This document shows positions 1 to 64,000 of a stretch of DNA of 64,000 nt, piece by piece. The notes below the pieces were generated by a model. The model did not search any database, was not told where the DNA came from, and was given only the letters and a program-made list of their open reading frames with translations. The translations under genes and the position numbers were made by a program. This DNA is from Geothrix sp. 21YS21S-4 (GTDB lineage Bacteria > Acidobacteriota > Holophagae > Holophagales > Holophagaceae). The stretch's first letter is position 1. Every line of letters begins with the position of its first letter. The stretch spans positions 1,674,001 through 1,738,000 of the forward strand of contig NZ_CP132719.1 in the NCBI RefSeq assembly GCF_030845995.1. Reading direction: 5' to 3'.

Positions 1-252
1 CACGACGCGTCGGGCGCCCTGCTCCGGGCCGTCCACGGCGGCTGGGCCGACCGGCATCCGTGGCCCCTCCGCCGCCGCATCGCCGACGCCCTGCTCTCCC
101 TCCACGCGGCGGACGAGAACCTGTGGCCGGAGCTGTCCGACCTGCTCCAGGCCACCCTCGCGAAGAAGCACGCGCCCGGCGAAGTCGCCCTGGAGGATCT
201 CGTGCACCTCCAGTCCTGCGCCCGCGCCCTGGCCCAGCTCGCCTCCGCCTGA
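1..252 (+). CDS. C-terminal fragment of an unrecognised protein
   Basis: An open frame enters from the left edge and stops with TGA at 250-252, giving 83 visible residues. The fragment is Leu/Ala-rich and looks helical (it contains WPLRRRIADALLSLHA and ends LAQLASA). No diagnostic motif is present and I do not recognise the family. Codon use matches the surrounding high-GC genes. It ends 47 bases before the next gene, which is on the same strand and could be co-transcribed with it. The missing N-terminal part would be needed to name it. Confidence 0.6.
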   Translation, partial: HDASGALLRAVHGGWADRHPWPLRRRIADALLSLHAADENLWPELSDLLQATLAKKHAPGEVALEDLVHLQSCARALAQLASA

Positions 253-299
253 CCTCGACAGGCGCGCCCTCCCAGGGCATCCTCCGGACGGAGGATTCC

Positions 300-1445
300 A
301 TGGAACGCTTGGACGGTCCCGAACTGGTGGCGCTGGTGCGGCGGGTGTTCCAGCCCCGGCCCGGCGAAGCGGCCCTGGCCATCCTCGTGGACCTGCCGGA
401 CGCCCAGGTTCGCGACGACGCCGCCTGGGCCGTGCGCCGCGCCATCGCCCAGGACTGGGCCGCGCAGTTGTCCGCCCACCGCGCCGAACTCGGTATGGAC
501 ACGCGCCTGGCCGTCTATCCCAACGTCCACACCAACAACGGAGAACTGCCCGAGCGGGCCTGGTTCCACGCCGGCGGCCCCCTGCCCTCAGCGGATGCGC
601 TGGATCCGGCAGCCTCGGTGAGTTTCGCCGACCTCTACGCCACCCATCCCATCCTCATCGCCCTCACCAAGTTCTCCGCCACCGCGCCCTTGAAGATGGC
701 CGCGAAGAAGCACCCCATCCGCGCCGCCACCATGCCCGGCTTCGGCGTCGACATGATCCCCGCCCTGCGCCTGGACTACACCGAAGTGAACCGGCGGGTG
801 GAGCTCCTGAAGGACCTGCTGGACCGAGCCGAGGGCGCCGATTTCCGGTTCGAGACCCCCGACGGCCCCTGCGCCCTGCACGTGGACCTCCGCCACCGCG
901 CGGGCCACGCCTCCGGCGGGCTGCTTCCCAACCCCGGCACCGCCGGAAACCTGCCCTCCGGCGAAGCCTACATCGTCCCCTACGAGGGCGAGCTCGCCGG
1001 CGATCCCAGCCGCACCGCGGGCATCATGCCCGTCCAGTTCGGCAGCGAAATCGTCCGCTACCGCATCGAAGGAAACAAGGCGGTGGCAGTGATCTCCGAA
1101 GGCCCCAAATCCCGAGAAGAAGCCACCCACCTCGCGGAGGAGCCCACCTACGGCAACCTCGCCGAACTGGGCCTCGGCGTCCTCGCCGCCTTCGGAATCA
1201 AACCCATCGGCGAGATCCTCCTGGACGAAAAATTGGGCCTACATCTCGCCTTCGGCCGCAGCGACCACTTCGGCGGCCAAGTCGGACCCAAGGACTTCAG
1301 CAGTCTAGAGGCCGTCATCCACATCGATCGCGTCTACGTGCCTGAGACTCAGCCGGATGTGAAGGTAGTGTCCGTAAACCTCCAGATGACGGACGGGAAC
1401 GACACGCTGCTCATGAGGGAGGGAAATTACGCAGTGGAATTCTGA
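300..1445 (+). CDS. M29-like metallo-aminopeptidase family protein
   Basis: The 381-residue product resembles the thermophilic-aminopeptidase (M29, AmpS/aminopeptidase T) family, cytosolic dinuclear-metal exopeptidases. The family's spaced metal-ligand motifs can be followed in order: a Glu in PSGEAYIVP, a Glu in AELGLG, a His in LGLHLAFGRSDHF and the H.D pair in HIDRVY. M29 enzymes are usually about 410 residues, so this one is slightly short. An upstream in-frame extension is open, but the ATG at 300 is chosen because GGAGG lies just before it and the residues upstream are low-complexity. No signal peptide is seen. Peptidase activity and metal content are inferred from the family. Confidence 0.75.
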   Translation: MERLDGPELVALVRRVFQPRPGEAALAILVDLPDAQVRDDAAWAVRRAIAQDWAAQLSAHRAELGMDTRLAVYPNVHTNNGELPERAWFHAGGPLPSADALDPAASVSFADLYATHPILIALTKFSATAPLKMAAKKHPIRAATMPGFGVDMIPALRLDYTEVNRRVELLKDLLDRAEGADFRFETPDGPCALHVDLRHRAGHASGGLLPNPGTAGNLPSGEAYIVPYEGELAGDPSRTAGIMPVQFGSEIVRYRIEGNKAVAVISEGPKSREEATHLAEEPTYGNLAELGLGVLAAFGIKPIGEILLDEKLGLHLAFGRSDHFGGQVGPKDFSSLEAVIHIDRVYVPETQPDVKVVSVNLQMTDGNDTLLMREGNYAVEF

Positions 1446-1590
1446 ACTTTTCTACATTCACCCCAATCACCTCCACAGCCTCATCGATCGAGGCCCTTGT
1501 AATTAAGGGCTCGTTCATCATGAAAGCCCCACCCTCTCTGGGCGGATATCAAGCCGGAGGTAATTTTTTTCAGTTTCTTTAAAAGCAATC

Positions 1591-4500
1591 CTACCGCTTG
1601 GGATACGTCGGAATCGCCGGGAAACTCGGCGTCGGGTTCTCCTTCAACTGCTTCAACAGGGTTTCGATTCCCGTTTCCAGCTGCCGATCCTGCCCCTTCA
1701 TCAGGCTGGCCGGATCGTTCTCCACGAGGAGGTCGGGGTCGGCGCCGTGGTTTTCCACCCACCACTGGCCTTCCTTGCCGTAGAAGCCGTTGTTGCTCTG
1801 CTCGACGCGGCCACCGTCCAGGGTGAACTGGGTGTTGATGATGCCAACGAGGCCGCCCCAGCTGGGGACGCCCACGATGGTGCCGAGGTTGCGGGCCTTG
1901 ACGTGCATGAGGAAGGCCTCGCCGTCGCTGCCGTTCTGCTCGTTGGTGAGGAAGACGTAGCGGCCATCGGAGGCGGTGCCGGGGTAGCGGAAGGGGCCCA
2001 TGCCACGCAGCACGTTGAAGCCCGCCTGCTTGCGCTCCAGCTTGTCGATCATGAAGTACTCGGTCCACCCGCCGCCGTTGCCGCGCACGTCGACCACGAT
2101 GCCTTTCTTGTAGCGGAACGCGCGCCAGTACTTGTCGAACTGGCCGATGTTCTGGTCGCCCATGGCGGTGATGTGCATGTAACCGAGCTGGCCGTGGGAG
2201 GCCTTGTCCACAGCGGCGACGTTGTCCGCCACCCAGCGCTCGTAGCGCAGGCTCGAATCGCTGACGACGGGCTCCACCTCCACCGTCCGCGCCCCTTCCA
2301 TCGTGGGCTTCGCGTTCACGGTGAGCGTCACCTTCTGGCCTTTGATCACCTGGAGGCGCGCGCTCACGGCTTCCGGCGCCTTCAGCGGCTTCCCGTCGAT
2401 GGCGAGGAGATACTCGCCTTCCTTCACTTTGGGACCACCGTCGGCGAGGGGCGCCTTGAGGTCCCGCGCCAAGGCTGTGGGACCGTACACCCGGGCGAAG
2501 CGGTAGACGCCGTTCTCGGCGCGGAAATCAGCCCCCAGAAGACCGGTGTACACCGGACTGGGCGCCGGCCGGGCGGGCCCGAAATCGCCGCCGGATACGT
2601 AGGTGTGGCTCACGTTCAGCTCCCCCACCATCTGGCTCAGCAGCCAGTTCAGTTCCTGGCGCGAATTCAGCTCGGGCAGCCACGCGCGGAATTTGGCGCC
2701 GATGGCCTCCCAGTCGTTGCCGTTCATGGTGGGGGACCAGAAGAAGTCCCGATACCACCGCCAGGTGTCCTCGAAAATCTGCTTCCACTCCGCCCGGGGA
2801 TCGGCGGTCAGGGTCATGCGTTCCAGGTCGAGCTTTTCCGGCAGCGCTTTGGACGCGAACACCGCCGCGGCTTCGCCCGCGTGGAAATCCGGCCCCTTGC
2901 GGAGAAGCAGCCGCTTCCCGTCGGCGTCGAAGGTCCAGTCGCTGACGGGCTCCGCCAGCACCGCTTCCGGGTTCTTCTTGGCGGAAACGTCGTAGAGGTG
3001 CACCTTCCACTTGGCGGCGCCCCGGGGCGCGTAGAACTCCTCCACCACGCTGTCGTCCCAGCCTTCGGTCTCGTCCCAACCGACCATCCCCCGGCCGGCT
3101 TTGAGGTGGAAGTAGTTCCCGGCCTTCACGGGCAGCGGCGCGATGCGGTCGGACAGGCCCGCCACGTCGATGCGGAAGGGCGCCGACGCCTTGTCATCGC
3201 CCGCCTTCAGCTTCACGGCCATGACCTGGACGGGCGTGGGCTGGATATGGTTGTCCTGGCTGGGGTCCAGCCGCGTCTGGAAATTGCTGTAGCTGAGGAA
3301 GTAGAGCGTGCTTCCGTCCAGGTCGAAGCGGGGATCGACGCAGTCGTAGAACCCATCCGTCAGGGCAACCTTCTGCTTGGTGGCGAGATTGAAGAGGACG
3401 ATGCGGCCGTTGCGGCTGGGCTCCACCAGGGAATAGGCCACCCACTGCGAATCCGGCGACCAGGCGTAGTCGCTCACCTCCCAGGTGAACTGGTCGTTCT
3501 TGAGGTCGTGGAACTCGTCCACCTTCGTCAGTTTCTTGGTGGCGAGGTCCAGGACGTGGATGGCGAAGCTCTTGTCGCCGAACAGGAGTTTCGTCCCGTC
3601 CGGGCTCCACTCCAGGTGGTAGAGCGCGGTCTTGAGGCCCGTGGGAATGCGCTCCGCGGAACCGCCCTCGGCGGGCTGAACGTAGAGGTCGTATTCCCCG
3701 CTGGCGTCGCTGAAGTAGGCCACGCGCTTGCCGTCGGGCGATAGGCGGGAGAAGCGCTCGCGGGTTCCCGGCGTCTGCGTGAGATTCTTCGCGGGCTTGG
3801 AGGCGTCCGTCGGCAGAAGGAAGACCTCGCCCCGGGCCTCGAAGACCGCGGTGCCGCCCACCAGGCTCATGGACTGGATCCAGTCCTTGGGATTGAGGGG
3901 GCGCGGCGCGGCCTTCCACCCGTCGCTGGCCGCGGTGACGGGCACGGGGCGCACCGATTTCGTGGCGAGATCCAGGGCCTGGAGCCGGCCCCCCTGGACG
4001 AAGACCACGGTCCGCCCGTCCGTGCTGGGCTGCTGGATGTCGAAGTCCTTCAAGTCCGTGAGCTGCTCCACGGCCCTGGTGGCGGGGTCCACGGCATAGA
4101 GGTTGGTGATGCCGCCGGCCCCGCGGTCGGACTCGAAGACCACCTTGTCCCCCGCCCAGATGGGGGCGCCGTTGCGGCCCACGTAGTCCGTGAGCTTCGT
4201 GAAGCCGCCGGTCTTCAGGTCCGCCAGCCACAGGTCCTGATGGCGGCCGCCCTTGTAGCGCTTCCAGTAGTACTCCACCACGCCCTTGGTGCTATAGGCC
4301 AGGCGCTGGCCGTCGGGCGCGAGGGTGCCCTGCACGCCCCGGGGCACGGCCAGGGCTTCGGGCTCGTGGCCGTCCAGATCCACGGTGAACAGCCGTTCGA
4401 CGGGACGGAAATCGTAGCCGCCGAGGGACTTGAACACGATCTTGCGGCTGTCCGGGCTCCAGCCCTGCACCGTGACCGAACCGGTCCAGGTAAGACGCTT

Positions 4501-4794
4501 CGGCGCGCCGCCCTCCGCGGGCATGACGTAGGCCTCGGTGGCGCCGCCGTACTGAGCGCTGAAAGCGATCCACTTGCCGTCGGGGCTGAAGCGGGCCGCG
4601 GTTTCCAGCCCGGGATGGGTGGTGAGGCGCCGAGCGGGACCGCCCTTGAGGGAGCCCAGCCAGAGGTCGTCCTCCCACGTGAACACCACGCGATCGCCGT
4701 TCACATCGGGCGAGCTGACGAAGCGTGGAGCGCGGTCCTGGGCCACCAGAGCGAAGGCCACGAACGCGAGGGCGGAGGCGCGGAAGGTCGACAT
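1591..4794 (-). CDS. Tricorn-type S41 protease, secreted
   Basis: A 1067-residue tricorn protease homologue, a family that cleaves oligopeptides downstream of the proteasome or other proteases. A signal peptide (MSTFRASALAFVAFALVAQ) suggests export. Residues about 20-650 are WD40-like propeller repeats (many SPDGK and AWSPDS motifs), followed by a tricorn C1-like domain, a PDZ domain around 760-850 and an S41 catalytic core. His730 in LNVSHTYV and Ser956 in NGSDGE sit where Thermoplasma tricorn has H746 and S965; DVRGNGGG is the substrate-binding strand. The start at 4794 has a GGAG upstream; an open in-frame extension of 32 residues further upstream lacks signal-peptide character. Confidence 0.93.
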   Translation of the reverse strand: MSTFRASALAFVAFALVAQDRAPRFVSSPDVNGDRVVFTWEDDLWLGSLKGGPARRLTTHPGLETAARFSPDGKWIAFSAQYGGATEAYVMPAEGGAPKRLTWTGSVTVQGWSPDSRKIVFKSLGGYDFRPVERLFTVDLDGHEPEALAVPRGVQGTLAPDGQRLAYSTKGVVEYYWKRYKGGRHQDLWLADLKTGGFTKLTDYVGRNGAPIWAGDKVVFESDRGAGGITNLYAVDPATRAVEQLTDLKDFDIQQPSTDGRTVVFVQGGRLQALDLATKSVRPVPVTAASDGWKAAPRPLNPKDWIQSMSLVGGTAVFEARGEVFLLPTDASKPAKNLTQTPGTRERFSRLSPDGKRVAYFSDASGEYDLYVQPAEGGSAERIPTGLKTALYHLEWSPDGTKLLFGDKSFAIHVLDLATKKLTKVDEFHDLKNDQFTWEVSDYAWSPDSQWVAYSLVEPSRNGRIVLFNLATKQKVALTDGFYDCVDPRFDLDGSTLYFLSYSNFQTRLDPSQDNHIQPTPVQVMAVKLKAGDDKASAPFRIDVAGLSDRIAPLPVKAGNYFHLKAGRGMVGWDETEGWDDSVVEEFYAPRGAAKWKVHLYDVSAKKNPEAVLAEPVSDWTFDADGKRLLLRKGPDFHAGEAAAVFASKALPEKLDLERMTLTADPRAEWKQIFEDTWRWYRDFFWSPTMNGNDWEAIGAKFRAWLPELNSRQELNWLLSQMVGELNVSHTYVSGGDFGPARPAPSPVYTGLLGADFRAENGVYRFARVYGPTALARDLKAPLADGGPKVKEGEYLLAIDGKPLKAPEAVSARLQVIKGQKVTLTVNAKPTMEGARTVEVEPVVSDSSLRYERWVADNVAAVDKASHGQLGYMHITAMGDQNIGQFDKYWRAFRYKKGIVVDVRGNGGGWTEYFMIDKLERKQAGFNVLRGMGPFRYPGTASDGRYVFLTNEQNGSDGEAFLMHVKARNLGTIVGVPSWGGLVGIINTQFTLDGGRVEQSNNGFYGKEGQWWVENHGADPDLLVENDPASLMKGQDRQLETGIETLLKQLKENPTPSFPAIPTYPKR

Positions 4795-4854
4795 CAAAGA
4801 CTCCGGAGAGGGTGCGTCATCATACCTCGTGTAACGAGGAACAAAAAGCCAAGC

Positions 4855-4932
4855 AACCGCGAAAGGCGCGAATGGACGCGAAAAAGGCAAATACAGGCTC
4901 TTCTTTCGCGAATTTTCGCGCCTTTCGCGGTT
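4855..4932. repeat. Intergenic palindrome, family B copy 1
   Basis: A perfect 18-bp inverted repeat (arms 4855-4872 and 4915-4932, core AACCGCGAAAGGCGCGAA) encloses 42 bases that themselves contain further CGCGAA/TTCGCG words. It fills the gap between the tricorn protease start and the RsmE stop. A closely related element is at 62735-62841. It could fold into a long hairpin in RNA and act as a processing or attenuation signal between these two same-strand genes. Confidence 0.85.
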
Positions 4933-4933
4933 C

Positions 4934-5641
4934 CTAGAAGAGCTTCCCGACGAGCGCCGCGAGGGCGGTTTCGGTGCGGAGGATGCGGGGGCCGAGGTCC
5001 AGGGGGCGCAGGCCCGCTTCCAGGAGGCTTTTGATCTCGGCGTCGATCCAGCCGCCTTCGGGGCCGATGGCCAGGGTGACGGGCCCGGTCAAGGGGCCGG
5101 GCACGGAGCCGCCTCCGCCGGGATGCGCCAGCAGGGCCGTTCCCCCGTCGAGGAGGCCGGGCAGCTCGTCCTCCACGAAGGGGCGGAACAGCCGCGCCAG
5201 GCGCAGCTCCGGCAGGGCGGTGTCTTTGGCCTGCTCCAGGCCCAGGATCAGCTGCTCGCACAGGTTCTCGGGCTTCATCCGGGGGCTGGCCCAGTAGGCC
5301 TTCTCCACCTTCCAGGCATTGAGCAGGACGATGCGGGCCGCGCCCAGGCTGGCGGCAGCGGCGACCACGCGGTTCAGCACCTTCGGGCGCGGCACGGCGA
5401 TCACCAGCGTCAACGGCAGCTTCGGGGGCGGCTCGCGGTCCAGCTCCAGCGCGAGTTCCAGGGCCTCGTCATTCAGGTGCACCACCCTGCCCTGGCCCAT
5501 CCTCCCGCCGAGGACTCCCACCGCCAAGTCATTCCCCGCCTTCGCGCGGTGGACGTCCCGCACGTGCCGCAGCCGGCGGCCCGCCAGGCGCGCGCGATCC
5601 GGAGCGATCAGATCCTCGGGCAGCAGCAGGACCAGGTTCAA
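4934..5641 (-). CDS. rsmE: 16S rRNA (uracil1498-N3)-methyltransferase
   Basis: A 235-residue RsmE-family SPOUT methyltransferase, which methylates U1498 of 16S rRNA in assembled 30S subunits using S-adenosylmethionine. The N-terminal PUA-like part contains GRRLRHVRDVHRAKAGNDL. The C-terminal SPOUT knot contains ERSQ-region equivalents and the SAM-binding loop LAIGPEGGW, followed by E(I) and LGPRILRTETA. The start is taken as the TTG at 5641 because it gives the canonical N-terminus (LNLVLLLPEDL) and overlaps the stop of the upstream gene as TTGA, implying translational coupling. A longer reading frame exists but lacks family similarity upstream. Confidence 0.93.
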   Translation of the reverse strand: MNLVLLLPEDLIAPDRARLAGRRLRHVRDVHRAKAGNDLAVGVLGGRMGQGRVVHLNDEALELALELDREPPPKLPLTLVIAVPRPKVLNRVVAAAASLGAARIVLLNAWKVEKAYWASPRMKPENLCEQLILGLEQAKDTALPELRLARLFRPFVEDELPGLLDGGTALLAHPGGGGSVPGPLTGPVTLAIGPEGGWIDAEIKSLLEAGLRPLDLGPRILRTETALAALVGKLF

Positions 5642-5994
5642 GGGCGCGGCTTCCGCTTGGACTTCACGCGGAAGGCCACCGCCACGGCCTTGGCCATCCA
5701 CGGGGCGAGCTGATCCGGATCCTCCAGCACCTCCGCCGGCAGCTCGTAGTACTGCATGGGCTTGGCGGGATCGCCGAAGGGCAGGAAGGGTCCCATGCCC
5801 GCCGCCTCGAAGTCCGGACGGTTGGTGTCGTCCACTTTGAAGTAGAGCGTGTCGCCGGCCGCCAGGGCGAAGGCCCGGCCCTCCACGAAAAAGGTCAGCC
5901 CGCCGAACATGGGCCGCGTGGTGACGGGGCGGACCTGGCCCAACTGCTCCAGGAGGTATGTGCGGAAGCTCACGGAAACGGCCATGGGGACCAT
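5638..5994 (-). CDS. TfoX/Sxy N-terminal-domain protein
   Basis: A 118-residue protein consisting of a single TfoX_N domain: MFGGLTFFVEGRAFAL, then LYFKVD and FLPFG. In gamma-proteobacteria TfoX/Sxy activates competence, but stand-alone N-terminal-domain proteins like this are widespread and of unknown function. Lys/Arg-rich C-terminus (VKSKRKPRP). The ATG at 5994 has AAGG at suitable spacing; a second ATG at 5985 lacks one. It is translationally coupled to rsmE (4-bp overlap) and divergent from ptb, only 53 bp away. Confidence 0.85.
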   Translation of the reverse strand: MVPMAVSVSFRTYLLEQLGQVRPVTTRPMFGGLTFFVEGRAFALAAGDTLYFKVDDTNRPDFEAAGMGPFLPFGDPAKPMQYYELPAEVLEDPDQLAPWMAKAVAVAFRVKSKRKPRP

Positions 5995-6047
5995 GCTACC
6001 TTCCCGAGGACCCGCCGGCGCGCCCGGCCTTTTTGACAGGAACCGCC

Positions 6048-6950
6048 ATGCGGATCGAGACCCTCGACGACCTGCTCCGCGCCGTGAAGGATCGCCCCCG
6101 CAAGCGCCTGGCGGTGGCCTGGGCCAACGACGCCCACACCCTGGAGGCGGTGAACGCGGCGGTGGAGGCGGGGCTGGTGGAGGCCATCCTGGTGGGCGAT
6201 CAGGCCGTCATGGAGAAGGTCTGCGCCGAACTCGGCCTTCCGACGGAGCGCTTCCGGATGGTCCATGTTCCCGTCGATACGGAAGCGGCGACCCGCGCCG
6301 TGGCGCTGATCCATTCGGGCGAGGCGGACTTGCTAATGAAGGGCCTCCTGAGCACGGACAAGTACATGAGGGCCATCCTGAACAAGGAACAGGGCCTGCT
6401 TCCGCCCGGCGCCATCCTCAGCCACGTGACGGTGATGGAGCACCCGGGCCACGCCAAGCTGCTCATCGCCGGGGACGTGGCGGTGATCCCGGAGCCCGAG
6501 CTCAAGGAGAAGGTCGCCATCCTGGGCTACCTCGTCCGGACCGCGAAGGCCCTGGGCATCGCCACGCCCAAGGTGGCCGTCCTGTCCGCCACGGAGCAGG
6601 TGCAGCCCAAGTTGCGCTCCAGCGCCGAAGCGGCCCTCATCTCGAAGATGGCGGAGCGCGGCCAGATCACCGGCGCGCTGGTGGACGGCCCCATGGCCCT
6701 GGACGGCGCCATCGACCCCGAGGCCGCCCGAATCAAGGGCATGGGCGGGCCCGTCGCCGGCGACGCGGATTGCCTCCTCTTCCCCAACCTGGATTCGGGC
6801 AACACCTTCTACAAGGCCGGCACCAAGCTCGGCGGCGCCGAGATCGCGGCCGTCGTCGCTGGCGCCAAGGTCCCCTGCGTCCTCAGCAGCCGCGGCGACA
6901 CCGCCAAGACCAAGCTCAGCTCCATCGCCCTGGCAGCCCTGCTGGCCTGA
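6048..6950 (+). CDS. ptb: Phosphate butyryltransferase
   Basis: A 300-residue stand-alone phosphate acyltransferase of the Ptb type, converting butyryl-CoA (or a related short or branched acyl-CoA) and phosphate to acyl phosphate and CoA. Family landmarks are visible: LLMKGLLSTDKYMRAILNKE, SHVTVMEHPGH, VDGPMALDGAI and LLFPNLDSGNTFYK. Length is typical of Ptb. The ATG at 6048 follows an AGG; the frame is open upstream but without similarity. A nitroreductase starts 10 bp downstream on the same strand, so the two are probably co-transcribed. A second PTA/PTB domain, fused to butyrate kinase, lies at 7941-10154 on the opposite strand. Confidence 0.9.
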   Translation: MRIETLDDLLRAVKDRPRKRLAVAWANDAHTLEAVNAAVEAGLVEAILVGDQAVMEKVCAELGLPTERFRMVHVPVDTEAATRAVALIHSGEADLLMKGLLSTDKYMRAILNKEQGLLPPGAILSHVTVMEHPGHAKLLIAGDVAVIPEPELKEKVAILGYLVRTAKALGIATPKVAVLSATEQVQPKLRSSAEAALISKMAERGQITGALVDGPMALDGAIDPEAARIKGMGGPVAGDADCLLFPNLDSGNTFYKAGTKLGGAEIAAVVAGAKVPCVLSSRGDTAKTKLSSIALAALLA

Positions 6951-6959
6951 GGAGGCCCC

Positions 6960-7655
6960 ATGAAGCCCCTCGACGCTGCCGCCGTGGACGCCGCCATCAC
7001 GGGCCGAAGGTCGATCCGCGCCTTCCTGCCCACGCCGGTTCCCAAAGCTGTGGTGGAAGAGATCCTGGAAGTCGCCTCGCGGGCGCCCTCCGGCACGAAC
7101 ATCCAGCCCTGGCAGGTCCACGTCCTGATGGGAGCCACTCGACAGCGGTTGTCCGATCGGATCCTCGCGATCTACGCCGATCCCGCCCAGCTCGCGCAGC
7201 ACGAGCGGGAGTACGACTACTACCCCAAGGAATGGACCTCCCCCTACCTCGACCGCCGCCGGAAGGTGGGCTGGGACCTGTACGGCCTCCTCGGCATCGA
7301 GAAGACGGACAAGGCCCGGATGCACGACCAGCACGGGCGAAACTACCGCTTCTTCGACGCGCCGGTGGGCCTGATCTTCACCATCGACCGGAGCCTCGCC
7401 CTGGGAAGCTGGCTCGATTACGGCATGTTCCTCCAGAACATCATGGTGGCGGCCCGCGCCCGAGGCCTCGACACCTGCCCCCAGGCGGCCTTCACCCAGT
7501 TCCACCGCGTCATCGCCGAGGAACTGGCCCTGGCGCCGAACCAGATGGTGGTCTGCGGTATGGCCCTGGGCCACGCCGACTCCGACGCCGTCGAGAACAC
7601 CCTTGTCACCGAACGCGCGCCCATCTCGGAATTCGCGCGGTTTCATGGAGAATGA
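6960..7655 (+). CDS. Nitroreductase-family FMN oxidoreductase
   Basis: A 231-residue nitroreductase-fold protein using FMN and NAD(P)H. The FMN-binding Arg cluster (GRRSIRAF) and SRAPSGTNIQPWQVHV are at the N-terminus; the central dimer segment LDYGMFLQNIMVAARARGLDTCPQAAF and the C-terminal VVCGMALGHAD are typical. The substrate cannot be told from sequence; family members reduce nitroaromatics, quinones or flavins. A strong GGAGG precedes the ATG at 6960, and it is probably in an operon with ptb. Confidence 0.9.
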   Translation: MKPLDAAAVDAAITGRRSIRAFLPTPVPKAVVEEILEVASRAPSGTNIQPWQVHVLMGATRQRLSDRILAIYADPAQLAQHEREYDYYPKEWTSPYLDRRRKVGWDLYGLLGIEKTDKARMHDQHGRNYRFFDAPVGLIFTIDRSLALGSWLDYGMFLQNIMVAARARGLDTCPQAAFTQFHRVIAEELALAPNQMVVCGMALGHADSDAVENTLVTERAPISEFARFHGE

Positions 7656-7660
7656 AGACT

Positions 7661-7781
7661 GAAAAGCTGTAACCGCAGATGGCACAGATGACGCAGAAGC
7701 GGCTCCGGGTCTGGAGATTCACACGGGTTCCAGATCGGTACCCATCTGCGCTATCTGCGTAATCTGCGGTTTCAACTTTTC
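7661..7781. repeat. Intergenic palindrome, family A copy 1
   Basis: Arms 7661-7680 (ending AACCGCAGAT) and 7762-7781 (beginning ATCTGCGGTT) pair at 18 of 20 positions. The interior carries extra CAGATG/CATCTGCG words. It lies just downstream of the nitroreductase gene in a 285-bp convergent gap, and a related element is at 15884-15955. It may serve as a transcript end or mRNA-stabilising hairpin. Confidence 0.8.
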
Positions 7782-7849
7782 TTCTTCCGCCTGGTCCGCG
7801 TGAGCGAGTTCGCGGGGTTTTACGGGGATTGAAGGTGAGAAGAGGATTT

Positions 7850-7943
7850 TAAAAGCGGAGGGGAGCAGAGGAAAAACGGAGGAAAGCAGAGAAAGATCTT
7901 TTTCCGCGCTCCTCCGCTTTACCTCAGTTCTCCTCCGCTTTTA
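7850..7943. repeat. Intergenic palindrome, family D copy 1
   Basis: A purine-rich left half (GCGGAGG, GGAGGAAAGC) is followed by a pyrimidine-rich complement (CCTCCGCTTT, TCCTCCGCTTTT). The outer arms TAAAAGCGGAGG at 7850-7861 and CCTCCGCTTTTA at 7932-7943 are perfectly complementary. The right arm includes the stop codon (7941-7943) of the PTA-butyrate kinase gene. Related elements are at 16983-17079 and 57437-57550. Confidence 0.75.
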
Positions 7944-10154
7944 GCCTTCTTGCGGCGGATAGTCCTGCGCGGTCTCGCGGCCGGAGAGGACGCGCAGCGC
8001 GCCCTTCGCGAGGGCGGCCATTTCGTTCTCGCCGGGGTACACCTGCACTTCGCAGCCCAGGGCGGCCGTGAGGCGGCGCAGCTCGGCCACCAGCTTGGAC
8101 GAGCGGGCCATCCCCCCGGTGAGCAGGACGGCGTCCACGGGCTCGCCGTCGAAGGCGGGGAGCAGGGCCGTGATGCCCTTGGCGACCTGGTAGGCCAGGG
8201 CCTCCCACACCAGCGTGGCTTCGGGGTCGCCGGCGTCCACGCGGCGCTCCACCTCGCGCATGTCGGCGGTACCCAACAGATCGATGATCCCGCCGCGGCC
8301 CTTGTTCAGCAGCTTCAACTCGCCCTTGGTGTACTTGCCGGAGAAGCACAGGTCGATGAGCTGGCCCGCGGGCAGCGTGCCGCTGCGCTGGGGGGAGAAC
8401 GGCCCTTCGCCATCCAGGCCGTTGTTCACGTCGATGTAGCGGCCCTTGCGGTGGGCACCCACCGTGATCCCGCCGCCCATGTGGGCCACGATGACATTGA
8501 TCCGCTCGTAGAAAGTCTCGCGCCCCTCGGCGTAGCGCCGGGCCGTGGCGATCTGGTTGAGGGCGTGGCTGACCACCCGGCGGGGCAGTTCTTTCAGGCC
8601 CGAGACCTTCACCTTGGGATCGGTCTCGTCCACCACGACGGGATCCACGATGTAGGCGGGCTTGCCCGTCCCCGCCATCAGCTCGGCGGCAATGAGGGCG
8701 CCCAGGTTGGAGGCGTGCTCGCCCCGGGCGCCGGCCTTCAGATCCGCCAGCATGGCCGGTCCGACGTTCCAGGTGCCGTGGGGGATCGGGCGCAGCAGTC
8801 CGCCGCGGCCCGCGACGGCGTCGAGGTCGCCCAGGCCCAGGCCGCGGTCCGCCAGGAAGCCCAGGATCGCGTCCTTGCGGAAGGCGAACTGATCGGTGAT
8901 GGGCCGCCCCTCGAAGGCTTTCAGCTCCTCGGCGGGGTGCTGAATCTCGTCGGTGAACCGCTCCTCGTCGCCTTCGTAGACGGAGGTCTTGGTGGAGGTG
9001 GAACCCGGGTTCAGCACCAGCACCCGGTGGCGGCGGAAGAAGGTGTCCTTCGGCGTGCGCTGCCACTCGCCGTAGGCGTGCAGCCGCATGACGGAGGCCT
9101 TCACCGCCAGGCGGATGTCCTCCGGCGTGCAGTCCATGGGCAGGTCCACGCCCTGGAACCACAGGCCGAACATCACCGGGAACTTCTTCGCGTCGGGGAA
9201 GCGGGTGGCATAGAGGTGGTACAGCAGGTTCCCCATGTCGAGGTTGGGGCAGACGATGACGTTGGGACCGCCTTCCCAGGGGAGCCCCTCCGCCTGGTAG
9301 AGGTCCGCGGAGCGGCGCGACAGGGCGACGCTCACCTTCACCTCGCCGCGGATCTGGATGCTGGCGTAGCGCGGGCTGTGGGCCACGCGCTCGGCCAGGA
9401 TCCCGGGCACCAGGTCCGCCGCCTGGCGCACCAGTTCCGGGGAGGGGCCCTCGTCGCTGCCGCGGTTGGAGTAGGACACCATGGCGCAGCGGATCTCGGG
9501 CAGCACGTCCTCCGGGATCAGATCGCGGGCCACGGCGCAGGTGCCCACCGCCACTTCCGCCAGGGTCTGGGGCGTCATGCTGGCGTTGACGCCGACATCC
9601 CCGAACACCACGATGTTGTGGGCGTAGACCTCCTGCGGATGGTCGTCGGGCAGGACGAACACGCCGGCCTCGCAAGCGACGCTGCGCTGCGCGAGCAGAT
9701 CCACCATGGGGCGGAAGAATGCCTTGGGCTCGTGGATGGCGCCGCCCACCACCATGTCGGCGTGCCCCCGCTTCACGGCCCAGATCCCGAACCGGCCGGG
9801 CTCGGAGACCAGCGCCCGCGCCTCGTCCAGGCTCAGGGCCCGATCGTGCTCCTCGCCGAAGGCGACGCAGGCCGCGGCGAATTCCTCCACCAGGTCGGGC
9901 CGCGACGCGGGGTCCACGAACGCGCTTTCGGAGAGGGTGTAGGCCAGCCGATCCTCGCCCAGGTGAGCCAAGTCCTTCACGGCCACGGCCCGCACCTCGG
10001 CTTCGGGCGCGAGGAAGACCGGACGGATGAACCGCCCCAGGAAGCACGCGGCTTCGATCGTGCGGGGATCCAGGGCTTCGGGGAACACCACCGTGGGGCG
10101 GTTCCGGGGCGCGGCCAGGAGACGGCTGTCGAGGGACGCTTCGATGTCAAACAT
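7941..10154 (-). CDS. Fused phosphate acyltransferase-butyrate kinase
   Basis: A 737-residue two-domain protein. Residues about 1-370 form a PTA/PTB-type domain like that on the C-terminus of MaeB malic enzymes (NASMTPQTLAEVAVGT, AMVSYSNRGSDEG, VIVCPNLDMGNLLYHL). Residues about 375-737 are a complete butyrate kinase of the acetokinase/ASKHA fold (VLVLNPGSTSTKTSVYE, VAHMGGGITVGAH, NNGLDGEGPFSPQRSG). One chain could thus convert acyl-CoA to acyl phosphate and then to acid plus ATP, channelling a labile intermediate. GGAG precedes the ATG at 10154. A stand-alone ptb is 1 kb away, facing it. Which acyl group is used (butyrate, isobutyrate, propionate, acetate) is not determinable here. Confidence 0.9.
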   Translation of the reverse strand: MFDIEASLDSRLLAAPRNRPTVVFPEALDPRTIEAACFLGRFIRPVFLAPEAEVRAVAVKDLAHLGEDRLAYTLSESAFVDPASRPDLVEEFAAACVAFGEEHDRALSLDEARALVSEPGRFGIWAVKRGHADMVVGGAIHEPKAFFRPMVDLLAQRSVACEAGVFVLPDDHPQEVYAHNIVVFGDVGVNASMTPQTLAEVAVGTCAVARDLIPEDVLPEIRCAMVSYSNRGSDEGPSPELVRQAADLVPGILAERVAHSPRYASIQIRGEVKVSVALSRRSADLYQAEGLPWEGGPNVIVCPNLDMGNLLYHLYATRFPDAKKFPVMFGLWFQGVDLPMDCTPEDIRLAVKASVMRLHAYGEWQRTPKDTFFRRHRVLVLNPGSTSTKTSVYEGDEERFTDEIQHPAEELKAFEGRPITDQFAFRKDAILGFLADRGLGLGDLDAVAGRGGLLRPIPHGTWNVGPAMLADLKAGARGEHASNLGALIAAELMAGTGKPAYIVDPVVVDETDPKVKVSGLKELPRRVVSHALNQIATARRYAEGRETFYERINVIVAHMGGGITVGAHRKGRYIDVNNGLDGEGPFSPQRSGTLPAGQLIDLCFSGKYTKGELKLLNKGRGGIIDLLGTADMREVERRVDAGDPEATLVWEALAYQVAKGITALLPAFDGEPVDAVLLTGGMARSSKLVAELRRLTAALGCEVQVYPGENEMAALAKGALRVLSGRETAQDYPPQEG

Positions 10155-10251
10155 GGGGCTCCAGGGGCTGGACAGGCCTACCAGCGGCGAGTCTATCAGG
10201 CGCTGAATTCCATTTTGCCGACTCGCCGGTCACATTCACCGGCCGCCCGCC

Positions 10252-10875
10252 TCAGCGGTCTGCGGCGCGGGCGGACTCCACCCAGATCACCTCGCAGGAA
10301 CCGTCTCCGGTATCCGTTCGCGTCAGGCTGCTGATCCAGTGCCACCCGTCCCGGCCGTCCGCGCGGACCAATTGCCCCCGGAGCGTCACCACCTGCCCGG
10401 TCCGCACGGCGAGAAGCCGCTTCGCCACCACGTCCGTGGCGGGAATCAGGTGCATGTTGGCGCTGTGGGAGCTGACCTGGTCCTCGGAAAGGGGCAGATC
10501 TGTGGAACTCCAGAAGTACCAGCGGCCGTCCTGCCGGATCCGGATCGCGTCCAGCACCCGCGAATCCGACATGGGACCCCAGCCGAGGGCGAAGTCCACC
10601 GGCGACAGTTCCGCCGCCCGGTCGAACCGGTAACGCTCGGTTCCCAGCACCCGGGCCCGGATCTCGAACCGCGCCAGGGGCGTCATCGTGTGGTTCCGGA
10701 ACGTCCACGGGGCGGCGGGATCCGGCGACGTCTGGAGAGGTTCCTCCGGCGCGAGCACGCCCGGCGGCTGAGAGACGGGGCGGTTCCATGCCCATGCGAC
10801 GCCCGCAAGGCCGAGGAGCGCCGCCACCGCGAGCCCGCCTCGCCGCGCCCTGAGCCAATCCCGCCATTCGTCCAT
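10252..10875 (-). CDS. Membrane-anchored conserved protein, unknown function
   Basis: A 207-residue protein: a short basic N-terminus, one transmembrane segment at about 13-30 (GLAVAALLGLAGVAWAW), then a soluble domain predicted outside the membrane. Distinctive strings are ALGWGPMSDS, GRWYFWS, SSHSANMHLIPA and a C-terminal SCEVIWVES. The soluble domain resembles a proteobacterial membrane-protein family without assigned function, as far as I can recall. The ATG at 10875 directly precedes the membrane anchor. It starts 97 bp after the PTA-Buk gene's upstream end and is divergent from the flotillin gene across a 212-bp gap. Confidence 0.7.
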   Translation of the reverse strand: MDEWRDWLRARRGGLAVAALLGLAGVAWAWNRPVSQPPGVLAPEEPLQTSPDPAAPWTFRNHTMTPLARFEIRARVLGTERYRFDRAAELSPVDFALGWGPMSDSRVLDAIRIRQDGRWYFWSSTDLPLSEDQVSSHSANMHLIPATDVVAKRLLAVRTGQVVTLRGQLVRADGRDGWHWISSLTRTDTGDGSCEVIWVESARAADR

Positions 10876-11087
10876 GTTCCAGGTTAGCCCGGGAACGGTG
10901 ACGGCCGTCACGGCGGCGGGAGGTCGCACGCCTATGTTTCACGCTCTTATATGGCTCTTTCCTCGCAGGATTCCAGCCGCCCGCTTCCCCCGAAGCCGGG
11001 GCGCGGAACCGCGAAGGGCCTCCGGAACCCGGGCGAGAGGGCGCGCCGGGGCGGTCCCCCTCTCCCCTTCCCTCCTCTGGAGTCCTT

Positions 11088-13121
11088 ATGGACCTCACCT
11101 GGTTCGCCGGCCACCCCGGCCTGAGCCTCCTCGTCCTCGTCGGCGGGGCCTTCGTACTGCTGCTTCTCGGCAAGTGGATCCGCTACATCCCCAACAACCG
11201 CGTGGGCATCGTGGAAAAGCTGATCAGCGGCAAGGGGTCGGTCAAGACCGGCCTCATCGCGCTGGCCGGCGAGGCGGGCTTCCAGCCCCAGCTGCTGCGC
11301 GGCGGCTGGCACCTGCTCGCCCCCTTCCAGTACCGCATCCACAAGATGCCCCTGGTCACCATTCCCCAGGGCAAGATCGGCTACGTGTTCGCCCGGGACG
11401 GCCAGGATCTGCCCTCCACCCAGGCCTTGGCCAGCAACGCCCGCGGCGCCGATTTCCAGGATCTGATCGCCTTCCTCCAGAACGGCGGGCAGAAGGGACC
11501 GCAGCGCCAGATCCTGCGTGAAGGCATCTACGCCATCAACCTGGCCCAGTTCGTGGTGCTCACCGAGGACCAGCTCTACTACCTGCCGCTCGACCGCAGC
11601 GAGCTGGAGACGTTCCAGAAGATGAGCGCCATCATCGCCGAGCGCGCCGGCTGGCGCCCCGTCATCATCCGCGGGACCGACGACGCCGTGGGCATCGTGA
11701 CCGTCCACGACGGCCCCTCCCTCGCCAGCGGCGAGATCATCGCCTCCACCGTGGGCGAGGATCCGCACCAGGTCGCGACCTACCACAACAACTTCCAGGA
11801 CGCCGACAAGTTCCTCGTGGCCGGAGGCCAGCGCGGACGCCAGTACCAGGTGCTGGTGGAGGGCACGTACTACATCAACCGCCTGTTCGCGACCGTGGAG
11901 CTGATCCCCAAAACCGTGGTCGAGGTCGGCACCGTGGGCGTGGTGGTCAGCTACACCGGCGCCGTGGGCGCAGACATCAGCGGACAGGAGTACCGCCACG
12001 GCGAGCTGGTGGCCAAGGGCAGCCGCGGCGTGTGGAGCGAGCCCCTGCTGCCCGGCAAGTACGCCTTCAACACCTACGCCGGGAAAGTGCTGATGGTCCC
12101 CACGACCAACTTCATCCTCAAGTGGAGCAAGGGCGAGGTGGGCAGCCACAAGTTCGACGAGAACCTGGCGGAAGTCAGCCTCATCACCAAGGACGCCTTC
12201 GAACCCAGCCTGCCGCTCTCCGTGGTGGTGCACATCGACTACCGGAAGGCGCCCCTCGTTATTCAGCGCTTCGGCGACATCAAGAAGCTGGTGGAGCAGA
12301 CCCTCGATCCCATGGTCAGCGCCTATTTCAAGAACATCGGCCAGACCCGCACCCTCATCCAGCTCATCCAGGACCGCAGCGCCATCCAGGAGCAGAGCGG
12401 CGTCCAGATGAAGGAGAAGTTCGCCCAGTACAACCTCGAGCTGCAGGAGGTGCTGATCGGCACGCCCAGCAGCGGCAGCCAGGGCGGCCAGATCGAGCAG
12501 ATCCTCATCCAGCTCCGCAGCCGCCAGATCGCCGACGAGCAGGTGGAGACCTACGGCCGCCAGCAGAACGCCGCCGCCAAGGAGCGGGAGCTGCGCGAGG
12601 CCGAAGCCAAGGCCAAGCAGCAGACCGCGCTGACCGAATCGGCCATCAGCATCGAGGTGCAGAGCAACCAGGGCAAGGCCGACTACGCCAAGGCCCAGCA
12701 GCAGGCGGCGCAGATCCAGACGCTCGCGGGCGCCGAGGCGGAGAAGGTGCGACTCATGGGCGAAGGCGAAGCCAAGCGCATCAAGGTCATGGCCGAAGCC
12801 CAGGCCGAGCAGGCCGCCCGCGTGGGCATCGCCCAGGCCATGGCCATCGAGGAGCAGGTCCGCGCCTACGGCGGCCCCCAGTTCCAGCTCGTCCAGCAGG
12901 TCATGAACCGCTTCGCCGAAGCCATCGAGAAGTCCCAGGTGGACGTCGTGCCGAAGATCCACATGGGCGGCGGCGACAAGGGCGGCGGCAGCCTCATCGA
13001 GAGCCTGCTGGGCCTGCTGCTCAGCGAGAAGGCCGGCCAACTGGCCGGCGTCGTCCCGGGCGCCCCCAACCCCGAGGCCGAAGCCCTCAAGGCGGTGCTG
13101 CGGCAGAATCTGGGGAAGTAG
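11088..13121 (+). CDS. Flotillin-like SPFH protein, long form
   Basis: A 677-residue flotillin/SPFH membrane-scaffold protein. A single N-terminal membrane segment (residues about 12-30) is followed by KWIRYIPNNRVGIVEKLISG, a typical flotillin N-terminus, and an extended SPFH region to about 430. Residues 440-600 form an Ala/Glu/Lys/Gln-rich coiled coil (EREL REAEAKAKQQ, GEGEAKRIKVMAEAQAE). The Gly-rich tail (GGGDKGGGS) precedes a hydrophobic C-terminal helix. Bacterial flotillins are usually 450-550 residues; the extra length lies in two inserted segments before the coiled coil. No NfeD gene is adjacent. CTGGAG precedes the ATG at 11088 and a hairpin follows the stop. Confidence 0.85.
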   Translation: MDLTWFAGHPGLSLLVLVGGAFVLLLLGKWIRYIPNNRVGIVEKLISGKGSVKTGLIALAGEAGFQPQLLRGGWHLLAPFQYRIHKMPLVTIPQGKIGYVFARDGQDLPSTQALASNARGADFQDLIAFLQNGGQKGPQRQILREGIYAINLAQFVVLTEDQLYYLPLDRSELETFQKMSAIIAERAGWRPVIIRGTDDAVGIVTVHDGPSLASGEIIASTVGEDPHQVATYHNNFQDADKFLVAGGQRGRQYQVLVEGTYYINRLFATVELIPKTVVEVGTVGVVVSYTGAVGADISGQEYRHGELVAKGSRGVWSEPLLPGKYAFNTYAGKVLMVPTTNFILKWSKGEVGSHKFDENLAEVSLITKDAFEPSLPLSVVVHIDYRKAPLVIQRFGDIKKLVEQTLDPMVSAYFKNIGQTRTLIQLIQDRSAIQEQSGVQMKEKFAQYNLELQEVLIGTPSSGSQGGQIEQILIQLRSRQIADEQVETYGRQQNAAAKERELREAEAKAKQQTALTESAISIEVQSNQGKADYAKAQQQAAQIQTLAGAEAEKVRLMGEGEAKRIKVMAEAQAEQAARVGIAQAMAIEEQVRAYGGPQFQLVQQVMNRFAEAIEKSQVDVVPKIHMGGGDKGGGSLIESLLGLLLSEKAGQLAGVVPGAPNPEAEALKAVLRQNLGK

Positions 13122-13141
13122 GCCCTCCAGCGCGAGCCGAC

Positions 13142-13170
13142 GGAAAGGGGCGGCCAAGCCGCCCCTTTCC
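13142..13170 (+). terminator. Hairpin downstream of the flotillin gene
   Basis: A perfect 13-bp stem (GGAAAGGGGCGGC with its complement) closes a CAA loop, 20 bases after the flotillin stop codon. No T-tract follows, so it is either a weak intrinsic terminator or a 3-prime stabilising hairpin. The next gene begins 20 bases later on the same strand. Confidence 0.65.
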
Positions 13171-13189
13171 AATGCTAGGTTGGGAGGAA

Positions 13190-14056
13190 ATGCCTGTTTC
13201 CGGATGCCCCATGATTCCCCTGTTTCTCGCTTTCCCTGCCGCCCTGATCCAGTCCCCAGGCCTTCCCAGCGACATTCTGCCTCCTGCGGCGAATGCGCTG
13301 ATCAAGGCCCAGGATTGGCCCGGGTTCGCGGACTGGTTCGAGACCGTGCCGCCCGCCACGCGGGGCGCGCATTACGAATTGTGGATCCAGAGCCTCAACC
13401 GCAGCCGGCGTTGGGAGCGTCTCCTGACCGTCTGCGACGCCCTGCTGCCGCAGATCGAAGCCAAGACCGGCCCCCGCCTGTCCACCTGCCGCCTCTGCCG
13501 GGCCCAGGCCCTGACCCAGTTGCAGCGCCACGGCGAAGCGGCGGCGGCCCACGCCGAGAACGGGCGGCTGGGCTATCCCGACGGCCTCCCCAACGCCTGC
13601 GCCGAGGCACGGCTGGCCCAGGACTGGCCGGCCCTTCTGGCCCACGCCGAGGCCCTGCTCTCCTCGCGCCCCGACGATGCCCAGGGCCTCGCCGGCAAAG
13701 GAGAGGCTTTGGCCCGCATGGACCGCTTCACGGAGGCGGAACCCCTCCTCAACGCCGCCGTAGCGAAGGACGGAAGCATCGCCTACGCCTGGAACAACCT
13801 CGGCCGCTGCCTCAACGAACGGAAGGCTTGGCCCGAGGCCATTGCCGCCTTGGATCGGGCGCTCGCCCTGGAGCCGGGCCAGGTGGAGGCCCTCTTCAAC
13901 CGCGGGCGGGCCCGTTTCGAGCTGAAGCGCTACGCCGAAAGCCGCGATGATTTCCGGGCGGCCCTGGCGCTGCGCCCGGGCGATCCGGTCCTTGCGGAGA
14001 ACCTCCGCCAGGCTGAGCGCTACGCCGCCCTACCCTCTCCCGCCAAGCGGAAGTGA
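13190..14056 (+). CDS. Secreted tetratricopeptide-repeat protein
   Basis: A 288-residue protein with an N-terminal signal-like segment (MIPLFLAFPAALI) and several TPR units, the clearest being YAWNNLGRCLNERKAWPEAI followed by VEALFNRGRARFELKRYAES and a final ALALRPGDP. TPRs are protein-interaction scaffolds; no catalytic domain is present. ATG 13190 follows GGGAGG closely; ATG 13211, seven codons later, would give a cleaner signal peptide, so the start is ambiguous. The next gene begins 10 bp downstream, its Shine-Dalgarno overlapping this stop, indicating an operon. Confidence 0.8.
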   Translation: MPVSGCPMIPLFLAFPAALIQSPGLPSDILPPAANALIKAQDWPGFADWFETVPPATRGAHYELWIQSLNRSRRWERLLTVCDALLPQIEAKTGPRLSTCRLCRAQALTQLQRHGEAAAAHAENGRLGYPDGLPNACAEARLAQDWPALLAHAEALLSSRPDDAQGLAGKGEALARMDRFTEAEPLLNAAVAKDGSIAYAWNNLGRCLNERKAWPEAIAALDRALALEPGQVEALFNRGRARFELKRYAESRDDFRAALALRPGDPVLAENLRQAERYAALPSPAKRK

Positions 14057-14066
14057 GGACGGAACC

Positions 14067-15209
14067 GTGATTTCCCGCGCCCTCCCCGCCTTCCTTTTCG
14101 CGGCATTCCAGGTCGGGGGCAAACCCGTTCCTTCCGCCCCGCCCGCGCCGTTCACCCTCATGCAGGCCTGGGCCGGCCCCGACGCGGCTGGACTCGGCTT
14201 CACCCTGGACCAAACGCAGGCCTTTCTCCGGGCCCGCTCTGCGGACATCCGCGCCGGGCGGTCGGCTCCCTGGTCCGATTGGCTGAAGAAGCTCGAAGGC
14301 GCCCACAACCCCAGCCTGCGGGCCTGGGCCCTCGCCCGGCGCGTCGAAGCGGGCGACTACGCCCCCTACCTCGCCTTCCAGGAAGCGCTCACGGAGCACC
14401 TGCTCGGAATCTCCAAGCCCGGCAGCGGACGCGCCGACCGCATCCTCTTCGAGCCGCCCAGGGACCTCGGGCTGCCGGACATGCCCGAGGCCTTTCGCCT
14501 CGACCACGCCAGCCCGTTCTGGACCTCCCTCCGCAACACTCTCCTGGCGGCGCCGGACCGCGGGATAGACGCAGGCATCTACGCCATCTGGTGCTACGGA
14601 ACGCATCCGGACCAGAAGGACTTGATCTTGGATCTCGCCCGGCACGTGGACACGCCCATCACCATCCGAAACCAGACGTCGGATCCCTGGAACGATCCGC
14701 GGTTCTGGATCGTCCTGGACTGGACGCTGGTGTGGAGCACCCGGAAGGACCGGGCGGAGATCCAGGAAGCCCTTGCCAAGGGGCCCGCAAGAACCGCCTT
14801 CGACCGGATGGTCCGGCTTGCGGAGAAAGTCCCAGCCTTCTTCCCGGAACCCCTCGAAAAACCTCCCACCGCCCCGACCCCGCCCGGCGACGGCTCGATG
14901 GCGAAGCCCTCCCTTCCGCCGGTGGATTTCGACTTCATCCAGGTCCGCGTCAAGCGGCAGCCCGCGGCCCCCGGGTATCCCGACGAGGCCAAGCAACGGC
15001 GGATGATGACCAACCTGGTGCTGGAGATCGTGGTCGATCCCGAAGGAAATCCGGTCTCCTGCCGCCCTCTGCCCGGCCCGTGGCTGGCGTTTTTCGCCGC
15101 CTCAGGCGCCGCTTACGGCATGGAGTGGCGCTTCCATCCCGAGAAGCTGAACGGGGTCGGGCTATACGCCAAATTCCGCCTCACCATGCCCTTCCGCCTG
15201 CGGAACTGA
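14067..15209 (+). CDS. Secreted protein with TonB-C-like terminal domain
   Basis: A 380-residue protein starting at a GTG (GAGG 8 bases upstream) with a signal peptide (ISRALPAFLFAAFQ). Residues 20-280 match no family I know. The last ~95 residues resemble the TonB C-terminal domain: YPDEAKQRRMMTNLVLEIVV, DPEGNPVSCRPLPG, AAYGMEWRFHPEKLNG and FRLTMPF follow the usual YP..A......V.......G.V pattern. There is no TonB-style N-terminal anchor or Pro-rich linker, so it is unlikely to be an energy transducer; such detached domains may bind cell-wall or outer-membrane partners. Operon partner of the TPR protein. Confidence 0.7.
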   Translation: MISRALPAFLFAAFQVGGKPVPSAPPAPFTLMQAWAGPDAAGLGFTLDQTQAFLRARSADIRAGRSAPWSDWLKKLEGAHNPSLRAWALARRVEAGDYAPYLAFQEALTEHLLGISKPGSGRADRILFEPPRDLGLPDMPEAFRLDHASPFWTSLRNTLLAAPDRGIDAGIYAIWCYGTHPDQKDLILDLARHVDTPITIRNQTSDPWNDPRFWIVLDWTLVWSTRKDRAEIQEALAKGPARTAFDRMVRLAEKVPAFFPEPLEKPPTAPTPPGDGSMAKPSLPPVDFDFIQVRVKRQPAAPGYPDEAKQRRMMTNLVLEIVVDPEGNPVSCRPLPGPWLAFFAASGAAYGMEWRFHPEKLNGVGLYAKFRLTMPFRLRN

Positions 15210-15230
15210 CTCAGCCCGTACACTGGATCC

Positions 15231-15878
15231 ATGTCCGACGCGCTCCTCCACGACCTCCTCGACGGCTGCCGCCGCCTCCACGCGGGCGGGCTGCTGGCGG
15301 CTTCGGACGGCAACCTGTCGGTGCGCCTGCCCAACGGCCTGATCGCCATGACGCCCAGCGGCGTGCCTAAGGCCAAAGTCCGGCTGGAGGATCTCGCCCA
15401 CCTCACGCTGGAGGGCGACATCTTGTCGGGCAGGCCGAGCAGCGAGCGGGCCATGCACCTGGCCATCTACCGCGCGGTGCCCGAGGCCCGGGCAGTCGTC
15501 CACGCCCATCCGCCCACGGCCATCGCCTGGTCCCTGGCGCGGCCGGAACTGGCGGAACTGCCCTCGGACGGGCTGCCCGAGGTGATCCTCGCCGCGGGCC
15601 GCATTCCCATCGTGCCCATGGCCGTTCCCGGCACGGAGGCCATGGGCGCGAACCTGCTTCCCTTCCTGCCCGCCCACCGCCTGATGATCCTCGCCCGCCA
15701 CGGCGGCCTCTGCTGGGGCGAGCACCTCGATGAAACCGTGGGCGGGCTGGAGCGGCTGGAACAGGTCGCCGAGATCCTGTGGAAGGCCGAAGCCCTCGGC
15801 GGCGCCAAGCCGCTGTCCGCGGCCGATCTGGAGGAACTGCGAGCCCTGAGAGCCAGGATCGGACCAAAAATCATCTGA
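15231..15878 (+). CDS. Class II aldolase, likely DHAP-shunt type
   Basis: A 215-residue class II aldolase/adducin-fold enzyme. Zn-ligand and catalytic residues match L-fuculose-1-phosphate aldolase almost by number: Glu72 (SSERAMH), His91 and His93 (HAHPP), His157 (ARHGG), compared with E73/H92/H94/H155 in FucA. It lies directly upstream of mtnA, so the likely substrate is 5-methylthioribulose-1-phosphate or 5-deoxyribulose-1-phosphate, split to DHAP and an aldehyde (the DHAP shunt). The alternative is MtnB dehydratase, which shares the fold; the FucA-like metal site and the RHGG motif favour an aldolase, but sequence alone does not settle it. Confidence 0.8.
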   Translation: MSDALLHDLLDGCRRLHAGGLLAASDGNLSVRLPNGLIAMTPSGVPKAKVRLEDLAHLTLEGDILSGRPSSERAMHLAIYRAVPEARAVVHAHPPTAIAWSLARPELAELPSDGLPEVILAAGRIPIVPMAVPGTEAMGANLLPFLPAHRLMILARHGGLCWGEHLDETVGGLERLEQVAEILWKAEALGGAKPLSAADLEELRALRARIGPKII

Positions 15879-15883
15879 ATGAG

Positions 15884-15955
15884 AACCGCAGATGACACAG
15901 ATGCTCCTGCCTCAACCTTTGTTCTTCATCTGCGCAATCTGCGACATCTGCGGTC
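15884..15955. repeat. Intergenic palindrome, family A copy 2
   Basis: Left arm AACCGCAGATG (15884-15894) pairs with CATCTGCGGT (15945-15954). The interior has the same CACAGATG and ATCTGCGCAATCTGCG words as the copy at 7661-7781. It occupies nearly the whole gap between the class II aldolase and mtnA, so it would be transcribed within the inferred two-gene unit. Confidence 0.8.
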
Positions 15956-15973
15956 AGAAACCAAAGGCTTTCC

Positions 15974-16984
15974 ATGCACCCCTTCGAATCCCTGGGACTG
16001 AAACACGATGGCCGTAAGCTCTGGGTCTTGGACCAGACGCAGCTCCCCGACGCGGAGGTGTGGCTGGACGGAAGCGAGCCCGAGGCCATGGTCGCCCTCA
16101 TCAAGCGCCTGGCCGTCCGGGGCGCGCCGCTCATCGGCGTGGCGGCGGCGGCGAGCCTGGCGACCTTCGCGCACCGCGGGGCCTCCGCCACCGAGTACGC
16201 CGCCGCCTGCGCGAGCCTCCGGGCAGCGCGGCCCACCGCCGTGAACCTGATGTGGGCCATGGACCGGATGAAGGACGCCGCCGATCCCGTGGCCGAAGCC
16301 CGGGCCATCTTCGAGGAGGACGTGCGCCTGTGCGAAGGCATGGCGATGCACGGCGCGGCCCTCCTCCAGGACGGCGAGGGCCTCCTCACCCACTGCAACA
16401 CCGGCGGCCTCGCCACCGCGGGCATCGGGACGGCCCTGGGCGTCATCCGCCGCGCCCACGAGCAGGGCAAGCGCATCCACGTCTACGCGGACGAAACCCG
16501 CCCCCTGCTTCAGGGCGGCCGCCTCACGGCCTGGGAGCTGTGGAAGCTGGGCATCCCCTCGACCCTGATCACCGACAGCATGGCCGCCCTGCTGCTGCGG
16601 GACGGCAAGATCCAGCGGGTGCTGGTGGGCTCGGACCGCGTAGCCGCCAACGGCGATTTCGCCAACAAGGTGGGAACCTACGGCCTGGCCGTTCAGGCCC
16701 GGTTCCACAGCGTGCCCTTCCACCCCGTGGCCCCCTTTTCCACCGTGGACCTCGCCTGCGCCGACGGCGCCGCCATCCCCATCGAGGAACGCGATCCCGC
16801 CGAGGTTCGCGGCTACGGCCCCTGGCGCTGGGCGCCTGAAGCCATGCCCGCGTGGAACCCCAGCTTCGACGTCACGCCGGCCGACCTCGTCACCAGCCTG
16901 GTCCTGGATCGAGGCGTCTATTCCCGCGCCGACCTCCAGCGCGGCGTCCTGGCCGAGGTGGTGGGGAAAGAAAAGAGCGAATAA
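15974..16984 (+). CDS. mtnA: S-methyl-5-thioribose-1-phosphate isomerase
   Basis: A 336-residue MtnA, isomerising 5-methylthioribose-1-phosphate to the ribulose form in salvage of methylthioadenosine. The catalytic pair is present: Cys141 in THCNTGGLAT and Asp221 in GSDRVAANGD. VRGAPLIGVAAA and ADETRPLLQGGRLTAWEL are signature segments of the family (also shared with eIF2B-like proteins, but the Cys/Asp pair defines MtnA). Length is normal. It follows a class II aldolase gene, separated only by a repeat element. No mtnC/mtnK-type salvage genes are nearby, which favours the DHAP-shunt over the full methionine salvage cycle. Confidence 0.95.
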   Translation: MHPFESLGLKHDGRKLWVLDQTQLPDAEVWLDGSEPEAMVALIKRLAVRGAPLIGVAAAASLATFAHRGASATEYAAACASLRAARPTAVNLMWAMDRMKDAADPVAEARAIFEEDVRLCEGMAMHGAALLQDGEGLLTHCNTGGLATAGIGTALGVIRRAHEQGKRIHVYADETRPLLQGGRLTAWELWKLGIPSTLITDSMAALLLRDGKIQRVLVGSDRVAANGDFANKVGTYGLAVQARFHSVPFHPVAPFSTVDLACADGAAIPIEERDPAEVRGYGPWRWAPEAMPAWNPSFDVTPADLVTSLVLDRGVYSRADLQRGVLAEVVGKEKSE

Positions 16985-17079
16985 AGCTGAGGAAAACGGA
17001 AAACGAAGGAGGAAAACGGAGAACGATCTTTATCTCTTTCTCTGTTTTCCTCCCTCCTTCCGCTGCCCTCCGCTTTGAA
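16983..17079. repeat. Intergenic palindrome, family D copy 2
   Basis: An imperfect inverted repeat immediately after the mtnA stop: purine words AAAGCTGAGGAAAACGGA and GGAGGAAAACGGAGAACG on the left, and TCTGTTTTCCTCC and CCTCCGCTTT on the right. It separates convergent mtnA and the ArnE-like gene and could act as a bidirectional transcript end. It belongs to the same family as 7850-7943 and 57437-57550. Confidence 0.7.
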
Positions 17080-17107
17080 AATCACCGTTTCCCAGAAAAC
17101 GAACGCT

Positions 17108-17485
17108 TCAGTGTCCGCGCCCACTCAGCGCCTGGAGCCCCACGCCCATGACGATCACCGCGAGCGCCACCCAGCGCATGGGCGTCATGGCCTCGCCGAG
17201 GAAGGCGCGGGCCATGAGCGCGTTGGCGAGAAAGCCCAGGGCGAGGAAGGGATAGGCGTAATTCACCTGCACCAGGGACAGCGCGCCGAGCCACACCACC
17301 ACACTCACCGCGTAGCAGGCGAGCCCCGCCAGCACCCAGGGTTCGACCATCAGCCTCAGGAGCGGTCCCGCCGCGAGCTGCATGCCCCCGGCGGCCTGAA
17401 GCCCCTTCTTCAGGCAGATCTGGGCGGCGGCATTGAGCAGCACGCCCAGGACGATGAGGGGGATGGCTTTGACATTGGGGCTCAT
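17108..17485 (-). CDS. SMR/EamA-type small transporter, ArnE-like
   Basis: A 125-residue, four-helix membrane protein of the small multidrug resistance/EamA superfamily (LIVLGVLLNAAAQICLKKGL, VLAGLACYAVSVVVWLGALS, YPFLALGFLANALMA, WVALAVIVMGVGLQAL). The membrane-embedded Glu essential in EmrE-type drug exporters is absent from helix 1 (NAAAQ), so it is closer to ArnE/ArnF-type lipid-linked sugar flippase subunits. It is last in a minus-strand run after two ArnT-like transferases, supporting a role in flipping an undecaprenyl-linked sugar. A GAGG precedes the ATG at 17485. Confidence 0.78.
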   Translation of the reverse strand: MSPNVKAIPLIVLGVLLNAAAQICLKKGLQAAGGMQLAAGPLLRLMVEPWVLAGLACYAVSVVVWLGALSLVQVNYAYPFLALGFLANALMARAFLGEAMTPMRWVALAVIVMGVGLQALSGRGH

Positions 17486-17513
17486 GGGGCCTCGGCAAGG
17501 GAGAAGGCGGCGC

Positions 17514-19199
17514 TCACGGTTTCCGCCTCAGCAGCAGGATCTCACCGCCGCCCGTGGGCACGGCGAGGAGGATCTCGAAGCGGGCGCGGAGGGCAGGGCT
17601 CATGCCCCACGCGTTCTGTTCCCACTCGCCGCGCTGGGCCACCAGCCGGGCTTCGGGATCCAGGCGCTCCAGGGCCGCGGCCGTCCGCAGCTCCGGCATC
17701 AGGTGGTCCGTGTAGACCATGACGCCGCTGCGGATGGTCTGCCAGTAGAAGACCTGCCGCCCGGCGATCAACGGCTGGACAGCGGCTGTCCAGCGCCGGT
17801 AGCTCTTGGCGGGGTCCAGCAGGCGGAAACCCCAGGTACCTCCGACGAGGTAGATGAGGCCCAATCCCAGCGCCACCGCTGGAACCAAAGCAGCGGCCTT
17901 CTTCCTCCAGGCGGCCCATCCCGTGGCGATCGCGACGGCGAGAAGCCCGATGGCCATGAGTCGCACCGCGCCCAGGAAGGGCGCGAGCTGCGCCTGGAGT
18001 TTCGCCCCTCCGGCCCCGAGGCCCGCCGCACAGAGGATCCCGGCCGGAAGGACCAGAGCGATGGCCAGCACCAGGCCCAGCCGCCGCGCGCGCGCACCGT
18101 CCATCCTCCGGATCAGGTCGCCCAGGAGCAGCGCCAGGAAGGGATAGCTCATCAAGAGGTACTTGCCCTGCTTGCTCTGGACGGCGCTGAGGAAGATGAA
18201 CGGCACGGCGAAGGCCAGCAGGAGGAAGCGCTTCGCGGGATCGGCCAGCGCCCGCTCCCGTCGCAGGTGCAGGATCAGGGCGGGCAGAAGCAGCACCCAA
18301 GGGAAGAAATCTCCCAGCAGGTATTCGCCGTACTTCCACCAGGGCTGGATGTGGTCCCAGGCCTTCGTGGCCCGCTCGAAATTCTGGAACACGATCAGTT
18401 CGTAGGCGTAGTGCGCCCCGCCCTTCAGCCCCGCGGCCACGTACCACGGCGCCACCAGCAGGGCTGTGATGCCCAGTCCGGCGAGAATGCGCGCCCGGCG
18501 GAGGACGGCGAAATCCCGCTGCCAGACCAGGAATGCGGCCAGCACCAGCACCGACAGGACGGGCGCGAGCGGGCCCTTGGCGAGGAAGGCCAGGGCCAGC
18601 CAGAAGTAGGCCTTCAGGAACCAGCGCCGGTGCTCTCCAGGCACCTGCTCCGCTCCGCCGCGCAGCAGCAGGTAGCCGCCCAGCCAGCAGCACCAGCTCC
18701 AGGCGAGGAGGGCGGAAAACAGCATGTCGATCTGGATGAACTGGCTCTGCCAGAACCATAGGGGCGTGGCGGCAAGGATCAGGGCCGCGGGCTCGGCGGT
18801 GCCCGGCTCCAGGAAGCGGCCGGCCCAGCGGCGGAAGGCCGACAGGAAGGCCACCGCGGCGATCACGGAGGGCAGACGGAGGGCCCAGGCGGCGACGCCC
18901 TGGGTGAAGCCCAGGCCGCCGGTCAGGGCGTCCAGCACCACCGCGAAACCCTTCATCACCCAGTAGTAGAGGATCGGCTTCTCGCTGTAGGGCGCGCCGT
19001 TCAGCCAGGGCAGCAGCCAGTCGCCGCGCAGGCGCATCTCCTTCACGCACTGCGCGAAATCGGGTTCGTCCGGCGCCCACAGGTCCCGCATGGGCAGCAC
19101 GGCGAGCAGCAGCAGCGCGAACAGGATCTCGGGCGCGTGGGCGCGAAGCCAGCTCCTCAGCGGCGTACGGAAAGGCGGGGCGATCGGCGGAACGTCCAT
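17514..19199 (-). CDS. ArnT-like GT39 membrane glycosyltransferase 1
   Basis: A 561-residue multi-spanning glycosyltransferase of the GT39/ArnT/PMT type, which moves a sugar from a polyprenyl phosphate donor to lipid A, a protein or a glycan on the periplasmic side. After the first membrane segment comes the conserved acidic motif (LWAPDEPDFAQCVKEM) with LPWLNGAPYSEKPILYYW, as in ArnT. About eleven hydrophobic segments follow, then a small C-terminal periplasmic domain (YTDHLMPELRTA). Start at 19199 is selected because residues upstream are unlike the family. The acceptor cannot be predicted from sequence. Confidence 0.88.
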   Translation of the reverse strand: MDVPPIAPPFRTPLRSWLRAHAPEILFALLLLAVLPMRDLWAPDEPDFAQCVKEMRLRGDWLLPWLNGAPYSEKPILYYWVMKGFAVVLDALTGGLGFTQGVAAWALRLPSVIAAVAFLSAFRRWAGRFLEPGTAEPAALILAATPLWFWQSQFIQIDMLFSALLAWSWCCWLGGYLLLRGGAEQVPGEHRRWFLKAYFWLALAFLAKGPLAPVLSVLVLAAFLVWQRDFAVLRRARILAGLGITALLVAPWYVAAGLKGGAHYAYELIVFQNFERATKAWDHIQPWWKYGEYLLGDFFPWVLLLPALILHLRRERALADPAKRFLLLAFAVPFIFLSAVQSKQGKYLLMSYPFLALLLGDLIRRMDGARARRLGLVLAIALVLPAGILCAAGLGAGGAKLQAQLAPFLGAVRLMAIGLLAVAIATGWAAWRKKAAALVPAVALGLGLIYLVGGTWGFRLLDPAKSYRRWTAAVQPLIAGRQVFYWQTIRSGVMVYTDHLMPELRTAAALERLDPEARLVAQRGEWEQNAWGMSPALRARFEILLAVPTGGGEILLLRRKP

Positions 19200-19227
19200 C
19201 CCTTCATCTTCTCCGGAAAGGGGCCGC

Positions 19228-19322
19228 GGCCTGTCTTCAAAGTGGGTGGGAGCCGCGATGCCGCGCAGCCGCATCCAGCATAAAGCCCCTTGCGCGACCG
19301 CCCTTCACGTTGAAGACAGGCC
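19228..19322. repeat. Inverted repeat between the two GT39 genes
   Basis: GGCCTGTCTTCAA at 19228-19240 and its exact complement at 19310-19322 flank 69 bases; GTG/CAC continues the pairing after one mismatch. The right arm abuts the stop codon of the upstream GT39 gene and the left arm lies just before the downstream one. It is the only sequence of note in the gap. It could be a transcript-processing hairpin, and no similar copy was seen elsewhere in the window. Confidence 0.7.
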
Positions 19323-20987
19323 CTAGCGTCGCCGAGCGATCACCGCCGCCGGATTGCGCGCCACTTCCTCCCAACCGGCCTTTTCCTCGGCGCCGAGCTG
19401 CTTCCACAGCGCGGTCTTGGCGAGGACGAGGACGGGCCGGGCGGGATCCTCGGCCTTCAGGCGATCCGCCACCGTTCCCAGGGCCGCGGGATCCTCCTCG
19501 AACCAGGCTCCGGGATCCGGCAGGCGGTCCCGGCCGTAGGCCAGTTCCCCTGTGCCCGCCACCACCACGGTCCGCGTGCGGGCGTAGAAGGGGAGGCCCT
19601 GGAAATAGGTCCCGTAGCTGATCCACCGGGCCTGCGGCGGCGCCTGGCGCACGAGGGTTGCGACGGACTTGCCCGGTCCCGCGGCGGCCTGCGCCCCCAC
19701 GACGAGGAGCCACAGCCCCGCTCCCAGCGCCGCCATCAGGCGCGGCCCCGTGAGGCCCTTGGGACGGTGCGCCCAGGCGCCGAGGCCGATGAACGCGGCG
19801 GCCAGCGCCAGCATCCAGCCGCTTCCCGCCAGGTCCTTGCGGAAGACGACGGCGGCCAGGAGGAAGACGCCTCCCAGCAGCGCCAGTTCCTTTCCGGTGC
19901 GGCGGAGCGCGCGCAGTTCTTCGCCGTCCCGCTCGAACACGCAGGCCAGGGCGGCCAGGGGCACGAGGACCGGAAGGATGTAGGGCGGCAGTTTGGAGCC
20001 CGACAGGCTGAAGAAGGCGAGGGGCCACAGGAAGGCGACCACGAGGATCCCCACCGTCCACCGGGCCACGTGATTCTGCCCCCGCGGGCCGCGTCCGCGG
20101 AGGAACGCCCAGGACCGCTGAAGCCCCACCACCGTCGCCGACAGCCACGGCAGCAGGCCCACGCCGAGGATTCCCACGAAGTAGAGCTTGTCCAGCAGCC
20201 AGTTGTTGGAGCCCTGCCGGGAATGCTCGTGGGTGAGGAAGCGGGTGAAGTGCTCGTGGATGAAGAAGAACTGCGCATGGCCGGGATTGGCGCGATCCAC
20301 CAGCCAGAACCAGGGCACTGTCGCCACCAGGTAGAGCAGCCATCCCAGCGGATCGAAGGCCGTGCGGAGGACGGCCCGGCGCAGGCCGGCGTCCTTCCAC
20401 GCGAAGGGAAGCGAGAAGACCAGGATTCCGCCCATGAGGATCACCTGGGCGAGGCCCTTGGTGAGCATGGCGCCCGCCAGGAAAGTGAAGGCCGCGAGGG
20501 TCCAGGCGAGCCCGTCCCGCCCTTCCCGGCGCTGGACCACCGCTTCCACGAAGGCGGCCAGGGCGGCCACCAGGAAGGCGCTGAACAGGGCGTCCAGGGT
20601 CAGGGTCTGGCCCACCAGGAAGGCGAGCAGCCCCGTGGCCGCCATGAAGGACGCCCACAGAGGCTGGCGCGCGCCCAGGCGCTTCGCCAGCCGCCAGGCG
20701 GCCCACAGGATGAGGGCGGACGCCAGGGCCAGCGGAAGCCGGGCGGCGGCGCCGTTCACCCCGAACAGCTTCATGCTGATGGCGGACAGCCAGTACTGGA
20801 GCGGCGGCTTCTCGAAGTAGAGCACCCCGTTGAGGCGGGGCGTCAGCCAGTCGCCGGTGGCGAGCATCTCCCGGGGGATCTCGGCGTACCGCCCCTCGTC
20901 AGGCTCCCACAGGGGCCGCACCAGCAGGGGCAGCAGGCCGAGGCAGAACCACAGGGCGAGGAGCGTGTACCGTTCGCGGCGCGTCAT
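19323..20987 (-). CDS. ArnT-like GT39 membrane glycosyltransferase 2
   Basis: A 554-residue polytopic glycosyltransferase closely following the ArnT pattern: LWEPDEGRYAEIPREML after the first membrane segment (catalytic Asp-Glu), GDWLTPRLNGVLYFEKPPLQ, then about a dozen hydrophobic helices and a C-terminal soluble region (YGTYFQGLPFYARTRTVV). ArnT uses undecaprenyl-phosphate-4-amino-4-deoxyarabinose to modify lipid A; because the aminotransferase and formyltransferase genes of that pathway are not here, the sugar may differ. It is transcribed after the ArnA-type decarboxylase gene and before a second GT39 gene. A paralogue, not a duplicate: the two GT39 proteins are only loosely similar. Confidence 0.9.
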   Translation of the reverse strand: MTRRERYTLLALWFCLGLLPLLVRPLWEPDEGRYAEIPREMLATGDWLTPRLNGVLYFEKPPLQYWLSAISMKLFGVNGAAARLPLALASALILWAAWRLAKRLGARQPLWASFMAATGLLAFLVGQTLTLDALFSAFLVAALAAFVEAVVQRREGRDGLAWTLAAFTFLAGAMLTKGLAQVILMGGILVFSLPFAWKDAGLRRAVLRTAFDPLGWLLYLVATVPWFWLVDRANPGHAQFFFIHEHFTRFLTHEHSRQGSNNWLLDKLYFVGILGVGLLPWLSATVVGLQRSWAFLRGRGPRGQNHVARWTVGILVVAFLWPLAFFSLSGSKLPPYILPVLVPLAALACVFERDGEELRALRRTGKELALLGGVFLLAAVVFRKDLAGSGWMLALAAAFIGLGAWAHRPKGLTGPRLMAALGAGLWLLVVGAQAAAGPGKSVATLVRQAPPQARWISYGTYFQGLPFYARTRTVVVAGTGELAYGRDRLPDPGAWFEEDPAALGTVADRLKAEDPARPVLVLAKTALWKQLGAEEKAGWEEVARNPAAVIARRR

Positions 20988-21025
20988 GGCTGGAATCCCA
21001 CCCGATGGATCAAAAGAACAAATCC

Positions 21026-21076
21026 CACCACCGAGGCACCAAGAACTCTTTTGCTTTTCTTGGTGCCTCGGTGGTG
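21026..21076 (-). repeat. Strong hairpin, family C short copy
   Basis: A perfect 20-bp inverted repeat (21026-21045 with 21057-21076, containing CACCACCGAGGCACCAAG) closes an 11-base loop. It lies between the ArnA-like gene and GT39 gene 2. The arms are a compact version of the CCACCAAG/CTTGGTGG element found at 43001, 49469 and 57592. Such a stable RNA stem within a probable operon may cause differential expression of the two sides. Confidence 0.85.
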
Positions 21077-21097
21077 ATCGGTTGAAGTCTGGAAAAC

Positions 21098-22150
21098 CTA
21101 GTTCTCGGTCTCGACGACCTTCTCCAGAGCCTTGTGCTCCTCGACGAAGAAGTCGATGGCCTTCTTGAGGGAATCCTTCATGGAGACCGTGGGCTGGAAG
21201 CCGAAGGTGCTCTGCATCCGCTTGATGCTGGGGGTGCGGCGGGCCACGTCCTGGTAGCCCTTCCCGTAGAACTCGCCGCTGCCGGTCTCGACGGTGCGGC
21301 CCTCAGGAATGCCCCGCTCCTTGCGGAAAGGATGCTCCTTCCAGATGTCGATCATCATCTCGGCGATCTCGCGGACGCTGTAGTCGTTGACGGGATTTCC
21401 GATGTTGAAGATCTGGCCGTCGGCCTTCCCGCCCTCGTTCCGCAGGATGGCCATCAGGCCGTCCATGGCGTCGCTCACGTCGCAGAAGCAGCGGTGGGCA
21501 TGGCCGCCGTCCACCAGGTTCAGGGGCTCGCCGTTGAACAGGTTCCAGCTGAACTGGGTCACCAGGCGGCTGCTTCCCTCCTTGGCGGTGTTCAGGCTGT
21601 CGAGCTTGGGGCCCATCCAGTTGAAGGGGCGGAACAGGGTGAACTTCAGGCCCTGCTGGAACCCGTAGGCCCAGATCACGCGGTCGAGGAGCTGCTTGCT
21701 GGTGCTGTAGATCCAGCGGTTCATGGGGATGGGGCCGGTGACGAGGGGCGACTCGTGCTCGTCGAACTCCGCGTCGGGGCACATGCCGTAGACTTCCGAG
21801 GTGCTGGGGAAGACCACGCGCTTCTTGTACTTCACGCACTGGCGGATGACGCGGAGGTTCTCCTCGAAATCCAGCTCGAACACGCGCAGGGGATCGGTGA
21901 CATAGACCTTGGGCGTGGCGATGGCGACCAGCGGGAGCACCACGTCGCACTTCTTGATGTGGTACTCAATCCATTCCTTGGAGATCGTCACGTCGCCCTC
22001 CACGAAGTGGAAGCGGGGATTGGCCAGGTGGTCGGAGACCTTGTGGGTGCCGAGATCGAGGCCGTAGACCTCCCAGTCGGTGTCCCGCATGATGCGGTCC
22101 ACCAGATGGGACCCGATGAAGCCATTAACGCCCAGAATCAGGACTTTCAC
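21098..22150 (-). CDS. ArnA-type UDP-glucuronate decarboxylase, stand-alone
   Basis: A 350-residue extended short-chain dehydrogenase matching the C-terminal half of ArnA, which oxidatively decarboxylates UDP-glucuronate to UDP-4-ketopentose. It has the NAD Rossmann motif GVNGFIGSHL, KKCDVVLPLVAIATP, the Ser-Tyr-Lys active site (PSTSEVYGMCPD and WIYSTSKQLLDRVIWAYG) and FRPFNWMGP. It has no formyltransferase domain, so it cannot do ArnA's second reaction; in plant-like or Ralstonia relatives such enzymes make UDP-4-ketopentose or UDP-xylose. GTG 22150 is chosen over GTG 22165 because GAGG lies seven bases upstream of it. Confidence 0.88.
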   Translation of the reverse strand: MKVLILGVNGFIGSHLVDRIMRDTDWEVYGLDLGTHKVSDHLANPRFHFVEGDVTISKEWIEYHIKKCDVVLPLVAIATPKVYVTDPLRVFELDFEENLRVIRQCVKYKKRVVFPSTSEVYGMCPDAEFDEHESPLVTGPIPMNRWIYSTSKQLLDRVIWAYGFQQGLKFTLFRPFNWMGPKLDSLNTAKEGSSRLVTQFSWNLFNGEPLNLVDGGHAHRCFCDVSDAMDGLMAILRNEGGKADGQIFNIGNPVNDYSVREIAEMMIDIWKEHPFRKERGIPEGRTVETGSGEFYGKGYQDVARRTPSIKRMQSTFGFQPTVSMKDSLKKAIDFFVEEHKALEKVVETEN

Positions 22151-22210
22151 GGAAGCACCTCGCACAAACGAACCAGTCTACCCGTTCCGGAGGCTCGGGT
22201 CCCTTGAAGA

Positions 22211-23113
22211 TTAACGAAGCCAGCCCTTCCGCCGGAACCAGATCCAGATCCCCAGCGCCGTGACGGCCATGAGCCCCATCACCAGGGGATAGCCGAAGCG
22301 GTGCTCCAGCTCGGGCATCCGCCGGAAATTCATCCCGTAGATCCCGGCGATGAAGGTCAGGGGCAGGAAGAAGGCGCTGAAGATCGTGAGCACGCGCATG
22401 ACTTCGTTGGTGCGCTGGCTGGCGAGGTTGATCTCCAGGTTCATCAGGTGGGTGGCGCTCTCCAGCAGCTCGTCCGCCCAGGTGTGCAGCCGGTCGGCCT
22501 CCTCCACCACGTCCGCGAGAAGGCCGTGGTCGTCGCGGGCCTGCTCCTTCAGGTTGCCCAGGGCCGCGCGGGTGCGCCACAGCGTGCGCTTGACGACGGC
22601 GCAGCGGCGCTTGATGCCGTAGACCTGCTTGATGCCCAGGTGGGGCGCTTTCCGGCTGAACAGGGCCGTCTCGATCCGGTCCAGCTTCTCCTCGCTCTCC
22701 CGCATGGGTTCGTCGAAGGATTTCACCGCGGCGGCGCACAGGGCGAGGACCACCTGCTCGGGACGGAGAGGGGGGCCCCCCGCGGCGTGCCGGGCCGCCT
22801 CTGCGAAGAAGGGCTGCTCCCGCCGGTGGACGGTGATGAGGGCGCCTTCCATCAAGAGGAGCACCAGGCGCCGCGTCATGGCCTGGATGGTGTCGCCCCG
22901 CTTGGCCACTTCATCGTAGGCGCGGAGGATCAGGAGCTGCTGCCCCGGGAGGCGCTCGTACTTGGGCAGGTGGGGCTGGTTGAGCAGGTCGCGCACGGCG
23001 GCGGGATGAAGTCCGTAGCGCGCGGCGACTTCCGCCATCTCGGCGGCGGTGGGATCCACCAGATCCACCCAGGTGAAGGTCGAACCCTCGGGAAGGGGCA
23101 GGTTCCGCAGCAT
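22211..23113 (-). CDS. corA: CorA-family divalent cation channel
   Basis: A 300-residue CorA-type Mg2+/Co2+ (sometimes Zn2+) transporter. The cytoplasmic N-terminal domain contains WVDLVDPTAAEM, and a long helical funnel (DRLHTWADELLESATHLMNL) leads to two C-terminal membrane helices with the YGMNF signature of the pore entrance. It ends in a basic tail. Its ATG overlaps the TGA of the upstream dehydrogenase gene (TGATG), implying coupled translation. Ion selectivity is not predictable here. Confidence 0.93.
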   Translation of the reverse strand: MLRNLPLPEGSTFTWVDLVDPTAAEMAEVAARYGLHPAAVRDLLNQPHLPKYERLPGQQLLILRAYDEVAKRGDTIQAMTRRLVLLLMEGALITVHRREQPFFAEAARHAAGGPPLRPEQVVLALCAAAVKSFDEPMRESEEKLDRIETALFSRKAPHLGIKQVYGIKRRCAVVKRTLWRTRAALGNLKEQARDDHGLLADVVEEADRLHTWADELLESATHLMNLEINLASQRTNEVMRVLTIFSAFFLPLTFIAGIYGMNFRRMPELEHRFGYPLVMGLMAVTALGIWIWFRRKGWLR

Positions 23114-24177
23114 CAGGGCACCCGGCAGACCACCTTGCCGAAGCCCTGTCCGGCCTCGAGGTGGCATTGGGCCGCGGGATAGTCGGCCAGGTCGAACACG
23201 CGGTCCAGGACCGGCCGGAACGGCGGATTGGCGGGCCGCTGGGCCAGCAGGGAGATCAGGGTCCACAGGTGCTCGCGCCGCCCCATGTACGAGCCGCGGA
23301 TCTGGATCTGCTTGGCGAACAGAGCGCGGAGGTCGAAGGAGGTCTCCCGACCCGTGGTGGCGCCGCAGGTGACGATGCGGCCGCCCCGCGCGCAGGCGGA
23401 CAGGCTGGCGCCCCAGGTGGCGGCCCCGGTGTGCTCGAAGACCACGTCCACGCCCCGCTTGCCCGTGAGGTCGCGCACCTTCCCGGCCAGGGCTTTCATC
23501 TCCCCCCGCACCAGGACGTGTTCCGCCCCCAGTTCCCAGCAGCGGATCGCCTTGGCTTCGCTCCCCACCACGGCGATCGCGGTGCCCCCGAGCGCCTTCA
23601 CCAACTGGAGGGCGGCGCTGCCGACGCCGCTGCCGCCGCCCCACACCAGCACGGTCTCGCCGGGGCGGAGCGCCGCCTTGGGGACGAGCATCTCCCAGGC
23701 GGTGAGGAAGACCAGGGGAAAGGCCGCCGCCTGCTCGAAGCTCCAGTTCCCGGGGATGGGCAGGAGGTTCGCCGCGGGCACCAACACGTGGGTCGCGGCG
23801 GTGCCGTCGCAGGCGTGGCCCAGGATGCCGTAGGAGGGGCACAGCATGTCGTCGCCGCGGAGGCAGGCCGGACACAGCCCGCAACTCAGGCCCGGCGCGA
23901 TCATCGCGCTGCCGCCCAGTTCCACGCCCTGCGGGAGGCGCGTCCCCTGCCCCACCGCCTCCACGAAACCCGCACCGTCGCAGCCCGGCGTGAGGGGCAG
24001 AGGCAGCGCGAAGCCGGGAATCCCCTCCGTCGTCCACAGGTCGAGGCGGTTGAGGGCCATCGCTTTCACCGCGATCCGCGCCCACCCCGGTTCGGGATCG
24101 GCGGGGACGAAGGCCTCCCGCGTGGGCGTTCCGACGGCGCCGTGCTGGGTCACGCGGAAACGGAAGGCTTCGCTCAC
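23113..24177 (-). CDS. Zinc-type MDR alcohol dehydrogenase/quinone oxidoreductase
   Basis: A 354-residue medium-chain dehydrogenase. Residues about 85-110 carry a structural-zinc Cys cluster (CGLCPACLRGDDMLC); LTPGCDGAGFVEAVGQG is the GroES-like core, and VLVWGGGSGVGSAALQL is the NAD(P)-binding loop. A catalytic-zinc Cys at the usual N-terminal site is not evident (MALNRLDLW), so it may be closer to zinc-independent enoyl reductases with a retained structural zinc. The GTG at 24177 has GAGAGGAG upstream and fits the family N-terminus; the longer open frame is unlikely. Coupled to corA by a TGATG overlap. Confidence 0.85.
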   Translation of the reverse strand: MSEAFRFRVTQHGAVGTPTREAFVPADPEPGWARIAVKAMALNRLDLWTTEGIPGFALPLPLTPGCDGAGFVEAVGQGTRLPQGVELGGSAMIAPGLSCGLCPACLRGDDMLCPSYGILGHACDGTAATHVLVPAANLLPIPGNWSFEQAAAFPLVFLTAWEMLVPKAALRPGETVLVWGGGSGVGSAALQLVKALGGTAIAVVGSEAKAIRCWELGAEHVLVRGEMKALAGKVRDLTGKRGVDVVFEHTGAATWGASLSACARGGRIVTCGATTGRETSFDLRALFAKQIQIRGSYMGRREHLWTLISLLAQRPANPPFRPVLDRVFDLADYPAAQCHLEAGQGFGKVVCRVP

Positions 24178-24713
24178 GGGGCTCCTCTCGGGAGGGGTCG
24201 GCGGGATAAGGGTGCGGGGCGTCCAGTGTAGGCCGCGCGAAAGCGAATGCGTGAACCCCGCCTGGAAGAACCCGCGAGCGCTCGGCGCCATCTCGGACAT
24301 GGCGTTCCCGGATCAGGGGCAAGCGGAGGGACTCGGAAGGTATCGGAGCCTTCCAGGCGATCAGAGGTCCCGCGACGCTGAGGACGTGGATCGATCCCAT
24401 GCCGCAAATGTGGTCGGGCCGGGCTTTCGCCTGATTTCAGAGGTCCTCCCGAAGCGCTTTCTTTCACCCCTCAATTGAGACTGAGTCGCCCTTGTGACAC
24501 CAATCACAGGCTCCTACCCCCGAATAGTGAGGAAGATCATTCATGACCTTTTGGACGGTAAAGGTCGCCGGAAGTGGATGATGCGATTTCACCCCTCCGC
24601 CGCATCGCCTCGACCGTCCGTCACCCGCGCGCAGGACCCCATTCGAAGTGTTCCAGCCCGCCGCGGCCGGAACGATTTTCACGAGACAGTCGCCCTTCAA
24701 TTTTGGAGAAATC
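24178..24713. other. Long divergent intergenic region
   Basis: A 536-bp gap between the MDR dehydrogenase (minus) and the porin operon (plus), the longest gene-free stretch in the window. It holds a perfect TGTGA-N6-TCACA palindrome at 24493-24508 and a smaller inverted repeat (GACCTTT / AAAGGTC, 24545-24566). It is lower in GC than the neighbours around 24460-24560. No convincing small coding sequence, tRNA or riboswitch-like structure was recognised. Confidence 0.6.
24493..24508. promoter_or_regulatory. CRP/FNR-family operator-like palindrome
   Basis: TGTGACACCAATCACA is an exact match to the TGTGA-N6-TCACA core recognised by CRP-type regulators in E. coli. It lies 206 bases before the porin start codon and 316 bases from the divergent dehydrogenase start. 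The nearby lower-GC sequence suits a promoter. Which CRP-family protein would bind it is unknown, as none is encoded in this window. Confidence 0.5.
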
Positions 24714-26240
24714 ATGGTGCTACCTCTGACAAAGCCGTTTCGGCGGAAGGGTCCCCTCGCCCTTCTCCCTCTTGGGGGAACCCGCGGTGCCGGCGTGAAA
24801 ACGGCTGTCGCCACGCTTCTGCTGTGCGCGGGGGCGAGCCCGGTTTTCGCGGCGCCTCCTTCCATCTCCGTGCCCATCACCTCCCAGCCGGACGGCCAGA
24901 AGGATTCCTTTTCCTTCCTGAGCAACCTCGAGCGCAGCAACTTCTTCCTGGGGGACATGTTCGGCCTGCGCCCGACGCTCGGGACCTACGGCATGACCGT
25001 GGTCGTCCAGGAGACCAGTGAGGTGCTCGGGAACGTCAGCGGCGGGATGAAGAAAGGGGCGGCCTACGACGGCCTGACCCAGCTCATTCTCCAGATGGAT
25101 ACGCAGCGCGCCTTCGGCTACTACGGCGGCCTGTTCAACATGAGCGTGCTGAACCTCCACGGGACCAACTTCAGCGCCGAGAACCTGGGCTCGCTGCAGA
25201 CGTCCAGCGGCATCGCGTCGAACCGGGCGACCCGCCTGTGGGAACTCTGGTACGAACAGAAGTTCCTGGAAGAGGACCGCCTCAGCGTCCGCGTGGGACA
25301 GCAGAGCGCCGACCAGGAATTCATCGTCAGCTCCAATGCCCTGTTCTTCGTCAACACGATGATGGGCTGGCCCGCGGTGCCCTCCTACGATCTGCCGGGC
25401 GGCGGACCCGCCTACCCGCTTTCGGCGCCGGCGATCCGCGCGCGCTACCGGTTCGGCAACGCGTGGAATCTCCTCGTGGGCGTCTTCAACGGCAGCCCCG
25501 CCAAGACCAACGAGGGCGACGCGCAGGAGGAGAACAACCACGGCACCAGTTTCCCGATGCACAACGGGACTTTGACGTTCATGGAACTGCAGTACGTCTA
25601 TCCCTCCGTCGGAAGCCTGGTCTACCCCGGCGAGAAGGCGCCCCTGTCCCGGACCTACAAGCTGGGCGCCTGGTACAACTCCCAGCCCTTCGACCACCTC
25701 CGGTACGACCAGAACGGCCTCTCCCTGGCCAATCCCGCCAGCAACGGTACGCCCGCCACGGCGCACGGCAACCTGTCCATCTACGCCGTCGCGGACCAGA
25801 TGCTGTGGCGCAACGACAACGATCCCAACAACACCATCAGCGCCTTCACCCGGATCATGGGAACCCCGAAGACGGATCGCAATCCCATCAGCTTCAGCAT
25901 GAACGCGGGCCTCGTCTGCCGCGGGCCCATCAAGAACCGGGCGAACGACACCCTCGCCGTGGGAATGGGCTTCGTGCGCGTCAGCAGCCAGGCGGCGGGC
26001 CTCGACCGGGACACCGCCCAGTTCGCGCAGGCCGCGGGCGACGGCGGCTACTACCCCGTCCGCAGTTCCGAAACCTTCATCGAGGCCACCTACCAGTGCC
26101 AGGTGACGCCCTGGCTGCAGATCCAGCCCGACATCCAGTACGTCTGGAACCCCGGAGGCGGGATCGCCAATCCCAACGCGCCGACCCAGCGCATCGGCAA
26201 TGAACTCGTGCTGGGCGTCCGCGCCAACATCCTTTTCTGA
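24714..26240 (+). CDS. OprB-like carbohydrate-selective porin
   Basis: A 508-residue outer-membrane barrel protein with a long basic N-terminus and signal peptide ending ASPVFAAPP. The mature part alternates aromatic beta-strands typical of the OprB family: LERSNFFLGDMFGLRP, TRLWELWYEQKFL, LSVRVGQQSADQEFIVS, TYKLGAWYNSQPFDHL and a C-terminal strand GNELVLGVRANILF ending in Phe, as required by the BAM machinery. OprB porins import sugars or other small polar solutes. GGAG precedes the ATG at 24714. First gene of a five-gene plus-strand run, with only 11 bp to the next. Confidence 0.85.
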   Translation: MVLPLTKPFRRKGPLALLPLGGTRGAGVKTAVATLLLCAGASPVFAAPPSISVPITSQPDGQKDSFSFLSNLERSNFFLGDMFGLRPTLGTYGMTVVVQETSEVLGNVSGGMKKGAAYDGLTQLILQMDTQRAFGYYGGLFNMSVLNLHGTNFSAENLGSLQTSSGIASNRATRLWELWYEQKFLEEDRLSVRVGQQSADQEFIVSSNALFFVNTMMGWPAVPSYDLPGGGPAYPLSAPAIRARYRFGNAWNLLVGVFNGSPAKTNEGDAQEENNHGTSFPMHNGTLTFMELQYVYPSVGSLVYPGEKAPLSRTYKLGAWYNSQPFDHLRYDQNGLSLANPASNGTPATAHGNLSIYAVADQMLWRNDNDPNNTISAFTRIMGTPKTDRNPISFSMNAGLVCRGPIKNRANDTLAVGMGFVRVSSQAAGLDRDTAQFAQAAGDGGYYPVRSSETFIEATYQCQVTPWLQIQPDIQYVWNPGGGIANPNAPTQRIGNELVLGVRANILF

Positions 26241-26251
26241 ACGGAACGATC

Positions 26252-27442
26252 ATGAGCACCTTTCTCGCGACCCTCCCCCCCGCATCCAACGTTCAAAAGC
26301 GTCGCCGCACCTTCGGAGCCCTCAGCCTGCTGGCGCTCCTGATGGCGACGGGAACCGTTTCCATGCGCGCCGCAGAATCCGGCTGCTTTCTTGAAACCGT
26401 CCGCAAGCGCCGCAACCTGACGTCCACGGTCCCCGACAACGGCGACGTGAACCCCTACGCGATCGTGGTGGCGCCCGTGGCCGCCGGGAAGATCGCCAAG
26501 GGCGACGTGCTGGTGTCCAACTTCAACAACGTCTCCAATCTCCAGGGGACGGGCACCACGATCGTCCAGTACAACCCCGCCTCCAAGGCCACTACCCTGT
26601 TCGCGAAAATCCCCCAGAAGCTCCCGGAATGCCCCGGCGGCGTGGGCCTGAGCACCGCCATGACCATGCTGAAGTCCGGCTGGGTCATCGTGGGAAGCAC
26701 GCCGAGCACCGATGGAACCACGGGGACCCTCGGACAGGGCGGCCTGCTGGTGATCGATCCCAACGGCAAGACCGTCGCCGTGTGGACCGGTCCCGCCATC
26801 AACGGCCCCTGGGGCAACATGGCGGTGGTGGACAAGGGCGACTCCGCCACGCTGTTCATCAGCATGGCCGGCTTCGACGTGCCGAGCCCCAAAGTGCTCG
26901 ATCCCAAGACCGGCTTCCCGGTGGTGATCCACAAGGCCACGGTCCTGCGCGTGGAAGTGGCCATTCCCGAGGGCCAGCCCCCCGTCCTGAAGAGCCAGAC
27001 CGTGATCGCCGACGGGTTCGCCCAGCGGGCCGACCGCGGGAACTTCCTGTTGGGCCCCACCGGCCTGGGCTTGAGCGAGGACGGCACCCTGTACGTCACC
27101 AACGGCCTCGACAACGTCATCACCGCGATTCCCGAAGCTCTGACACGGACGACCAGCGCCGGCACCGGCCGGGTCGTCACCCAGGGCGGCCTGCTCAGCT
27201 GGCCTCTGGCCATGACCATCACCCCTTCGGGCCATCTTCTGGTCTGCAACGGAAAGGACGGCCGGGTCGTGGAAGTCGATCCCATCGCCGGCAAGCAGCT
27301 CTGCGCGCAGTGGCTCAACTCCAACCAGGCCCAGACCCCTCCGGGCAATGGGAACCTGTTCGGAATCGCCATGACGCCCAATGGGGAAGGCTTCTACTAC
27401 GTCCAGGACGACACCAACACCTTGACGTATGCTGGCAAATGA
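26252..27442 (+). CDS. Secreted NHL-type beta-propeller protein
   Basis: A 396-residue exported protein: basic N-terminus and hydrophobic core (TFGALSLLALLMATGTVSMRA) then a propeller of NHL/SMP-30-like repeats, for example GPTGLGLSEDGTLYVTNGLDN, LAMTITPSGHLLVCNGKDGR and FGIAMTPNGEGFYYVQDD. Several Cys are present (CFLETV, ECPGG, VCNGK, QLCAQW). No lactonase catalytic set is obvious, so function could be binding or an enzyme such as a gluconolactonase-like hydrolase. It is placed between a porin and an exported peroxidase, suggesting a shared periplasmic or extracellular substrate. Confidence 0.75.
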   Translation: MSTFLATLPPASNVQKRRRTFGALSLLALLMATGTVSMRAAESGCFLETVRKRRNLTSTVPDNGDVNPYAIVVAPVAAGKIAKGDVLVSNFNNVSNLQGTGTTIVQYNPASKATTLFAKIPQKLPECPGGVGLSTAMTMLKSGWVIVGSTPSTDGTTGTLGQGGLLVIDPNGKTVAVWTGPAINGPWGNMAVVDKGDSATLFISMAGFDVPSPKVLDPKTGFPVVIHKATVLRVEVAIPEGQPPVLKSQTVIADGFAQRADRGNFLLGPTGLGLSEDGTLYVTNGLDNVITAIPEALTRTTSAGTGRVVTQGGLLSWPLAMTITPSGHLLVCNGKDGRVVEVDPIAGKQLCAQWLNSNQAQTPPGNGNLFGIAMTPNGEGFYYVQDDTNTLTYAGK

Positions 27443-27476
27443 GCGCGTTCAGGTGACGCGCCAGGGAGTCGATTCG

Positions 27477-28811
27477 ATGAATTCAGCCAATACGAAGAAG
27501 GCTCAGCCACGACAGCGTCTATCGCTGCTCGTGGCTGGGTTGCTATTGCTTTCCGGTTCCATCCTGGGCGCGGGAAAGCCCACGAAGGCAGTACCCGCGA
27601 AGGTCTCGCCGAGCGCGCAACCAAATCAGGTGGAGCCTTTTTGGGGAGAGCACCAGGGCGGCATTTTGACCTGGCCCATCCAACACCAGAATTACTTCGC
27701 CGCTTTCGACCTCGCGACGACCAAGCGGGAAGACGTCATCAAGCTGCTGAAGGCCTGGACCGAGGCGGCCGCGCGAATGACCGCGGGCGAAACGGCCCAG
27801 CCGCTTGAGGGCGGATTGAAGCTGGCCGTGCCGCCTGCCACGCCCGTGGAAGTCTTCGACACGCCCGATTCGGGCATCATCGCAGCCGATACCGGCGAGA
27901 CGATCGGAATGTCCCCCTCCCGCCTGACCATCACCTTCGGATTCGGCGCGACCCTGTTCACCAAGGACGGCAAGGACCGCTTCGGCCTCGCTTCGCAACG
28001 GCCCGAAGCCCTGGTCGACATGCCCAAGTTCATCGGCGACCAATTGGCGGAGAACCGCACGGGCGGCGACATTTCCGTCCAGGCCTGTGCCGAGGATCCG
28101 CAAGTCGCGTTCCACGCCGTGCGCCAGCTCGCCCGGATCGCCGAGGGCGTGGCCCACATCCGCTGGGTCCAAATCGGTTTCCGGCCCAACACGGGATCCC
28201 GTCACCTCTTCGGATTCTCGGTGGAAGGAATGGAAAATCCCTCCGTGGAAGATCCCAAGGTGATGGCCAAGGTGGTCTGGAGCGGCAACGAAGGGCCGGA
28301 ATGGATGCGCGGGGGCAGCTACATCGTGGCCCGCCGCATGCGCTTCGCGCTCGAGCACTGGGACCAGATGCCCACGAAGTACCAGGAGAAGGCCGTCGGC
28401 GGCGGGAAATACCACGGCAGCCCCATGATGAACCCCCATCAATCCGCGGAGCCCTCTCCCGCGGCCCTGGAAGACGACGATCCGGCCGCGCATCCTCCCA
28501 GCCACCTCGACATCGTGGGACCCCATGCGGCCACGATGTTCCGGCGCTCCTACTCCTACAACGACGGCGTGAACTTCACCACCGAGCGCTGGCCGCCCTG
28601 GCGCCAGGGCCTGGAATACGACGCGGGCATGTTCTTCATCTGCTACCAGCGGGATCCCCGCACCGGGTTCATCAAGCTGTTCGACATGATCGCCAAGCAG
28701 GATTTCCGCCTGAACCAGTTCTGGACCCACGAAGGCAGCGGACTATTCGCCTGCCCGCCGGGGGTCGAAAAGGGCGGCTACATCGGACAGGGCCTTTTCG
28801 AGCCCAAGTAA
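27477..28811 (+). CDS. DyP-type heme peroxidase, exported, atypical distal motif
   Basis: A 444-residue dye-decolourising peroxidase of the EfeB-like class. An N-terminal signal (LSLLVAGLLLLSGSILG) precedes the fold; no strict twin-Arg motif is seen. Family landmarks are LTITFGFGATLF, RFGLASQRP, VVWSGNEGPEWMRGGSY, the SHL proximal-His region, the distal Arg in FRRSYSYNDG and DAGMFFICYQRDP. The distal GxxDG motif (GFKDG in EfeB) reads GFSVEG: Asp is replaced by Glu with one inserted residue. ATG 27477 has GGAG; an in-frame ATG at 27429 overlaps the previous gene and lacks one. The first ~80 bases have lower GC than the rest. Confidence 0.9.
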   Translation: MNSANTKKAQPRQRLSLLVAGLLLLSGSILGAGKPTKAVPAKVSPSAQPNQVEPFWGEHQGGILTWPIQHQNYFAAFDLATTKREDVIKLLKAWTEAAARMTAGETAQPLEGGLKLAVPPATPVEVFDTPDSGIIAADTGETIGMSPSRLTITFGFGATLFTKDGKDRFGLASQRPEALVDMPKFIGDQLAENRTGGDISVQACAEDPQVAFHAVRQLARIAEGVAHIRWVQIGFRPNTGSRHLFGFSVEGMENPSVEDPKVMAKVVWSGNEGPEWMRGGSYIVARRMRFALEHWDQMPTKYQEKAVGGGKYHGSPMMNPHQSAEPSPAALEDDDPAAHPPSHLDIVGPHAATMFRRSYSYNDGVNFTTERWPPWRQGLEYDAGMFFICYQRDPRTGFIKLFDMIAKQDFRLNQFWTHEGSGLFACPPGVEKGGYIGQGLFEPK

Positions 28812-28870
28812 ACCGGGTCGCCGCTCCGGCGGATCTGATCAGCGTCAACGAAATTGAGGAGCAGCAGCCC

Positions 28871-29971
28871 ATGACCAGCACGCAACAGCCCCTGAAGCCC
28901 ACCGATGTGATCACCCTCGACCAAGGCGGATCGCGGAAACAGTTCATCAGCGCGCGACGCGAGGGGTCGGACGAGCTGGCCATCTTCGATGCCTTCAAGC
29001 CCGGGTCGTCCACCGTGGTCGCCCAGATGGCCTTCGGCGGACTCGGATTCCACGATGCGGCGTGCGCCCGCATGGGCGGCGTGGAATGGCCCATGTTCTG
29101 GCTGCAGGGCGATGTCTGCCCCGGGGTTCACGTGGCCGGCGTTCAGTCCTTCGCCATGGAGGGCCGTCCCGTCCGCCGCGTGATGCTTTCCAATCGCGTC
29201 GTCGGCAGTTTCTGGTCGGACGAGGACGCGGACTATTGCCTGTTGGCCGGGCTCCTGCCGGCGGATCCCACCGCCGACCGCAGCGCCCAGACCCTCAGCA
29301 GTTTCGAGCAGATGGAAGCCGGCCTGAAAGAAGTCGGCATGGACTTCTCCCATGTGGTGCGGACCTGGTTCTACCTCGATGAACTGCTGGACTGGTACGA
29401 CGAATTCAACGTGGCGCGGACCGCGTTCTTCGAAGCCCGGGGCGTTTTCGACCGCCTCATTCCGGCCAGCACCGGGATCGGCGCCAGCAACCCCGCCGGC
29501 GCCGCGGTGGCCTCTGGAGCGCTGGCCATCCGGCCCCGCCATGACCGCGTCCACATCCAGGAAGTGGAATCCCCGCTGCAGAACCCGGCCACCGAGTACC
29601 GCAGCTCCTTCAGCCGCGCGGTGGAGATGGCCTTCCCCGACCGCCGGGTGCTGACCATTTCAGGTACGGCCAGCATCGCGCCCGACGGGAAAACGGTGCA
29701 TCAGGATGACGTCGTCAAGCAGATCCAGCTCACGCTCGACGTGATCGAAGGCATCCTGAAATCCCGCGGAATGGACTGGCAGAACACGACCCGCGCTGTG
29801 GCCTACTTCCACGACATCGCCGAACTGCCCACCTTCGATGCCATCTGCCGCGAGCGGGGCATTCCGCCCCTTCCGGTCGCCCCCGCCCACGCCACGGTCT
29901 GCCGGGCCGATCTCCTGTTCGAGATGGAACTCGACGCGGTTCTCGCTGTGCCGGCTTCCGGGAAGGCCTGA
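28871..29971 (+). CDS. Tandem RidA-fold protein, chorismatase-like
   Basis: A 366-residue cytosolic protein with two YjgF/RidA-like halves, arranged as in FkbO/Hyg5/XanB2 chorismatases. Matching landmarks in order are VVRTWFYLDELLDWY, FFEARG, LIPASTGIGASNPAG, then LTISGTASI, GKTVHQDDVVKQIQLTLDVI and CRADLLFEMELDA, where the FkbO family has RTWNY, PAATGIGA, ISATAG, TVHHGDV and EDLLVEIEG. Chorismatases hydrolyse chorismate to a dihydroxycyclohexadiene carboxylate or hydroxybenzoate plus pyruvate. The adjacent DAHP synthase supports a chorismate-linked role. Whether all catalytic residues are kept cannot be judged without alignment; a non-enzymatic Rid protein is the alternative. GAGGAG lies 10 bases before the ATG. 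Confidence 0.65.
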   Translation: MTSTQQPLKPTDVITLDQGGSRKQFISARREGSDELAIFDAFKPGSSTVVAQMAFGGLGFHDAACARMGGVEWPMFWLQGDVCPGVHVAGVQSFAMEGRPVRRVMLSNRVVGSFWSDEDADYCLLAGLLPADPTADRSAQTLSSFEQMEAGLKEVGMDFSHVVRTWFYLDELLDWYDEFNVARTAFFEARGVFDRLIPASTGIGASNPAGAAVASGALAIRPRHDRVHIQEVESPLQNPATEYRSSFSRAVEMAFPDRRVLTISGTASIAPDGKTVHQDDVVKQIQLTLDVIEGILKSRGMDWQNTTRAVAYFHDIAELPTFDAICRERGIPPLPVAPAHATVCRADLLFEMELDAVLAVPASGKA

Positions 29972-30020
29972 GCTCTTTCCAACCCAGCGGCTCCTCAGCC
30001 GTTGATGTACCACCCCAACC

Positions 30021-31187
30021 ATGGAGTACACGACCTGCCCTCGGCGCGGCCCGCGCGATATCACGACGTCCCCTCCGGACGGAATCTCCAGGCCGCTCCA
30101 AGTGCATCCCCCACTCCCCTCTTTCCTGGTCCCCGTGGATATCGTCGAAACTCGCGCCCTGCCCTCGCCCGCCCAATTGCTGGCGGAATTCCCGAGGACC
30201 GAAAGCCAGGCCGGGTTCGTGGCGCGCGCGCGACGCGAAATCCACCAGGTGCTTTTCGGGGGCGATAGCCGGTTCCTGCTGATCATCGGTCCCTGCTCCA
30301 TCCACGACCTGGATGCGGGCAGGGACTATGCCCAGCGCCTGGCCAAGCTCGCAAAGGAGGTTTCGGACCGGATCCAGGTGGTGATGCGGGTTTATTTCGA
30401 GAAGCCGCGCACCACGGTGGGCTGGAAGGGCCTGATCATGGACCCGCATCTCGACGGTTCCAATGACATCGCTACCGGCCTGCGCCTGGCCCGCACCTTC
30501 CTGCAGGACGTCCTCGATCTGGGCCTTCCGACCGCCACCGAACTGCTCGACCCCATCACGCCCCAATACATCGCGGATCTCATCTGCTGGTCCGCCATCG
30601 GCGCCCGCACGGTGGAATCGCAGACCCACCGGCAGATGGCCTCCGGCCTCTCCATGCCCCTGGGCTTCAAGAACGGCACCGACGGCAGCATCGCCACGGC
30701 GATCAATGCCATCCGGGCGGCCGCACAGCCCCATACCTTCCTGGGCGTCGACCTCGCCGGCTGCGCCTCCGCCGTCGTCACCCGGGGGAACCCCGACTGC
30801 CACGTGGTCCTCCGCGGCAGCCGCAGCGGTCCCAACTACTCCCCCGCCCACGTCGCCCAGGCCGAGCAACTGCTCGCCCAGGCGGGATTGAACCCCTCGA
30901 TTCTCGTCGACTGCTCGCACGGCAACTCCGCGAAGCAGCCCGAGCGGCAACTCGACGTGATGGAGGACCTGCTCACGCAGATCTCCGCGGGCAATACCTC
31001 CATCAGCGGCGCGATGATGGAAAGCAATCTGGGGGCCGGAAACCAGCCATTCCCCCAACCGTGGGACAAGCTCCGCTACGGGGTTTCCATCACCGACGCG
31101 TGCATCGACTGGCAGACAACGGCGGCGCTGATCCGGCGGGTCCATGCTGCGCTCGCCCCCCGGTTTGCGCAGGCGGCCGGCCAATAG
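30021..31187 (+). CDS. 3-deoxy-7-phosphoheptulonate (DAHP) synthase, AroF/G/H type
   Basis: A class I-alpha DAHP synthase, condensing phosphoenolpyruvate and erythrose-4-phosphate as the first step to chorismate. Hallmarks: IGPCSIHD, VYFEKPRTTVGWKGLIMDP, GFKNGTDG, RGSRSGPNY and VDCSHGNSAK with metal-ligand Cys/His. The full frame gives 388 residues; similarity to E. coli AroG begins near VETRALPSPAQLLAEFPRTE, so the first ~38 residues are extra. No clear ribosome site precedes ATG 30021; GTG 30135 is an alternative start. It sits 50 bp after the chorismatase-like gene. Feedback sensitivity to Phe, Tyr or Trp is not readable. Confidence 0.9.
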   Translation: MEYTTCPRRGPRDITTSPPDGISRPLQVHPPLPSFLVPVDIVETRALPSPAQLLAEFPRTESQAGFVARARREIHQVLFGGDSRFLLIIGPCSIHDLDAGRDYAQRLAKLAKEVSDRIQVVMRVYFEKPRTTVGWKGLIMDPHLDGSNDIATGLRLARTFLQDVLDLGLPTATELLDPITPQYIADLICWSAIGARTVESQTHRQMASGLSMPLGFKNGTDGSIATAINAIRAAAQPHTFLGVDLAGCASAVVTRGNPDCHVVLRGSRSGPNYSPAHVAQAEQLLAQAGLNPSILVDCSHGNSAKQPERQLDVMEDLLTQISAGNTSISGAMMESNLGAGNQPFPQPWDKLRYGVSITDACIDWQTTAALIRRVHAALAPRFAQAAGQ

Positions 31188-31276
31188 CCCCCTTCGAAGC
31201 ACCTGAACTCCGCAAATGGGAAGAGGTGGCCGCCCACCGCCGCTGTCCTGCATCTTCGTCGAACGGGAGAACTCAC

Positions 31277-33463
31277 ATGCCGACCGTGGCCCTTGCGGGC
31301 AATCCCAACTGCGGAAAGACGTCTCTCTTCAACGGGCTGACTGGCGCGCGCCACCACGTGGGCAACTGGCCGGGCGTCACGGTGGAAAAGCGCTCGGGCA
31401 TGGTGGAGGTGGACGGGGTCTCCGTCGAGATCGTGGATCTCCCCGGAACCTACTCCCTGTCCGCCCAGAGCGAGGACGAGCGCATCGCCTCCTCCTTCCT
31501 GTCCCAGCCGGGCGTGGACGTCATCGTGAACGTCCTGGACGCCTCCAACCTCGAGCGGAACCTGTACCTCACCACCCAGCTCCTCGAGCTGCGGAAGCCC
31601 ATGGTCTTCGCGCTGAACATGATGGACGACGCGGTGCGCCAGGGCCTCGAAGTGGACATGGAGGCCCTTTCCCGGCTCCTCGGCGGACGCGTGGTGGCGA
31701 CCGTGGGCAACCGGAAGGAGGGCCTCGACGACCTGAAGGCGGCCATCCTCCAGGCCGCCCAGAACTCGGATCCCGCGCGGGATCCGACCCAGGGATCGCC
31801 GCGCGTGGCCTACGGCGACGACATCGAGGGCGAGGTCCGGAAGCTGGCGGAAGAGGTGCGCCGCGACGAGAAGCTCACCGAGCACCTCTCCGGCCGCTGG
31901 TGGGCCCTCCGCCTCCTCGAAGGGGCCCGCGACGCCGTCGAGCAGGCCGAGGCCAGCCACGCCGGCAAGGCCATCCGGCAGCAGGTGGAAGCCAGCCGCG
32001 CCTTCCTGGAGGGCCACCTCGGCGACGACTGCCCCACCCTGCTCGCGGAGCGCCGCTACGGGTTCGCCCGGGGCCTCGTCGCGGAAGTGGCCACGCGCCG
32101 CAACGCGAAGGCCGAGCGGGACCTCACCGACCGCCTGGATTCCGTCCTGACCAACCGCGTGCTGGGCATCCCGATCTTCCTGGTGATCATGGTGGCGGTC
32201 TACACCCTGACCTTCGTGATCGGAAAGTATCCCCAGGACGCCATCGGCGCCGGGATGGGCTGGCTGCACGACACCGCCGCGGCGCACCTGCCGCCGGGGG
32301 AACTCACCAGCCTGTTCGTGGACGGCGTCATCCCCGGCGTCGGCTCCGTGGTGGTGTTCCTGCCCTCGATCATGATCCTGATGGGCTGCGTCTCCTTTCT
32401 GGAGGACACGGGCTACATGGCGCGGGCCGCCTTCATCATGGACCGGCTGATGCACCTGATGGGCCTGCATGGGAAGAGCTTCATCCCCCTCGTGATGGGC
32501 ATGGGCTGCAACACGCCCGCCATCCAGGCCACGCGCACCATCGAGGCCAAGAGCGACCGCTTCATCACCATCCTGGTCGCCCCGTTCGTCTCCTGCTCCG
32601 CCCGCCTGCCCGTCTACATCCTGCTGGCCGGGGCCTTCTTCAAGCCGTTCCAGGGCGCCCTCGCCGTGGTCGCCATGCACGTCCTCGGGTTCGTCGTGGC
32701 CATCGCCGCGGGCAAGTTCCTGCGCGTGAGTTTCTTCCGGGGCGAGAACACGCCCTTCGTGATGGAACTGCCTCCCTACCGCCTGCCCGTGCTGCGGACC
32801 ACCGCCCTCCACATGTGGGAGAAGGGGTCGGTCTTCCTCCGCAAGGCCGGCACCGTGATCTTCGCGGGCGCCACGCTGGTGTGGTTCCTCAGCAACTATC
32901 CCGGCCTGGCCGACCGCGCCCTGACGGCCGAGCGGCAGACGCAGAAGGAGGCCATCCAGGCTCAGAAGCTCCCCGAAGCCGAAGAGAAGGAGAAGCTCGA
33001 CGACCTCGATTTCGCCTACCGGGGCCGGATCATGAACTCCAGCCTGGCCGCCCGCTTCGGCAAGGTCCTCCAGCCGGTGTTCCGTCCCTTCCTCGATCCC
33101 GACCGCCGGCGGCCCGAGGCGTGGAAGGATGGCGTGGCCCTCACGGCCGGATTCGTCGCCAAGGAGATCGTGGTGGGCACCATGGCGGTGGTCCACCAGG
33201 CGAAGGCCGAAGCTCCGGAAGGCGCCGAAACGACGCCCCTCCAGCAGAGCCTCCGCGAGAATTCGGGGATGACGCCCCTGACGGCGCTCGCCTTCATGGT
33301 GTTCACGCTGATCTACACGCCCTGCCTGGGCACCGTGGGCATGATCCTGAAGGAGACCCGCAGTTGGGCCTGGACTGGGTTCTCCGTGGGCTACGGCATC
33401 GGCCTGGGCTGGACGCTCGCCTGGCTCACCGTGGTCGCCGGCCGCGCCCTGGGGTTCGCGTGA
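31277..33463 (+). CDS. feoB: Ferrous iron transport protein B
   Basis: A 728-residue FeoB, the inner-membrane Fe(II) importer. The N-terminal G-domain has G1 GNPNCGKTSLFN, G3 DLPGTYSL and G4 NMMD; a helical GDI-like spacer (about 170-280) leads to two Gate/core membrane regions containing MGMGCNTPAI, PFVSCSARLPVYILLAG and TPCLGTVG. Length is slightly below the E. coli protein. GGGAG precedes the ATG at 31277. There is no feoA gene upstream in the window; instead a tiny Cys-rich gene overlaps the 3-prime end. Confidence 0.95.
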   Translation: MPTVALAGNPNCGKTSLFNGLTGARHHVGNWPGVTVEKRSGMVEVDGVSVEIVDLPGTYSLSAQSEDERIASSFLSQPGVDVIVNVLDASNLERNLYLTTQLLELRKPMVFALNMMDDAVRQGLEVDMEALSRLLGGRVVATVGNRKEGLDDLKAAILQAAQNSDPARDPTQGSPRVAYGDDIEGEVRKLAEEVRRDEKLTEHLSGRWWALRLLEGARDAVEQAEASHAGKAIRQQVEASRAFLEGHLGDDCPTLLAERRYGFARGLVAEVATRRNAKAERDLTDRLDSVLTNRVLGIPIFLVIMVAVYTLTFVIGKYPQDAIGAGMGWLHDTAAAHLPPGELTSLFVDGVIPGVGSVVVFLPSIMILMGCVSFLEDTGYMARAAFIMDRLMHLMGLHGKSFIPLVMGMGCNTPAIQATRTIEAKSDRFITILVAPFVSCSARLPVYILLAGAFFKPFQGALAVVAMHVLGFVVAIAAGKFLRVSFFRGENTPFVMELPPYRLPVLRTTALHMWEKGSVFLRKAGTVIFAGATLVWFLSNYPGLADRALTAERQTQKEAIQAQKLPEAEEKEKLDDLDFAYRGRIMNSSLAARFGKVLQPVFRPFLDPDRRRPEAWKDGVALTAGFVAKEIVVGTMAVVHQAKAEAPEGAETTPLQQSLRENSGMTPLTALAFMVFTLIYTPCLGTVGMILKETRSWAWTGFSVGYGIGLGWTLAWLTVVAGRALGFA

Positions 33464-33600
33464 GCGTCCAGGGCTGGCTTGCCCTCCTGGTTGTCGCGGC
33501 CACCGCCGCCGGGCTCATCTGGCGTCTCCTTCCGCGATCCGGCGCGCCGGGCTGCGGGTGCGGCGGAGATTCCTGCGCTTCCGAGAAGAAGAAGCGCTGA
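33460..33600 (+). CDS. FeoB-associated Cys-rich membrane protein
   Basis: A 46-residue protein starting with GTG that overlaps the feoB stop (GTGA), so it is translationally coupled. One membrane helix (WLALLVVAATAAGLIWRLL) is followed by a Gly/Cys-rich tail GCGCGGDSCASEKKKR with three Cys. This is the hallmark of the small FeoB-associated Cys-rich family, often fused to or beside FeoB, which may deliver or sense ferrous iron at the membrane. The frame is too short for ordinary ORF-length cut-offs. Confidence 0.85.
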   Translation: MSVQGWLALLVVAATAAGLIWRLLPRSGAPGCGCGGDSCASEKKKR

Positions 33601-33649
33601 CTTCTTGAAGGATCACGACCCGCGCACCAGGAATGGGAGGCCCTGTTCC

Positions 33650-33777
33650 TGCTCCTTCTTGGTGCCCTTGGCGTCTTGGCGGTGATTCCTTTCCGCGCCG
33701 AAACGAAGGACGACCACTCCAAGTTGCCTGATCGGGCAGTTCTTGGTGTCTTCGTGCCTGGGTGGTGGATTTTATCT
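33650..33777. repeat. Degenerate family C remnants
   Basis: Two half-elements are seen: TTCTTGGTGCCCTTGGCGTC followed by TTGGCGGTGATTCCTT near 33655-33692, and TTCTTGGTGTCTTCGTGCCT with GGGTGGTGGATTTTATCTTTT near 33740-33781. Both correspond to the right arm of the elements at 43001 and 57592; the matching left arms are only weakly recognisable. They fill the 193-bp convergent gap between the FeoB partner and gpsA. Confidence 0.6.
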
Positions 33778-33793
33778 TTTCGAGGGGAAGCGC

Positions 33794-34792
33794 CTACTCC
33801 GACTTCAGCGACCGGGTCATCAGACGGTGGACGGCTTCTTCGGGGGGCTCGCCGTTCAGCAGGCGCTGGACCTCGGCGGCGATGGGCAGGTCGAGGCCGT
33901 GTTCCCCGGCCAATTCCAGGGCGGCCTCAGTGGTGAACATCCCCTCGATGACCTGGCCTCCGAGGGCGTCCCGGGCGGCTTCCACGGTATGGCCCTTCCC
34001 CACCAGTTCTCCGAAGGTCCGGTTGCGGCTCTGGGGACCCGTGGCGGTGAGCAGGAGGTCGCCCATCCCGGCGAGGCCCATCACGGTGGCCGGCTGGCCT
34101 CCCAAAACCTCCACCAGCCGCGCCATCTCGGCCAGCCCGCGGGTGATGAGGGCGGCCCGGGGGTTGTAGCCCAGCTTCAGCCCGTCCACCAGTCCCGCCG
34201 CGATGGCGAGCACGTTCTTGAGGGCGCCGCACAGCTCCGTCCCCACCACGTCGCGGCTGAGGTAGATCCGGAGCCTGTCGCAGGCCAGCTGCGCCTGCAG
34301 GGCCCGCGCCCGCTCGTCCGAAACCTCGGGCGGCAGCGCCATGGTGATGGCCGAGGGGACGCCCCGGCTCACTTCGTCCGCGAAGGTGGGGCCCGACAGG
34401 GCGCCCACGGGCACGTCCAGGACGCCGGTCAGGGCCTGGGAGAGCGTCTGGTGGCTGCCGCGGAGGATGCCCTTGCTGACGTGGATCACCAGTTCGGGCG
34501 TCTTCGGCGCCTGGGGGCGCAGCCCGCGCCAGGCCTCCGGCGTCACCTGGGTGGGCATGGCCGAGATCCACAGGGGCGCTTCGAAGGCCGCCGCGGGATC
34601 GTTTGAGGTCTCCAGCCCGTCGGGAAACACCACGTCCTTCAGCCGCAGGTGGCGCCGCGTGGCGGCCATCTGCGCCATTTCCTCCTCGAAGGGCCCCCAC
34701 AGGGCCACCTTGGCGCCCGCCCGGGCCCAGGTGATGGCCAGGGCCGTGCCCCAGGCACCGGATCCGAAAACGCCGATGTCAGCCCTGGACAT
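33794..34792 (-). CDS. gpsA: Glycerol-3-phosphate dehydrogenase [NAD(P)+]
   Basis: A 332-residue GpsA, making sn-glycerol-3-phosphate from DHAP for phospholipid synthesis. Rossmann motif GVFGSGAWGTALA, HVSKGI, LSGPTFADEV, catalytic Lys in CGALKNVLAIAAGL, and GLAGMGDLLLTATG / SRNRTFG are all present. ATG 34792 is chosen over ATG 34798 because AAGGAGG sits exactly six bases upstream of the former. The start lies inside plsY (14-bp overlap), giving a coupled plsY-gpsA pair whose products act in consecutive steps. Confidence 0.95.
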   Translation of the reverse strand: MSRADIGVFGSGAWGTALAITWARAGAKVALWGPFEEEMAQMAATRRHLRLKDVVFPDGLETSNDPAAAFEAPLWISAMPTQVTPEAWRGLRPQAPKTPELVIHVSKGILRGSHQTLSQALTGVLDVPVGALSGPTFADEVSRGVPSAITMALPPEVSDERARALQAQLACDRLRIYLSRDVVGTELCGALKNVLAIAAGLVDGLKLGYNPRAALITRGLAEMARLVEVLGGQPATVMGLAGMGDLLLTATGPQSRNRTFGELVGKGHTVEAARDALGGQVIEGMFTTEAALELAGEHGLDLPIAAEVQRLLNGEPPEEAVHRLMTRSLKSE

Positions 34793-35429
34793 GGACATCC
34801 TCCTTGGCCGCGCCCCACAGCTTGGATTCCGTCCCCGCCTGGAGGCGCAGGATGTTCTCGCGGTGCTTCCAGATCACCAGGAGGGCCAGGGCCGCCCAGG
34901 GGAGGAGCGGCGACACGGCGGACGGGAGGGGATGTTCGCCCAGGCCCCGGAGGAGCTGGACGGGCACCATGGCCGCCGCGAGGATGCTCCCCAGGCTCAC
35001 GTGCCGGGTCAGCCACAGGACGAAGACGAACATCCCCAGGGGCAGAAGGACCATCGCCGGATCCGCCGCCACGATCACGCCCAGGGCCGTGGCGACGCCC
35101 TTCCCCCCCTGGAACTTCAGCCACGGCGTGAAGACGTGGCCCAGGACCGCCGCCAGCGCGAACAGGGCCAGGGCGTCGGCGCCGAAGCCCACCTTCTTCG
35201 CCAGGAAGACCGGCAGGAATCCCTTCAGGACGTCGAGCAGAAGCGTGACGACGCCCAGGGCCTTCCCGCCCACGCGGCTGACGTTGGTGGCGCCGATGTT
35301 CCCGCTGCCGTGCGTCCGGACATCCCCCTTCCCGGCCAGCTTCACCAGCAGCAGGCCGAAGGGGATGCTGCCGCTCAGGAAGGCCGCGAGGCACCACAGG
35401 ACCGGGGAAGACGGGAGCGTCAAGGGCAT
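34779..35429 (-). CDS. plsY: Acyl-phosphate:glycerol-3-phosphate acyltransferase
   Basis: A 216-residue PlsY, an integral inner-membrane enzyme transferring acyl from acyl phosphate to the sn-1 position of glycerol-3-phosphate. The five helices and conserved loops are visible: SGSIPFGLLLVKLAGKGD, HGSGNIGATNVSR, LGHVFTPWLKFQGGKGVAT and WKHRENILRL. Typical length; a charged C-terminus follows. It starts 12 bases after cinA ends and overlaps gpsA, so cinA-plsY-gpsA is probably one transcript. Confidence 0.95.
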   Translation of the reverse strand: MPLTLPSSPVLWCLAAFLSGSIPFGLLLVKLAGKGDVRTHGSGNIGATNVSRVGGKALGVVTLLLDVLKGFLPVFLAKKVGFGADALALFALAAVLGHVFTPWLKFQGGKGVATALGVIVAADPAMVLLPLGMFVFVLWLTRHVSLGSILAAAMVPVQLLRGLGEHPLPSAVSPLLPWAALALLVIWKHRENILRLQAGTESKLWGAAKEDVHVQG

Positions 35430-35441
35430 GGACGCAGTGTA

Positions 35442-36668
35442 TCAGCCGTTCCGCAGGGCCCGGCGCAGCAGGTCCAGGGCCCATCCCACGCTGCGGAGCC
35501 GCACGTCGGCGCGGTCCCCGGGCACGTTGAAGTGCTGCGCCACGGTCCCTTCCGGACCCGCCAGCGCGATGAACACGCTGCCCACCGGCTCGCCGCTTTC
35601 GGCGGTGGGACCGGCGTTGCCCGTGAGCCCCAGCCCCCACGTGGCGCCCAGCTTGACGCGGATCCCTTCGGCCAGGGCGCGCGTGGTGGCCTCCGACACG
35701 GTGCCCTGGGCGGCGAGCGAAGCCGGTTCGAGCCCGGCCAAGGCGGCCTTGGCGGGGGAGGTGTAGACCGTCGCCCCTCCCGCAAACACCTCGCTCGCCC
35801 CCGGGATGGCGGTGATCCGCGCGGCGAGGAGGCCGCCGGTTACGCTCTCCGCCGCCGCCAGCGTCTCTCCCCGCGCCCTCAGGTCATCCAGAACCGCATC
35901 CTCCAGATCGCCTTCTCCTGCGCAGGCCAGATCCTCGCCGAGGACGGCTTCCAGGTCGGCCCTGGCCACGTCGAGGGCCGCCGCGTCGGGGCCGCGGACC
36001 AGCAGCTCTACCTGGGTGAGGCTGGCGAGGATGGTCCATTCCAGGTGGGCGTGGCGCTCGCGGACGGGGCGGATCCGCTCGTCCAGGGTGCTCTCGGGCA
36101 CGCCCGCCACCACCAGCCGGAGGGTGTGGACGGGCCGCCCCGCGAGGGCGCGGAGCCGAGGTTCCACCTGGGTCTCCCACATCCGCTTCATCTCCCGGGG
36201 CACGCCGGGCAGCATGACGATGCGGACGCCCGGATGCCCCGAGGGGCCCTCCCACCACACGCCGGGCGCCGTGCCCACGGGGTTCGGCAGGGCCTCCGCC
36301 CCGACGGGAATCAGGGCCTGCTTGAAATTGGAGGCCGCCGGCACGCGCTTGCGCGCCGCGTAGAAGGCCAGCATGTCCTCCCGGCTGCGGGCGTCCTCCC
36401 GCAGCTCCGCGCCGAGGATCTGCGCGAAGCACTCCTTGGTGAAATCATCGAAAGTCGGGCCCAATCCCCCCGTGATGACGATGAGCTCGGACCGCGTCAG
36501 GGCCTCCCGGAAGAGTGCCTCCAGATCCTGCCGGTCATCGCCCACCGCGGTCTTGCGGTGGAAGCCCAGTCCCAGGGCGGCGAGCCGTTCTCCCAGCCAC
36601 ACGGAGTTGGTGTCCAGGCGGCGCGTGGTGAGCAGCTCGGTGCCGACGGCGATGCATTCGATGCGCAT
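35442..36668 (-). CDS. cinA: CinA-family nicotinamide-nucleotide amidase
   Basis: A 408-residue full-length CinA with an N-terminal MoCF-like domain (IAVGTELLTTRRLDTNSVWL, ITGGLGPTFDDFTKE, MLPGVPREMKRM) and a C-terminal CinA deamidase domain (AAAESVTGGLLAARIT, GLGLTGNAGP). The protein recycles pyridine nucleotides (NMN deamidation or ADP-ribose hydrolysis) and was first named for competence. The Ser of ESVTGG matches the deamidase nucleophile region. ATG 36668 gives the family N-terminus MRIECIAVGTELL; upstream open frame is not conserved. Confidence 0.92.
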   Translation of the reverse strand: MRIECIAVGTELLTTRRLDTNSVWLGERLAALGLGFHRKTAVGDDRQDLEALFREALTRSELIVITGGLGPTFDDFTKECFAQILGAELREDARSREDMLAFYAARKRVPAASNFKQALIPVGAEALPNPVGTAPGVWWEGPSGHPGVRIVMLPGVPREMKRMWETQVEPRLRALAGRPVHTLRLVVAGVPESTLDERIRPVRERHAHLEWTILASLTQVELLVRGPDAAALDVARADLEAVLGEDLACAGEGDLEDAVLDDLRARGETLAAAESVTGGLLAARITAIPGASEVFAGGATVYTSPAKAALAGLEPASLAAQGTVSEATTRALAEGIRVKLGATWGLGLTGNAGPTAESGEPVGSVFIALAGPEGTVAQHFNVPGDRADVRLRSVGWALDLLRRALRNG

Positions 36669-36708
36669 GACTGGAATGGAACCACGGGAGCGGCGGCCCT
36701 CCAAGGGC

Positions 36709-36873
36709 TCAGGAGTCCAGCCATTCCCGCGCGGCCCAGCGCCCCACCCACAGGCCGACCCCGCTGCCCACCATGCTGAGGACGACGCCGGTGGTGAAGC
36801 CCACCAGGGCGCCGAGGTACCAGCCCACCAGGCTGACAACGGTGGCGCCGACGAATCCCATGAGCTTTTCCAT
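36709..36873 (-). CDS. Small hydrophobic membrane protein, 54 residues
   Basis: A short frame from ATG 36873 (GGAG seven bases upstream) to TGA 36709. The product MEKLMGFVGATVVSLVGWYL... consists of two hydrophobic segments rich in Gly spaced like glycine zippers (VGATVVSLVGWYLGALVG and VLSMVGSGVGLWVG) and ends WAAREWLDS. Comparable tiny GWYLG-type proteins occur in several phyla, to my recollection, with no known role. It precedes cinA by 40 bases on the same strand. Confidence 0.65.
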   Translation of the reverse strand: MEKLMGFVGATVVSLVGWYLGALVGFTTGVVLSMVGSGVGLWVGRWAAREWLDS

Positions 36874-36916
36874 CGGGCGTCTCCAGGGGATGCTGGTGCC
36901 TCAACGAGGTGTGCCC

Positions 36917-37213
36917 ATGATCATCCCCGATCTCGACGACCTGGTGCTGGAATCCGACGAGGAATCCGGCCTGCGGGAACTGGGCCGCAGGTTCCTGGCC
37001 CGGGGTCCCTGGACCACGGTGGCCTTCCTGGTGAAGACCAAGACGGATCCGGAGGGCGAGTGGGAAGGCCCCTTCCTGTGGCTGCACCGCTACCAGAAGG
37101 TGGCCCAGGGCTGGAAACTGGTCAGCCGCTTCCGCACCACGGAGACGGCCCAGTTGGCGGCGCTGGCGGACGCGATCGAGGGGTGGAAGGGCTACTTCAG
37201 CGACGGGAGGTAG
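36917..37213 (+). CDS. Conserved small protein, unknown function
   Basis: A 98-residue soluble, acidic protein beginning MIIPDLDDLVLESDEESGL, with the internal string GPFLWLHRYQKVAQGWKLVS. No membrane segment, signal or recognised motif. GAGG sits seven bases before the ATG at 36917; the frame is open further upstream but without such a site. Its 3-prime end overlaps the convergent DinB gene by 22 bases. I do not recognise the family. Confidence 0.6.
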   Translation: MIIPDLDDLVLESDEESGLRELGRRFLARGPWTTVAFLVKTKTDPEGEWEGPFLWLHRYQKVAQGWKLVSRFRTTETAQLAALADAIEGWKGYFSDGR

Positions 37214-37719
37214 CGTTCCCGCACCACGGCGAGGTGGTGGGCGGTGTGCCCGGCGCAGATGAAGGGAAAGCACCGCGCGATGATGGACCGGCCGTTGGTG
37301 GTGCCCTGGCGCTCCCACGCCCCGTCGGAGAGCCCCCGGAACAGGGTGAGGCTGGCGCTCCGCGCCGCCCACCAGTCCGCCAGGAGATCCGCCATGGAGC
37401 GATCGTCGGCCGCCGCCGCGGCGGCGTAGGCGTCCTCGTCGAAGCCCGGAAGCGGCGTGGTGTCGCCCCGCCCGATGCGCAGGCAGCGGTACGCGAAGAT
37501 CCGCTCGGCGTCGGCGCAATGCTGGAGCAGGTCCTTCAGGCTCCATTTGCCTTCGGCGTAGCGGAACGCGCCTTGGACCTCCGTCAGGTTGCCGAAGAGC
37601 AGTGCGACTTCGCTCCCCTGGTCCTGGAGGCGCAGGAGCACGTCGCCCTCTCCGGCGGCGGCGATGTAGGGCGCGTAGGCTTCGGGGTACTCGCTGGGAG
37701 AGGGAAAGGTCAGGCCCAT
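37192..37719 (-). CDS. DinB/YfiT-like four-helix bundle protein
   Basis: A 175-residue DinB-superfamily protein. WSLKDLLQHCADAERIFAYR and the C-terminal FICAGHTAHHLAVVRERYL carry the His residues that bind a divalent metal in this fold; PGFDEDAYA is a common linker motif. Family members include thiol-dependent transferases, hydrolases and uncharacterised stress proteins, so the activity is open. It begins eight bases after the pyruvate kinase stop and is probably co-transcribed with pyk. ATG 37719 follows a weak ribosome site (GGAGTCGCC). Confidence 0.85.
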   Translation of the reverse strand: MGLTFPSPSEYPEAYAPYIAAAGEGDVLLRLQDQGSEVALLFGNLTEVQGAFRYAEGKWSLKDLLQHCADAERIFAYRCLRIGRGDTTPLPGFDEDAYAAAAAADDRSMADLLADWWAARSASLTLFRGLSDGAWERQGTTNGRSIIARCFPFICAGHTAHHLAVVRERYLPSLK

Positions 37720-37727
37720 GGCGACTC

Positions 37728-39149
37728 CTAGAACGTCATCACTTTCATGGTGTTGGTGCTGCCCGTCTTCCACAGGGGGAGGCCCATGGTCATCACCACT
37801 CGGTCCAGCCCGCCCAGCTCGTGCTTGGCCACCAGCAGCTCCCGCACCACGGCCACCATCTCGTCCGTGTTGGTGAGGCGGGGGATGAGCAGGGACGTGA
37901 CGCCGCGGAGCAGGCCCATCCGGCGGGCCGTGATCTCGTCCACCGTGGCGCCGAGAACCGGCGTCCGCCCGGCCAAGCGGCTCACCATCCGCGCCGTGCC
38001 GCCGCCCTCGGTGAAGGCCACGATCCACCGGGCGTTGATTTCGTCCGCGGTGCGGCACGCGGCGAAGGCCACGGAGATCTCCGTCCGAGCGAGCACCTTC
38101 TCCGCCAGTTCGTCGGGAAGGGTGGGCGTGCGCTGCTTGACGTTGGCGTCGGCCTCGGCGGCGATCCGGGCCAGCCACTGCACGGCCTCCACGGGATAGG
38201 CGCCGGTGGCGCTCTCCGCGCTGAGCATCACCGCGTCCGTCCCGTCCCAAATGGCGTTGGCCACGTCGCTGGCCTCGGCCCGGGTGGGCTGCGCGTGCTC
38301 GATCATGCTCTCCAGCATCTGGGTGGCGGTGATCACCGGCTTCAGCGCGCGCCGCGCCGCCTTGATGATCTGCTTCTGGAGCCCCGGGACGCGCTCCACG
38401 CCCAGTTCCACGCCCAGGTCGCCGCGGGCCACCATCACGCCCCAGGACACGTCGAGGATCTCGCCGAGGTGCGCCAGCGCGGTGGGGTGCTCGATCTTGG
38501 CGATGATGGGCTGGTTTCCGCCCAAGTGCTGGATGATGGCCTGGAGCTGCTGGATGTCGGAGGCCCGCCGCACGAAGCTCTGGGCGAACAGGTCCACGCC
38601 GTGCTCCACGCCCCAGCGGATGTCCGCGTGGTCCTTCTCCGTGAGGGGATCGGTGTTGATGTCCATCCCGATGGGGTGGACGCCCTTCCGCGCCTTGAGC
38701 AGCCCGCCCACGACGACCTCGGCCTGGAGCAGGTCGCCGCTGACCGCCAGGATCTTCACCGTCAGGGCGCCGTCGTCCAGGAGCCAGTGCTGGCCGGGCT
38801 CGGCACCCTCGAACAGCTCGGGATGCGGGAGGGGCGCGGCCCAGGCGGCATCGGCGGGCACCGGCCTTCCCGGCGCGTAGAAGCAGCCCGCGCTGCCCAC
38901 GGGCAGGTCGATGGGCGCCTCCAGCAGACCCACGCGCCACTTGGGCCCCTGCAGATCGAGGAAGACCGGAATCGAGCGGCCCAGTTCATGGGCGATCTCG
39001 CGGACCTGGCGGAGGGCTTCGGCCCGGCTTCCGGGCTCCCCGTGGCTGGCGTTCAATCGCACCGCGTCGGCTTCGCGGAGGGATTCCCGCAGGCGATCCC
39101 CCTGCATGAGAGCCGGTCCCAACGTCATCACCAGTTTGGTCTTGCGCAC
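37728..39149 (-). CDS. pyk: Pyruvate kinase
   Basis: A 473-residue pyruvate kinase, converting phosphoenolpyruvate and ADP to pyruvate and ATP. Signature elements: RLNASHGEP, DLQGPKWRVG, LDDGALTVKI, SFVRRASDIQ, AKIEHPTAL, MVARGDLGVELG and ATQMLESMIEHAQPTRAE. The C-terminal allosteric domain is complete. The GTG at 39149 (RKTKLVMTLGPA) has a GGGGGA upstream and matches the family N-terminus; the 12 residues before it are not conserved. Divergent from the small Fis-like regulator 140 bp away, which may share its control region. Confidence 0.95.
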   Translation of the reverse strand: MRKTKLVMTLGPALMQGDRLRESLREADAVRLNASHGEPGSRAEALRQVREIAHELGRSIPVFLDLQGPKWRVGLLEAPIDLPVGSAGCFYAPGRPVPADAAWAAPLPHPELFEGAEPGQHWLLDDGALTVKILAVSGDLLQAEVVVGGLLKARKGVHPIGMDINTDPLTEKDHADIRWGVEHGVDLFAQSFVRRASDIQQLQAIIQHLGGNQPIIAKIEHPTALAHLGEILDVSWGVMVARGDLGVELGVERVPGLQKQIIKAARRALKPVITATQMLESMIEHAQPTRAEASDVANAIWDGTDAVMLSAESATGAYPVEAVQWLARIAAEADANVKQRTPTLPDELAEKVLARTEISVAFAACRTADEINARWIVAFTEGGGTARMVSRLAGRTPVLGATVDEITARRMGLLRGVTSLLIPRLTNTDEMVAVVRELLVAKHELGGLDRVVMTMGLPLWKTGSTNTMKVMTF

Positions 39150-39289
39150 GTTTTCCCCCGTCGCCTGCACAGGCATTCCACACACTTTTCCACAGTCTGC
39201 GCCTGCGTTTGGCCCTTGTCACGGGGCTTTCCATCACGTCTTCCCGGTGCTACCTTTTGGATCCCGATACGGCTGATGGAGATGGCGGA

Positions 39290-39514
39290 ATGCGTGAGAA
39301 GCTGCGAGTCCTCGTAGCCGAGATGGTGCGTGGCGGCGTCCCCCTGGAGATGGCCCGCCGGGAGTTCGAGCGCCTCTACCTGGAGGAAGTGCTGACGGCC
39401 CATTCGGGCAACCACAGCGCGGCCGCGCGGGAGTTGGGCATCCACCGCAACACCCTCGCCAAGAAGCTGGAGGCGCCCCTCAGCCGCCTGCGCCAGGTGA
39501 GCCTGGCGAGCTGA
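39290..39514 (+). CDS. Small Fis-type DNA-binding protein
   Basis: A 74-residue protein with a C-terminal Fis/NtrC-type helix-turn-helix: EEVLTAHSGNHSAAARELGI followed by HRNTLAKKLEA. It has no AAA+ or receiver domain, like Fis itself. It could be a nucleoid-associated protein or local regulator. ATG 39290 has GGAG eight bases upstream. It stands between divergent pyk and the downstream gap genes, and a clear intrinsic terminator follows. Confidence 0.85.
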   Translation: MREKLRVLVAEMVRGGVPLEMARREFERLYLEEVLTAHSGNHSAAARELGIHRNTLAKKLEAPLSRLRQVSLAS

Positions 39515-39535
39515 GCTTTCGCCCTTCCGTTTCCG

Positions 39536-39559
39536 AGCCCGGCTCCGGCCGGGCTTTTC
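39536..39559 (+). terminator. Intrinsic terminator after the Fis-like gene
   Basis: Stem AGCCCGGC (39536-39543) with GCCGGGCT (39548-39555), four-base loop, followed by TTTCATTTC. It begins 22 bases after the stop codon and isolates this gene from the downstream GAPDH pair. Confidence 0.8.
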
Positions 39560-39635
39560 ATTTCGTCAGGTCCTGGTCGCTTTTCCTTCGACAGGAGGGG
39601 ATGGGACCGCTACAACAAGGGACTCGGAGGACGTC

Positions 39636-40640
39636 ATGAAGAAGGTGGCCATCAACGGACTCGGACGCATCGGGAGGCTGGTCCTGCGCCACCTCATGAA
39701 GGTTCCCCACGTCCAGGTGGTGGCCGTGAACGACCTCACCGACGCCGCCACCCTGGCCCACCTGATGAAGTACGACTCCGTCCACGGGCGGGCGGATTTC
39801 CCCGTGGCCTCGGACGGGAACCACCTCGTGCTGGACGGCCGCCGCATCCGGGTCTACGCCGAGAAGGATCCCCAGCTCATTCCCTTCGGCGCCCTCGGCG
39901 CGCAGGTGGTGCTGGAATGCACGGGCAAGTTCGTCAAGCGCGCCCAGGCCGCCACCCACCTCCAGGGGAGCGTCAGCCACGTCCTGATCAGCGCCCCAGC
40001 GGGGGACGCGGACCGGACCGTGGTCATGGGCGTGAACGACACGGCCCTGGATCCCGAGAAGGACCGCGTGATCTCCAACGCCAGCTGCACCACCAACTGC
40101 CTAGCGCCGATCGTGAAGGTCCTCGACGACGCCTTCGGCCTCGATTACGGATTCATGACGACGGTCCACAGCTACACCAACGACCAGCGCATCCTCGACC
40201 TGCCGCACAAGGACCTGCGCCGCGCCCGGGCCGCCGCCGTGAGCATGATCCCCACCAGCACCGGCGCGGCCAAGGCCATCGGGCTGGTGATGCCCCACCT
40301 GAAGGGCCGCCTGGACGGGATCGCCGTGCGCGTCCCCACCCCCGACGTGAGCATCGTGGATCTCACCGCCACCCTCAAGGCGGACGCCTCGATGGAAGCC
40401 GTGCAGGAGGCCTTTTCCCGCGCCGCCGCTTCCGGCCCCCTGGCGCCGTACCTCGAAGTTCTCGACGCCGAACTGGTGAGCGCGGATCTGGTGGGCAATC
40501 CCGCCAGCGCCCTCTACGATCCCTTCCTCACGAAGGCCCTGGGGCCGCGCCTGGTCAAGGTCTTCGCCTGGTACGACAACGAGTTCGGCTACGCCGCGCG
40601 CCTGAAGGACCTCTGCATCCACGTCCTGGACCGCATCTAA
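39636..40640 (+). CDS. gap: Glyceraldehyde-3-phosphate dehydrogenase, type I
   Basis: A 334-residue GAPDH with canonical features: Rossmann motif INGLGRIGRLVLR, catalytic Cys in SNASCTTNCLAP, His in TTVHSYTNDQ, and WYDNEFGYA at the C-terminal NAD site. VNDLTD at the end of strand beta-B suggests NAD preference. Length is normal. It is preceded by a strong leader (GGACTCGGAGGACGTC) and followed three bases later by a second, divergent GAPDH paralogue, which is likely translated from the same mRNA. Confidence 0.95.
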   Translation: MKKVAINGLGRIGRLVLRHLMKVPHVQVVAVNDLTDAATLAHLMKYDSVHGRADFPVASDGNHLVLDGRRIRVYAEKDPQLIPFGALGAQVVLECTGKFVKRAQAATHLQGSVSHVLISAPAGDADRTVVMGVNDTALDPEKDRVISNASCTTNCLAPIVKVLDDAFGLDYGFMTTVHSYTNDQRILDLPHKDLRRARAAAVSMIPTSTGAAKAIGLVMPHLKGRLDGIAVRVPTPDVSIVDLTATLKADASMEAVQEAFSRAAASGPLAPYLEVLDAELVSADLVGNPASALYDPFLTKALGPRLVKVFAWYDNEFGYAARLKDLCIHVLDRI

Positions 40641-40643
40641 TCC

Positions 40644-41654
40644 ATGACGGGCATCGCCCTCAACGGCCTCGGCCGCATCGGCCGGCTGGTGGTCCGCATG
40701 CTGGGCGCCGCCCGGCCCGGCCTGCTGTGCGCCGTCAACGACCCCGCGCCCCTGGACCAGATCCTCCACCTGCTGCGCCACGATTCCATCCACGGCATCA
40801 GCCCGCGCCCCATCGAGGGGTTCACCGAGGATGGCCGGGATTTCCTGCTGTTCGGCGACCGGCGCGTACCGTTGTTCCACGTGTCGAATCCTGCGGAAAT
40901 TCCATTCCCCAACGCGGCACGGCTGGTAGTGGAGGCCAGCGGCCGGTTCACCCGGCGGGCGGACGCGGCCCAACACCTCAAGGGGCCGGTCTCCCACGTG
41001 GTGATCAGCGCGCCCAGTCCCGACGCGGACTTCACCGTCATCGCGCCCGTGAACGGGGCCGAGCTGGATCTGGACCGCCACCGCGTCATCTCCAACGCCA
41101 GCTGCACCGCCCACGCCACCGCGCCCATGCTGCGGATCCTCGACGACGCCTTCGGCATCGAACACACGGGCATGAGCACGGTCCACGTGGTCACCAACGA
41201 TCAGCGGCTGCTGGATCTGCCCCACAAGGACCGCCGCCGGGCGCGCGCGGCCTTCCTGAGCATCATCCCCACCACGTCGAGCGCCTTCGGCGCCCTGCAC
41301 CGGGCCATGCCGGCCCTTCCGCCGGACTTCGACGGCGTGGCGCTCCGCGTGCCCACCCTCAGCGTGAACCTGGTGGACCTGACCGCGACCCTCCGGCGGG
41401 ACGCCGATCCCGCCGCGGTCCAAACCGCCTACGAGGCCGCCGCCGCGGGACGCTGGAAGGGCCTGGTGGGCTTGGCGGATCCCCACGCCGTGAGTTGCGA
41501 CATCACCGGCCGAACGGAAAGCGTGTTGATGGACCTGGAGCTCACCCGGATGCTGGGCTCGCGCTTCGTGAAGGTGTTCGGCTGGCACGACAACGAGACG
41601 GGCTATGCCGCGCGGCTGGGCGACCTGGTGATGGATCTGGCCGGCAGGCTCTAG
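40644..41654 (+). CDS. Divergent GAPDH-family dehydrogenase
   Basis: A 336-residue paralogue of the upstream gap. The fold is intact (LNGLGRIGRLVVRML, STVHVVTNDQRLLDLPHKD, WHDNETGYAARL) and the catalytic Cys is kept, but the usual SNASCTTNCLAP reads SNASCTAHATAP, with Thr-Asn-Cys-Leu replaced by Ala-His-Ala-Thr. The phosphate-binding and substrate loops also differ (PTTSSAFGALHRAMP). It may be an erythrose-4-phosphate-type dehydrogenase, an anabolic GAPDH or one with altered cofactor use. Start three bases after the gap stop with no ribosome site of its own, so translation is probably coupled. Its stop overlaps the convergent flavoprotein stop (CTAG). Confidence 0.85.
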   Translation: MTGIALNGLGRIGRLVVRMLGAARPGLLCAVNDPAPLDQILHLLRHDSIHGISPRPIEGFTEDGRDFLLFGDRRVPLFHVSNPAEIPFPNAARLVVEASGRFTRRADAAQHLKGPVSHVVISAPSPDADFTVIAPVNGAELDLDRHRVISNASCTAHATAPMLRILDDAFGIEHTGMSTVHVVTNDQRLLDLPHKDRRRARAAFLSIIPTTSSAFGALHRAMPALPPDFDGVALRVPTLSVNLVDLTATLRRDADPAAVQTAYEAAAAGRWKGLVGLADPHAVSCDITGRTESVLMDLELTRMLGSRFVKVFGWHDNETGYAARLGDLVMDLAGRL

Positions 41655-42883
41655 AACGATCCCGCCGCGTAGCCGGTGCTGAAGGCCGCCTGGAGGTTGT
41701 AGCCCCCCACGGGACCGTCCACGTCCAGCAGTTCGCCGCAGATCCGGAGGTTCTCCCATCCGCGGAGCGCCATGGTCCGGGGATCGACGGCGGCCAAGTC
41801 CACGCCGCCCGCGGCCACTTCCCCCCGGGCCAGGGGAACGGGCTGGGGCTCGCCCAAGGGCAGCGCCGTCGCGAGTCCCACCAGGGCCTTCCGCGCCGCT
41901 CGGGGCAGCTCCTTCAGGGCGAGGGAAGGGCTCACGTCCTCCTCCGCCAGCAGAGGTTCCACGACCCGCTCCGGCAGATGGCGCCCCAGCCACGTCGCCG
42001 CCTGGAGGCGGGGATTCGCGCGGGTCTCGGTGAGCAGCGCCGCGTCCACGGCTTCGGGCGGTTCCCGGAGCACGGCGTAGGACAGCCACGCAGCACCTTC
42101 CCGCCGGGCACGCTCCACGGCCTGGCTCAACTCCAGGGCCGCCGGGCCGCTGATCCCGGCCTTCGTGAAGAGCACGTCGCCGGCGAAGGCCCCGAGGCGC
42201 GCGCCTTGGGAGCCGGCCGTCAGCCGCAGTTCGCCGCCACGCACGGCTACGCCTTCCCAGGCCGGGCGGGGACGCTGGAGCGGGATGGGCGCCAGCGCAG
42301 GAAACCAGGGCTTCACGGGGGCGCCCAGCCCCTTCAGCCAGCCCAGGACCTCGCCCCGGGTCCCCGTCTCCGGATAGCTGGCGCCCCCGGTGGCAAGGAT
42401 GAAAGTCTCGGCTTCGATCCGCTCCTCTCCCAACCACAGCCCTTCCAGGCGGGGGGCGCGACCCAGGAGTCCCGTCACGCGGGTGCTCGTCCGCACCGTC
42501 ACGCCCGCCCGGCGGGCCAGGGTTTCGAATGCTTCCACCACCGCGGCGGCGCTTCCGGGTCGGTCCAGCGGAAATATCCGCCCGTTCTCCCGAACGTAGG
42601 TCTCCACGCCCTCCCGGCGCAACAGGTCCATCACGGCCGCGTTTCCGAAAGCGTGGACGGAAGGCCGGAGGAAGCGCGCCTGGTCCCGCGCGAAAGCCGC
42701 CAGAAGGGCCTTGGGCGGACCGTCGTGGGTGATGTTGCACTTTCCGCCCCCGCTGATCCGCAGCTTCACGCCCAGCCGACCGTTGGCCTCCAGCAGGAGC
42801 ACCCGCCGCCCGAGGCTGGCCGCCCGCCACGCCGCCACGAGCCCCGCCGCGCCTCCGCCCACCACCACCACCACGTCCGCCAT
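41651..42883 (-). CDS. HI0933/BaiN-family FAD-dependent oxidoreductase
   Basis: A 410-residue flavoprotein of the HI0933 (BaiN) group. It begins with a dinucleotide-binding GGGAAGLVAAWRAA motif, followed by ISGGGKCNITH, a family hallmark, RIFPLDRPGSAAAVVEAF and a C-terminal FAD-contact segment GPVGGYNLQAAFSTGYAAG. Members reduce various enoates; physiological substrate is unassigned. Start is taken at ATG 42883; a longer frame exists without similarity. It converges on the second GAPDH gene with a four-base stop overlap. Confidence 0.9.
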   Translation of the reverse strand: MADVVVVVGGGAAGLVAAWRAASLGRRVLLLEANGRLGVKLRISGGGKCNITHDGPPKALLAAFARDQARFLRPSVHAFGNAAVMDLLRREGVETYVRENGRIFPLDRPGSAAAVVEAFETLARRAGVTVRTSTRVTGLLGRAPRLEGLWLGEERIEAETFILATGGASYPETGTRGEVLGWLKGLGAPVKPWFPALAPIPLQRPRPAWEGVAVRGGELRLTAGSQGARLGAFAGDVLFTKAGISGPAALELSQAVERARREGAAWLSYAVLREPPEAVDAALLTETRANPRLQAATWLGRHLPERVVEPLLAEEDVSPSLALKELPRAARKALVGLATALPLGEPQPVPLARGEVAAGGVDLAAVDPRTMALRGWENLRICGELLDVDGPVGGYNLQAAFSTGYAAGSF

Positions 42884-43000
42884 GGATCCATCATGGCCGA
42901 GGCGCAGATACACTGGGAGCTCGCGCGTGGAGGCAGCATGACGGGAGCGCCGCCCGCAGGCCTCATCATCTTCGCCGACTGCGCTGGCTCATACCCAGGG

Positions 43001-43135
43001 GCGATCAAGACCCAAGATTTTCTTTTCACCACCAAGACACCAAGGCACCAAGAAAAGCTCTACCTACTGGGAATGCGGTTCTTGGTGTCCTTGGCGTCTT
43101 GGTGGTGATCCTTATCTTTTGAATGCAAAGTGGTA
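43001..43135 (+). repeat. ~135-bp intergenic element, family C copy 3
   Basis: A complete copy: starts GCGATCAAGACCCAAGATTT, has the inverted arms CACCACCAAGACACCAAGGC (43027 on) and CTTGGTGTCCTTGGCGTCTT (43081 on), and ends TTTTGAATGCAAAGTGGTA. It occupies the 302-bp gap before purE. The copy at 57592-57726 is nearly identical in the same orientation and the copy at 49469-49593 is inverted. Confidence 0.9.
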
Positions 43136-43185
43136 TCAGGCCTCGGATCCGAGGGTCGTTCGAACGCCATTGGGAGAGAAACGCT

Positions 43186-43677
43186 ATGACGGGAGCACCG
43201 CTGGTCGGCCTCATCATGGGAAGCCGCTCCGACTGGGAAACCATGGAGCACGCGGCGGAGACCCTGCGGGAGCTGGGCGTGCCCTTCGACGCGGAGGTGG
43301 TGAGCGCCCACCGCACGCCGGACAAGCTGTTCAAGTACTGCGAGCGGGCCGAGGGGCGCGGGTTGCGCGTGATCATCGCCGGAGCCGGCGGCGCGGCCCA
43401 CCTGCCGGGGATGGCCGCGGCCAAGACCGCCCTGCCCGTCCTGGGCGTGCCGGTCCAGAGCAAGGCCCTCAACGGAATGGATTCGCTGCTGTCCATCGTC
43501 CAGATGCCCGCGGGGATCCCCGTGGGCACCCTGGCGATCGGGAAGGCCGGTGCGATCAACGCCGCGCTGCTGGCCGCGGCCATCCTGGCGGGCGGCGACG
43601 AGGCGCTCCGCACGCGCCTCCGCGCCTACCGCGAGGCCCAGACCCAGAAGGTGCTGCTCAACGACCGGCTGCCGTGA
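43186..43677 (+). CDS. purE: 5-(carboxyamino)imidazole ribonucleotide mutase
   Basis: A 163-residue class I PurE, converting N5-CAIR to CAIR in purine synthesis. Conserved segments [39 protein letters not shown] and [19 protein letters not shown] define the active site. GGGAG lies nine bases before the ATG at 43186. No purK neighbour is present. Directly upstream of the LipB-Nudix fusion gene (29 bp), though a functional link is not obvious. Confidence 0.95.
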
Positions 43678-43706
43678 AGATGCGCCGCCAGCGGTAGACT
43701 CGGAGC

Positions 43707-44846
43707 ATGTCCGACATCGGCTTCTCCGTTCCCCGCCCCGCCCAGCTCCGCCGCTTCGGCCGCGTGTTCTACGCCGCCGGCCTGGGGATGCAGAAGACCC
43801 TGGCGGAGCATGTCAGCCAGGACGGAAATCCCGACCAGCTGGTGATCCTGGAGCACGACCCGGTGTTCACGCTGGGGCGCAACGCCACGCCAGCCGACAT
43901 CCACGTGAGCGACGATTTCCTGGCCGCCCAGGGGGTGGGCGTCCACCGCACGGACCGCGGAGGCGAAGTCACCTACCACGGCCCCGGCCAGATCGTGGCC
44001 TACCCCATCTGCAACCTCCGCGGGGGGCGGGAGGACGTGGGGCGGCTGGTGCGGGGCCTGGAAGAGGCCATGATCCGCACGGCGGCGGACTTCGGCGTGA
44101 CGGCCGACCGCCTCAAGGGCGCGCCCGGGATCTGGGTGGACACGCCGCGCGGGCCCGAGAAGCTGGGCGCCATCGGCCTCCACCTCAGCCGGTGGATCAC
44201 CACCCACGGGATCGCGTTCAACGTGCGGCCCAACCTCGATCATTTCCGGTGGATCACCCCCTGCGGGTTCACCGACAAGGGCGTGTGCAGCCTGGCCTCC
44301 CTCCTGGGCGAGGACGCGCCCACCTGGACGGAAGCCGCCGACCGCCTCCAGGCTCACCTGCTGACCTACCTCGCGCTCGACCTCCAACCCACTCCCCCGG
44401 CGAGCCGCAGCGTGTCCGTCCTCACGTGGCGGCGCGGCCCAGAGGGGCCGGAGCTCCTGATGATGCTCCGCGTGCCCGAGCGCGGTCTCTGGTGGCAGAG
44501 CGTCACGGGGATGCTGGAGCCCGGCGAGACCGCCGAGGCGTCCGCCCACCGCGAGCTGCAGGAGGAGACGGGCCTGGCGGGCCGCCTGGAGCCGCTGGAC
44601 CTGTCCCACAGCTTCTGGATCGATCCCGCTTTCGGCCGGTTCCCGGACGCGCATCTCCTGTTCAACACCGAGACCTGCTTCGCCGCGGAAACCGAGCCGG
44701 GCACCGCTGTCCGGCTGGAACCCGCAGAGCACAGCGAGTTCCGGTGGTGCGGCTTCGAGGAGGCCCGCGCGCTAATGCCCTGGGACGGCTCGAAAGCGGC
44801 GCTGAGGCTGCTGGAGGAGCGCCTTCGGGTTTCCTGCGGGGCTTGA
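43707..44846 (+). CDS. lipB: Octanoyltransferase LipB fused to a Nudix hydrolase
   Basis: A 379-residue fusion. Residues 1-230 are a complete LipB, transferring octanoate from acyl carrier protein to lipoyl domains: RGGEVTYHGPGQIVAYPI, catalytic Lys152 in EKLGAIG and Cys186 in TPCGFTDKGVCSLASL. Residues about 235-379 are a Nudix domain whose box (268-290) fits GX5EX7REUXEEXGU (GMLEPGE, then RELQEETGL). The C-terminal part (LLFNTETCFAAE, AEHSEFRWCGFEEA) resembles NudB, the dihydroneopterin triphosphate diphosphatase of folate synthesis. Both active sites look intact. The two enzymes are separate in E. coli. Start at 43707 follows CGGAG. Confidence 0.9.
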   Translation: MSDIGFSVPRPAQLRRFGRVFYAAGLGMQKTLAEHVSQDGNPDQLVILEHDPVFTLGRNATPADIHVSDDFLAAQGVGVHRTDRGGEVTYHGPGQIVAYPICNLRGGREDVGRLVRGLEEAMIRTAADFGVTADRLKGAPGIWVDTPRGPEKLGAIGLHLSRWITTHGIAFNVRPNLDHFRWITPCGFTDKGVCSLASLLGEDAPTWTEAADRLQAHLLTYLALDLQPTPPASRSVSVLTWRRGPEGPELLMMLRVPERGLWWQSVTGMLEPGETAEASAHRELQEETGLAGRLEPLDLSHSFWIDPAFGRFPDAHLLFNTETCFAAETEPGTAVRLEPAEHSEFRWCGFEEARALMPWDGSKAALRLLEERLRVSCGA

Positions 44847-44874
44847 TAATCTGGACGACTCCCCCGGAGTGCCC

Positions 44875-46014
44875 ATGTTTCCCGCCGTCACCGAGGATCA
44901 GTCCGCCATCCGCGCCGCCGCGCGCGAATTCGCCATGTCCGAGATCGATCCCGGCGCGGCGGCCCGGGACGCCAGCGGCGAATTTCCGGCCGCCATCGTC
45001 AAGCAGCTCGGCGAGATGGGCTTCCTAGGAATGACGGTGCCGGAGGCCTACGGGGGCGCGGGGGTCGATTTTCCCGGCTACATCCTCGCCCTGGAGCAGA
45101 TCGCCTACGCGGACGCATCCGTGGCCGTGACCATGAGCGTCAACAACTCCGTGGCCTGCGGGCCCATCCTGGCCTTCGGCACGGAAGCCCAGAAGCGGAA
45201 ATACCTGGCGCCCCTCGCCAGCGGCGCGGTCCTCGGCGGGTTCATGCTCACGGAGCCGGACGCGGGGTCGGACGCCTCGGCCCTCAAGACCCGCGCCACC
45301 CGCGTGGAGGGCGGCTGGCGGCTCAACGGCGCCAAGGCCTGGATCACCAACGGGGGCGTCGGGCGCTACTTCATCACCATGGCCCGCACCGATCCCGACC
45401 AGGGCAAGCGGGGGATCAGCGCGTTCATCCTGGACGCCGATCAGCCGGGCGTCGTGATGGGCCGCCCCGAGGACAAGATGGGGCTGCGCTCCAGCAAGAC
45501 CGTGATGGTGGCGCTGGAGGACGCGTTCGTGCCGGAGGACGCGCTGCTTGGCCGGCCCGGCGACGGGCTCAAGGTCGCCTTCGGCGGGCTCGACGGGGGC
45601 CGCATCGGAATCGCCGCCCAGGCTCTGGGCATCGCCCAGCGGGCCCTGGACGAGAGCGTGGCCTACGCCAAGGCACGCCGGTCCTTCGGCCGGGTCCTGG
45701 GGGACCACCAGATGATCCAGACCTACCTCGCGGAGATGGAATCCCGCATCCAGGCCGCGCGCCTGCTCGTCTACCACGCCGCGGCGCTGAAGGAGGAAGG
45801 GCGCCCCTGCACCAAGGAGGCCGCCACCGCCAAGCTGTTCACCACGGAAAACGCGGTGTGGATCTGCGACCGCGCCGTCCAGATCCACGGGGGCTACGGC
45901 TATTCCCGCGAATACCTCGTCGAACGCCTCTACCGCGACGTGCGAGTCACCACCATCTACGAGGGCACCAGCGAGATCCAGCGCATGGTGATCGCCCGGG
46001 AACTGCTCAAGTAG
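44875..46014 (+). CDS. Acyl-CoA dehydrogenase
   Basis: A 379-residue acyl-CoA dehydrogenase, FAD-dependent, desaturating a short or branched acyl-CoA. N-terminal helical domain, FAD loop FMLTEPDAGSDASAL, WITNGGVGRYF, then ARRSFGRVLGDHQMIQ and the catalytic Glu in TTIYEGTSEIQRMVIARELL. The ATG at 44875 is chosen because GGAG lies five bases upstream; a GTG at 44869 overlaps that site. Chain-length specificity is not determinable. Together with crotonase (48658) and Hbd (59828) it would give a beta-oxidation/butyrate-type sequence, though the genes are dispersed and no Etf gene is here. Confidence 0.95.
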   Translation: MFPAVTEDQSAIRAAAREFAMSEIDPGAAARDASGEFPAAIVKQLGEMGFLGMTVPEAYGGAGVDFPGYILALEQIAYADASVAVTMSVNNSVACGPILAFGTEAQKRKYLAPLASGAVLGGFMLTEPDAGSDASALKTRATRVEGGWRLNGAKAWITNGGVGRYFITMARTDPDQGKRGISAFILDADQPGVVMGRPEDKMGLRSSKTVMVALEDAFVPEDALLGRPGDGLKVAFGGLDGGRIGIAAQALGIAQRALDESVAYAKARRSFGRVLGDHQMIQTYLAEMESRIQAARLLVYHAAALKEEGRPCTKEAATAKLFTTENAVWICDRAVQIHGGYGYSREYLVERLYRDVRVTTIYEGTSEIQRMVIARELLK

Positions 46015-46159
46015 ACATTTTCAACATATGATGAAATCCCCTTGCCCTCATCATGCGAGGCCGGCATCCTGCTTAGCGGGGCCCATCTAAACCGGCCCCG
46101 GGGCCCGTCCGTAGGCAGCCTGTCCCCTGGCGGCTCTTTTCGACTCTCAAGGAGTGGTG

Positions 46160-47698
46160 ATGACGCGTCTCCCCATTTTCCCGGCCCTGCTCGCGGCCGT
46201 CTCCCTGGTCGGCCAGGAGGCCCCGAAGCCCGCCGGTGCGCCGAGCGCCGCCGTTCCCACCAAGCTGACCCTCACCCTCCAGGGCGCCATCGAGACCTCG
46301 CTGAAGAACAACCTCCAGGTGGAGATCGCCACCCAGGCCCGCGATTTCACCCGCGCCGGGGTCCTGATTGAATCGGGCGTCTTCGACTGGAAGCTCAACA
46401 GCGGCCTGAGCGTCACCAAAGTCCGCGACGGCGAGCGCTATCAGAACCTCGACGGCAGCTACAGCCTCGTGGACGCGACGATCTTCAGCCGCGCCCTCAC
46501 GGTGGGCACCACCAAGAACTTCGGATGGGGCGGCAACCTCAACCTGAGCTACGCCCCCAGCTACTCCTCTTCCCGGACGAACAACTTCACGTCCTCTAAC
46601 CTTTCCAATCCCTATCCCTACGACGGCAGCTTCACCGCCACTTACACCCAGAGCCTTCTGAACGGCTTCGGCCGCGCCACCACCGAGAGCCTCCTCCTCG
46701 TGGCCCGCAAGAACGCCCAGGTGGCGGATCTGACCTTCCGGAAGTCGATCATCGACCTGGTGGCCAGCACCGAGTCCCTCTACTGGGATCTGGTCTTCGC
46801 GCAGCGGAACCTGGAGAACAAGCGGCAGGCCCTCGACCTCGCCCAGAAGCAGCTCAACGAGAATCAGATCCGCGTCCAGGTGGGCACGCTCGCGCCCATC
46901 GAAGTGACGTCGTCGGAAGCCTCGGTGGCCCAGCGCGAGCAGGACATCATCGCCGCCGACGCCCAGCTCCTGAACGCCCGGGACGCCCTGGTCCGCGCGC
47001 TCTATCCGTCCACGGAACGGCCCGCCACCATCGAGTTGGCGGACGCCCCCAGCGTCAAGCCCCTGGAGATGAACGAGGCCACGGCCGAGCAGCAGGCCCT
47101 GGCCAACCGCATCGAACTGAAGAGCGCCCACCTGGACGTGGAATCCAAGCAGGTCTTGGAGCGGGCGGCCAACAACCGCATCCTGCCCCAGCTGGACGCC
47201 TTCGCCTCCTACAACGGGAACGCCGCCCCCCAGACGCCGTCGGAGGGCCTGACCGCCGTCAACCGCGATCTCACCAAGGGCAACTACCCTGGCTACACCG
47301 TGGGCCTGCAGTTCTCCCTGCCCATCCAGAATCGCTCCGCCCGCGGCTACCAGGCCCAGGCCCGCGCCAATCGGCGATCCAGCGAGCTGAGCCTCCACGA
47401 CCTCGAACTGGGCATCACCCTGGAAGTCCGCCAGGCCTTCCGCAACGTAGATGCCTCCGCCAAGGGGGTGTTCGCCGCCGAGAAGACGCGCATCTTCCGC
47501 GAGAAGGACCTCGAAGCCGAGCAGAAGAAGTTCGAGAACGGGATGAGCACCAACTTCCTCGTCCTCTCCAAGCAGAACGACCTGGACACCGCCAAGAGCA
47601 GCGAGCTCCAGGCGCAGATCACCTACGCCAAGGCCGTCACGTCCCTGGAAAAGGCCCTCGGCCATCTGCTGGAAGCCCGCCACCTCGAAGTGCGGTAA
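46160..47698 (+). CDS. TolC-family outer-membrane efflux protein
   Basis: A 512-residue TolC-like protein: signal peptide (LPIFPALLAAVSLVGQE) then the alpha-helical barrel repeats (TLQGAIETSLKNNLQVEIAT, STESLYWDLVFAQRNL, QLNENQIRVQVGTLAPIEV) and beta-barrel strands. The second helical repeat ends LEKALGHLLEARHLEVR. It is a lone outer-membrane channel here; no RND, MFS or ABC partner is adjacent. AAGGAG sits five bases before ATG 46160, and two upstream in-frame GTG codons overlap this site. Confidence 0.9.
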   Translation: MTRLPIFPALLAAVSLVGQEAPKPAGAPSAAVPTKLTLTLQGAIETSLKNNLQVEIATQARDFTRAGVLIESGVFDWKLNSGLSVTKVRDGERYQNLDGSYSLVDATIFSRALTVGTTKNFGWGGNLNLSYAPSYSSSRTNNFTSSNLSNPYPYDGSFTATYTQSLLNGFGRATTESLLLVARKNAQVADLTFRKSIIDLVASTESLYWDLVFAQRNLENKRQALDLAQKQLNENQIRVQVGTLAPIEVTSSEASVAQREQDIIAADAQLLNARDALVRALYPSTERPATIELADAPSVKPLEMNEATAEQQALANRIELKSAHLDVESKQVLERAANNRILPQLDAFASYNGNAAPQTPSEGLTAVNRDLTKGNYPGYTVGLQFSLPIQNRSARGYQAQARANRRSSELSLHDLELGITLEVRQAFRNVDASAKGVFAAEKTRIFREKDLEAEQKKFENGMSTNFLVLSKQNDLDTAKSSELQAQITYAKAVTSLEKALGHLLEARHLEVR

Positions 47699-47714
47699 GG
47701 GATTCCCAATTCAC

Positions 47715-47740
47715 GAAACGGGCCCGCAAGGGCCCGTTTC
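47715..47740. terminator. Bidirectional terminator between tolC-like gene and nadC
   Basis: An 11-bp perfect stem, GAAACGGGCCC with GGGCCCGTTTC, around a GCAA tetraloop. It is placed 17 bases after the TolC-family stop and 9 bases before the nadC stop on the other strand, with A/T-rich ends on both sides. Confidence 0.85.
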
Positions 47741-47748
47741 CATGTCCG

Positions 47749-48600
47749 TCAGTCCATCCGCAGGCTGAGGTCCGCCGCGGGCGCGCTGTGGGTGAGGGCG
47801 CCCACGCTGAGGAAATCCACGCCCGTCTCGGCCACCGCCCGCGCCCGGTCCAGGGTCAGGTTGCCGCTGGCCTCCAGGAAGAGTCGGCGCCCGCTGCGGT
47901 CGCGCCGCGCCACGGCCTCCCGCATCGTGTCGAGGTCCATGTGGTCCAGGAGGATGCCGTCGACTTCCGGCAGGGTCAGGCACACGTCGAACTGGTCCAG
48001 GCTCTCCACCTCCACCTCTATCTTCACCAGGATCGGCGCGGCGCAGCGGGCAGATTCCACGGCGGCCTGGATGCCTCCGGCCGCCGCGAGGTGGTTCTCC
48101 TTGAGAAGCACGCCGTCGCCCAGGGTCAGCCGGTGGTTCACGCCGCCGCCGCAGCGGACCGCGTACTTTTCCAGGAGCTTCAGCCCCGGGGTGGTCTTCC
48201 GGGTGTCGAGGATGCGGGCGCGGGTTCCCTCCACCGCGTCCGCGAACCGCCGCGTCAGGGTGGCCGTGCCGGAGAGGCGCTGGAGCAGGTTGAGCATCAC
48301 CCGCTCCGCCAGCAGGATCCCGTGACTCGAGCCCTCGATCCGCATCACTTCGGCACCCTTGGACACCCGCTGTCCATCGGATGCTCCCAGCGTCACCACC
48401 AGCTCCGGATCCGCCAGAAGGAACACCTCGCGGGCAACGGGGAGGCCCGCCAGCACGAGATCGGCGGCCTTGGCCACCACGCGCGCCGACATCGGCCGGT
48501 CCGGCACTGCGGCGGTGGTCCAGTCCTGAGTGCCCCAGTCCTCCCGCAGGAAGGCGCGCAGCTGGTCTCGGTAGGTCTCGGGGTGCGGGGGATGGTGCAT
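47749..48600 (-). CDS. nadC: Nicotinate-nucleotide diphosphorylase (carboxylating)
   Basis: A 283-residue NadC, converting quinolinate and PRPP to nicotinate mononucleotide. Signature motifs: LLNLLQRLSGTATLTR, DTRKTTPGLKLLEKYAV, CGGGVNHRLTLGDGVLLKENH, VEVESLDQF and FLEASGNLTL. Typical length; start at 48600 has a GGAG. nadA and nadB are not in the window. It is divergent from the enoyl-CoA hydratase gene (57 bp). Confidence 0.95.
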   Translation of the reverse strand: MHHPPHPETYRDQLRAFLREDWGTQDWTTAAVPDRPMSARVVAKAADLVLAGLPVAREVFLLADPELVVTLGASDGQRVSKGAEVMRIEGSSHGILLAERVMLNLLQRLSGTATLTRRFADAVEGTRARILDTRKTTPGLKLLEKYAVRCGGGVNHRLTLGDGVLLKENHLAAAGGIQAAVESARCAAPILVKIEVEVESLDQFDVCLTLPEVDGILLDHMDLDTMREAVARRDRSGRRLFLEASGNLTLDRARAVAETGVDFLSVGALTHSAPAADLSLRMD

Positions 48601-48657
48601 TAGAGGCTCCGCGCCCAGCGTACAATGATCCCCACACTTCCCAAACCAGGAGTCCCC

Positions 48658-49434
48658 ATGCCCTTCGTTCTCGTCGAGAAAGCCGACCGCATCGCCTGGG
48701 TCACGCTCAACCGGCCCGAAAAGCTCAACGCCTTGAACAATGAAGTTCTGCATGAGCTGGAGCGGGTCTTCGCGGACCTGGAGCACGACGCCGAGGTGGG
48801 CGCCGTGGTGGTCACCGGCGCCGGCGAGAAGGCCTTCGTGGCGGGTGCCGACATTTCCGAACTGAGAAGCCTCGACACCGCCGGCGCGCGGGTCCAGGCC
48901 CTCCGCGGCCAGGCGGTGTTCCAGCGCATCGAATCCCTGCCCAAGCCCGTGATCGCCGCGGTGAACGGCTTCGCCCTGGGCGGCGGATGCGAACTGGCCC
49001 TCGCCTGCCACGTCCGCATCGCCAGCGAGAACGCCCGCTTCGGACTGCCGGAAGTGAGCCTGGGGATCATCCCCGGCTACGGTGGCACACAGCGGCTTCC
49101 CCGGCTCGTGGGCAAGGGCGTGGCTCTAGACCTCATCCTCAGCGGCGAAATGGCCTCCGCCCCCGACGCCCTGCGCATGGGGCTGGTCAGCCGGGTGGTG
49201 CCCCAGGCGGATCTCAAGGCCACGGCCGAAAAACTGGCGAAGACCATCCTCTCCCGCGGTCCCCTGGCGCTGCGCAGCGCTCTGGCTGCGGTGAACGAGG
49301 GCATCGAGATGCCCCAGGAACAGGGACTCCAGTACGAGGCCGCCCTTTTCGGCCTGTTGGCCGCGACCCAGGACATGCAGGAAGGCATGGGCGCGTTCCT
49401 GGAGAAGCGGCAGGCGCAGTTCAAGGGCCTGTAG
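48658..49434 (+). CDS. Enoyl-CoA hydratase/crotonase
   Basis: A 258-residue crotonase-fold enzyme, hydrating trans-2-enoyl-CoA. The oxyanion-hole glycine segments (FVAGADI and GFALGGGCELAL) and both catalytic Glu (GGGCELAL and PEVSLGIIPGYGGTQRL) are kept, favouring a true hydratase. It is typical in length. AGGAG lies five bases before ATG 48658. With Acd and Hbd genes elsewhere in the window it would interconvert crotonyl- and 3-hydroxybutyryl-CoA. Confidence 0.95.
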   Translation: MPFVLVEKADRIAWVTLNRPEKLNALNNEVLHELERVFADLEHDAEVGAVVVTGAGEKAFVAGADISELRSLDTAGARVQALRGQAVFQRIESLPKPVIAAVNGFALGGGCELALACHVRIASENARFGLPEVSLGIIPGYGGTQRLPRLVGKGVALDLILSGEMASAPDALRMGLVSRVVPQADLKATAEKLAKTILSRGPLALRSALAAVNEGIEMPQEQGLQYEAALFGLLAATQDMQEGMGAFLEKRQAQFKGL

Positions 49435-49468
49435 CCAAGCTCTTGAACCCCGCGCGGTAGAGGTCTCC

Positions 49469-49593
49469 TACCGCTTTGCATTCAAAAGAGAAGGATCACC
49501 ACCAAGGCACGAAGACACCAAGAAAAGCTCTGTCCACGGTGGACGCGGTTCGTGGCGCCTTGGTGATGAGAAGAAATCCTGGGTCTTGATCGC
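49469..49593 (-). repeat. ~125-bp intergenic element, family C copy 4, inverted
   Basis: The reverse complement matches the 43001 and 57592 copies: on the plus strand it starts TACCGCTTTGCATTCAAAAG, continues GATCACCACCAAGGCACGAA and CACCAAGAAAAGCTC, and ends GGGTCTTGATCGC. It lies in the 168-bp gap between convergent enoyl-CoA hydratase and the propeller gene. The right inverted arm is shorter than in the other two copies. Confidence 0.85.
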
Positions 49594-49602
49594 TTATGGG
49601 TC

Positions 49603-51708
49603 TCAGCGCTTGGCGGGCGCGCCGAGGCTCACTGCGGCGGTCTGCTCGTTCTGGTGCTGATCCATCACCTTGATGAGGATCCGGTCCCCGCGCATCGCGT
49701 CGCGCGGGACCACCACGTCGAACCGCTCCTCCTTCTGGTCGAACACCCGGTCCTCGGGCACGACCTGGAGCCAGTGCTCGCCGTCGGCGCTGACCGCGGC
49801 CTCCCGCAGGATCGACGTCTCGTCCCGGGCCACGAAGCGCAGGCGCACGCCTTCGCCTTCCGGCACCGCCGACAGCTCGGACAGGGCCGGCGGCGTGTGG
49901 TCGACGGTGAAGGGCGCCGTCCGCCAGACGCTGGTGAGCGCGGTGTTGAAGGGCACCGCGGGGGCGTCCGTGGCGGTCACTTCCAACCGATACCGGCCGT
50001 CGGGAACCGGCAGAGTATCGAAGCTGAAGAAGCGCTCCTTCCAGGCCTTTTCCAGCAGCAGCGGCGACCCCCGCTCGGGAATCAGCCGGATGGCGAACTG
50101 GAGCGCGTCGCCGTTGGGATCGTTGATCCGGAACACGAAGCTCTGGCCCGCGCGGCGGAAGCTGCGCTTTTCGGCACCCATGTAGCCGAGCACGGGAATG
50201 AGCTTCTGGGTCTCCAGGGGAATCCGCTCGATGCCAATGTCGTCCGGCGGCGCATTGCGGGTGATGATCAGGCCCGGCGGCATGATGTCCACGCCTTCCC
50301 ACACGGGGGCGAGGTTGCGAGGCGCCCAGTGGAGGCTCACCGTCTCCACCACCGGCGACGCGCCGCCCCGCGTGCTGCTCAGGCGGAGGCGGAACTGGGC
50401 GAAACGGGAAGCGGGAAGCGCCGGGCGCTCGCCGCTGCGGAGGGGCGGCGTCCAGGGGCTCCAGGTCGCGTCGGGCGTCTCGGTGCTGCCCGTCCGGAAC
50501 TGGAGCTCCACGCCGGTACCCGAGGGAAGATCGCTCTCCAGGTAGGCGCGGCCCCAATCCGCGAGGGGCGTGCCCTTCAGGATCCGCGATTCCAGGGTTC
50601 CTTCCGTGGCCTGGGCCTCGGACAGGAGATGGAGTTCGGCGGGATTGGAGCCCACCACCAGCAGGTCACCGCCGGATGGCAGGAAGGCCGTGGCCTGGGC
50701 CGTGCCCAGTTCCTGGACCGCGGCGAAGGGATCGGTATCGCGGGTCTTGCCGAGGGGCACGGAGAACAACCGCGAGCGGTTGCCGGTGCCCACCAGCAGC
50801 TGGCCCTTCCATGGCGCGAGGGCGTAGACCTGGCTCTGGGCGCTCTGCCACAACACTTCAGGCACGCGGTCGCGGTCCATGCGGATCACCGCGGAGCGGG
50901 TGGCGGTCGAAGTGTCCGCCTGGAGGTAGCCCTCCCGGCGCTCCAGTTGCCCCGTGCTGAACTTGGGGGTGAGGCCGTTGTCGGCGCCGATGTAGAGCTG
51001 CCCGTCCGCCACGGCGAGGGCGCGCACTTCCTCGAAGGGCGTGTCCATGAGCGTCTCCAGGCGGTCGCCCTGGCGGCTGTACCGCAGGACCAGGCCGCGG
51101 CCGTGGCTGCCCAGGTACCACCCGCCCTGCCCGTCCGACGTCAGGGCGGTGAACGCGGTCTCGTCGCCCAGTTCCGCCAGGCGGCGGCTGGAGCCCTCCC
51201 GGGCCTGGATCAGGACGGCGCCCTTTTCGCTGCCGCCGGCCACGATCACGGCGTCACCCTCGATTCCCAGCGCCCACACGATCCGCGCCTCGATGTCCGC
51301 GAAGGGCTTCACGTCGCCCGCCGGGTTCACCCGAAACAGCTTCCCTTCACCGGTGGGCGCCACGATGAGGTCCTGGCCCAGCCGGGCCATGGCGAACACG
51401 ATTCCGCCCTTCACCTGCCCCAGGGGCCTCACCTGGCCACCGGCGTAGTGGAACAGCTTCCCTTCGGTGCCCGCGGACAGGAAGGCGCCGCCGGAACCAT
51501 CGGATACGGCTGCCCAGATGACGCCCTCGGGTACCTGAGCCACGCGCCGGAGCCCCGGCGCCAGCCGAAGGCGGCCGTCGGCGCCGATGCGCACACCGCG
51601 GGCCTCCGAACCCAGCCAGTCATTGAAGGACGAGAACACCGCGGTGGGCTGCTCCGCCAAGGCGGACGCGCCCAGGACGGCGGAGAGCAGCAAAGTCAGG
51701 CAGCGCAT
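49603..51708 (-). CDS. Secreted beta-propeller protein with Ig-like tail
   Basis: A 701-residue exported protein (signal MRCLTLLLSAVLGASALAE). Residues about 40-380 contain repeated propeller-like units (GVIWAAVSDGSGGAFLSAGT, IVFAMARLGQDLIVAPTGEG, VRALAVADGQLYIGADNG). Residues 420-690 look like beta-sandwich domains (FVFRINDPNGDALQFAIRL, SFDTLPVPDGRYRLEVTATD). No enzyme signature found. It starts 20 bases after the S55 protease gene in the same direction, so the two form an operon and the propeller may be a substrate or partner of that protease. Family not recognised. Confidence 0.7.
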   Translation of the reverse strand: MRCLTLLLSAVLGASALAEQPTAVFSSFNDWLGSEARGVRIGADGRLRLAPGLRRVAQVPEGVIWAAVSDGSGGAFLSAGTEGKLFHYAGGQVRPLGQVKGGIVFAMARLGQDLIVAPTGEGKLFRVNPAGDVKPFADIEARIVWALGIEGDAVIVAGGSEKGAVLIQAREGSSRRLAELGDETAFTALTSDGQGGWYLGSHGRGLVLRYSRQGDRLETLMDTPFEEVRALAVADGQLYIGADNGLTPKFSTGQLERREGYLQADTSTATRSAVIRMDRDRVPEVLWQSAQSQVYALAPWKGQLLVGTGNRSRLFSVPLGKTRDTDPFAAVQELGTAQATAFLPSGGDLLVVGSNPAELHLLSEAQATEGTLESRILKGTPLADWGRAYLESDLPSGTGVELQFRTGSTETPDATWSPWTPPLRSGERPALPASRFAQFRLRLSSTRGGASPVVETVSLHWAPRNLAPVWEGVDIMPPGLIITRNAPPDDIGIERIPLETQKLIPVLGYMGAEKRSFRRAGQSFVFRINDPNGDALQFAIRLIPERGSPLLLEKAWKERFFSFDTLPVPDGRYRLEVTATDAPAVPFNTALTSVWRTAPFTVDHTPPALSELSAVPEGEGVRLRFVARDETSILREAAVSADGEHWLQVVPEDRVFDQKEERFDVVVPRDAMRGDRILIKVMDQHQNEQTAAVSLGAPAKR

Positions 51709-51728
51709 AGAACCCCTTCCCGGACGCA

Positions 51729-53468
51729 CTATTCGATCTCCACTTCCAATTGGCTGATGCCCCGGACTTCACGATCCAGGGGCAGCAGGGCGCGGCCCAC
51801 GATCCGGCGCTGGAGCCGGTTGTCGCTGCTGGCCCCATCCGCGCCCACGAGACTCGCCACCGTGGGGGGAATCCCCTCGATCCGGCTCCCGCGAAGGCCC
51901 GCTCCCGGCTGCGCCTGGACGAGCAGAGCATAGGCGTGGTTGTTGCGCAGGGCACCGTTCAGGATCCTCACAACGTCGCCGAGGCTCGCCACCTCAATGG
52001 CCCGTTCGTCCGGATCCGCCGCCATGAGGCTGAAGCCGTCGCCCACCATCAGCACGGCCTTTCCCTTGGCGGCCGAGGAGGGCACCTGGATGTTGAAGGT
52101 GGCCGTCTCCCGCACGCCCTGGATGTTCTGGAGGGTCACCAGGACCGGCAGGACCTCGCCCCGCTTGGCCCGCGCCTTCAGCAGCCGCACGCCGGCGATC
52201 CCGGTGAGGTCGAGCCGCTCCTCCGCCTTGATGGTCAAGGAGACGCCCTCGAACACCGGCCGCTCGAAGGGATTGAGGCAGACCGCCTGGAGCATTCCGC
52301 CCACGTACTGGGCCATCCGGCTGGGATTGAGGTCGGCAATGACGCTTTCGATCTGGATGGTGGGGTGGCCGGCAAGCTTGATGTTTCCCTGCATGGACAG
52401 GCTCTGGAAGCCGAGCGCCCGCACGTGCGCGTCGAGGGTCTGCGCCACGGCGGTGGCGGCGAGGGCCGGGGTCGCCACGGGGTGATCCATCAGGTCGAAG
52501 CGGAAATTGAGGGTGCGCTTGCCGCCGAGGTTCAGCCCGATGCGGAGGGGAACCAGCCGCGCTTCGGCGCCCAGCAGGCCCGCCACTCCGGAACTGCGGT
52601 CCAGGCGAAGGGCGCCGACGGGCGCCACGGGCATCGCGAGTTTGAAGGAACTCTGATAGGTGGCCACGGTGCTCGCCACCGTCGCCGACCATAGGGGCAG
52701 GTCCACGGGGCCCAGGTTGAACAACTGGTGTCCGAACAGAAGGACCCGCTTGCCGGAGACGTAGGTGATCGTTCCCGCGGCGGCGAGATCGAGGTCTCCC
52801 TGCATCAGCGTGATGGCGACCATTCCGCCGGGCTCCAGGGGACTGGCCTCCTCCCGGCCTCCCGCCAGGACCGGGGCGGCCGCGAAGGTCACGGGCAACC
52901 CGGACCAGATCCGCTGCGCCTCGCTTCCGAGGGCACTGCCCGTGAGCGCCATGGGGAGCGCCTGGGGATCCGGTTCGCCCATCAGCGTCCGGAAATCCAG
53001 CATCTGGCCCACCAGGGCGGACTTCAGCACCTTCGGTGGCTCGAGCTTGGGAAGGATCAGGGGCGTCCGGCTGGCCGGAGCCTCGGGAATGTCCCGGAGC
53101 TGGTCCAGCATCTCGGCAATGGGTGTGATGCCGCCGATGGGTTCCTTTTCGAAGGCGATGCCGGTGCTGAGGGCGCCGATGAGCTTGCCGTCGATGTAGC
53201 ACGGGCTGCCGCTCATCCCCGCCAGGATGCCGGTATCCGCCAAGGGCCCTCCCGAAGCCCGAACCATGATCCGGCTGCGCCCGGGGGCCGCGTTTTTCTG
53301 GATGCCCAGCACCTCGAACTCGAACCGGTCGATCCGCCCGCCCTGGAAGACAGTCCGGCCGTAGCCCTTCATGCCCGCGCGGATCTCGGCCACGCCCATG
53401 GTGGCGGGCCCTTGAGCGTAGAGAGAGGCCCCGAGGAGGAGGGCGGAGGCGGAGAGGGCCAGTTTCAT
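51729..53468 (-). CDS. SpoIVB/S55-type secreted serine protease
   Basis: A 579-residue exported protein with an S55 (SpoIVB) peptidase-like region at residues about 25-330. Signal peptide MKLALSASALLLGASLYAQG; MKGYGRTVFQGGRIDRFEFE, ILAGMSGSPCYIDGKLIGAL with the nucleophile Ser86/88 region, KEPIGGITPIAEML, and a later LFGHQLFNLGPVDLPL. SpoIVB cleaves SpoIVFA in sporulating Bacillus; this lineage is not a spore former, so the role is different. The C-terminal half is beta-rich and unassigned. Start at 53468 puts the signal peptide at the N-terminus. Divergent from the Oar-like receptor. Confidence 0.8.
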   Translation of the reverse strand: MKLALSASALLLGASLYAQGPATMGVAEIRAGMKGYGRTVFQGGRIDRFEFEVLGIQKNAAPGRSRIMVRASGGPLADTGILAGMSGSPCYIDGKLIGALSTGIAFEKEPIGGITPIAEMLDQLRDIPEAPASRTPLILPKLEPPKVLKSALVGQMLDFRTLMGEPDPQALPMALTGSALGSEAQRIWSGLPVTFAAAPVLAGGREEASPLEPGGMVAITLMQGDLDLAAAGTITYVSGKRVLLFGHQLFNLGPVDLPLWSATVASTVATYQSSFKLAMPVAPVGALRLDRSSGVAGLLGAEARLVPLRIGLNLGGKRTLNFRFDLMDHPVATPALAATAVAQTLDAHVRALGFQSLSMQGNIKLAGHPTIQIESVIADLNPSRMAQYVGGMLQAVCLNPFERPVFEGVSLTIKAEERLDLTGIAGVRLLKARAKRGEVLPVLVTLQNIQGVRETATFNIQVPSSAAKGKAVLMVGDGFSLMAADPDERAIEVASLGDVVRILNGALRNNHAYALLVQAQPGAGLRGSRIEGIPPTVASLVGADGASSDNRLQRRIVGRALLPLDREVRGISQLEVEIE

Positions 53469-53544
53469 CGAGCGTCTCAAGGAAAGAATGAAGCCTAACA
53501 GGCCGGTCCCGGCGAGCGGGACCATCCCGACCAAGCGCCTCCTG

Positions 53545-53592
53545 TGACCATCTGGTGCGTCAGGTGACATTTTCGTTCCTTGACCGTCTGGT
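53545..53592. promoter_or_regulatory. Direct repeat upstream of the Oar-like receptor
   Basis: TGACCATCTGGT at 53545-53556 recurs as TGACCGTCTGGT at 53581-53592 (11 of 12 bases), 36 bases apart, in the 177-bp divergent gap between the S55 protease and receptor genes. A TAATAC box follows at 53598. The pair could be an operator; no matched -35/-10 spacing was found. Confidence 0.4.
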
Positions 53593-53645
53593 CCCTTTAA
53601 TACGAGGTGCTCCGAGGCTACCCTGGGAGCACGGAGGAATTTCTC

Positions 53646-56600
53646 ATGCGTTCAAGGCACTTGAGCACTTCAACGTTGGCGGCCCTGCTCGTCGCGGCGG
53701 CCCCCCTCATGTCCCAGGGCGTCTCGGCTCAGCTGGGCGGCCGGGTTCTCGATACCAAGGGCGCTGGTCTGGCCGGTGCCACGGTGACCATCCGCAACAC
53801 CGAGACGGGCCTGACTCGCACCACCCAGACCAACGCCGACGGCCGCTATCTGGCCACCCTGCTGCCCGTGGGGCCCTACAGCGTGACCGTCACCAAGGCC
53901 GGCTTCCAGACCGCCAGCAACGTCAAGGTGAACCTCAACCTGGGTGACGCCGCTCCCCTCACCATCAAGCTCGCCTCCGAGACCGGCGCCGTGGTCGAAG
54001 TGATCGCCGCCGCCTCCCAGGTCGACTCCGAGCGCGCCAGTGCCGCCGCCATCGTCTCCCCCGACAACCTGACCAATCTGCCCGTTCTCAACCGTAACTT
54101 CACCAACCTCGCCACCCTGGCCCCCCAGGTGGTCGTGGACAGCAGCCGCGGCAACCTCGCCATCGCCGGCCAGCGCGGCGTCAACACCTCCATCAACATC
54201 GACGGCGGGGACAATAACGAGCCCTTCTTCGGTGGCGCCACCGGTGCGGCCGAAGGCAAGACCCCCTTCACGATCTCCATCGAAGCCATCCGCGAGTACC
54301 AGGTGGTGACCGACGGCGCCAGCGCCGAATTCGGCCGCATGGGCGGCGGCTACGTGAACGCCATCACCAAGAACGGCACCAACGATTTCAGCGGCAGCGT
54401 CTTCTACTACCAGCGCCCCAAGGGCTGGGTGGAAGCCGGCCCGACCCTGCGCCAGCCCACCGGTTCGTTCACCACCAATCCCGTGGGTGACTTCCAGCAG
54501 GAGCAGTTCGGGTTCAGCATCGGCGGCCCCATCGTCAAGGACAAGCTGTTCTTCTTCGCGGCCTACGACGCCCAGCGCCGCAAGGACCCCATCAACATGG
54601 TGTGGGGCGGCAATAGCCCGGTGACCCTCGATCCCGTCGCCAACCCCAATGATGCGGTGCTCGTCTCCAAGCTCGGCTCCTACGCGCCCAAGTCGGATTC
54701 CGACGTGTACTTCCTCCGGTTCGACTGGAATCCCACCATCGACCACAACATCCAATTCCGCATCAACCACTCGGACTTCAAGGGCGCGACCGGCGCCAGC
54801 ACCATGGCCGCCTACGAGAACCTGGCCACGGACAACGTGAAGACGGACTCCTATGTTCTCCAGTGGAACTGGGTGATCAGCGCGAACTGGATGAGTGAGT
54901 TCCGGGCGACCCAGACCAAGGACGACATGCCCCGGTCGACCTACTCGAACATCCCCGAAGTGAGCATTTCCAACGTCGGCTACTACGGCGCGTATCCCTT
55001 CGACCGCACCTACAATACCAAGCGCACCGAGTACCAGGAGAACGTCAGCTACGTCACGCCCACCTTCCAGCTGAAGGCCGGCCTCGACTACAACGCCATC
55101 GACGTCTCCGAGTTCTTCGCCGGCAACTGGCAGGGCGTCTACAGCTTCAGCAACCTGGCCAATTTCCGCGCCGGCAACTGGAGCTACTACCGCCAGAACT
55201 TCAGCCTCATGCCCGGCCAGAGCATCCAGCAGGCCGGCCTCTTCGACACCAGCTACAAGCAGATGGCCGCCTTCATCCAGACGAGCTGGCGCCTGACCGA
55301 CACCTTCAAGCTCGACGTCGGCGTCCGCTGGGACCGCCAGGAGAACCCCGACTACCCGATCCTGGACATGAGTAACCGGCTGGCGACCTCCATGCCCGTG
55401 ACGGCGAAGATTCCCAGCGACAGCCAGTACTCGCCGCGCCTCTCCTTCACCTGGACTCCCGGCTTCGACCAGGGCAAGACCGTCGTCCGCGGCAGCGTGG
55501 GTCGCTACGTCAGCACCACCCCCGCCGTGTTCTTCTATCAGGTCTATGCGGCCAACGGCGTCCGCACCGGCTCCAAGGACTTCCAGCCGACTGAAGCCGC
55601 CACCTACGGCATCCCCCGCGGCACGGCCTTCAATGCGGCGAATCCCCTGTGGCTCTCCAGCACCCCCACGGGCTTCTCCACGTTCAACATCTGGACCTTC
55701 GACAAGAACTTCAAGAACCCTTACACGGACCGCGTGAATCTGGGCGCCGAGCGCTCCTTCTTCAACGACCTAGTTCTGGGCCTGTCCGCCACCTACGCGA
55801 AGGGCAACCAGCTGGAGCGCACCGCCGACGTCAACCTCGGCACGCCCGTTCCGAACGCTTCTGGGCGCCTGATCTATCCCAGCACGATCAGCGCTGCGGG
55901 AGCCTACACGGCGGTTCGTCCCAACGCCGCCTACGGCACCATGGGCGTCTACTACTCCGACGCCACCAGCCTCTACCACGCCTACACGGCCAGCCTGAAG
56001 TACCACAAGGATGGCAGCGCCTTCGACGCCCAGCTGTTCTACACCTACGCCATCAACAAGGACAGTGACTCCAACGAGCGCAACTATTCTGGTGTCACCA
56101 TCCAGGATCCCGCTTCCCTGGGCAACCAGTGGGGCTACGCCGACACGGACCGCCGCCAGGTGTTGACCGGCTACTTCAGCTTCCTGGACAAGAACGTGAC
56201 CGGAATCCTGACGTCGGTCTCCGTCCGCTATCAGACCGGCACGCCCTACACGCTGACCTACACCGCCGACGTGAACGGCGACGGCAACAGCACCAACGAC
56301 CGCTACTTCCAGAACGGCGTGGACACTGGCCGGAATACCCAGCGGATCGGTTCCACCCTGACCTTGGACCTCGGTCTCCGCCGGGACATTCCCCTCTCCA
56401 AGGGAACCAAGCTGACCCTGTCCGCGGACGTGTTCAATCTCCTCAACCGGCAGGACACCTACTTCTCCCGGCGCGTCTCCTACACCAGTCCTGTCACGCC
56501 CGCGACGGTGGACGCGAACTCTGCCAGCAACCTCCAGCCCCAGCAGAACTGGATCGGCTCGGCCCGTCAGGTCCAGGTCGGTGCCCGCTTCTCCTTCTAG
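53646..56600 (+). CDS. Oar-like TonB-dependent outer-membrane receptor
   Basis: A 984-residue outer-membrane transporter. After the signal peptide (LAALLVAAAPLMSQGVSA) comes a carboxypeptidase-regulatory-like domain (GGRVLDTKGAGLAGATVTIR, ADGRYLATLLPVGPYSVTVT) at about 30-110, then a plug domain and a 22-strand-type barrel. The last residues GARFSF end in Phe, the BAM signal. This Oar/CarboxypepD_reg-TBDR architecture is abundant in Acidobacteriota, usually for polysaccharides or peptides. GGAGG precedes the ATG at 53646. Divergent from the S55 protease operon; terminated by a strong hairpin. Confidence 0.9.
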   Translation: MRSRHLSTSTLAALLVAAAPLMSQGVSAQLGGRVLDTKGAGLAGATVTIRNTETGLTRTTQTNADGRYLATLLPVGPYSVTVTKAGFQTASNVKVNLNLGDAAPLTIKLASETGAVVEVIAAASQVDSERASAAAIVSPDNLTNLPVLNRNFTNLATLAPQVVVDSSRGNLAIAGQRGVNTSINIDGGDNNEPFFGGATGAAEGKTPFTISIEAIREYQVVTDGASAEFGRMGGGYVNAITKNGTNDFSGSVFYYQRPKGWVEAGPTLRQPTGSFTTNPVGDFQQEQFGFSIGGPIVKDKLFFFAAYDAQRRKDPINMVWGGNSPVTLDPVANPNDAVLVSKLGSYAPKSDSDVYFLRFDWNPTIDHNIQFRINHSDFKGATGASTMAAYENLATDNVKTDSYVLQWNWVISANWMSEFRATQTKDDMPRSTYSNIPEVSISNVGYYGAYPFDRTYNTKRTEYQENVSYVTPTFQLKAGLDYNAIDVSEFFAGNWQGVYSFSNLANFRAGNWSYYRQNFSLMPGQSIQQAGLFDTSYKQMAAFIQTSWRLTDTFKLDVGVRWDRQENPDYPILDMSNRLATSMPVTAKIPSDSQYSPRLSFTWTPGFDQGKTVVRGSVGRYVSTTPAVFFYQVYAANGVRTGSKDFQPTEAATYGIPRGTAFNAANPLWLSSTPTGFSTFNIWTFDKNFKNPYTDRVNLGAERSFFNDLVLGLSATYAKGNQLERTADVNLGTPVPNASGRLIYPSTISAAGAYTAVRPNAAYGTMGVYYSDATSLYHAYTASLKYHKDGSAFDAQLFYTYAINKDSDSNERNYSGVTIQDPASLGNQWGYADTDRRQVLTGYFSFLDKNVTGILTSVSVRYQTGTPYTLTYTADVNGDGNSTNDRYFQNGVDTGRNTQRIGSTLTLDLGLRRDIPLSKGTKLTLSADVFNLLNRQDTYFSRRVSYTSPVTPATVDANSASNLQPQQNWIGSARQVQVGARFSF

Positions 56601-56616
56601 TTCCACCCGCACCACG

Positions 56617-56648
56617 AAAGGGCGGCGCTCCGGCGCCGCCCTTTTCCT
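56617..56648 (+). terminator. Intrinsic terminator after the TonB receptor
   Basis: A 12-bp stem, AAAGGGCGGCGC with GCGCCGCCCTTT, around a TCCG tetraloop, 16 bases after the stop, followed by TCCTTT. It separates the receptor from ymdB, which starts 14 bases later. Confidence 0.88.
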
Positions 56649-56661
56649 TTAGGCTGGAGGG

Positions 56662-57432
56662 ATGAGGATCCTGGCGCTGGGCGACGTGGTGGGGGAGCCG
56701 GGACGGCGGCTGGTGGAGGCTTTCGTGCCCGAACTGCGGCGGGAGACCGGCGCGGATCTGGTGATGGTGAACGGGGAGAACGCGGCCCATGGTCACGGCA
56801 TCACGGAGGGCATCGCCCGCGAATGGCTCGACCGCTGCGACGTGGACGTGATCACCACGGGCAATCACGCCTTCGACGTGAAAGGGATCGACGCCTACTT
56901 CCGGCAGGAGCCGCGGCTGATCCGCCCCGCCAACCATCCGGCGGATACGGCGGGAAGCGGGTGGATCAAGCTCCATACGCCCTCGGGAGCGGAGGTCCTG
57001 GTCGTCAACCTGATGGGCCGCGTCCACATGCCGCCCTGCGACTGTCCCTTCCGGTGCGTGGACGCCCTTCTTCAGAAGGAACGCGCCGACCTCGTCGTGG
57101 TGGACATGCATGCCGAGGCCACCAGTGAGGCCCAGGCCATGGGCCACCATCTGGACGGACGGGCCGCGGCGGTGTTGGGAACCCACACCCACGTCCCCAC
57201 CCTCGACGCGAAGGTCCTCCCCGGCGGCACGGCGTACGTCACGGACATCGGAATGACGGGCCCCTACGGCGGCGTCATCGGAATGAAGAAGGAAGCCAGC
57301 CTCGGGCGCTTCCTGAAGGTCCAGCGTCCGCGGTACGAGGTCGCCGAGACCGACTTTCAGCTCCACGCCATCCTGGTCACCACCGAAGGCCGGAAGGCCA
57401 CCGCCATCGAGCGGATCCTGCGCAGGCTTTGA
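56662..57432 (+). CDS. ymdB: YmdB-family metallophosphoesterase
   Basis: A 256-residue YmdB-type phosphodiesterase with a dinuclear metal site: GDVVGEPGR, VNGENAAHGHGIT, TGNHAFD, DMHAEATSEAQAM and GTHTHVPTLDAKV. B. subtilis YmdB hydrolyses 2',3'-cAMP and controls the switch to biofilm or nanotube formation. Length and all motifs are normal. GGAGG is two bases before ATG 56662, unusually close. Confidence 0.93.
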   Translation: MRILALGDVVGEPGRRLVEAFVPELRRETGADLVMVNGENAAHGHGITEGIAREWLDRCDVDVITTGNHAFDVKGIDAYFRQEPRLIRPANHPADTAGSGWIKLHTPSGAEVLVVNLMGRVHMPPCDCPFRCVDALLQKERADLVVVDMHAEATSEAQAMGHHLDGRAAAVLGTHTHVPTLDAKVLPGGTAYVTDIGMTGPYGGVIGMKKEASLGRFLKVQRPRYEVAETDFQLHAILVTTEGRKATAIERILRRL

Positions 57433-57436
57433 GGGA

Positions 57437-57550
57437 AAGAAGAAAGCGGAGGCGCGCGGAAGGGCGGAGAAAAGCGGAGAAGGCTCTGCGGCTCAACCTC
57501 AAACAGCGCCTATTCTCCGCGGCTCGGCCTTCCTCAGCTTTTCCTTCTTG
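57437..57550. repeat. Intergenic palindrome, family D copy 3
   Basis: Purine-rich words (AAAGCGGAGG, GGGCGGAGAAAAGCGGAGAA) pair with later pyrimidine words (ATTCTCCGCGG, CCTTCCTCAGCTTTTCCTTC). It begins almost immediately after the ymdB stop and is followed by a family C element, so the 370-bp gap 57433-57802 is filled mostly by two repeats plus about 75 bases without recognised content. Confidence 0.65.
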
Positions 57551-57591
57551 TGAATCCGCATTCCACCGCCATCAGCGGCTGCTACCAATAG

Positions 57592-57726
57592 GCGATCGAG
57601 ACCCAAGATTTTCTTTTCACCACCAAGACACCAAGGCACCCAGAAAAGCTCTACCTACTGGGGATGCGGTTCTTGGTGCCCTTCGCATCTTGGTGATGAT
57701 CCTTATATTTTGAATGCAAAGCGGTA
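57592..57726 (+). repeat. ~135-bp intergenic element, family C copy 5
   Basis: Near-identical to 43001-43135, in the same orientation: GCGATCGAGACCCAAGATTT, CACCACCAAGACACCAAGGC, GAAAAGCTCTACCTACTGGG, and the end TTTTGAATGCAAAGCGGTA. It differs mainly in the right inverted arm, which reads CTTGGTGCCCTTCGCATCTT. Confidence 0.9.
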
Positions 57727-57802
57727 TGAAGCGCATTCTCGGCGCACAGGGCCCCGCTCCGCGCGGCATTCCGTCGCGTGCTCCGCGACCCGTCAGCCGC
57801 CT

Positions 57803-58105
57803 TCAGCGGCTGAAGCGCCTCAACATCCGCATGTTCCGGCGGTAGGCGATACCGCGGGTGAAGTTGATGGCGACTTGGCGGGGGAAGCGCGTGATGGAGC
57901 TGGCCAGGGTGATGAAGGTCCGGACGATCTGGGCCGGCTCGCGGCCCTGCCGGCTGGCGTTGTCGTAGTAGACCATCAGGGCCTGGCGCATGGTCGCCCG
58001 CGGAAGGTTGAAGAGGCCGTAGCTTTCGATCACATCGTGGTTGATGCGGCGGGTGCCGTCCTGTTCGGTGACGATGAGGTCTTCCGGGCGGATGTCCTGG
58101 CTCAT
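57803..58105 (-). CDS. Small conserved protein, unknown function
   Basis: A 100-residue soluble basic protein starting MSQDIRPEDLIVTEQDGTRR, with SYGLFNLPRATMRQALMVYY and a C-terminal Arg cluster RRNMRMLRRFSR. No known motif; GAGGAG sits four bases before the ATG at 58105. A short hairpin (CAGCCGC / GCGGCTG) overlaps its stop codon. I do not recognise the family. Confidence 0.65.
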   Translation of the reverse strand: MSQDIRPEDLIVTEQDGTRRINHDVIESYGLFNLPRATMRQALMVYYDNASRQGREPAQIVRTFITLASSITRFPRQVAINFTRGIAYRRNMRMLRRFSR

Positions 58106-58206
58106 GCGGCTCCTCGGATCTTGAGTGTATCGGCCAAGATACGGTGCGGCTGAAGGGGAAATGCCCGATTCTTCCTAACGCCATCCCAAGAAGGCCCCGC
58201 GAGGCC

Positions 58207-59022
58207 TCATCCGAGCCGGTCCCAGCCCGCGAGATAGGCGCCGAAGGCAGGATCGCCAATGGCCTTCTCCTGGGCCAGGGCGCGGATCTGGTGTTCCTCC
58301 GCCTCCATCTGCTGGGGCGTCAGGTGGCCGGATAGCGTCATCGCCCGCAACCACACGAGGAAGGTGGTGAGGGCGTCGAACTGGTTGTAGCGGACGATGC
58401 CCTGGACGTCGCCCGCCTTCCAGAGGTCGATCACGCTCTTGCCGTCGGTGCCCAGCTTTCCGGGAATGCCGCAGGCCGTGGCCAGCTCGTGAAGCGTGGA
58501 AGAGGCCTTCCCCCACGCTCCGGTGATCTCCCGCAGGTCCACGTGCTGGTTCCCGTAGCGGTCGAAGAAATCTCCCGCCGCCCACTTCTCCGCGCTGCGG
58601 CCCAGTCCGGGGATGGACAGCCGGTGGACCATGGCCCGCTGCACCAGGATCGGCAGGTCCGCGTCCCGGGAATTGAACCCCACGAGCTGGGGCTTCCGGT
58701 CCCCCAGGGCCAGGAGGAAGCGGCGCAGCAGCTCGTCCTCGGGCAGCGCCTCTCCCCCTTCCGGAAGGGCGAACAGCTTGTGGTGGACCTCGCCGTGCTT
58801 GACCGTGCGGATCACGGCGGCGATGGACACCACGCGGCACAGGATGGTCTTCAGGTAGGGCCGGGGCTCCGCCTCCGTCGCCCCACCGTACGCCCACATC
58901 CGCGCGAGGACCTCCTCGTCCGGCATGTCGGCGGGAAGGTCCAACACGCGCCGCCCCGTCGGGGGATCCGGCACCCACTCGGCATCGAAGGCGAAGAGAT
59001 GGGGATGGGGCGGTCTCAGCAT
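58207..59022 (-). CDS. PolB-type 3'-5' exonuclease (DEDDy)
   Basis: A 271-residue protein of the predicted 3'-5' exonuclease PolB-like group (DNA_pol_B_exo2). The acidic catalytic set is spread as in DEDDy exonucleases: FDAEWV near the start, GFNSRDADLPIL centrally, HELATACGIPGKLG, and RYNQFDALTTFLVWLR at about 220. No polymerase domain is attached, so it is a free-standing nuclease; substrate may be DNA or RNA. ATG 59022 follows GGGA; divergent from the HAD gene by 66 bp. Confidence 0.85.
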   Translation of the reverse strand: MLRPPHPHLFAFDAEWVPDPPTGRRVLDLPADMPDEEVLARMWAYGGATEAEPRPYLKTILCRVVSIAAVIRTVKHGEVHHKLFALPEGGEALPEDELLRRFLLALGDRKPQLVGFNSRDADLPILVQRAMVHRLSIPGLGRSAEKWAAGDFFDRYGNQHVDLREITGAWGKASSTLHELATACGIPGKLGTDGKSVIDLWKAGDVQGIVRYNQFDALTTFLVWLRAMTLSGHLTPQQMEAEEHQIRALAQEKAIGDPAFGAYLAGWDRLG

Positions 59023-59088
59023 GGGCGGTCCCAGGATGGAGGAGAAGGCGATGCCCCATTGTAGGCTGGAGGTTTTCGCGGAAACCCC

Positions 59089-59775
59089 ATGCTCCGGACC
59101 CTCGCCTTCGACGCCGACGACACGCTCTGGCACAACGAGACCCACTACGCGGAAGCCCAGGGGGCCTTCCGCGACCTGCTGCGGGCCTACCACGACGACG
59201 CGTGGATCGACGCCCGGCTCCACGACACGGAGATGCGGAACCTCCGCCGCTACGGGTATGGGATCAAGGGCTTCACCCTCTCCATGATCGAGACGGCCCT
59301 GGAGCTGACGGACCATCGCCTGGATGGCGCGGGCCTCCGGAAGGTGCTCGCGGTGGGCCAAGCCATGCTGGACAAGCCCGTGGAGCCTCTTCCCGGCGTG
59401 GTCGAAGTCCTGGAGGCCCTTCAGGCGGAGTTCACCCTGATGGTGGTCACCAAGGGCGACCTCTTCGATCAGGAGGCCAAGCTCGCGAAATCCGGGCTGG
59501 CTTCGCAATTCGAGCGGATCGAGATCCTGTCGGAGAAGGACGAGGCCGCCTACGCCGCCCTGCTGCGGCGGCACCGGCTCGCGCCCGGCGAGTTCACGAT
59601 GGTGGGCAACTCCGTGAAGTCCGACATCCTGCCCGTCCTGGCCGTGGGCGCCCGGGCCATCCACATCCCCTACCACCTCACCTGGGCCCATGAGGTGGTG
59701 GCCCCTCCACCGGATTCGGCCTTTCCCGTCCTCGCGTCCATCCGCGAGCTGCCCGCCCTCCTGGCCGCCTGGTGA
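59089..59775 (+). CDS. HAD-superfamily phosphatase
   Basis: A 228-residue HAD hydrolase. Motif [11 protein letters not shown] has the nucleophile Asp8 and acid Asp10, motif II is VVTKGD, the Lys is in motif III and motif IV is [11 protein letters not shown]. The cap is a C1-type helical domain (residues about 20-95). Substrates of such enzymes are phosphorylated metabolites or phosphoglycolate-like compounds and cannot be inferred from sequence. The start lies 53 bases before hbd's upstream region, in the same direction. Confidence 0.88.
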
Positions 59776-59827
59776 CGAACCGAGGGGTCGGGAGGTTAAG
59801 CTGTGGGAACATTTGGAGGAATCCCGC

Positions 59828-60691
59828 ATGAGCATCCAGACCATCGGCGTCATCGGCGCGGGTCAGATGGGCAACGGCATCGCCCACGTCTTCGCCCAGG
59901 CGGGCTTTTCGGTCCTGATGCAGGACGTGGCCGAGGTATTCGCGGCGAAGGGCCTGGCCACCATCGACAAGAACCTCCAGCGGGGCGTGGACAAGGGCAA
60001 GCTGACCGCCGAAGAGAAGGCCGCGGTGCTGGGCCGCGTCAAGCTGACCACCCGGCTGGAGGATCTCGCGGACTGCGACCTGGTGGTGGAAGCCGCCACG
60101 GAGAAGTGGGACGTCAAAAAGCAGGTGTTCGAGACCCTCGACAAGGTCTGCAAGCCGGGCACCATCCTCGCCAGCAACACCAGCAGCATCTCCATCACGA
60201 AGCTGGCCGCCATCACGAAGCGGCCCGAGGCCTTCATCGGGATGCACTTCATGAACCCCGTTCCGGTCATGCAGCTCATCGAGGTGATCCGGGGCCTGGC
60301 CACCAGCGAGGCCACCTTTGAAGCGGTGATGGACCTGTCGAAGCAGCTCGGCAAGACCCCCATCGCCTGCAACGATTTCCCAGGCTTCGTGAGCAACCGC
60401 GTCCTGCTCCCGATGATCAACGAGGCCATCTACGCGCTGTACGAGGGCGTCGCCACGGTGGAGAGCATCGACGGGATCATGAAGCTGGGGATGAATCACC
60501 CCATGGGCCCCCTCACCCTGGCGGACTTCATCGGGCTCGACACGTGCCTCTTCATCCTCAACGTCCTGCACGAGGGCCTGGGCGATCCGAAATACCGGCC
60601 GTGTCCCCTGTTGATCAAGTACGTGGATGCGGGCTGGCTGGGGAAGAAGAGCGGCCGGGGATTCTACGACTACGCTTCCCAGGCCCGATGA
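59828..60691 (+). CDS. hbd: 3-hydroxybutyryl-CoA dehydrogenase
   Basis: A 287-residue NAD-dependent 3-hydroxybutyryl-CoA dehydrogenase. Rossmann motif [20 protein letters not shown], then [18 protein letters not shown], catalytic His in [24 protein letters not shown] and the dimerisation segment [26 protein letters not shown] precedes the ATG at 59828. Its stop overlaps the next start (ATGA). It fits with acyl-CoA dehydrogenase, crotonase, Ptb and Buk in a butyryl-CoA pathway. Confidence 0.95.
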
Positions 60692-61761
60692 AGATCCGGA
60701 CCCTGGCCCTCCTCCTCACCGTCGGGTCCGGCCTGATGGCGGAAGAGCCCCTGCATGAGATGGGCCCCTTCCCCACCCGGGAAATGTTCCCCATGTACCT
60801 CACGCCCATGGCCTATCAGCCCGCGGACCCCCTGCCCTTGGGCAAGGGCCACTGGCGATGGGGCCTCCATTGGGTGGAAGCGAACACGTTCCAGTTCTCC
60901 GATCTCTTCACCAAGGAATCCCCCCGGGATCCCACCGGCCGCATCGCGGTCACGCGGGGGACCTTCGCGTCCACGGTCGCGGCCTATCCGCAGATCCCCA
61001 CGCTCTACTACTTCGATGAGGAGATTGCCCGGTTCGAGGTGGAGGGCCGCTACGGCCTGTGGGACCAGACGGACGTCTGGTTCCGGCTGCCGGTGCAGAA
61101 CCACACGGGCGGCTTCCTGGATCCGCTGATCGAGAACTTCCACAAGCTGGGCTTCGAGCAGTACGGTCGGGACCGCGTTCTTCAGAACCAGGTGACCCTG
61201 GCCGTGGCCCGCAACGGGAAAGTCACCTTCTTCAGCGACGAGCGGATCCTCGGCAAGCCCCAGGATCCCGTGCTGGGGCTGACTCACCGCCTGCTCCAGA
61301 CCGCCACCTGGACGCTGTCGGGGACCGCCAGCTTCAAGCTCCCGATCACGCACACCTACGATGCCTACCAGTCCGGCTGGGACCAGAGCTACGGCTTCAC
61401 CGGCGCCTGGCGGAACGACGGGCGGCACGCTTTCTATTTCGGGGCTTCCTACCTCCGACGCCCCCACGGAAGCGAGGCCTACGACGAGATCGGCTACCGG
61501 GACGGCGTCGGCGCCCACGCAACCTGGGAGTACCGCCGGTGGCGGACCGTCCAGCCCTTCCTCCAGCTCTACTGGCAGAGCGGCTACCTCCAGCCCCAGC
61601 CCTACCAGGAATTCGACCGCTCCAGCCTCCAGCACGACGTGGGAATCCACTGGCACTGGACGCGCCGGACCACCCTGACCTTCCACTACATGAACAACAT
61701 CACCCATCGCGGGAACACCGCGGACATGGCTCTGGGCGCGAGCCTCACGGCGCATTTCTAG
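60688..61761 (+). CDS. DUF3187-like outer-membrane barrel
   Basis: A 357-residue exported protein (signal [20 protein letters not shown]) with long aromatic beta-strands typical of outer-membrane barrels: [52 protein letters not shown], and a C-terminal strand [11 protein letters not shown] ending in Phe. The pattern fits the DUF3187 family, whose function is unknown. Start overlaps the hbd stop by four bases (ATGA), implying coupled translation with a dehydrogenase, an odd pairing. Confidence 0.8.
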
Positions 61762-61797
61762 GTAGAATGGCCGTTTGAATCCCTGCGAGGTGCTTCC

Positions 61798-62718
61798 ATG
61801 GCCACGGCCAAAGTCCGCGAAATCCTCTCCTGGTACAGCTCCGAAAACCCCGGCGTGAAAGCCAACCTGGCGCGCCTCATGAACACGGGCCGCCTGGCCG
61901 GCACAGGCAAGTTCGTGATCCTGCCCGTGGACCAGGGCTTCGAGCACGGCCCCGCCCGCAGCTTCGCGCCCAACCCCGGCGGCTACGACCCCCGCTACCA
62001 CGTCGAGCTGGCCATCGAATCCGGCTGCAACGCCTACGCGGCGCCCCTGGGATTCATCGAGCACGTGGCCTCGGACTACGCCGGCGACATCCCCCTCATC
62101 CTGAAGCTCAACAACAGCGACAGCCTCAGCAAGGGCCACGAGCCCTGCAGCGCCATCACCGGCAGCGTGGAGGATGCCCTCCGCCTGGGCTGCGCCGCCA
62201 TCGGCTACACGATCTATCCCGGCAGCGGCGCCCGCAACGAGCAGTACGAGGCCCTGCGCGAGCTCATCCTCGAAGCCAAGGCCGTGGGCCTGCCCACCGT
62301 GCTGTGGGCCTATCCCCGCGGCGCCGGCCTCAGCAAGGACGGCGAGACCGCCGTGGATGTGGTGGCCTACGCCGCCCAGATCTCCGCCCAACTCGGCGCC
62401 CACATCATCAAGGTGAAGCCCCCCAAGAACCACCTGGAACAGGGCGAAGCGAAGAAGGTCTTCGAGAAGTACGGCATCCCCACCGAGACCCTGAAGGACC
62501 GCATCGCCCACGTCGTGCAGAGCGCCTTCAACGGCCGCCGGATCGTGATCTTCAGCGGCGGCGAAGCGAAGGGCACCGACGAGGTCCTGAAGGAGGTCGC
62601 CGAGATCGCCGCCGGCGGCGGGTTCGGCTCCATCATGGGCCGCAATGCCTTCCAGCGCCCCAAGGCCGAAGCCATCCAGCTCCTGCACGGCGTGATGGAC
62701 GCCTTTGCCAAGGCGTAA
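61798..62718 (+). CDS. Fructose-bisphosphate aldolase, class I (DhnA type)
   Basis: A 306-residue Schiff-base aldolase of the archaeal/bacterial DhnA-FbaB type, splitting fructose-1,6-bisphosphate. Features: FVILPVDQGFEHGP near the start, KLNNSDSLSKG, AIGYTIYPGSGARNEQYE, VLWAYPRGAGL, the Schiff-base Lys205 in HIIKVKPPK, and IFSGGEAKG. Class I here and no class II aldolase in view. ATG 61798 has GCGAGG nearby. Followed by a repeat and a terminator. Confidence 0.93.
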   Translation: MATAKVREILSWYSSENPGVKANLARLMNTGRLAGTGKFVILPVDQGFEHGPARSFAPNPGGYDPRYHVELAIESGCNAYAAPLGFIEHVASDYAGDIPLILKLNNSDSLSKGHEPCSAITGSVEDALRLGCAAIGYTIYPGSGARNEQYEALRELILEAKAVGLPTVLWAYPRGAGLSKDGETAVDVVAYAAQISAQLGAHIIKVKPPKNHLEQGEAKKVFEKYGIPTETLKDRIAHVVQSAFNGRRIVIFSGGEAKGTDEVLKEVAEIAAGGGFGSIMGRNAFQRPKAEAIQLLHGVMDAFAKA

Positions 62719-62734
62719 CCGCGAAGAGCAGAGA

Positions 62735-62841
62735 AACCGCGAAAAGCGCGAAGCCCTGCGGGCACGCGAAAAAGGAAACCGCCCAAATGGAGGGCGGTTT
62801 TCTTTTTTCCTTTTTCGGCCTTGTTCGCGTCTTTCGCGGTT
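62735..62841. repeat. Intergenic palindrome, family B copy 2
   Basis: Arms AACCGCGAAAAGCGCGAA (62735-62752) and TTCGCGTCTTTCGCGGTT (62824-62841) match at 16 of 18 positions. The interior has CGCGAAAAAGG and CCTTTTTCG, and a separate terminator hairpin. Sister of 4855-4932. It lies between convergent aldolase and prfC. Confidence 0.8.
62776..62808. terminator. Terminator between aldolase and prfC
   Basis: AAACCGCCC (62776-62784) pairs with GGGCGGTTT (62792-62800), followed by TCTTTTTT on the plus strand and preceded by A-rich sequence, so it would serve both converging genes. It is nested inside the family B repeat. Confidence 0.9.
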
Positions 62842-62850
62842 CCTTGGTTT

Positions 62851-64000
62851 CTACTTGGGCGGATGCTCCAGGAAGGTCAATCCGGGGCTCTTCTCGGCGG
62901 TGGTGCGGCGCTGCCAGTCGTTCTCGAACAGGATGGCGGGATTCCCTTCGGTGTCCTCCACCAGTTCGCCCCAGAAGCGGCTGGGTTCGGGCCAGCCGCC
63001 CTCGATCCACCGGGCCATCTGGAAGCCGCGGGGTTCCAGGAGGACGGGGCAGGCGTACTCGTCCTTGAGGCGGTGCTGAAGCACCTCGAACTGCAGGCGG
63101 CCGATGGCGCCCAGGATCGGCAGGGGCGCGCCCCCCTTGGGCCAGAAGACCTGAACCACGCCCTCCTCGGCGATCTGGCCGAGCCCCTTCAAAAAGCCTT
63201 TCCGCGCGCCGGGGTCCGCCAGCCGCACGGAGGCGAACTGCTCCGGCGAGAACCGGGGGACGGCGTGGAACTCCACGGGGCCGGCGGCGCTCAGCACGTC
63301 GCCGATGCGGAAGAGGCCGGGGTTGATGAGCCCCAGGATGTCGCCGGGATAGGCCTCGTCCACGATCTGCCGCTCGCGGCCGAAGAACATGTGGGGATAG
63401 TTGAGCTTGATGGACTTCTTCTCGCGGACGTGGAGCGCGTCCATGCCGCGGTCGAATTTCCCGGACACGATGCGGGCGAAGGCCACCCGGTCGCGGTGCG
63501 CTTTGTTCATGTTGGCCTGGACCTTGAACACGAAGGCCGTGAAGGCCTGCTCGGGCGCCACCTCGCCGCCATTCATGAGCGGTCGCGGGCCCGGCGGAGG
63601 GGCGAGATCCAGGAACTCCTCCAGAAATTCCGCCACGCCGAAGTTGTTGACGGCGGATCCGAAGAACATCGGGGACTGCTCGCCGCGCAGGAAGGCCTCG
63701 CGATCGAAGGTGGGCAGCACGTGGTCCATCAGGTCCACATCGTCCTTGAGCTGCTGCAGTTCGGCGGGCGTGAGGAGCGCGGTGATCTCGGAATCGTCGA
63801 GACCGCCCTTCCCCGCCACCCGGGCTTTCCGGCCCGCCTTGGCCCGCTCGAAGACCTGGATCTGGCCCGTGGCCCGGACGTAGACGCCCTTGAAATCCGT
63901 GCCCGACCCGATGGGCCAGGTCATGGGGACGGCGTGGAGGCCGAACAGCTCCTCCACCTCGTCGATGAGTTCCACCGGCTCGCGGCCGGGGCGGTCCAGC
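62851..64000 (-). CDS. prfC: Peptide chain release factor 3, C-terminal part
   Basis: The visible 382 residues cover the region after the GTPase G4 motif through the C-terminus of RF3, the GTPase that recycles RF1/RF2 from ribosomes. LDRPGREPVELIDEVEELFG, MTWPIGSGTDFKGVYVRATG, FGSAVNNFGVAEFLEEFLDL, VDEAYPGDILGLINPG, and ILGAIGRLQFEVLQHRLKDEY are diagnostic. The 5-prime part with the P-loop runs off the right edge. The GTG-like codon at 63975 is an internal Val, not a start. Confidence 0.93.
   Translation of the reverse strand, partial: LDRPGREPVELIDEVEELFGLHAVPMTWPIGSGTDFKGVYVRATGQIQVFERAKAGRKARVAGKGGLDDSEITALLTPAELQQLKDDVDLMDHVLPTFDREAFLRGEQSPMFFGSAVNNFGVAEFLEEFLDLAPPPGPRPLMNGGEVAPEQAFTAFVFKVQANMNKAHRDRVAFARIVSGKFDRGMDALHVREKKSIKLNYPHMFFGRERQIVDEAYPGDILGLINPGLFRIGDVLSAAGPVEFHAVPRFSPEQFASVRLADPGARKGFLKGLGQIAEEGVVQVFWPKGGAPLPILGAIGRLQFEVLQHRLKDEYACPVLLEPRGFQMARWIEGGWPEPSRFWGELVEDTEGNPAILFENDWQRRTTAEKSPGLTFLEHPPK

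Follow-up and report, generated by a model that had tools for sequence, protein, structure and literature searches.

In Geothrix sp. 21YS21S-4, the window analysed here (the whole 64,000-nucleotide stretch of DNA) carries an inserted gene island between an ADH gene and gpsA, with the order OprB porin, NHL-repeat propeller, DyP, chorismatase-like protein, class I DAHP synthase, FeoB and a 46-aa Cys-rich ORF. The features and the matches behind them are as follows:

23113-24300, minus strand: zinc-type ADH, native flank (family assignment and gene order in relatives)
24200-33793, no strand: island inserted between gpsA and the ADH gene (empty site in 10/10 same-genus relatives)
24714-26240, plus strand: OprB-family porin with signal peptide (PF04966, 1.8e-87)
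26252-27442, plus strand: NHL-repeat beta-propeller, exported (weak Pfam NHL/SGL match, 1.7e-4)
27477-28811, plus strand: class I (EfeB-like) DyP haem protein, exported (DyP N and C domains, 3e-35 and 3e-31)
28871-29971, plus strand: chorismatase-like protein of the double-Rid type, from a sister family of FkbO/Hyg5 (Ribonuc_L-PSP, 1.8e-15; FkbO_Hyg5-like_N, 4e-7)
30135-31187, plus strand: class I DAHP synthase of AroF/G/H type (TIGR00034, 471.4 bits, above the cut-off of 173.2; DAHP_synth_1, 4e-83)
31277-33463, plus strand: FeoB ferrous-iron transporter, second copy (TIGR00437, 587.3 bits, above the cut-off of 315.65)
33460-33600, plus strand: small membrane ORF of 46 aa, Cys-rich at its C-terminal end and sharing 4 bases with the end of FeoB
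33628-33651, plus strand: terminator-like hairpin at the island end (consensus match only)
33794-34798, minus strand: gpsA, native flank (gene order in relatives)

The gpsA and ADH genes are at most 28 bp apart in all ten same-genus relatives whose neighbourhoods were compared; here they are separated by 9.6 kb filled with genes on the opposite strand. This 9.6-kb block, absent from the closest relatives, was probably acquired horizontally into the gpsA-ADH operon. Its left edge is approximate because the true ADH start falls within the listed ORF. No convincing target-site duplication was seen when the island edges were scanned for repeats, and a scan of the locus returned no sigma-70 promoter. 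Since the GC3 of FeoB (0.94) differs from that of the chorismatase-like, DyP and DAHP synthase genes (0.83-0.87), several separate acquisitions may have contributed to the island. Two of its genes have counterparts elsewhere in the genome: the FeoB orthologue shared across the genus lies at another site, and the other DAHP synthase is a TIGR01361-type enzyme at 1166 kb.

A preliminary description of this DNA had proposed five genes as a candidate aromatic pathway. ORF calls and family searches bear out these five ORFs, their common plus strand and order, the short gaps between them (12, 35, 60 and 164 bp from porin through DAHP synthase), the identities and export of the porin, propeller and DyP, and the DAHP synthase assignment; this last gene probably starts near 30135 rather than 30021, and the DyP at 27477 or 27429. 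The cluster had nonetheless been cut short, as the insert runs on, after a 90-bp gap, through FeoB and the small overlapping ORF, for which a profile search gave no family above cut-off. Nor is the five-gene neighbourhood conserved, an outcome that the preliminary description had named as refuting: it occurs in none of 46 same-genus, 396 phylum and 399 one-class genomes, nor in plasmid records. Among the same-genus genomes, the propeller has no match in 46, the DyP none in the 36 searched, and the chorismatase-like protein none in 46 apart from one marginal hit (2.7e-4). In the family of genome G420 (loci L109-L117), NHL homologues of about 40% identity are found; being stand-alone paralogues without DyP or porin, they are uninformative on the module.

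The first three genes have a clear counterpart in Burkholderiaceae. In Paraburkholderia and Caballeronia, porin, propeller and DyP occur in the same order and strand, with identities of 47-50%, 58.5-59% and 50-51%, respectively, and are followed at once by the operon of an FbpABC ABC transporter for ferric iron, whose binding protein matches the ferric-iron-binding HitA/SfuA/FbpA (up to 3e-76). A Fur-box-like site precedes the trio in Caballeronia (15/19, the sole place in 19 kb with at least 13 matches) and in Paraburkholderia (13/19). Upstream of the Geothrix porin, the best Fur-box candidate reaches 11/19, a score attained in 32% of shuffles and so not above chance. Because of the downstream FbpABC and the upstream Fur-box-like sites, the trio is, on sequence evidence, an iron-uptake module, for which FeoB is the predicted ferrous importer here. 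The chorismatase-like, DAHP synthase and FeoB genes do not accompany it in Burkholderiaceae.

The island DyP retains the proximal His and distal Arg, and its nearest PDB structures are deferrochelatases. Its GXXDG aspartate is gone (GFSVEG where GFKDG is expected) and its leader, devoid of RR, has lost the Tat twin-arginine motif; for these reasons peroxidase chemistry may have been lost. It scores 348.6 bits on TIGR01412, below the cut-off of 428 that its Burkholderiaceae homologue passes at 465.

The chorismatase-like protein resembles chorismatases in architecture more than in signature motifs. Its PF21168 N-terminal domain scores 30.6 bits, just over the cut-off of 27, and TIGR04444 gives 67.8 bits, below the cut-off of 325. 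In a predicted model (pLDDT 66), the two-domain chorismatase fold is present, with full-length Foldseek matches to 5ag3, 5a3k and 4bps at 1e-16 to 1e-14; VIA comparison of the model with chorismatase structures gives Z 24.5-26.0, rmsd 3.3-3.7 and 296-300 aligned residues, the values for Hyg5 being Z 26.0, rmsd 3.3 and 296 aligned. These chorismatases are the best full-length structural matches of the model, far above single-domain RidA. Alignment shows that the catalytic Glu334 and the Hyg5-type Gly173, Gly240 and Cys327, whose active-site roles have been described (PMC7170507), are all conserved, so that the loss of catalytic residues raised as a concern did not materialise. The position of the RidA catalytic Arg105 is occupied by His340 (alignment to 2csl); both the catalytic role of that Arg and the general occurrence of the Glu in Rid proteins are documented (PMC4433059). 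The motif-by-motif match to FkbO/Hyg5 proposed earlier thus holds for the C-terminal catalytic motifs and fails for the RxWN motif and the YGPxxPxFARA loop, which, together with an insertion before the Y..F motif, are present in 4-5 chorismatase alignment rows and absent from the island protein and all its relatives. In a tree that included Hyg5 and FkbO only as fragments, its family separates from Hyg5, FkbO and annotated chorismatases with support of 100/100. Despite the fold and the conserved Glu, Cys and Gly, activity on chorismate is therefore plausible but unproven, the protein standing outside Hyg5/FkbO and missing two of their signatures.

The nearest relatives of this protein have other neighbours, and a DAHP synthase adjoins the gene in none of those examined, which argues against the five genes as a set. 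Distant relatives often lie next to genes for exported propellers or haem proteins, and a subset neighbours iron, haem or ubiquinone genes: one lies in a Parabacteroides porin-imelysin-dihaem oxidoreductase-hemerythrin operon, Pontiellaceae copies adjoin hemE/hemN, and one adjoins ubiT-ubiU-ubiV. Imelysin/EfeB operons are associated with iron uptake (PMC3143127). At positions up to two genes away from the chorismatase-like gene, haem-c or FG-GAP genes number 12/56, versus 6/111 farther off (Fisher p = 0.0025); with proxy motifs and some loci related to one another, this enrichment is only supportive. Most relatives have no obvious iron gene in their vicinity.

We favour, with a probability of about 0.55, a horizontally acquired iron-acquisition island in the gpsA-ADH operon with a chorismate branch attached, rather than a free-standing aromatic pathway. 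By homology, the porin would admit iron compounds to the periplasm, where the EfeB-like haem protein together with the propeller would free iron or alter its redox state, and FeoB would move Fe2+ across the inner membrane in the position held by FbpABC in Burkholderiaceae. More tentatively, the chorismatase-like enzyme, supplied by the extra DAHP synthase, might make a simple phenol of the hydroxybenzoate type, or a quinol precursor, which would assist iron uptake by acting as reductant, electron donor or ligand for iron. This reading draws on the empty site, the trio with its ferric-iron ABC transporter and Fur-box-like sites in Burkholderiaceae, FeoB within the insert, the deferrochelatase-like DyP, and the relatives in the imelysin operon and beside hemE/hemN. 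Against it count the missing Fur-like site here, the DyP without GXXDG Asp and Tat motif, the deviating GC3 of FeoB, the absence of the chorismatase-like, DAHP synthase and FeoB genes beside the trio in Burkholderiaceae, and the lack of an obvious iron gene near most chorismatase-like relatives. The pairing of iron genes with a DAHP synthase and a chorismatase-like gene may hint at a self-made iron-uptake helper molecule. The stronger proposal, that an unrecognised chorismatase subfamily makes a phenol dedicated to iron uptake, with this branch supplying the ligand, reductant or electron donor for exported haem and propeller proteins that deliver Fe2+ to FeoB, is speculative and, in our judgement, rather unlikely.

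It is possible, though we doubt it, that the island serves iron uptake while the chorismatase-like protein performs another Rid-type reaction, this gene and the DAHP synthase being chance passengers of insert assembly. The fully supported separation from FkbO/Hyg5, the low TIGR04444 score, the absent motifs, a catalytic Glu common to ordinary Rid proteins and the lack of a DAHP synthase beside any relative all fit such passengers. Action on chorismate is nevertheless favoured by the predicted chorismatase fold, the conserved Glu, Cys and Gly, the UbiTUV neighbour in a relative and the DAHP synthase immediately downstream; the replacement of the RidA Arg by His also speaks against an ordinary Rid enzyme. 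The pathway of the preliminary description, in which the cytoplasm makes a phenol or quinone from chorismate that, once exported, is oxidised to give an electron shuttle or pigment, appears improbable. It would parallel the scytonemin cluster plan of aroG, exported NHL proteins and a periplasmic oxidase (PMC2726228), and the propeller has a weak ScyE/ScyF similarity next to a DAHP synthase in the cluster. A chorismate-derived product indeed survives as a possibility, but the trio accompanies an iron ABC transporter and not aromatic genes elsewhere, FeoB follows here, the distal Asp of DyP is missing, and the island has no tailoring, ligase or export gene. DyPs oxidise aromatics and OprB porins import small hydrophilic solutes, activities with which a breakdown of environmental phenolics or lignin fragments by DyP, followed by uptake of the products through the porin, would agree; we regard this as very improbable, given an insert devoid of ring-cleavage or aromatic catabolic genes, an anabolic DAHP synthase, the lost GXXDG Asp and the iron partners of the trio in Burkholderiaceae.

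The iron-acquisition reading points to a porin-propeller-DyP uptake module common to distant phyla, for which the literature searched gave no description and no paper on a porin-NHL-EfeB operon. Besides, it draws attention to a widespread chorismatase-like family of predicted function, met repeatedly in the vicinity of genes for exported haem proteins and propellers. If this family does act on chorismate, the shikimate pathway would be linked to iron handling beyond classical catechol siderophores.

Several known systems share parts of this design. Scytonemin clusters likewise combine a DAHP synthase with exported NHL-repeat proteins, whereas the island is without ScyA-C and includes an iron transporter; membership was rejected, as the propeller scores far below the ScyE and ScyF cut-offs (19 bits against 80 and 15 against 350). 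FkbO/Hyg5 chorismatases have in common with the island protein the overall fold, the catalytic Glu and the Hyg5-type Gly240 and Cys327 equivalents, and differ by clade and by the motifs detailed above. Imelysin-dihaem oxidoreductase (DUF1111) iron operons, of which that of Parabacteroides contains the distant chorismatase-like relative, also join a porin to an exported haem oxidoreductase; the island has DyP in place of the latter and no imelysin. EfeUOB/FepABC similarly ties an exported class I DyP (EfeB) to an inner-membrane iron transporter, but a search within the island found neither EfeU permease nor EfeO, FeoB being in place and porin and propeller added. Another is the Paraburkholderia/Caballeronia porin-NHL-EfeB-FbpABC operon, described by annotation only, whose DyP, unlike that of the island, has both Tat RR and GXXDG: the same first three genes lead to an inner-membrane iron transporter, FbpABC there, and here FeoB, joined by the chorismatase-like and DAHP synthase genes.

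The best reading of the cluster, which the preliminary description had proposed as a chorismate-derived aromatic pathway, is an iron-uptake island that was acquired and to which a chorismate branch is attached. All five reported genes are present on the plus strand with short gaps, and Pfam/NCBIfam back each family assignment. The island (24200..33793) goes on past them into FeoB (587 bits in a profile search, cut-off 316) and a membrane ORF with a Cys-rich tail, which overlaps the FeoB stop and is followed 3' by a terminator-like hairpin:

24714..26240, plus strand, OprB porin
26252..27442, plus strand, NHL-repeat propeller
27477..28811, plus strand, DyP
28871..29971, plus strand, chorismatase-like double-Rid protein
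30135..31187, plus strand, DAHP synthase
31277..33463, plus strand, FeoB
33460..33600, plus strand, 46-aa ORF

The block is an insertion between gpsA and an ADH gene. In each of 10 inspected genomes of the genus, no more than 28 bp lies between these two; in the window, 9.6 kb of opposite-strand genes part them. Among the other genomes of the genus, no match was found for the propeller (46 genomes) or DyP (36 searched of the 46), and the chorismatase-like protein gave a single marginal one (2.7e-4). The DAHP synthase is an extra one, a TIGR01361-type enzyme being encoded at another locus; its class I homologues from other genomes of the genus share at most 57% identity with it. FeoB is likewise a second copy, since its genus orthologue sits elsewhere in the genome. 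The GC content of the island genes is slightly below that of their neighbours. As the GC3 of FeoB (0.94) is nearer native than that of the DyP, chorismatase-like and DAHP synthase genes (0.83-0.87), the island may be composite in origin.

The predicted structure of the fourth protein matches Hyg5 and FkbO over its full length (Foldseek 1e-16; best VIA: Z 26.0, rmsd 3.3, 296 aligned), far exceeding its match to single-domain RidA. The active-site residues corresponding to Hyg5 Glu334, Gly173, Gly240 and Cys327 (roles in PMC7170507) are all conserved. The motif-by-motif alignment claimed earlier holds for the C-terminal catalytic motifs but not for the RxWN motif or the YGPxxPxFARA loop. The protein lacks both of these and also an insertion, all three being common to Hyg5, FkbO and annotated chorismatases. 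The protein falls in a separate family (100/100 support) and scores 68 bits against the chorismatase family cut-off of 325. Chorismatase-like action is therefore plausible from the modelled fold and kept residues, while FkbO/Hyg5 membership is not supported.

Exported haem proteins or propellers are often encoded next to its relatives. The nearest homologue (66%, Acidobacteriaceae MAG) lies among redoxin, HZS-alpha-domain, propeller plus MauG-type cytochrome and FadL-type genes. A 60% homologue (genome G420) is flanked by a UnbV/ASPIC protein and a propeller-TPR-haem protein; the family nearest the window protein is rare, with 1 of 399 genomes carrying it in the class to which G420 belongs. 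A 46% homologue in Pontiellaceae adjoins haem-synthesis genes. Among more distant relatives, a chorismatase-like gene on contig 54 of genome G428 (L054) is followed on one strand by HZS-alpha, UnbV/ASPIC and multihaem-propeller genes, with FeoB a few genes (~4 kb) away. An eight-haem TPR cytochrome adjoins it at three loci (L051, L052, L056), and in Parabacteroides distasonis (NZ_OY725768.1 162976-175596) it lies within a porin-imelysin-dihaem oxidoreductase-porin-hemerythrin operon. By simple count over non-independent loci, haem-c or FG-GAP motifs occur in 12/56 nearest and 6/111 further genes (p = 0.0025). Together with linkage in a single insert, the neighbourhoods of distant relatives are suggestive of a tie between the chorismate branch and iron. 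Plasmids of Acidiphilium cryptum and Acidithiobacillus ferrooxidans share one chorismatase-like gene, its product 100% identical between the two genera, which lies after ubiT-ubiU-ubiV and before pdxS/pdxT. This enzyme is a candidate supplier of 4-hydroxybenzoate when ubiquinone is made without oxygen.

Some other features accompany these genes. Large proteins (~1150-1170 aa) with no Pfam match are encoded upstream in Pontiellaceae (L003, L005), a divergent sulfatase adjoins at L051 and L052, and repeated homologous proteins, by eye like B12-dependent radical SAM proteins, lie near at L057 and L058. G428 also encodes a Hyg5-like chorismatase (L062).

The window DyP is nearest to EfeB-type deferrochelatases, an activity itself disputed for EfeB (PMC8197335). 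It keeps the proximal His and distal Arg but has lost two features: the twin arginine of a Tat signal, and the aspartate of GXXDG, where it reads GFSVEG. In other DyPs this Asp deprotonates H2O2 (PMC6153280), and D171N abolished compound I formation in one of them (PMC8197335); peroxidase activity of the window protein is thus doubtful.

As for the five genes forming one unit, the porin-propeller-DyP trio does recur, in the same order, on Paraburkholderia and Caballeronia megaplasmids (47-50%, 59% and 50-51% identity, respectively), but neither a chorismatase-like nor a DAHP gene is found at these loci. Propeller paralogues (~40% identity) that stand solitary, with neither porin nor DyP, in 9 genomes (L109-L117) are uninformative about the trio. 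The next three genes after the megaplasmid trio encode an ABC transporter whose binding protein matches structures of the ferric-iron-binding HitA, SfuA and FbpA (up to 3e-76). Upstream of the Caballeronia porin, one site agrees with the Fur-box consensus at 15 of 19 positions, the sole place with at least 13 matches in 19 kb, and a 13/19 match precedes the porin of Paraburkholderia; no clear Fur site was found before the window's porin. Judged by these homologues, the trio would be an iron module, and this strong context elsewhere points to an iron role for the window's cluster as well. The megaplasmid operon carries FbpABC, whereas the window has FeoB in its place.
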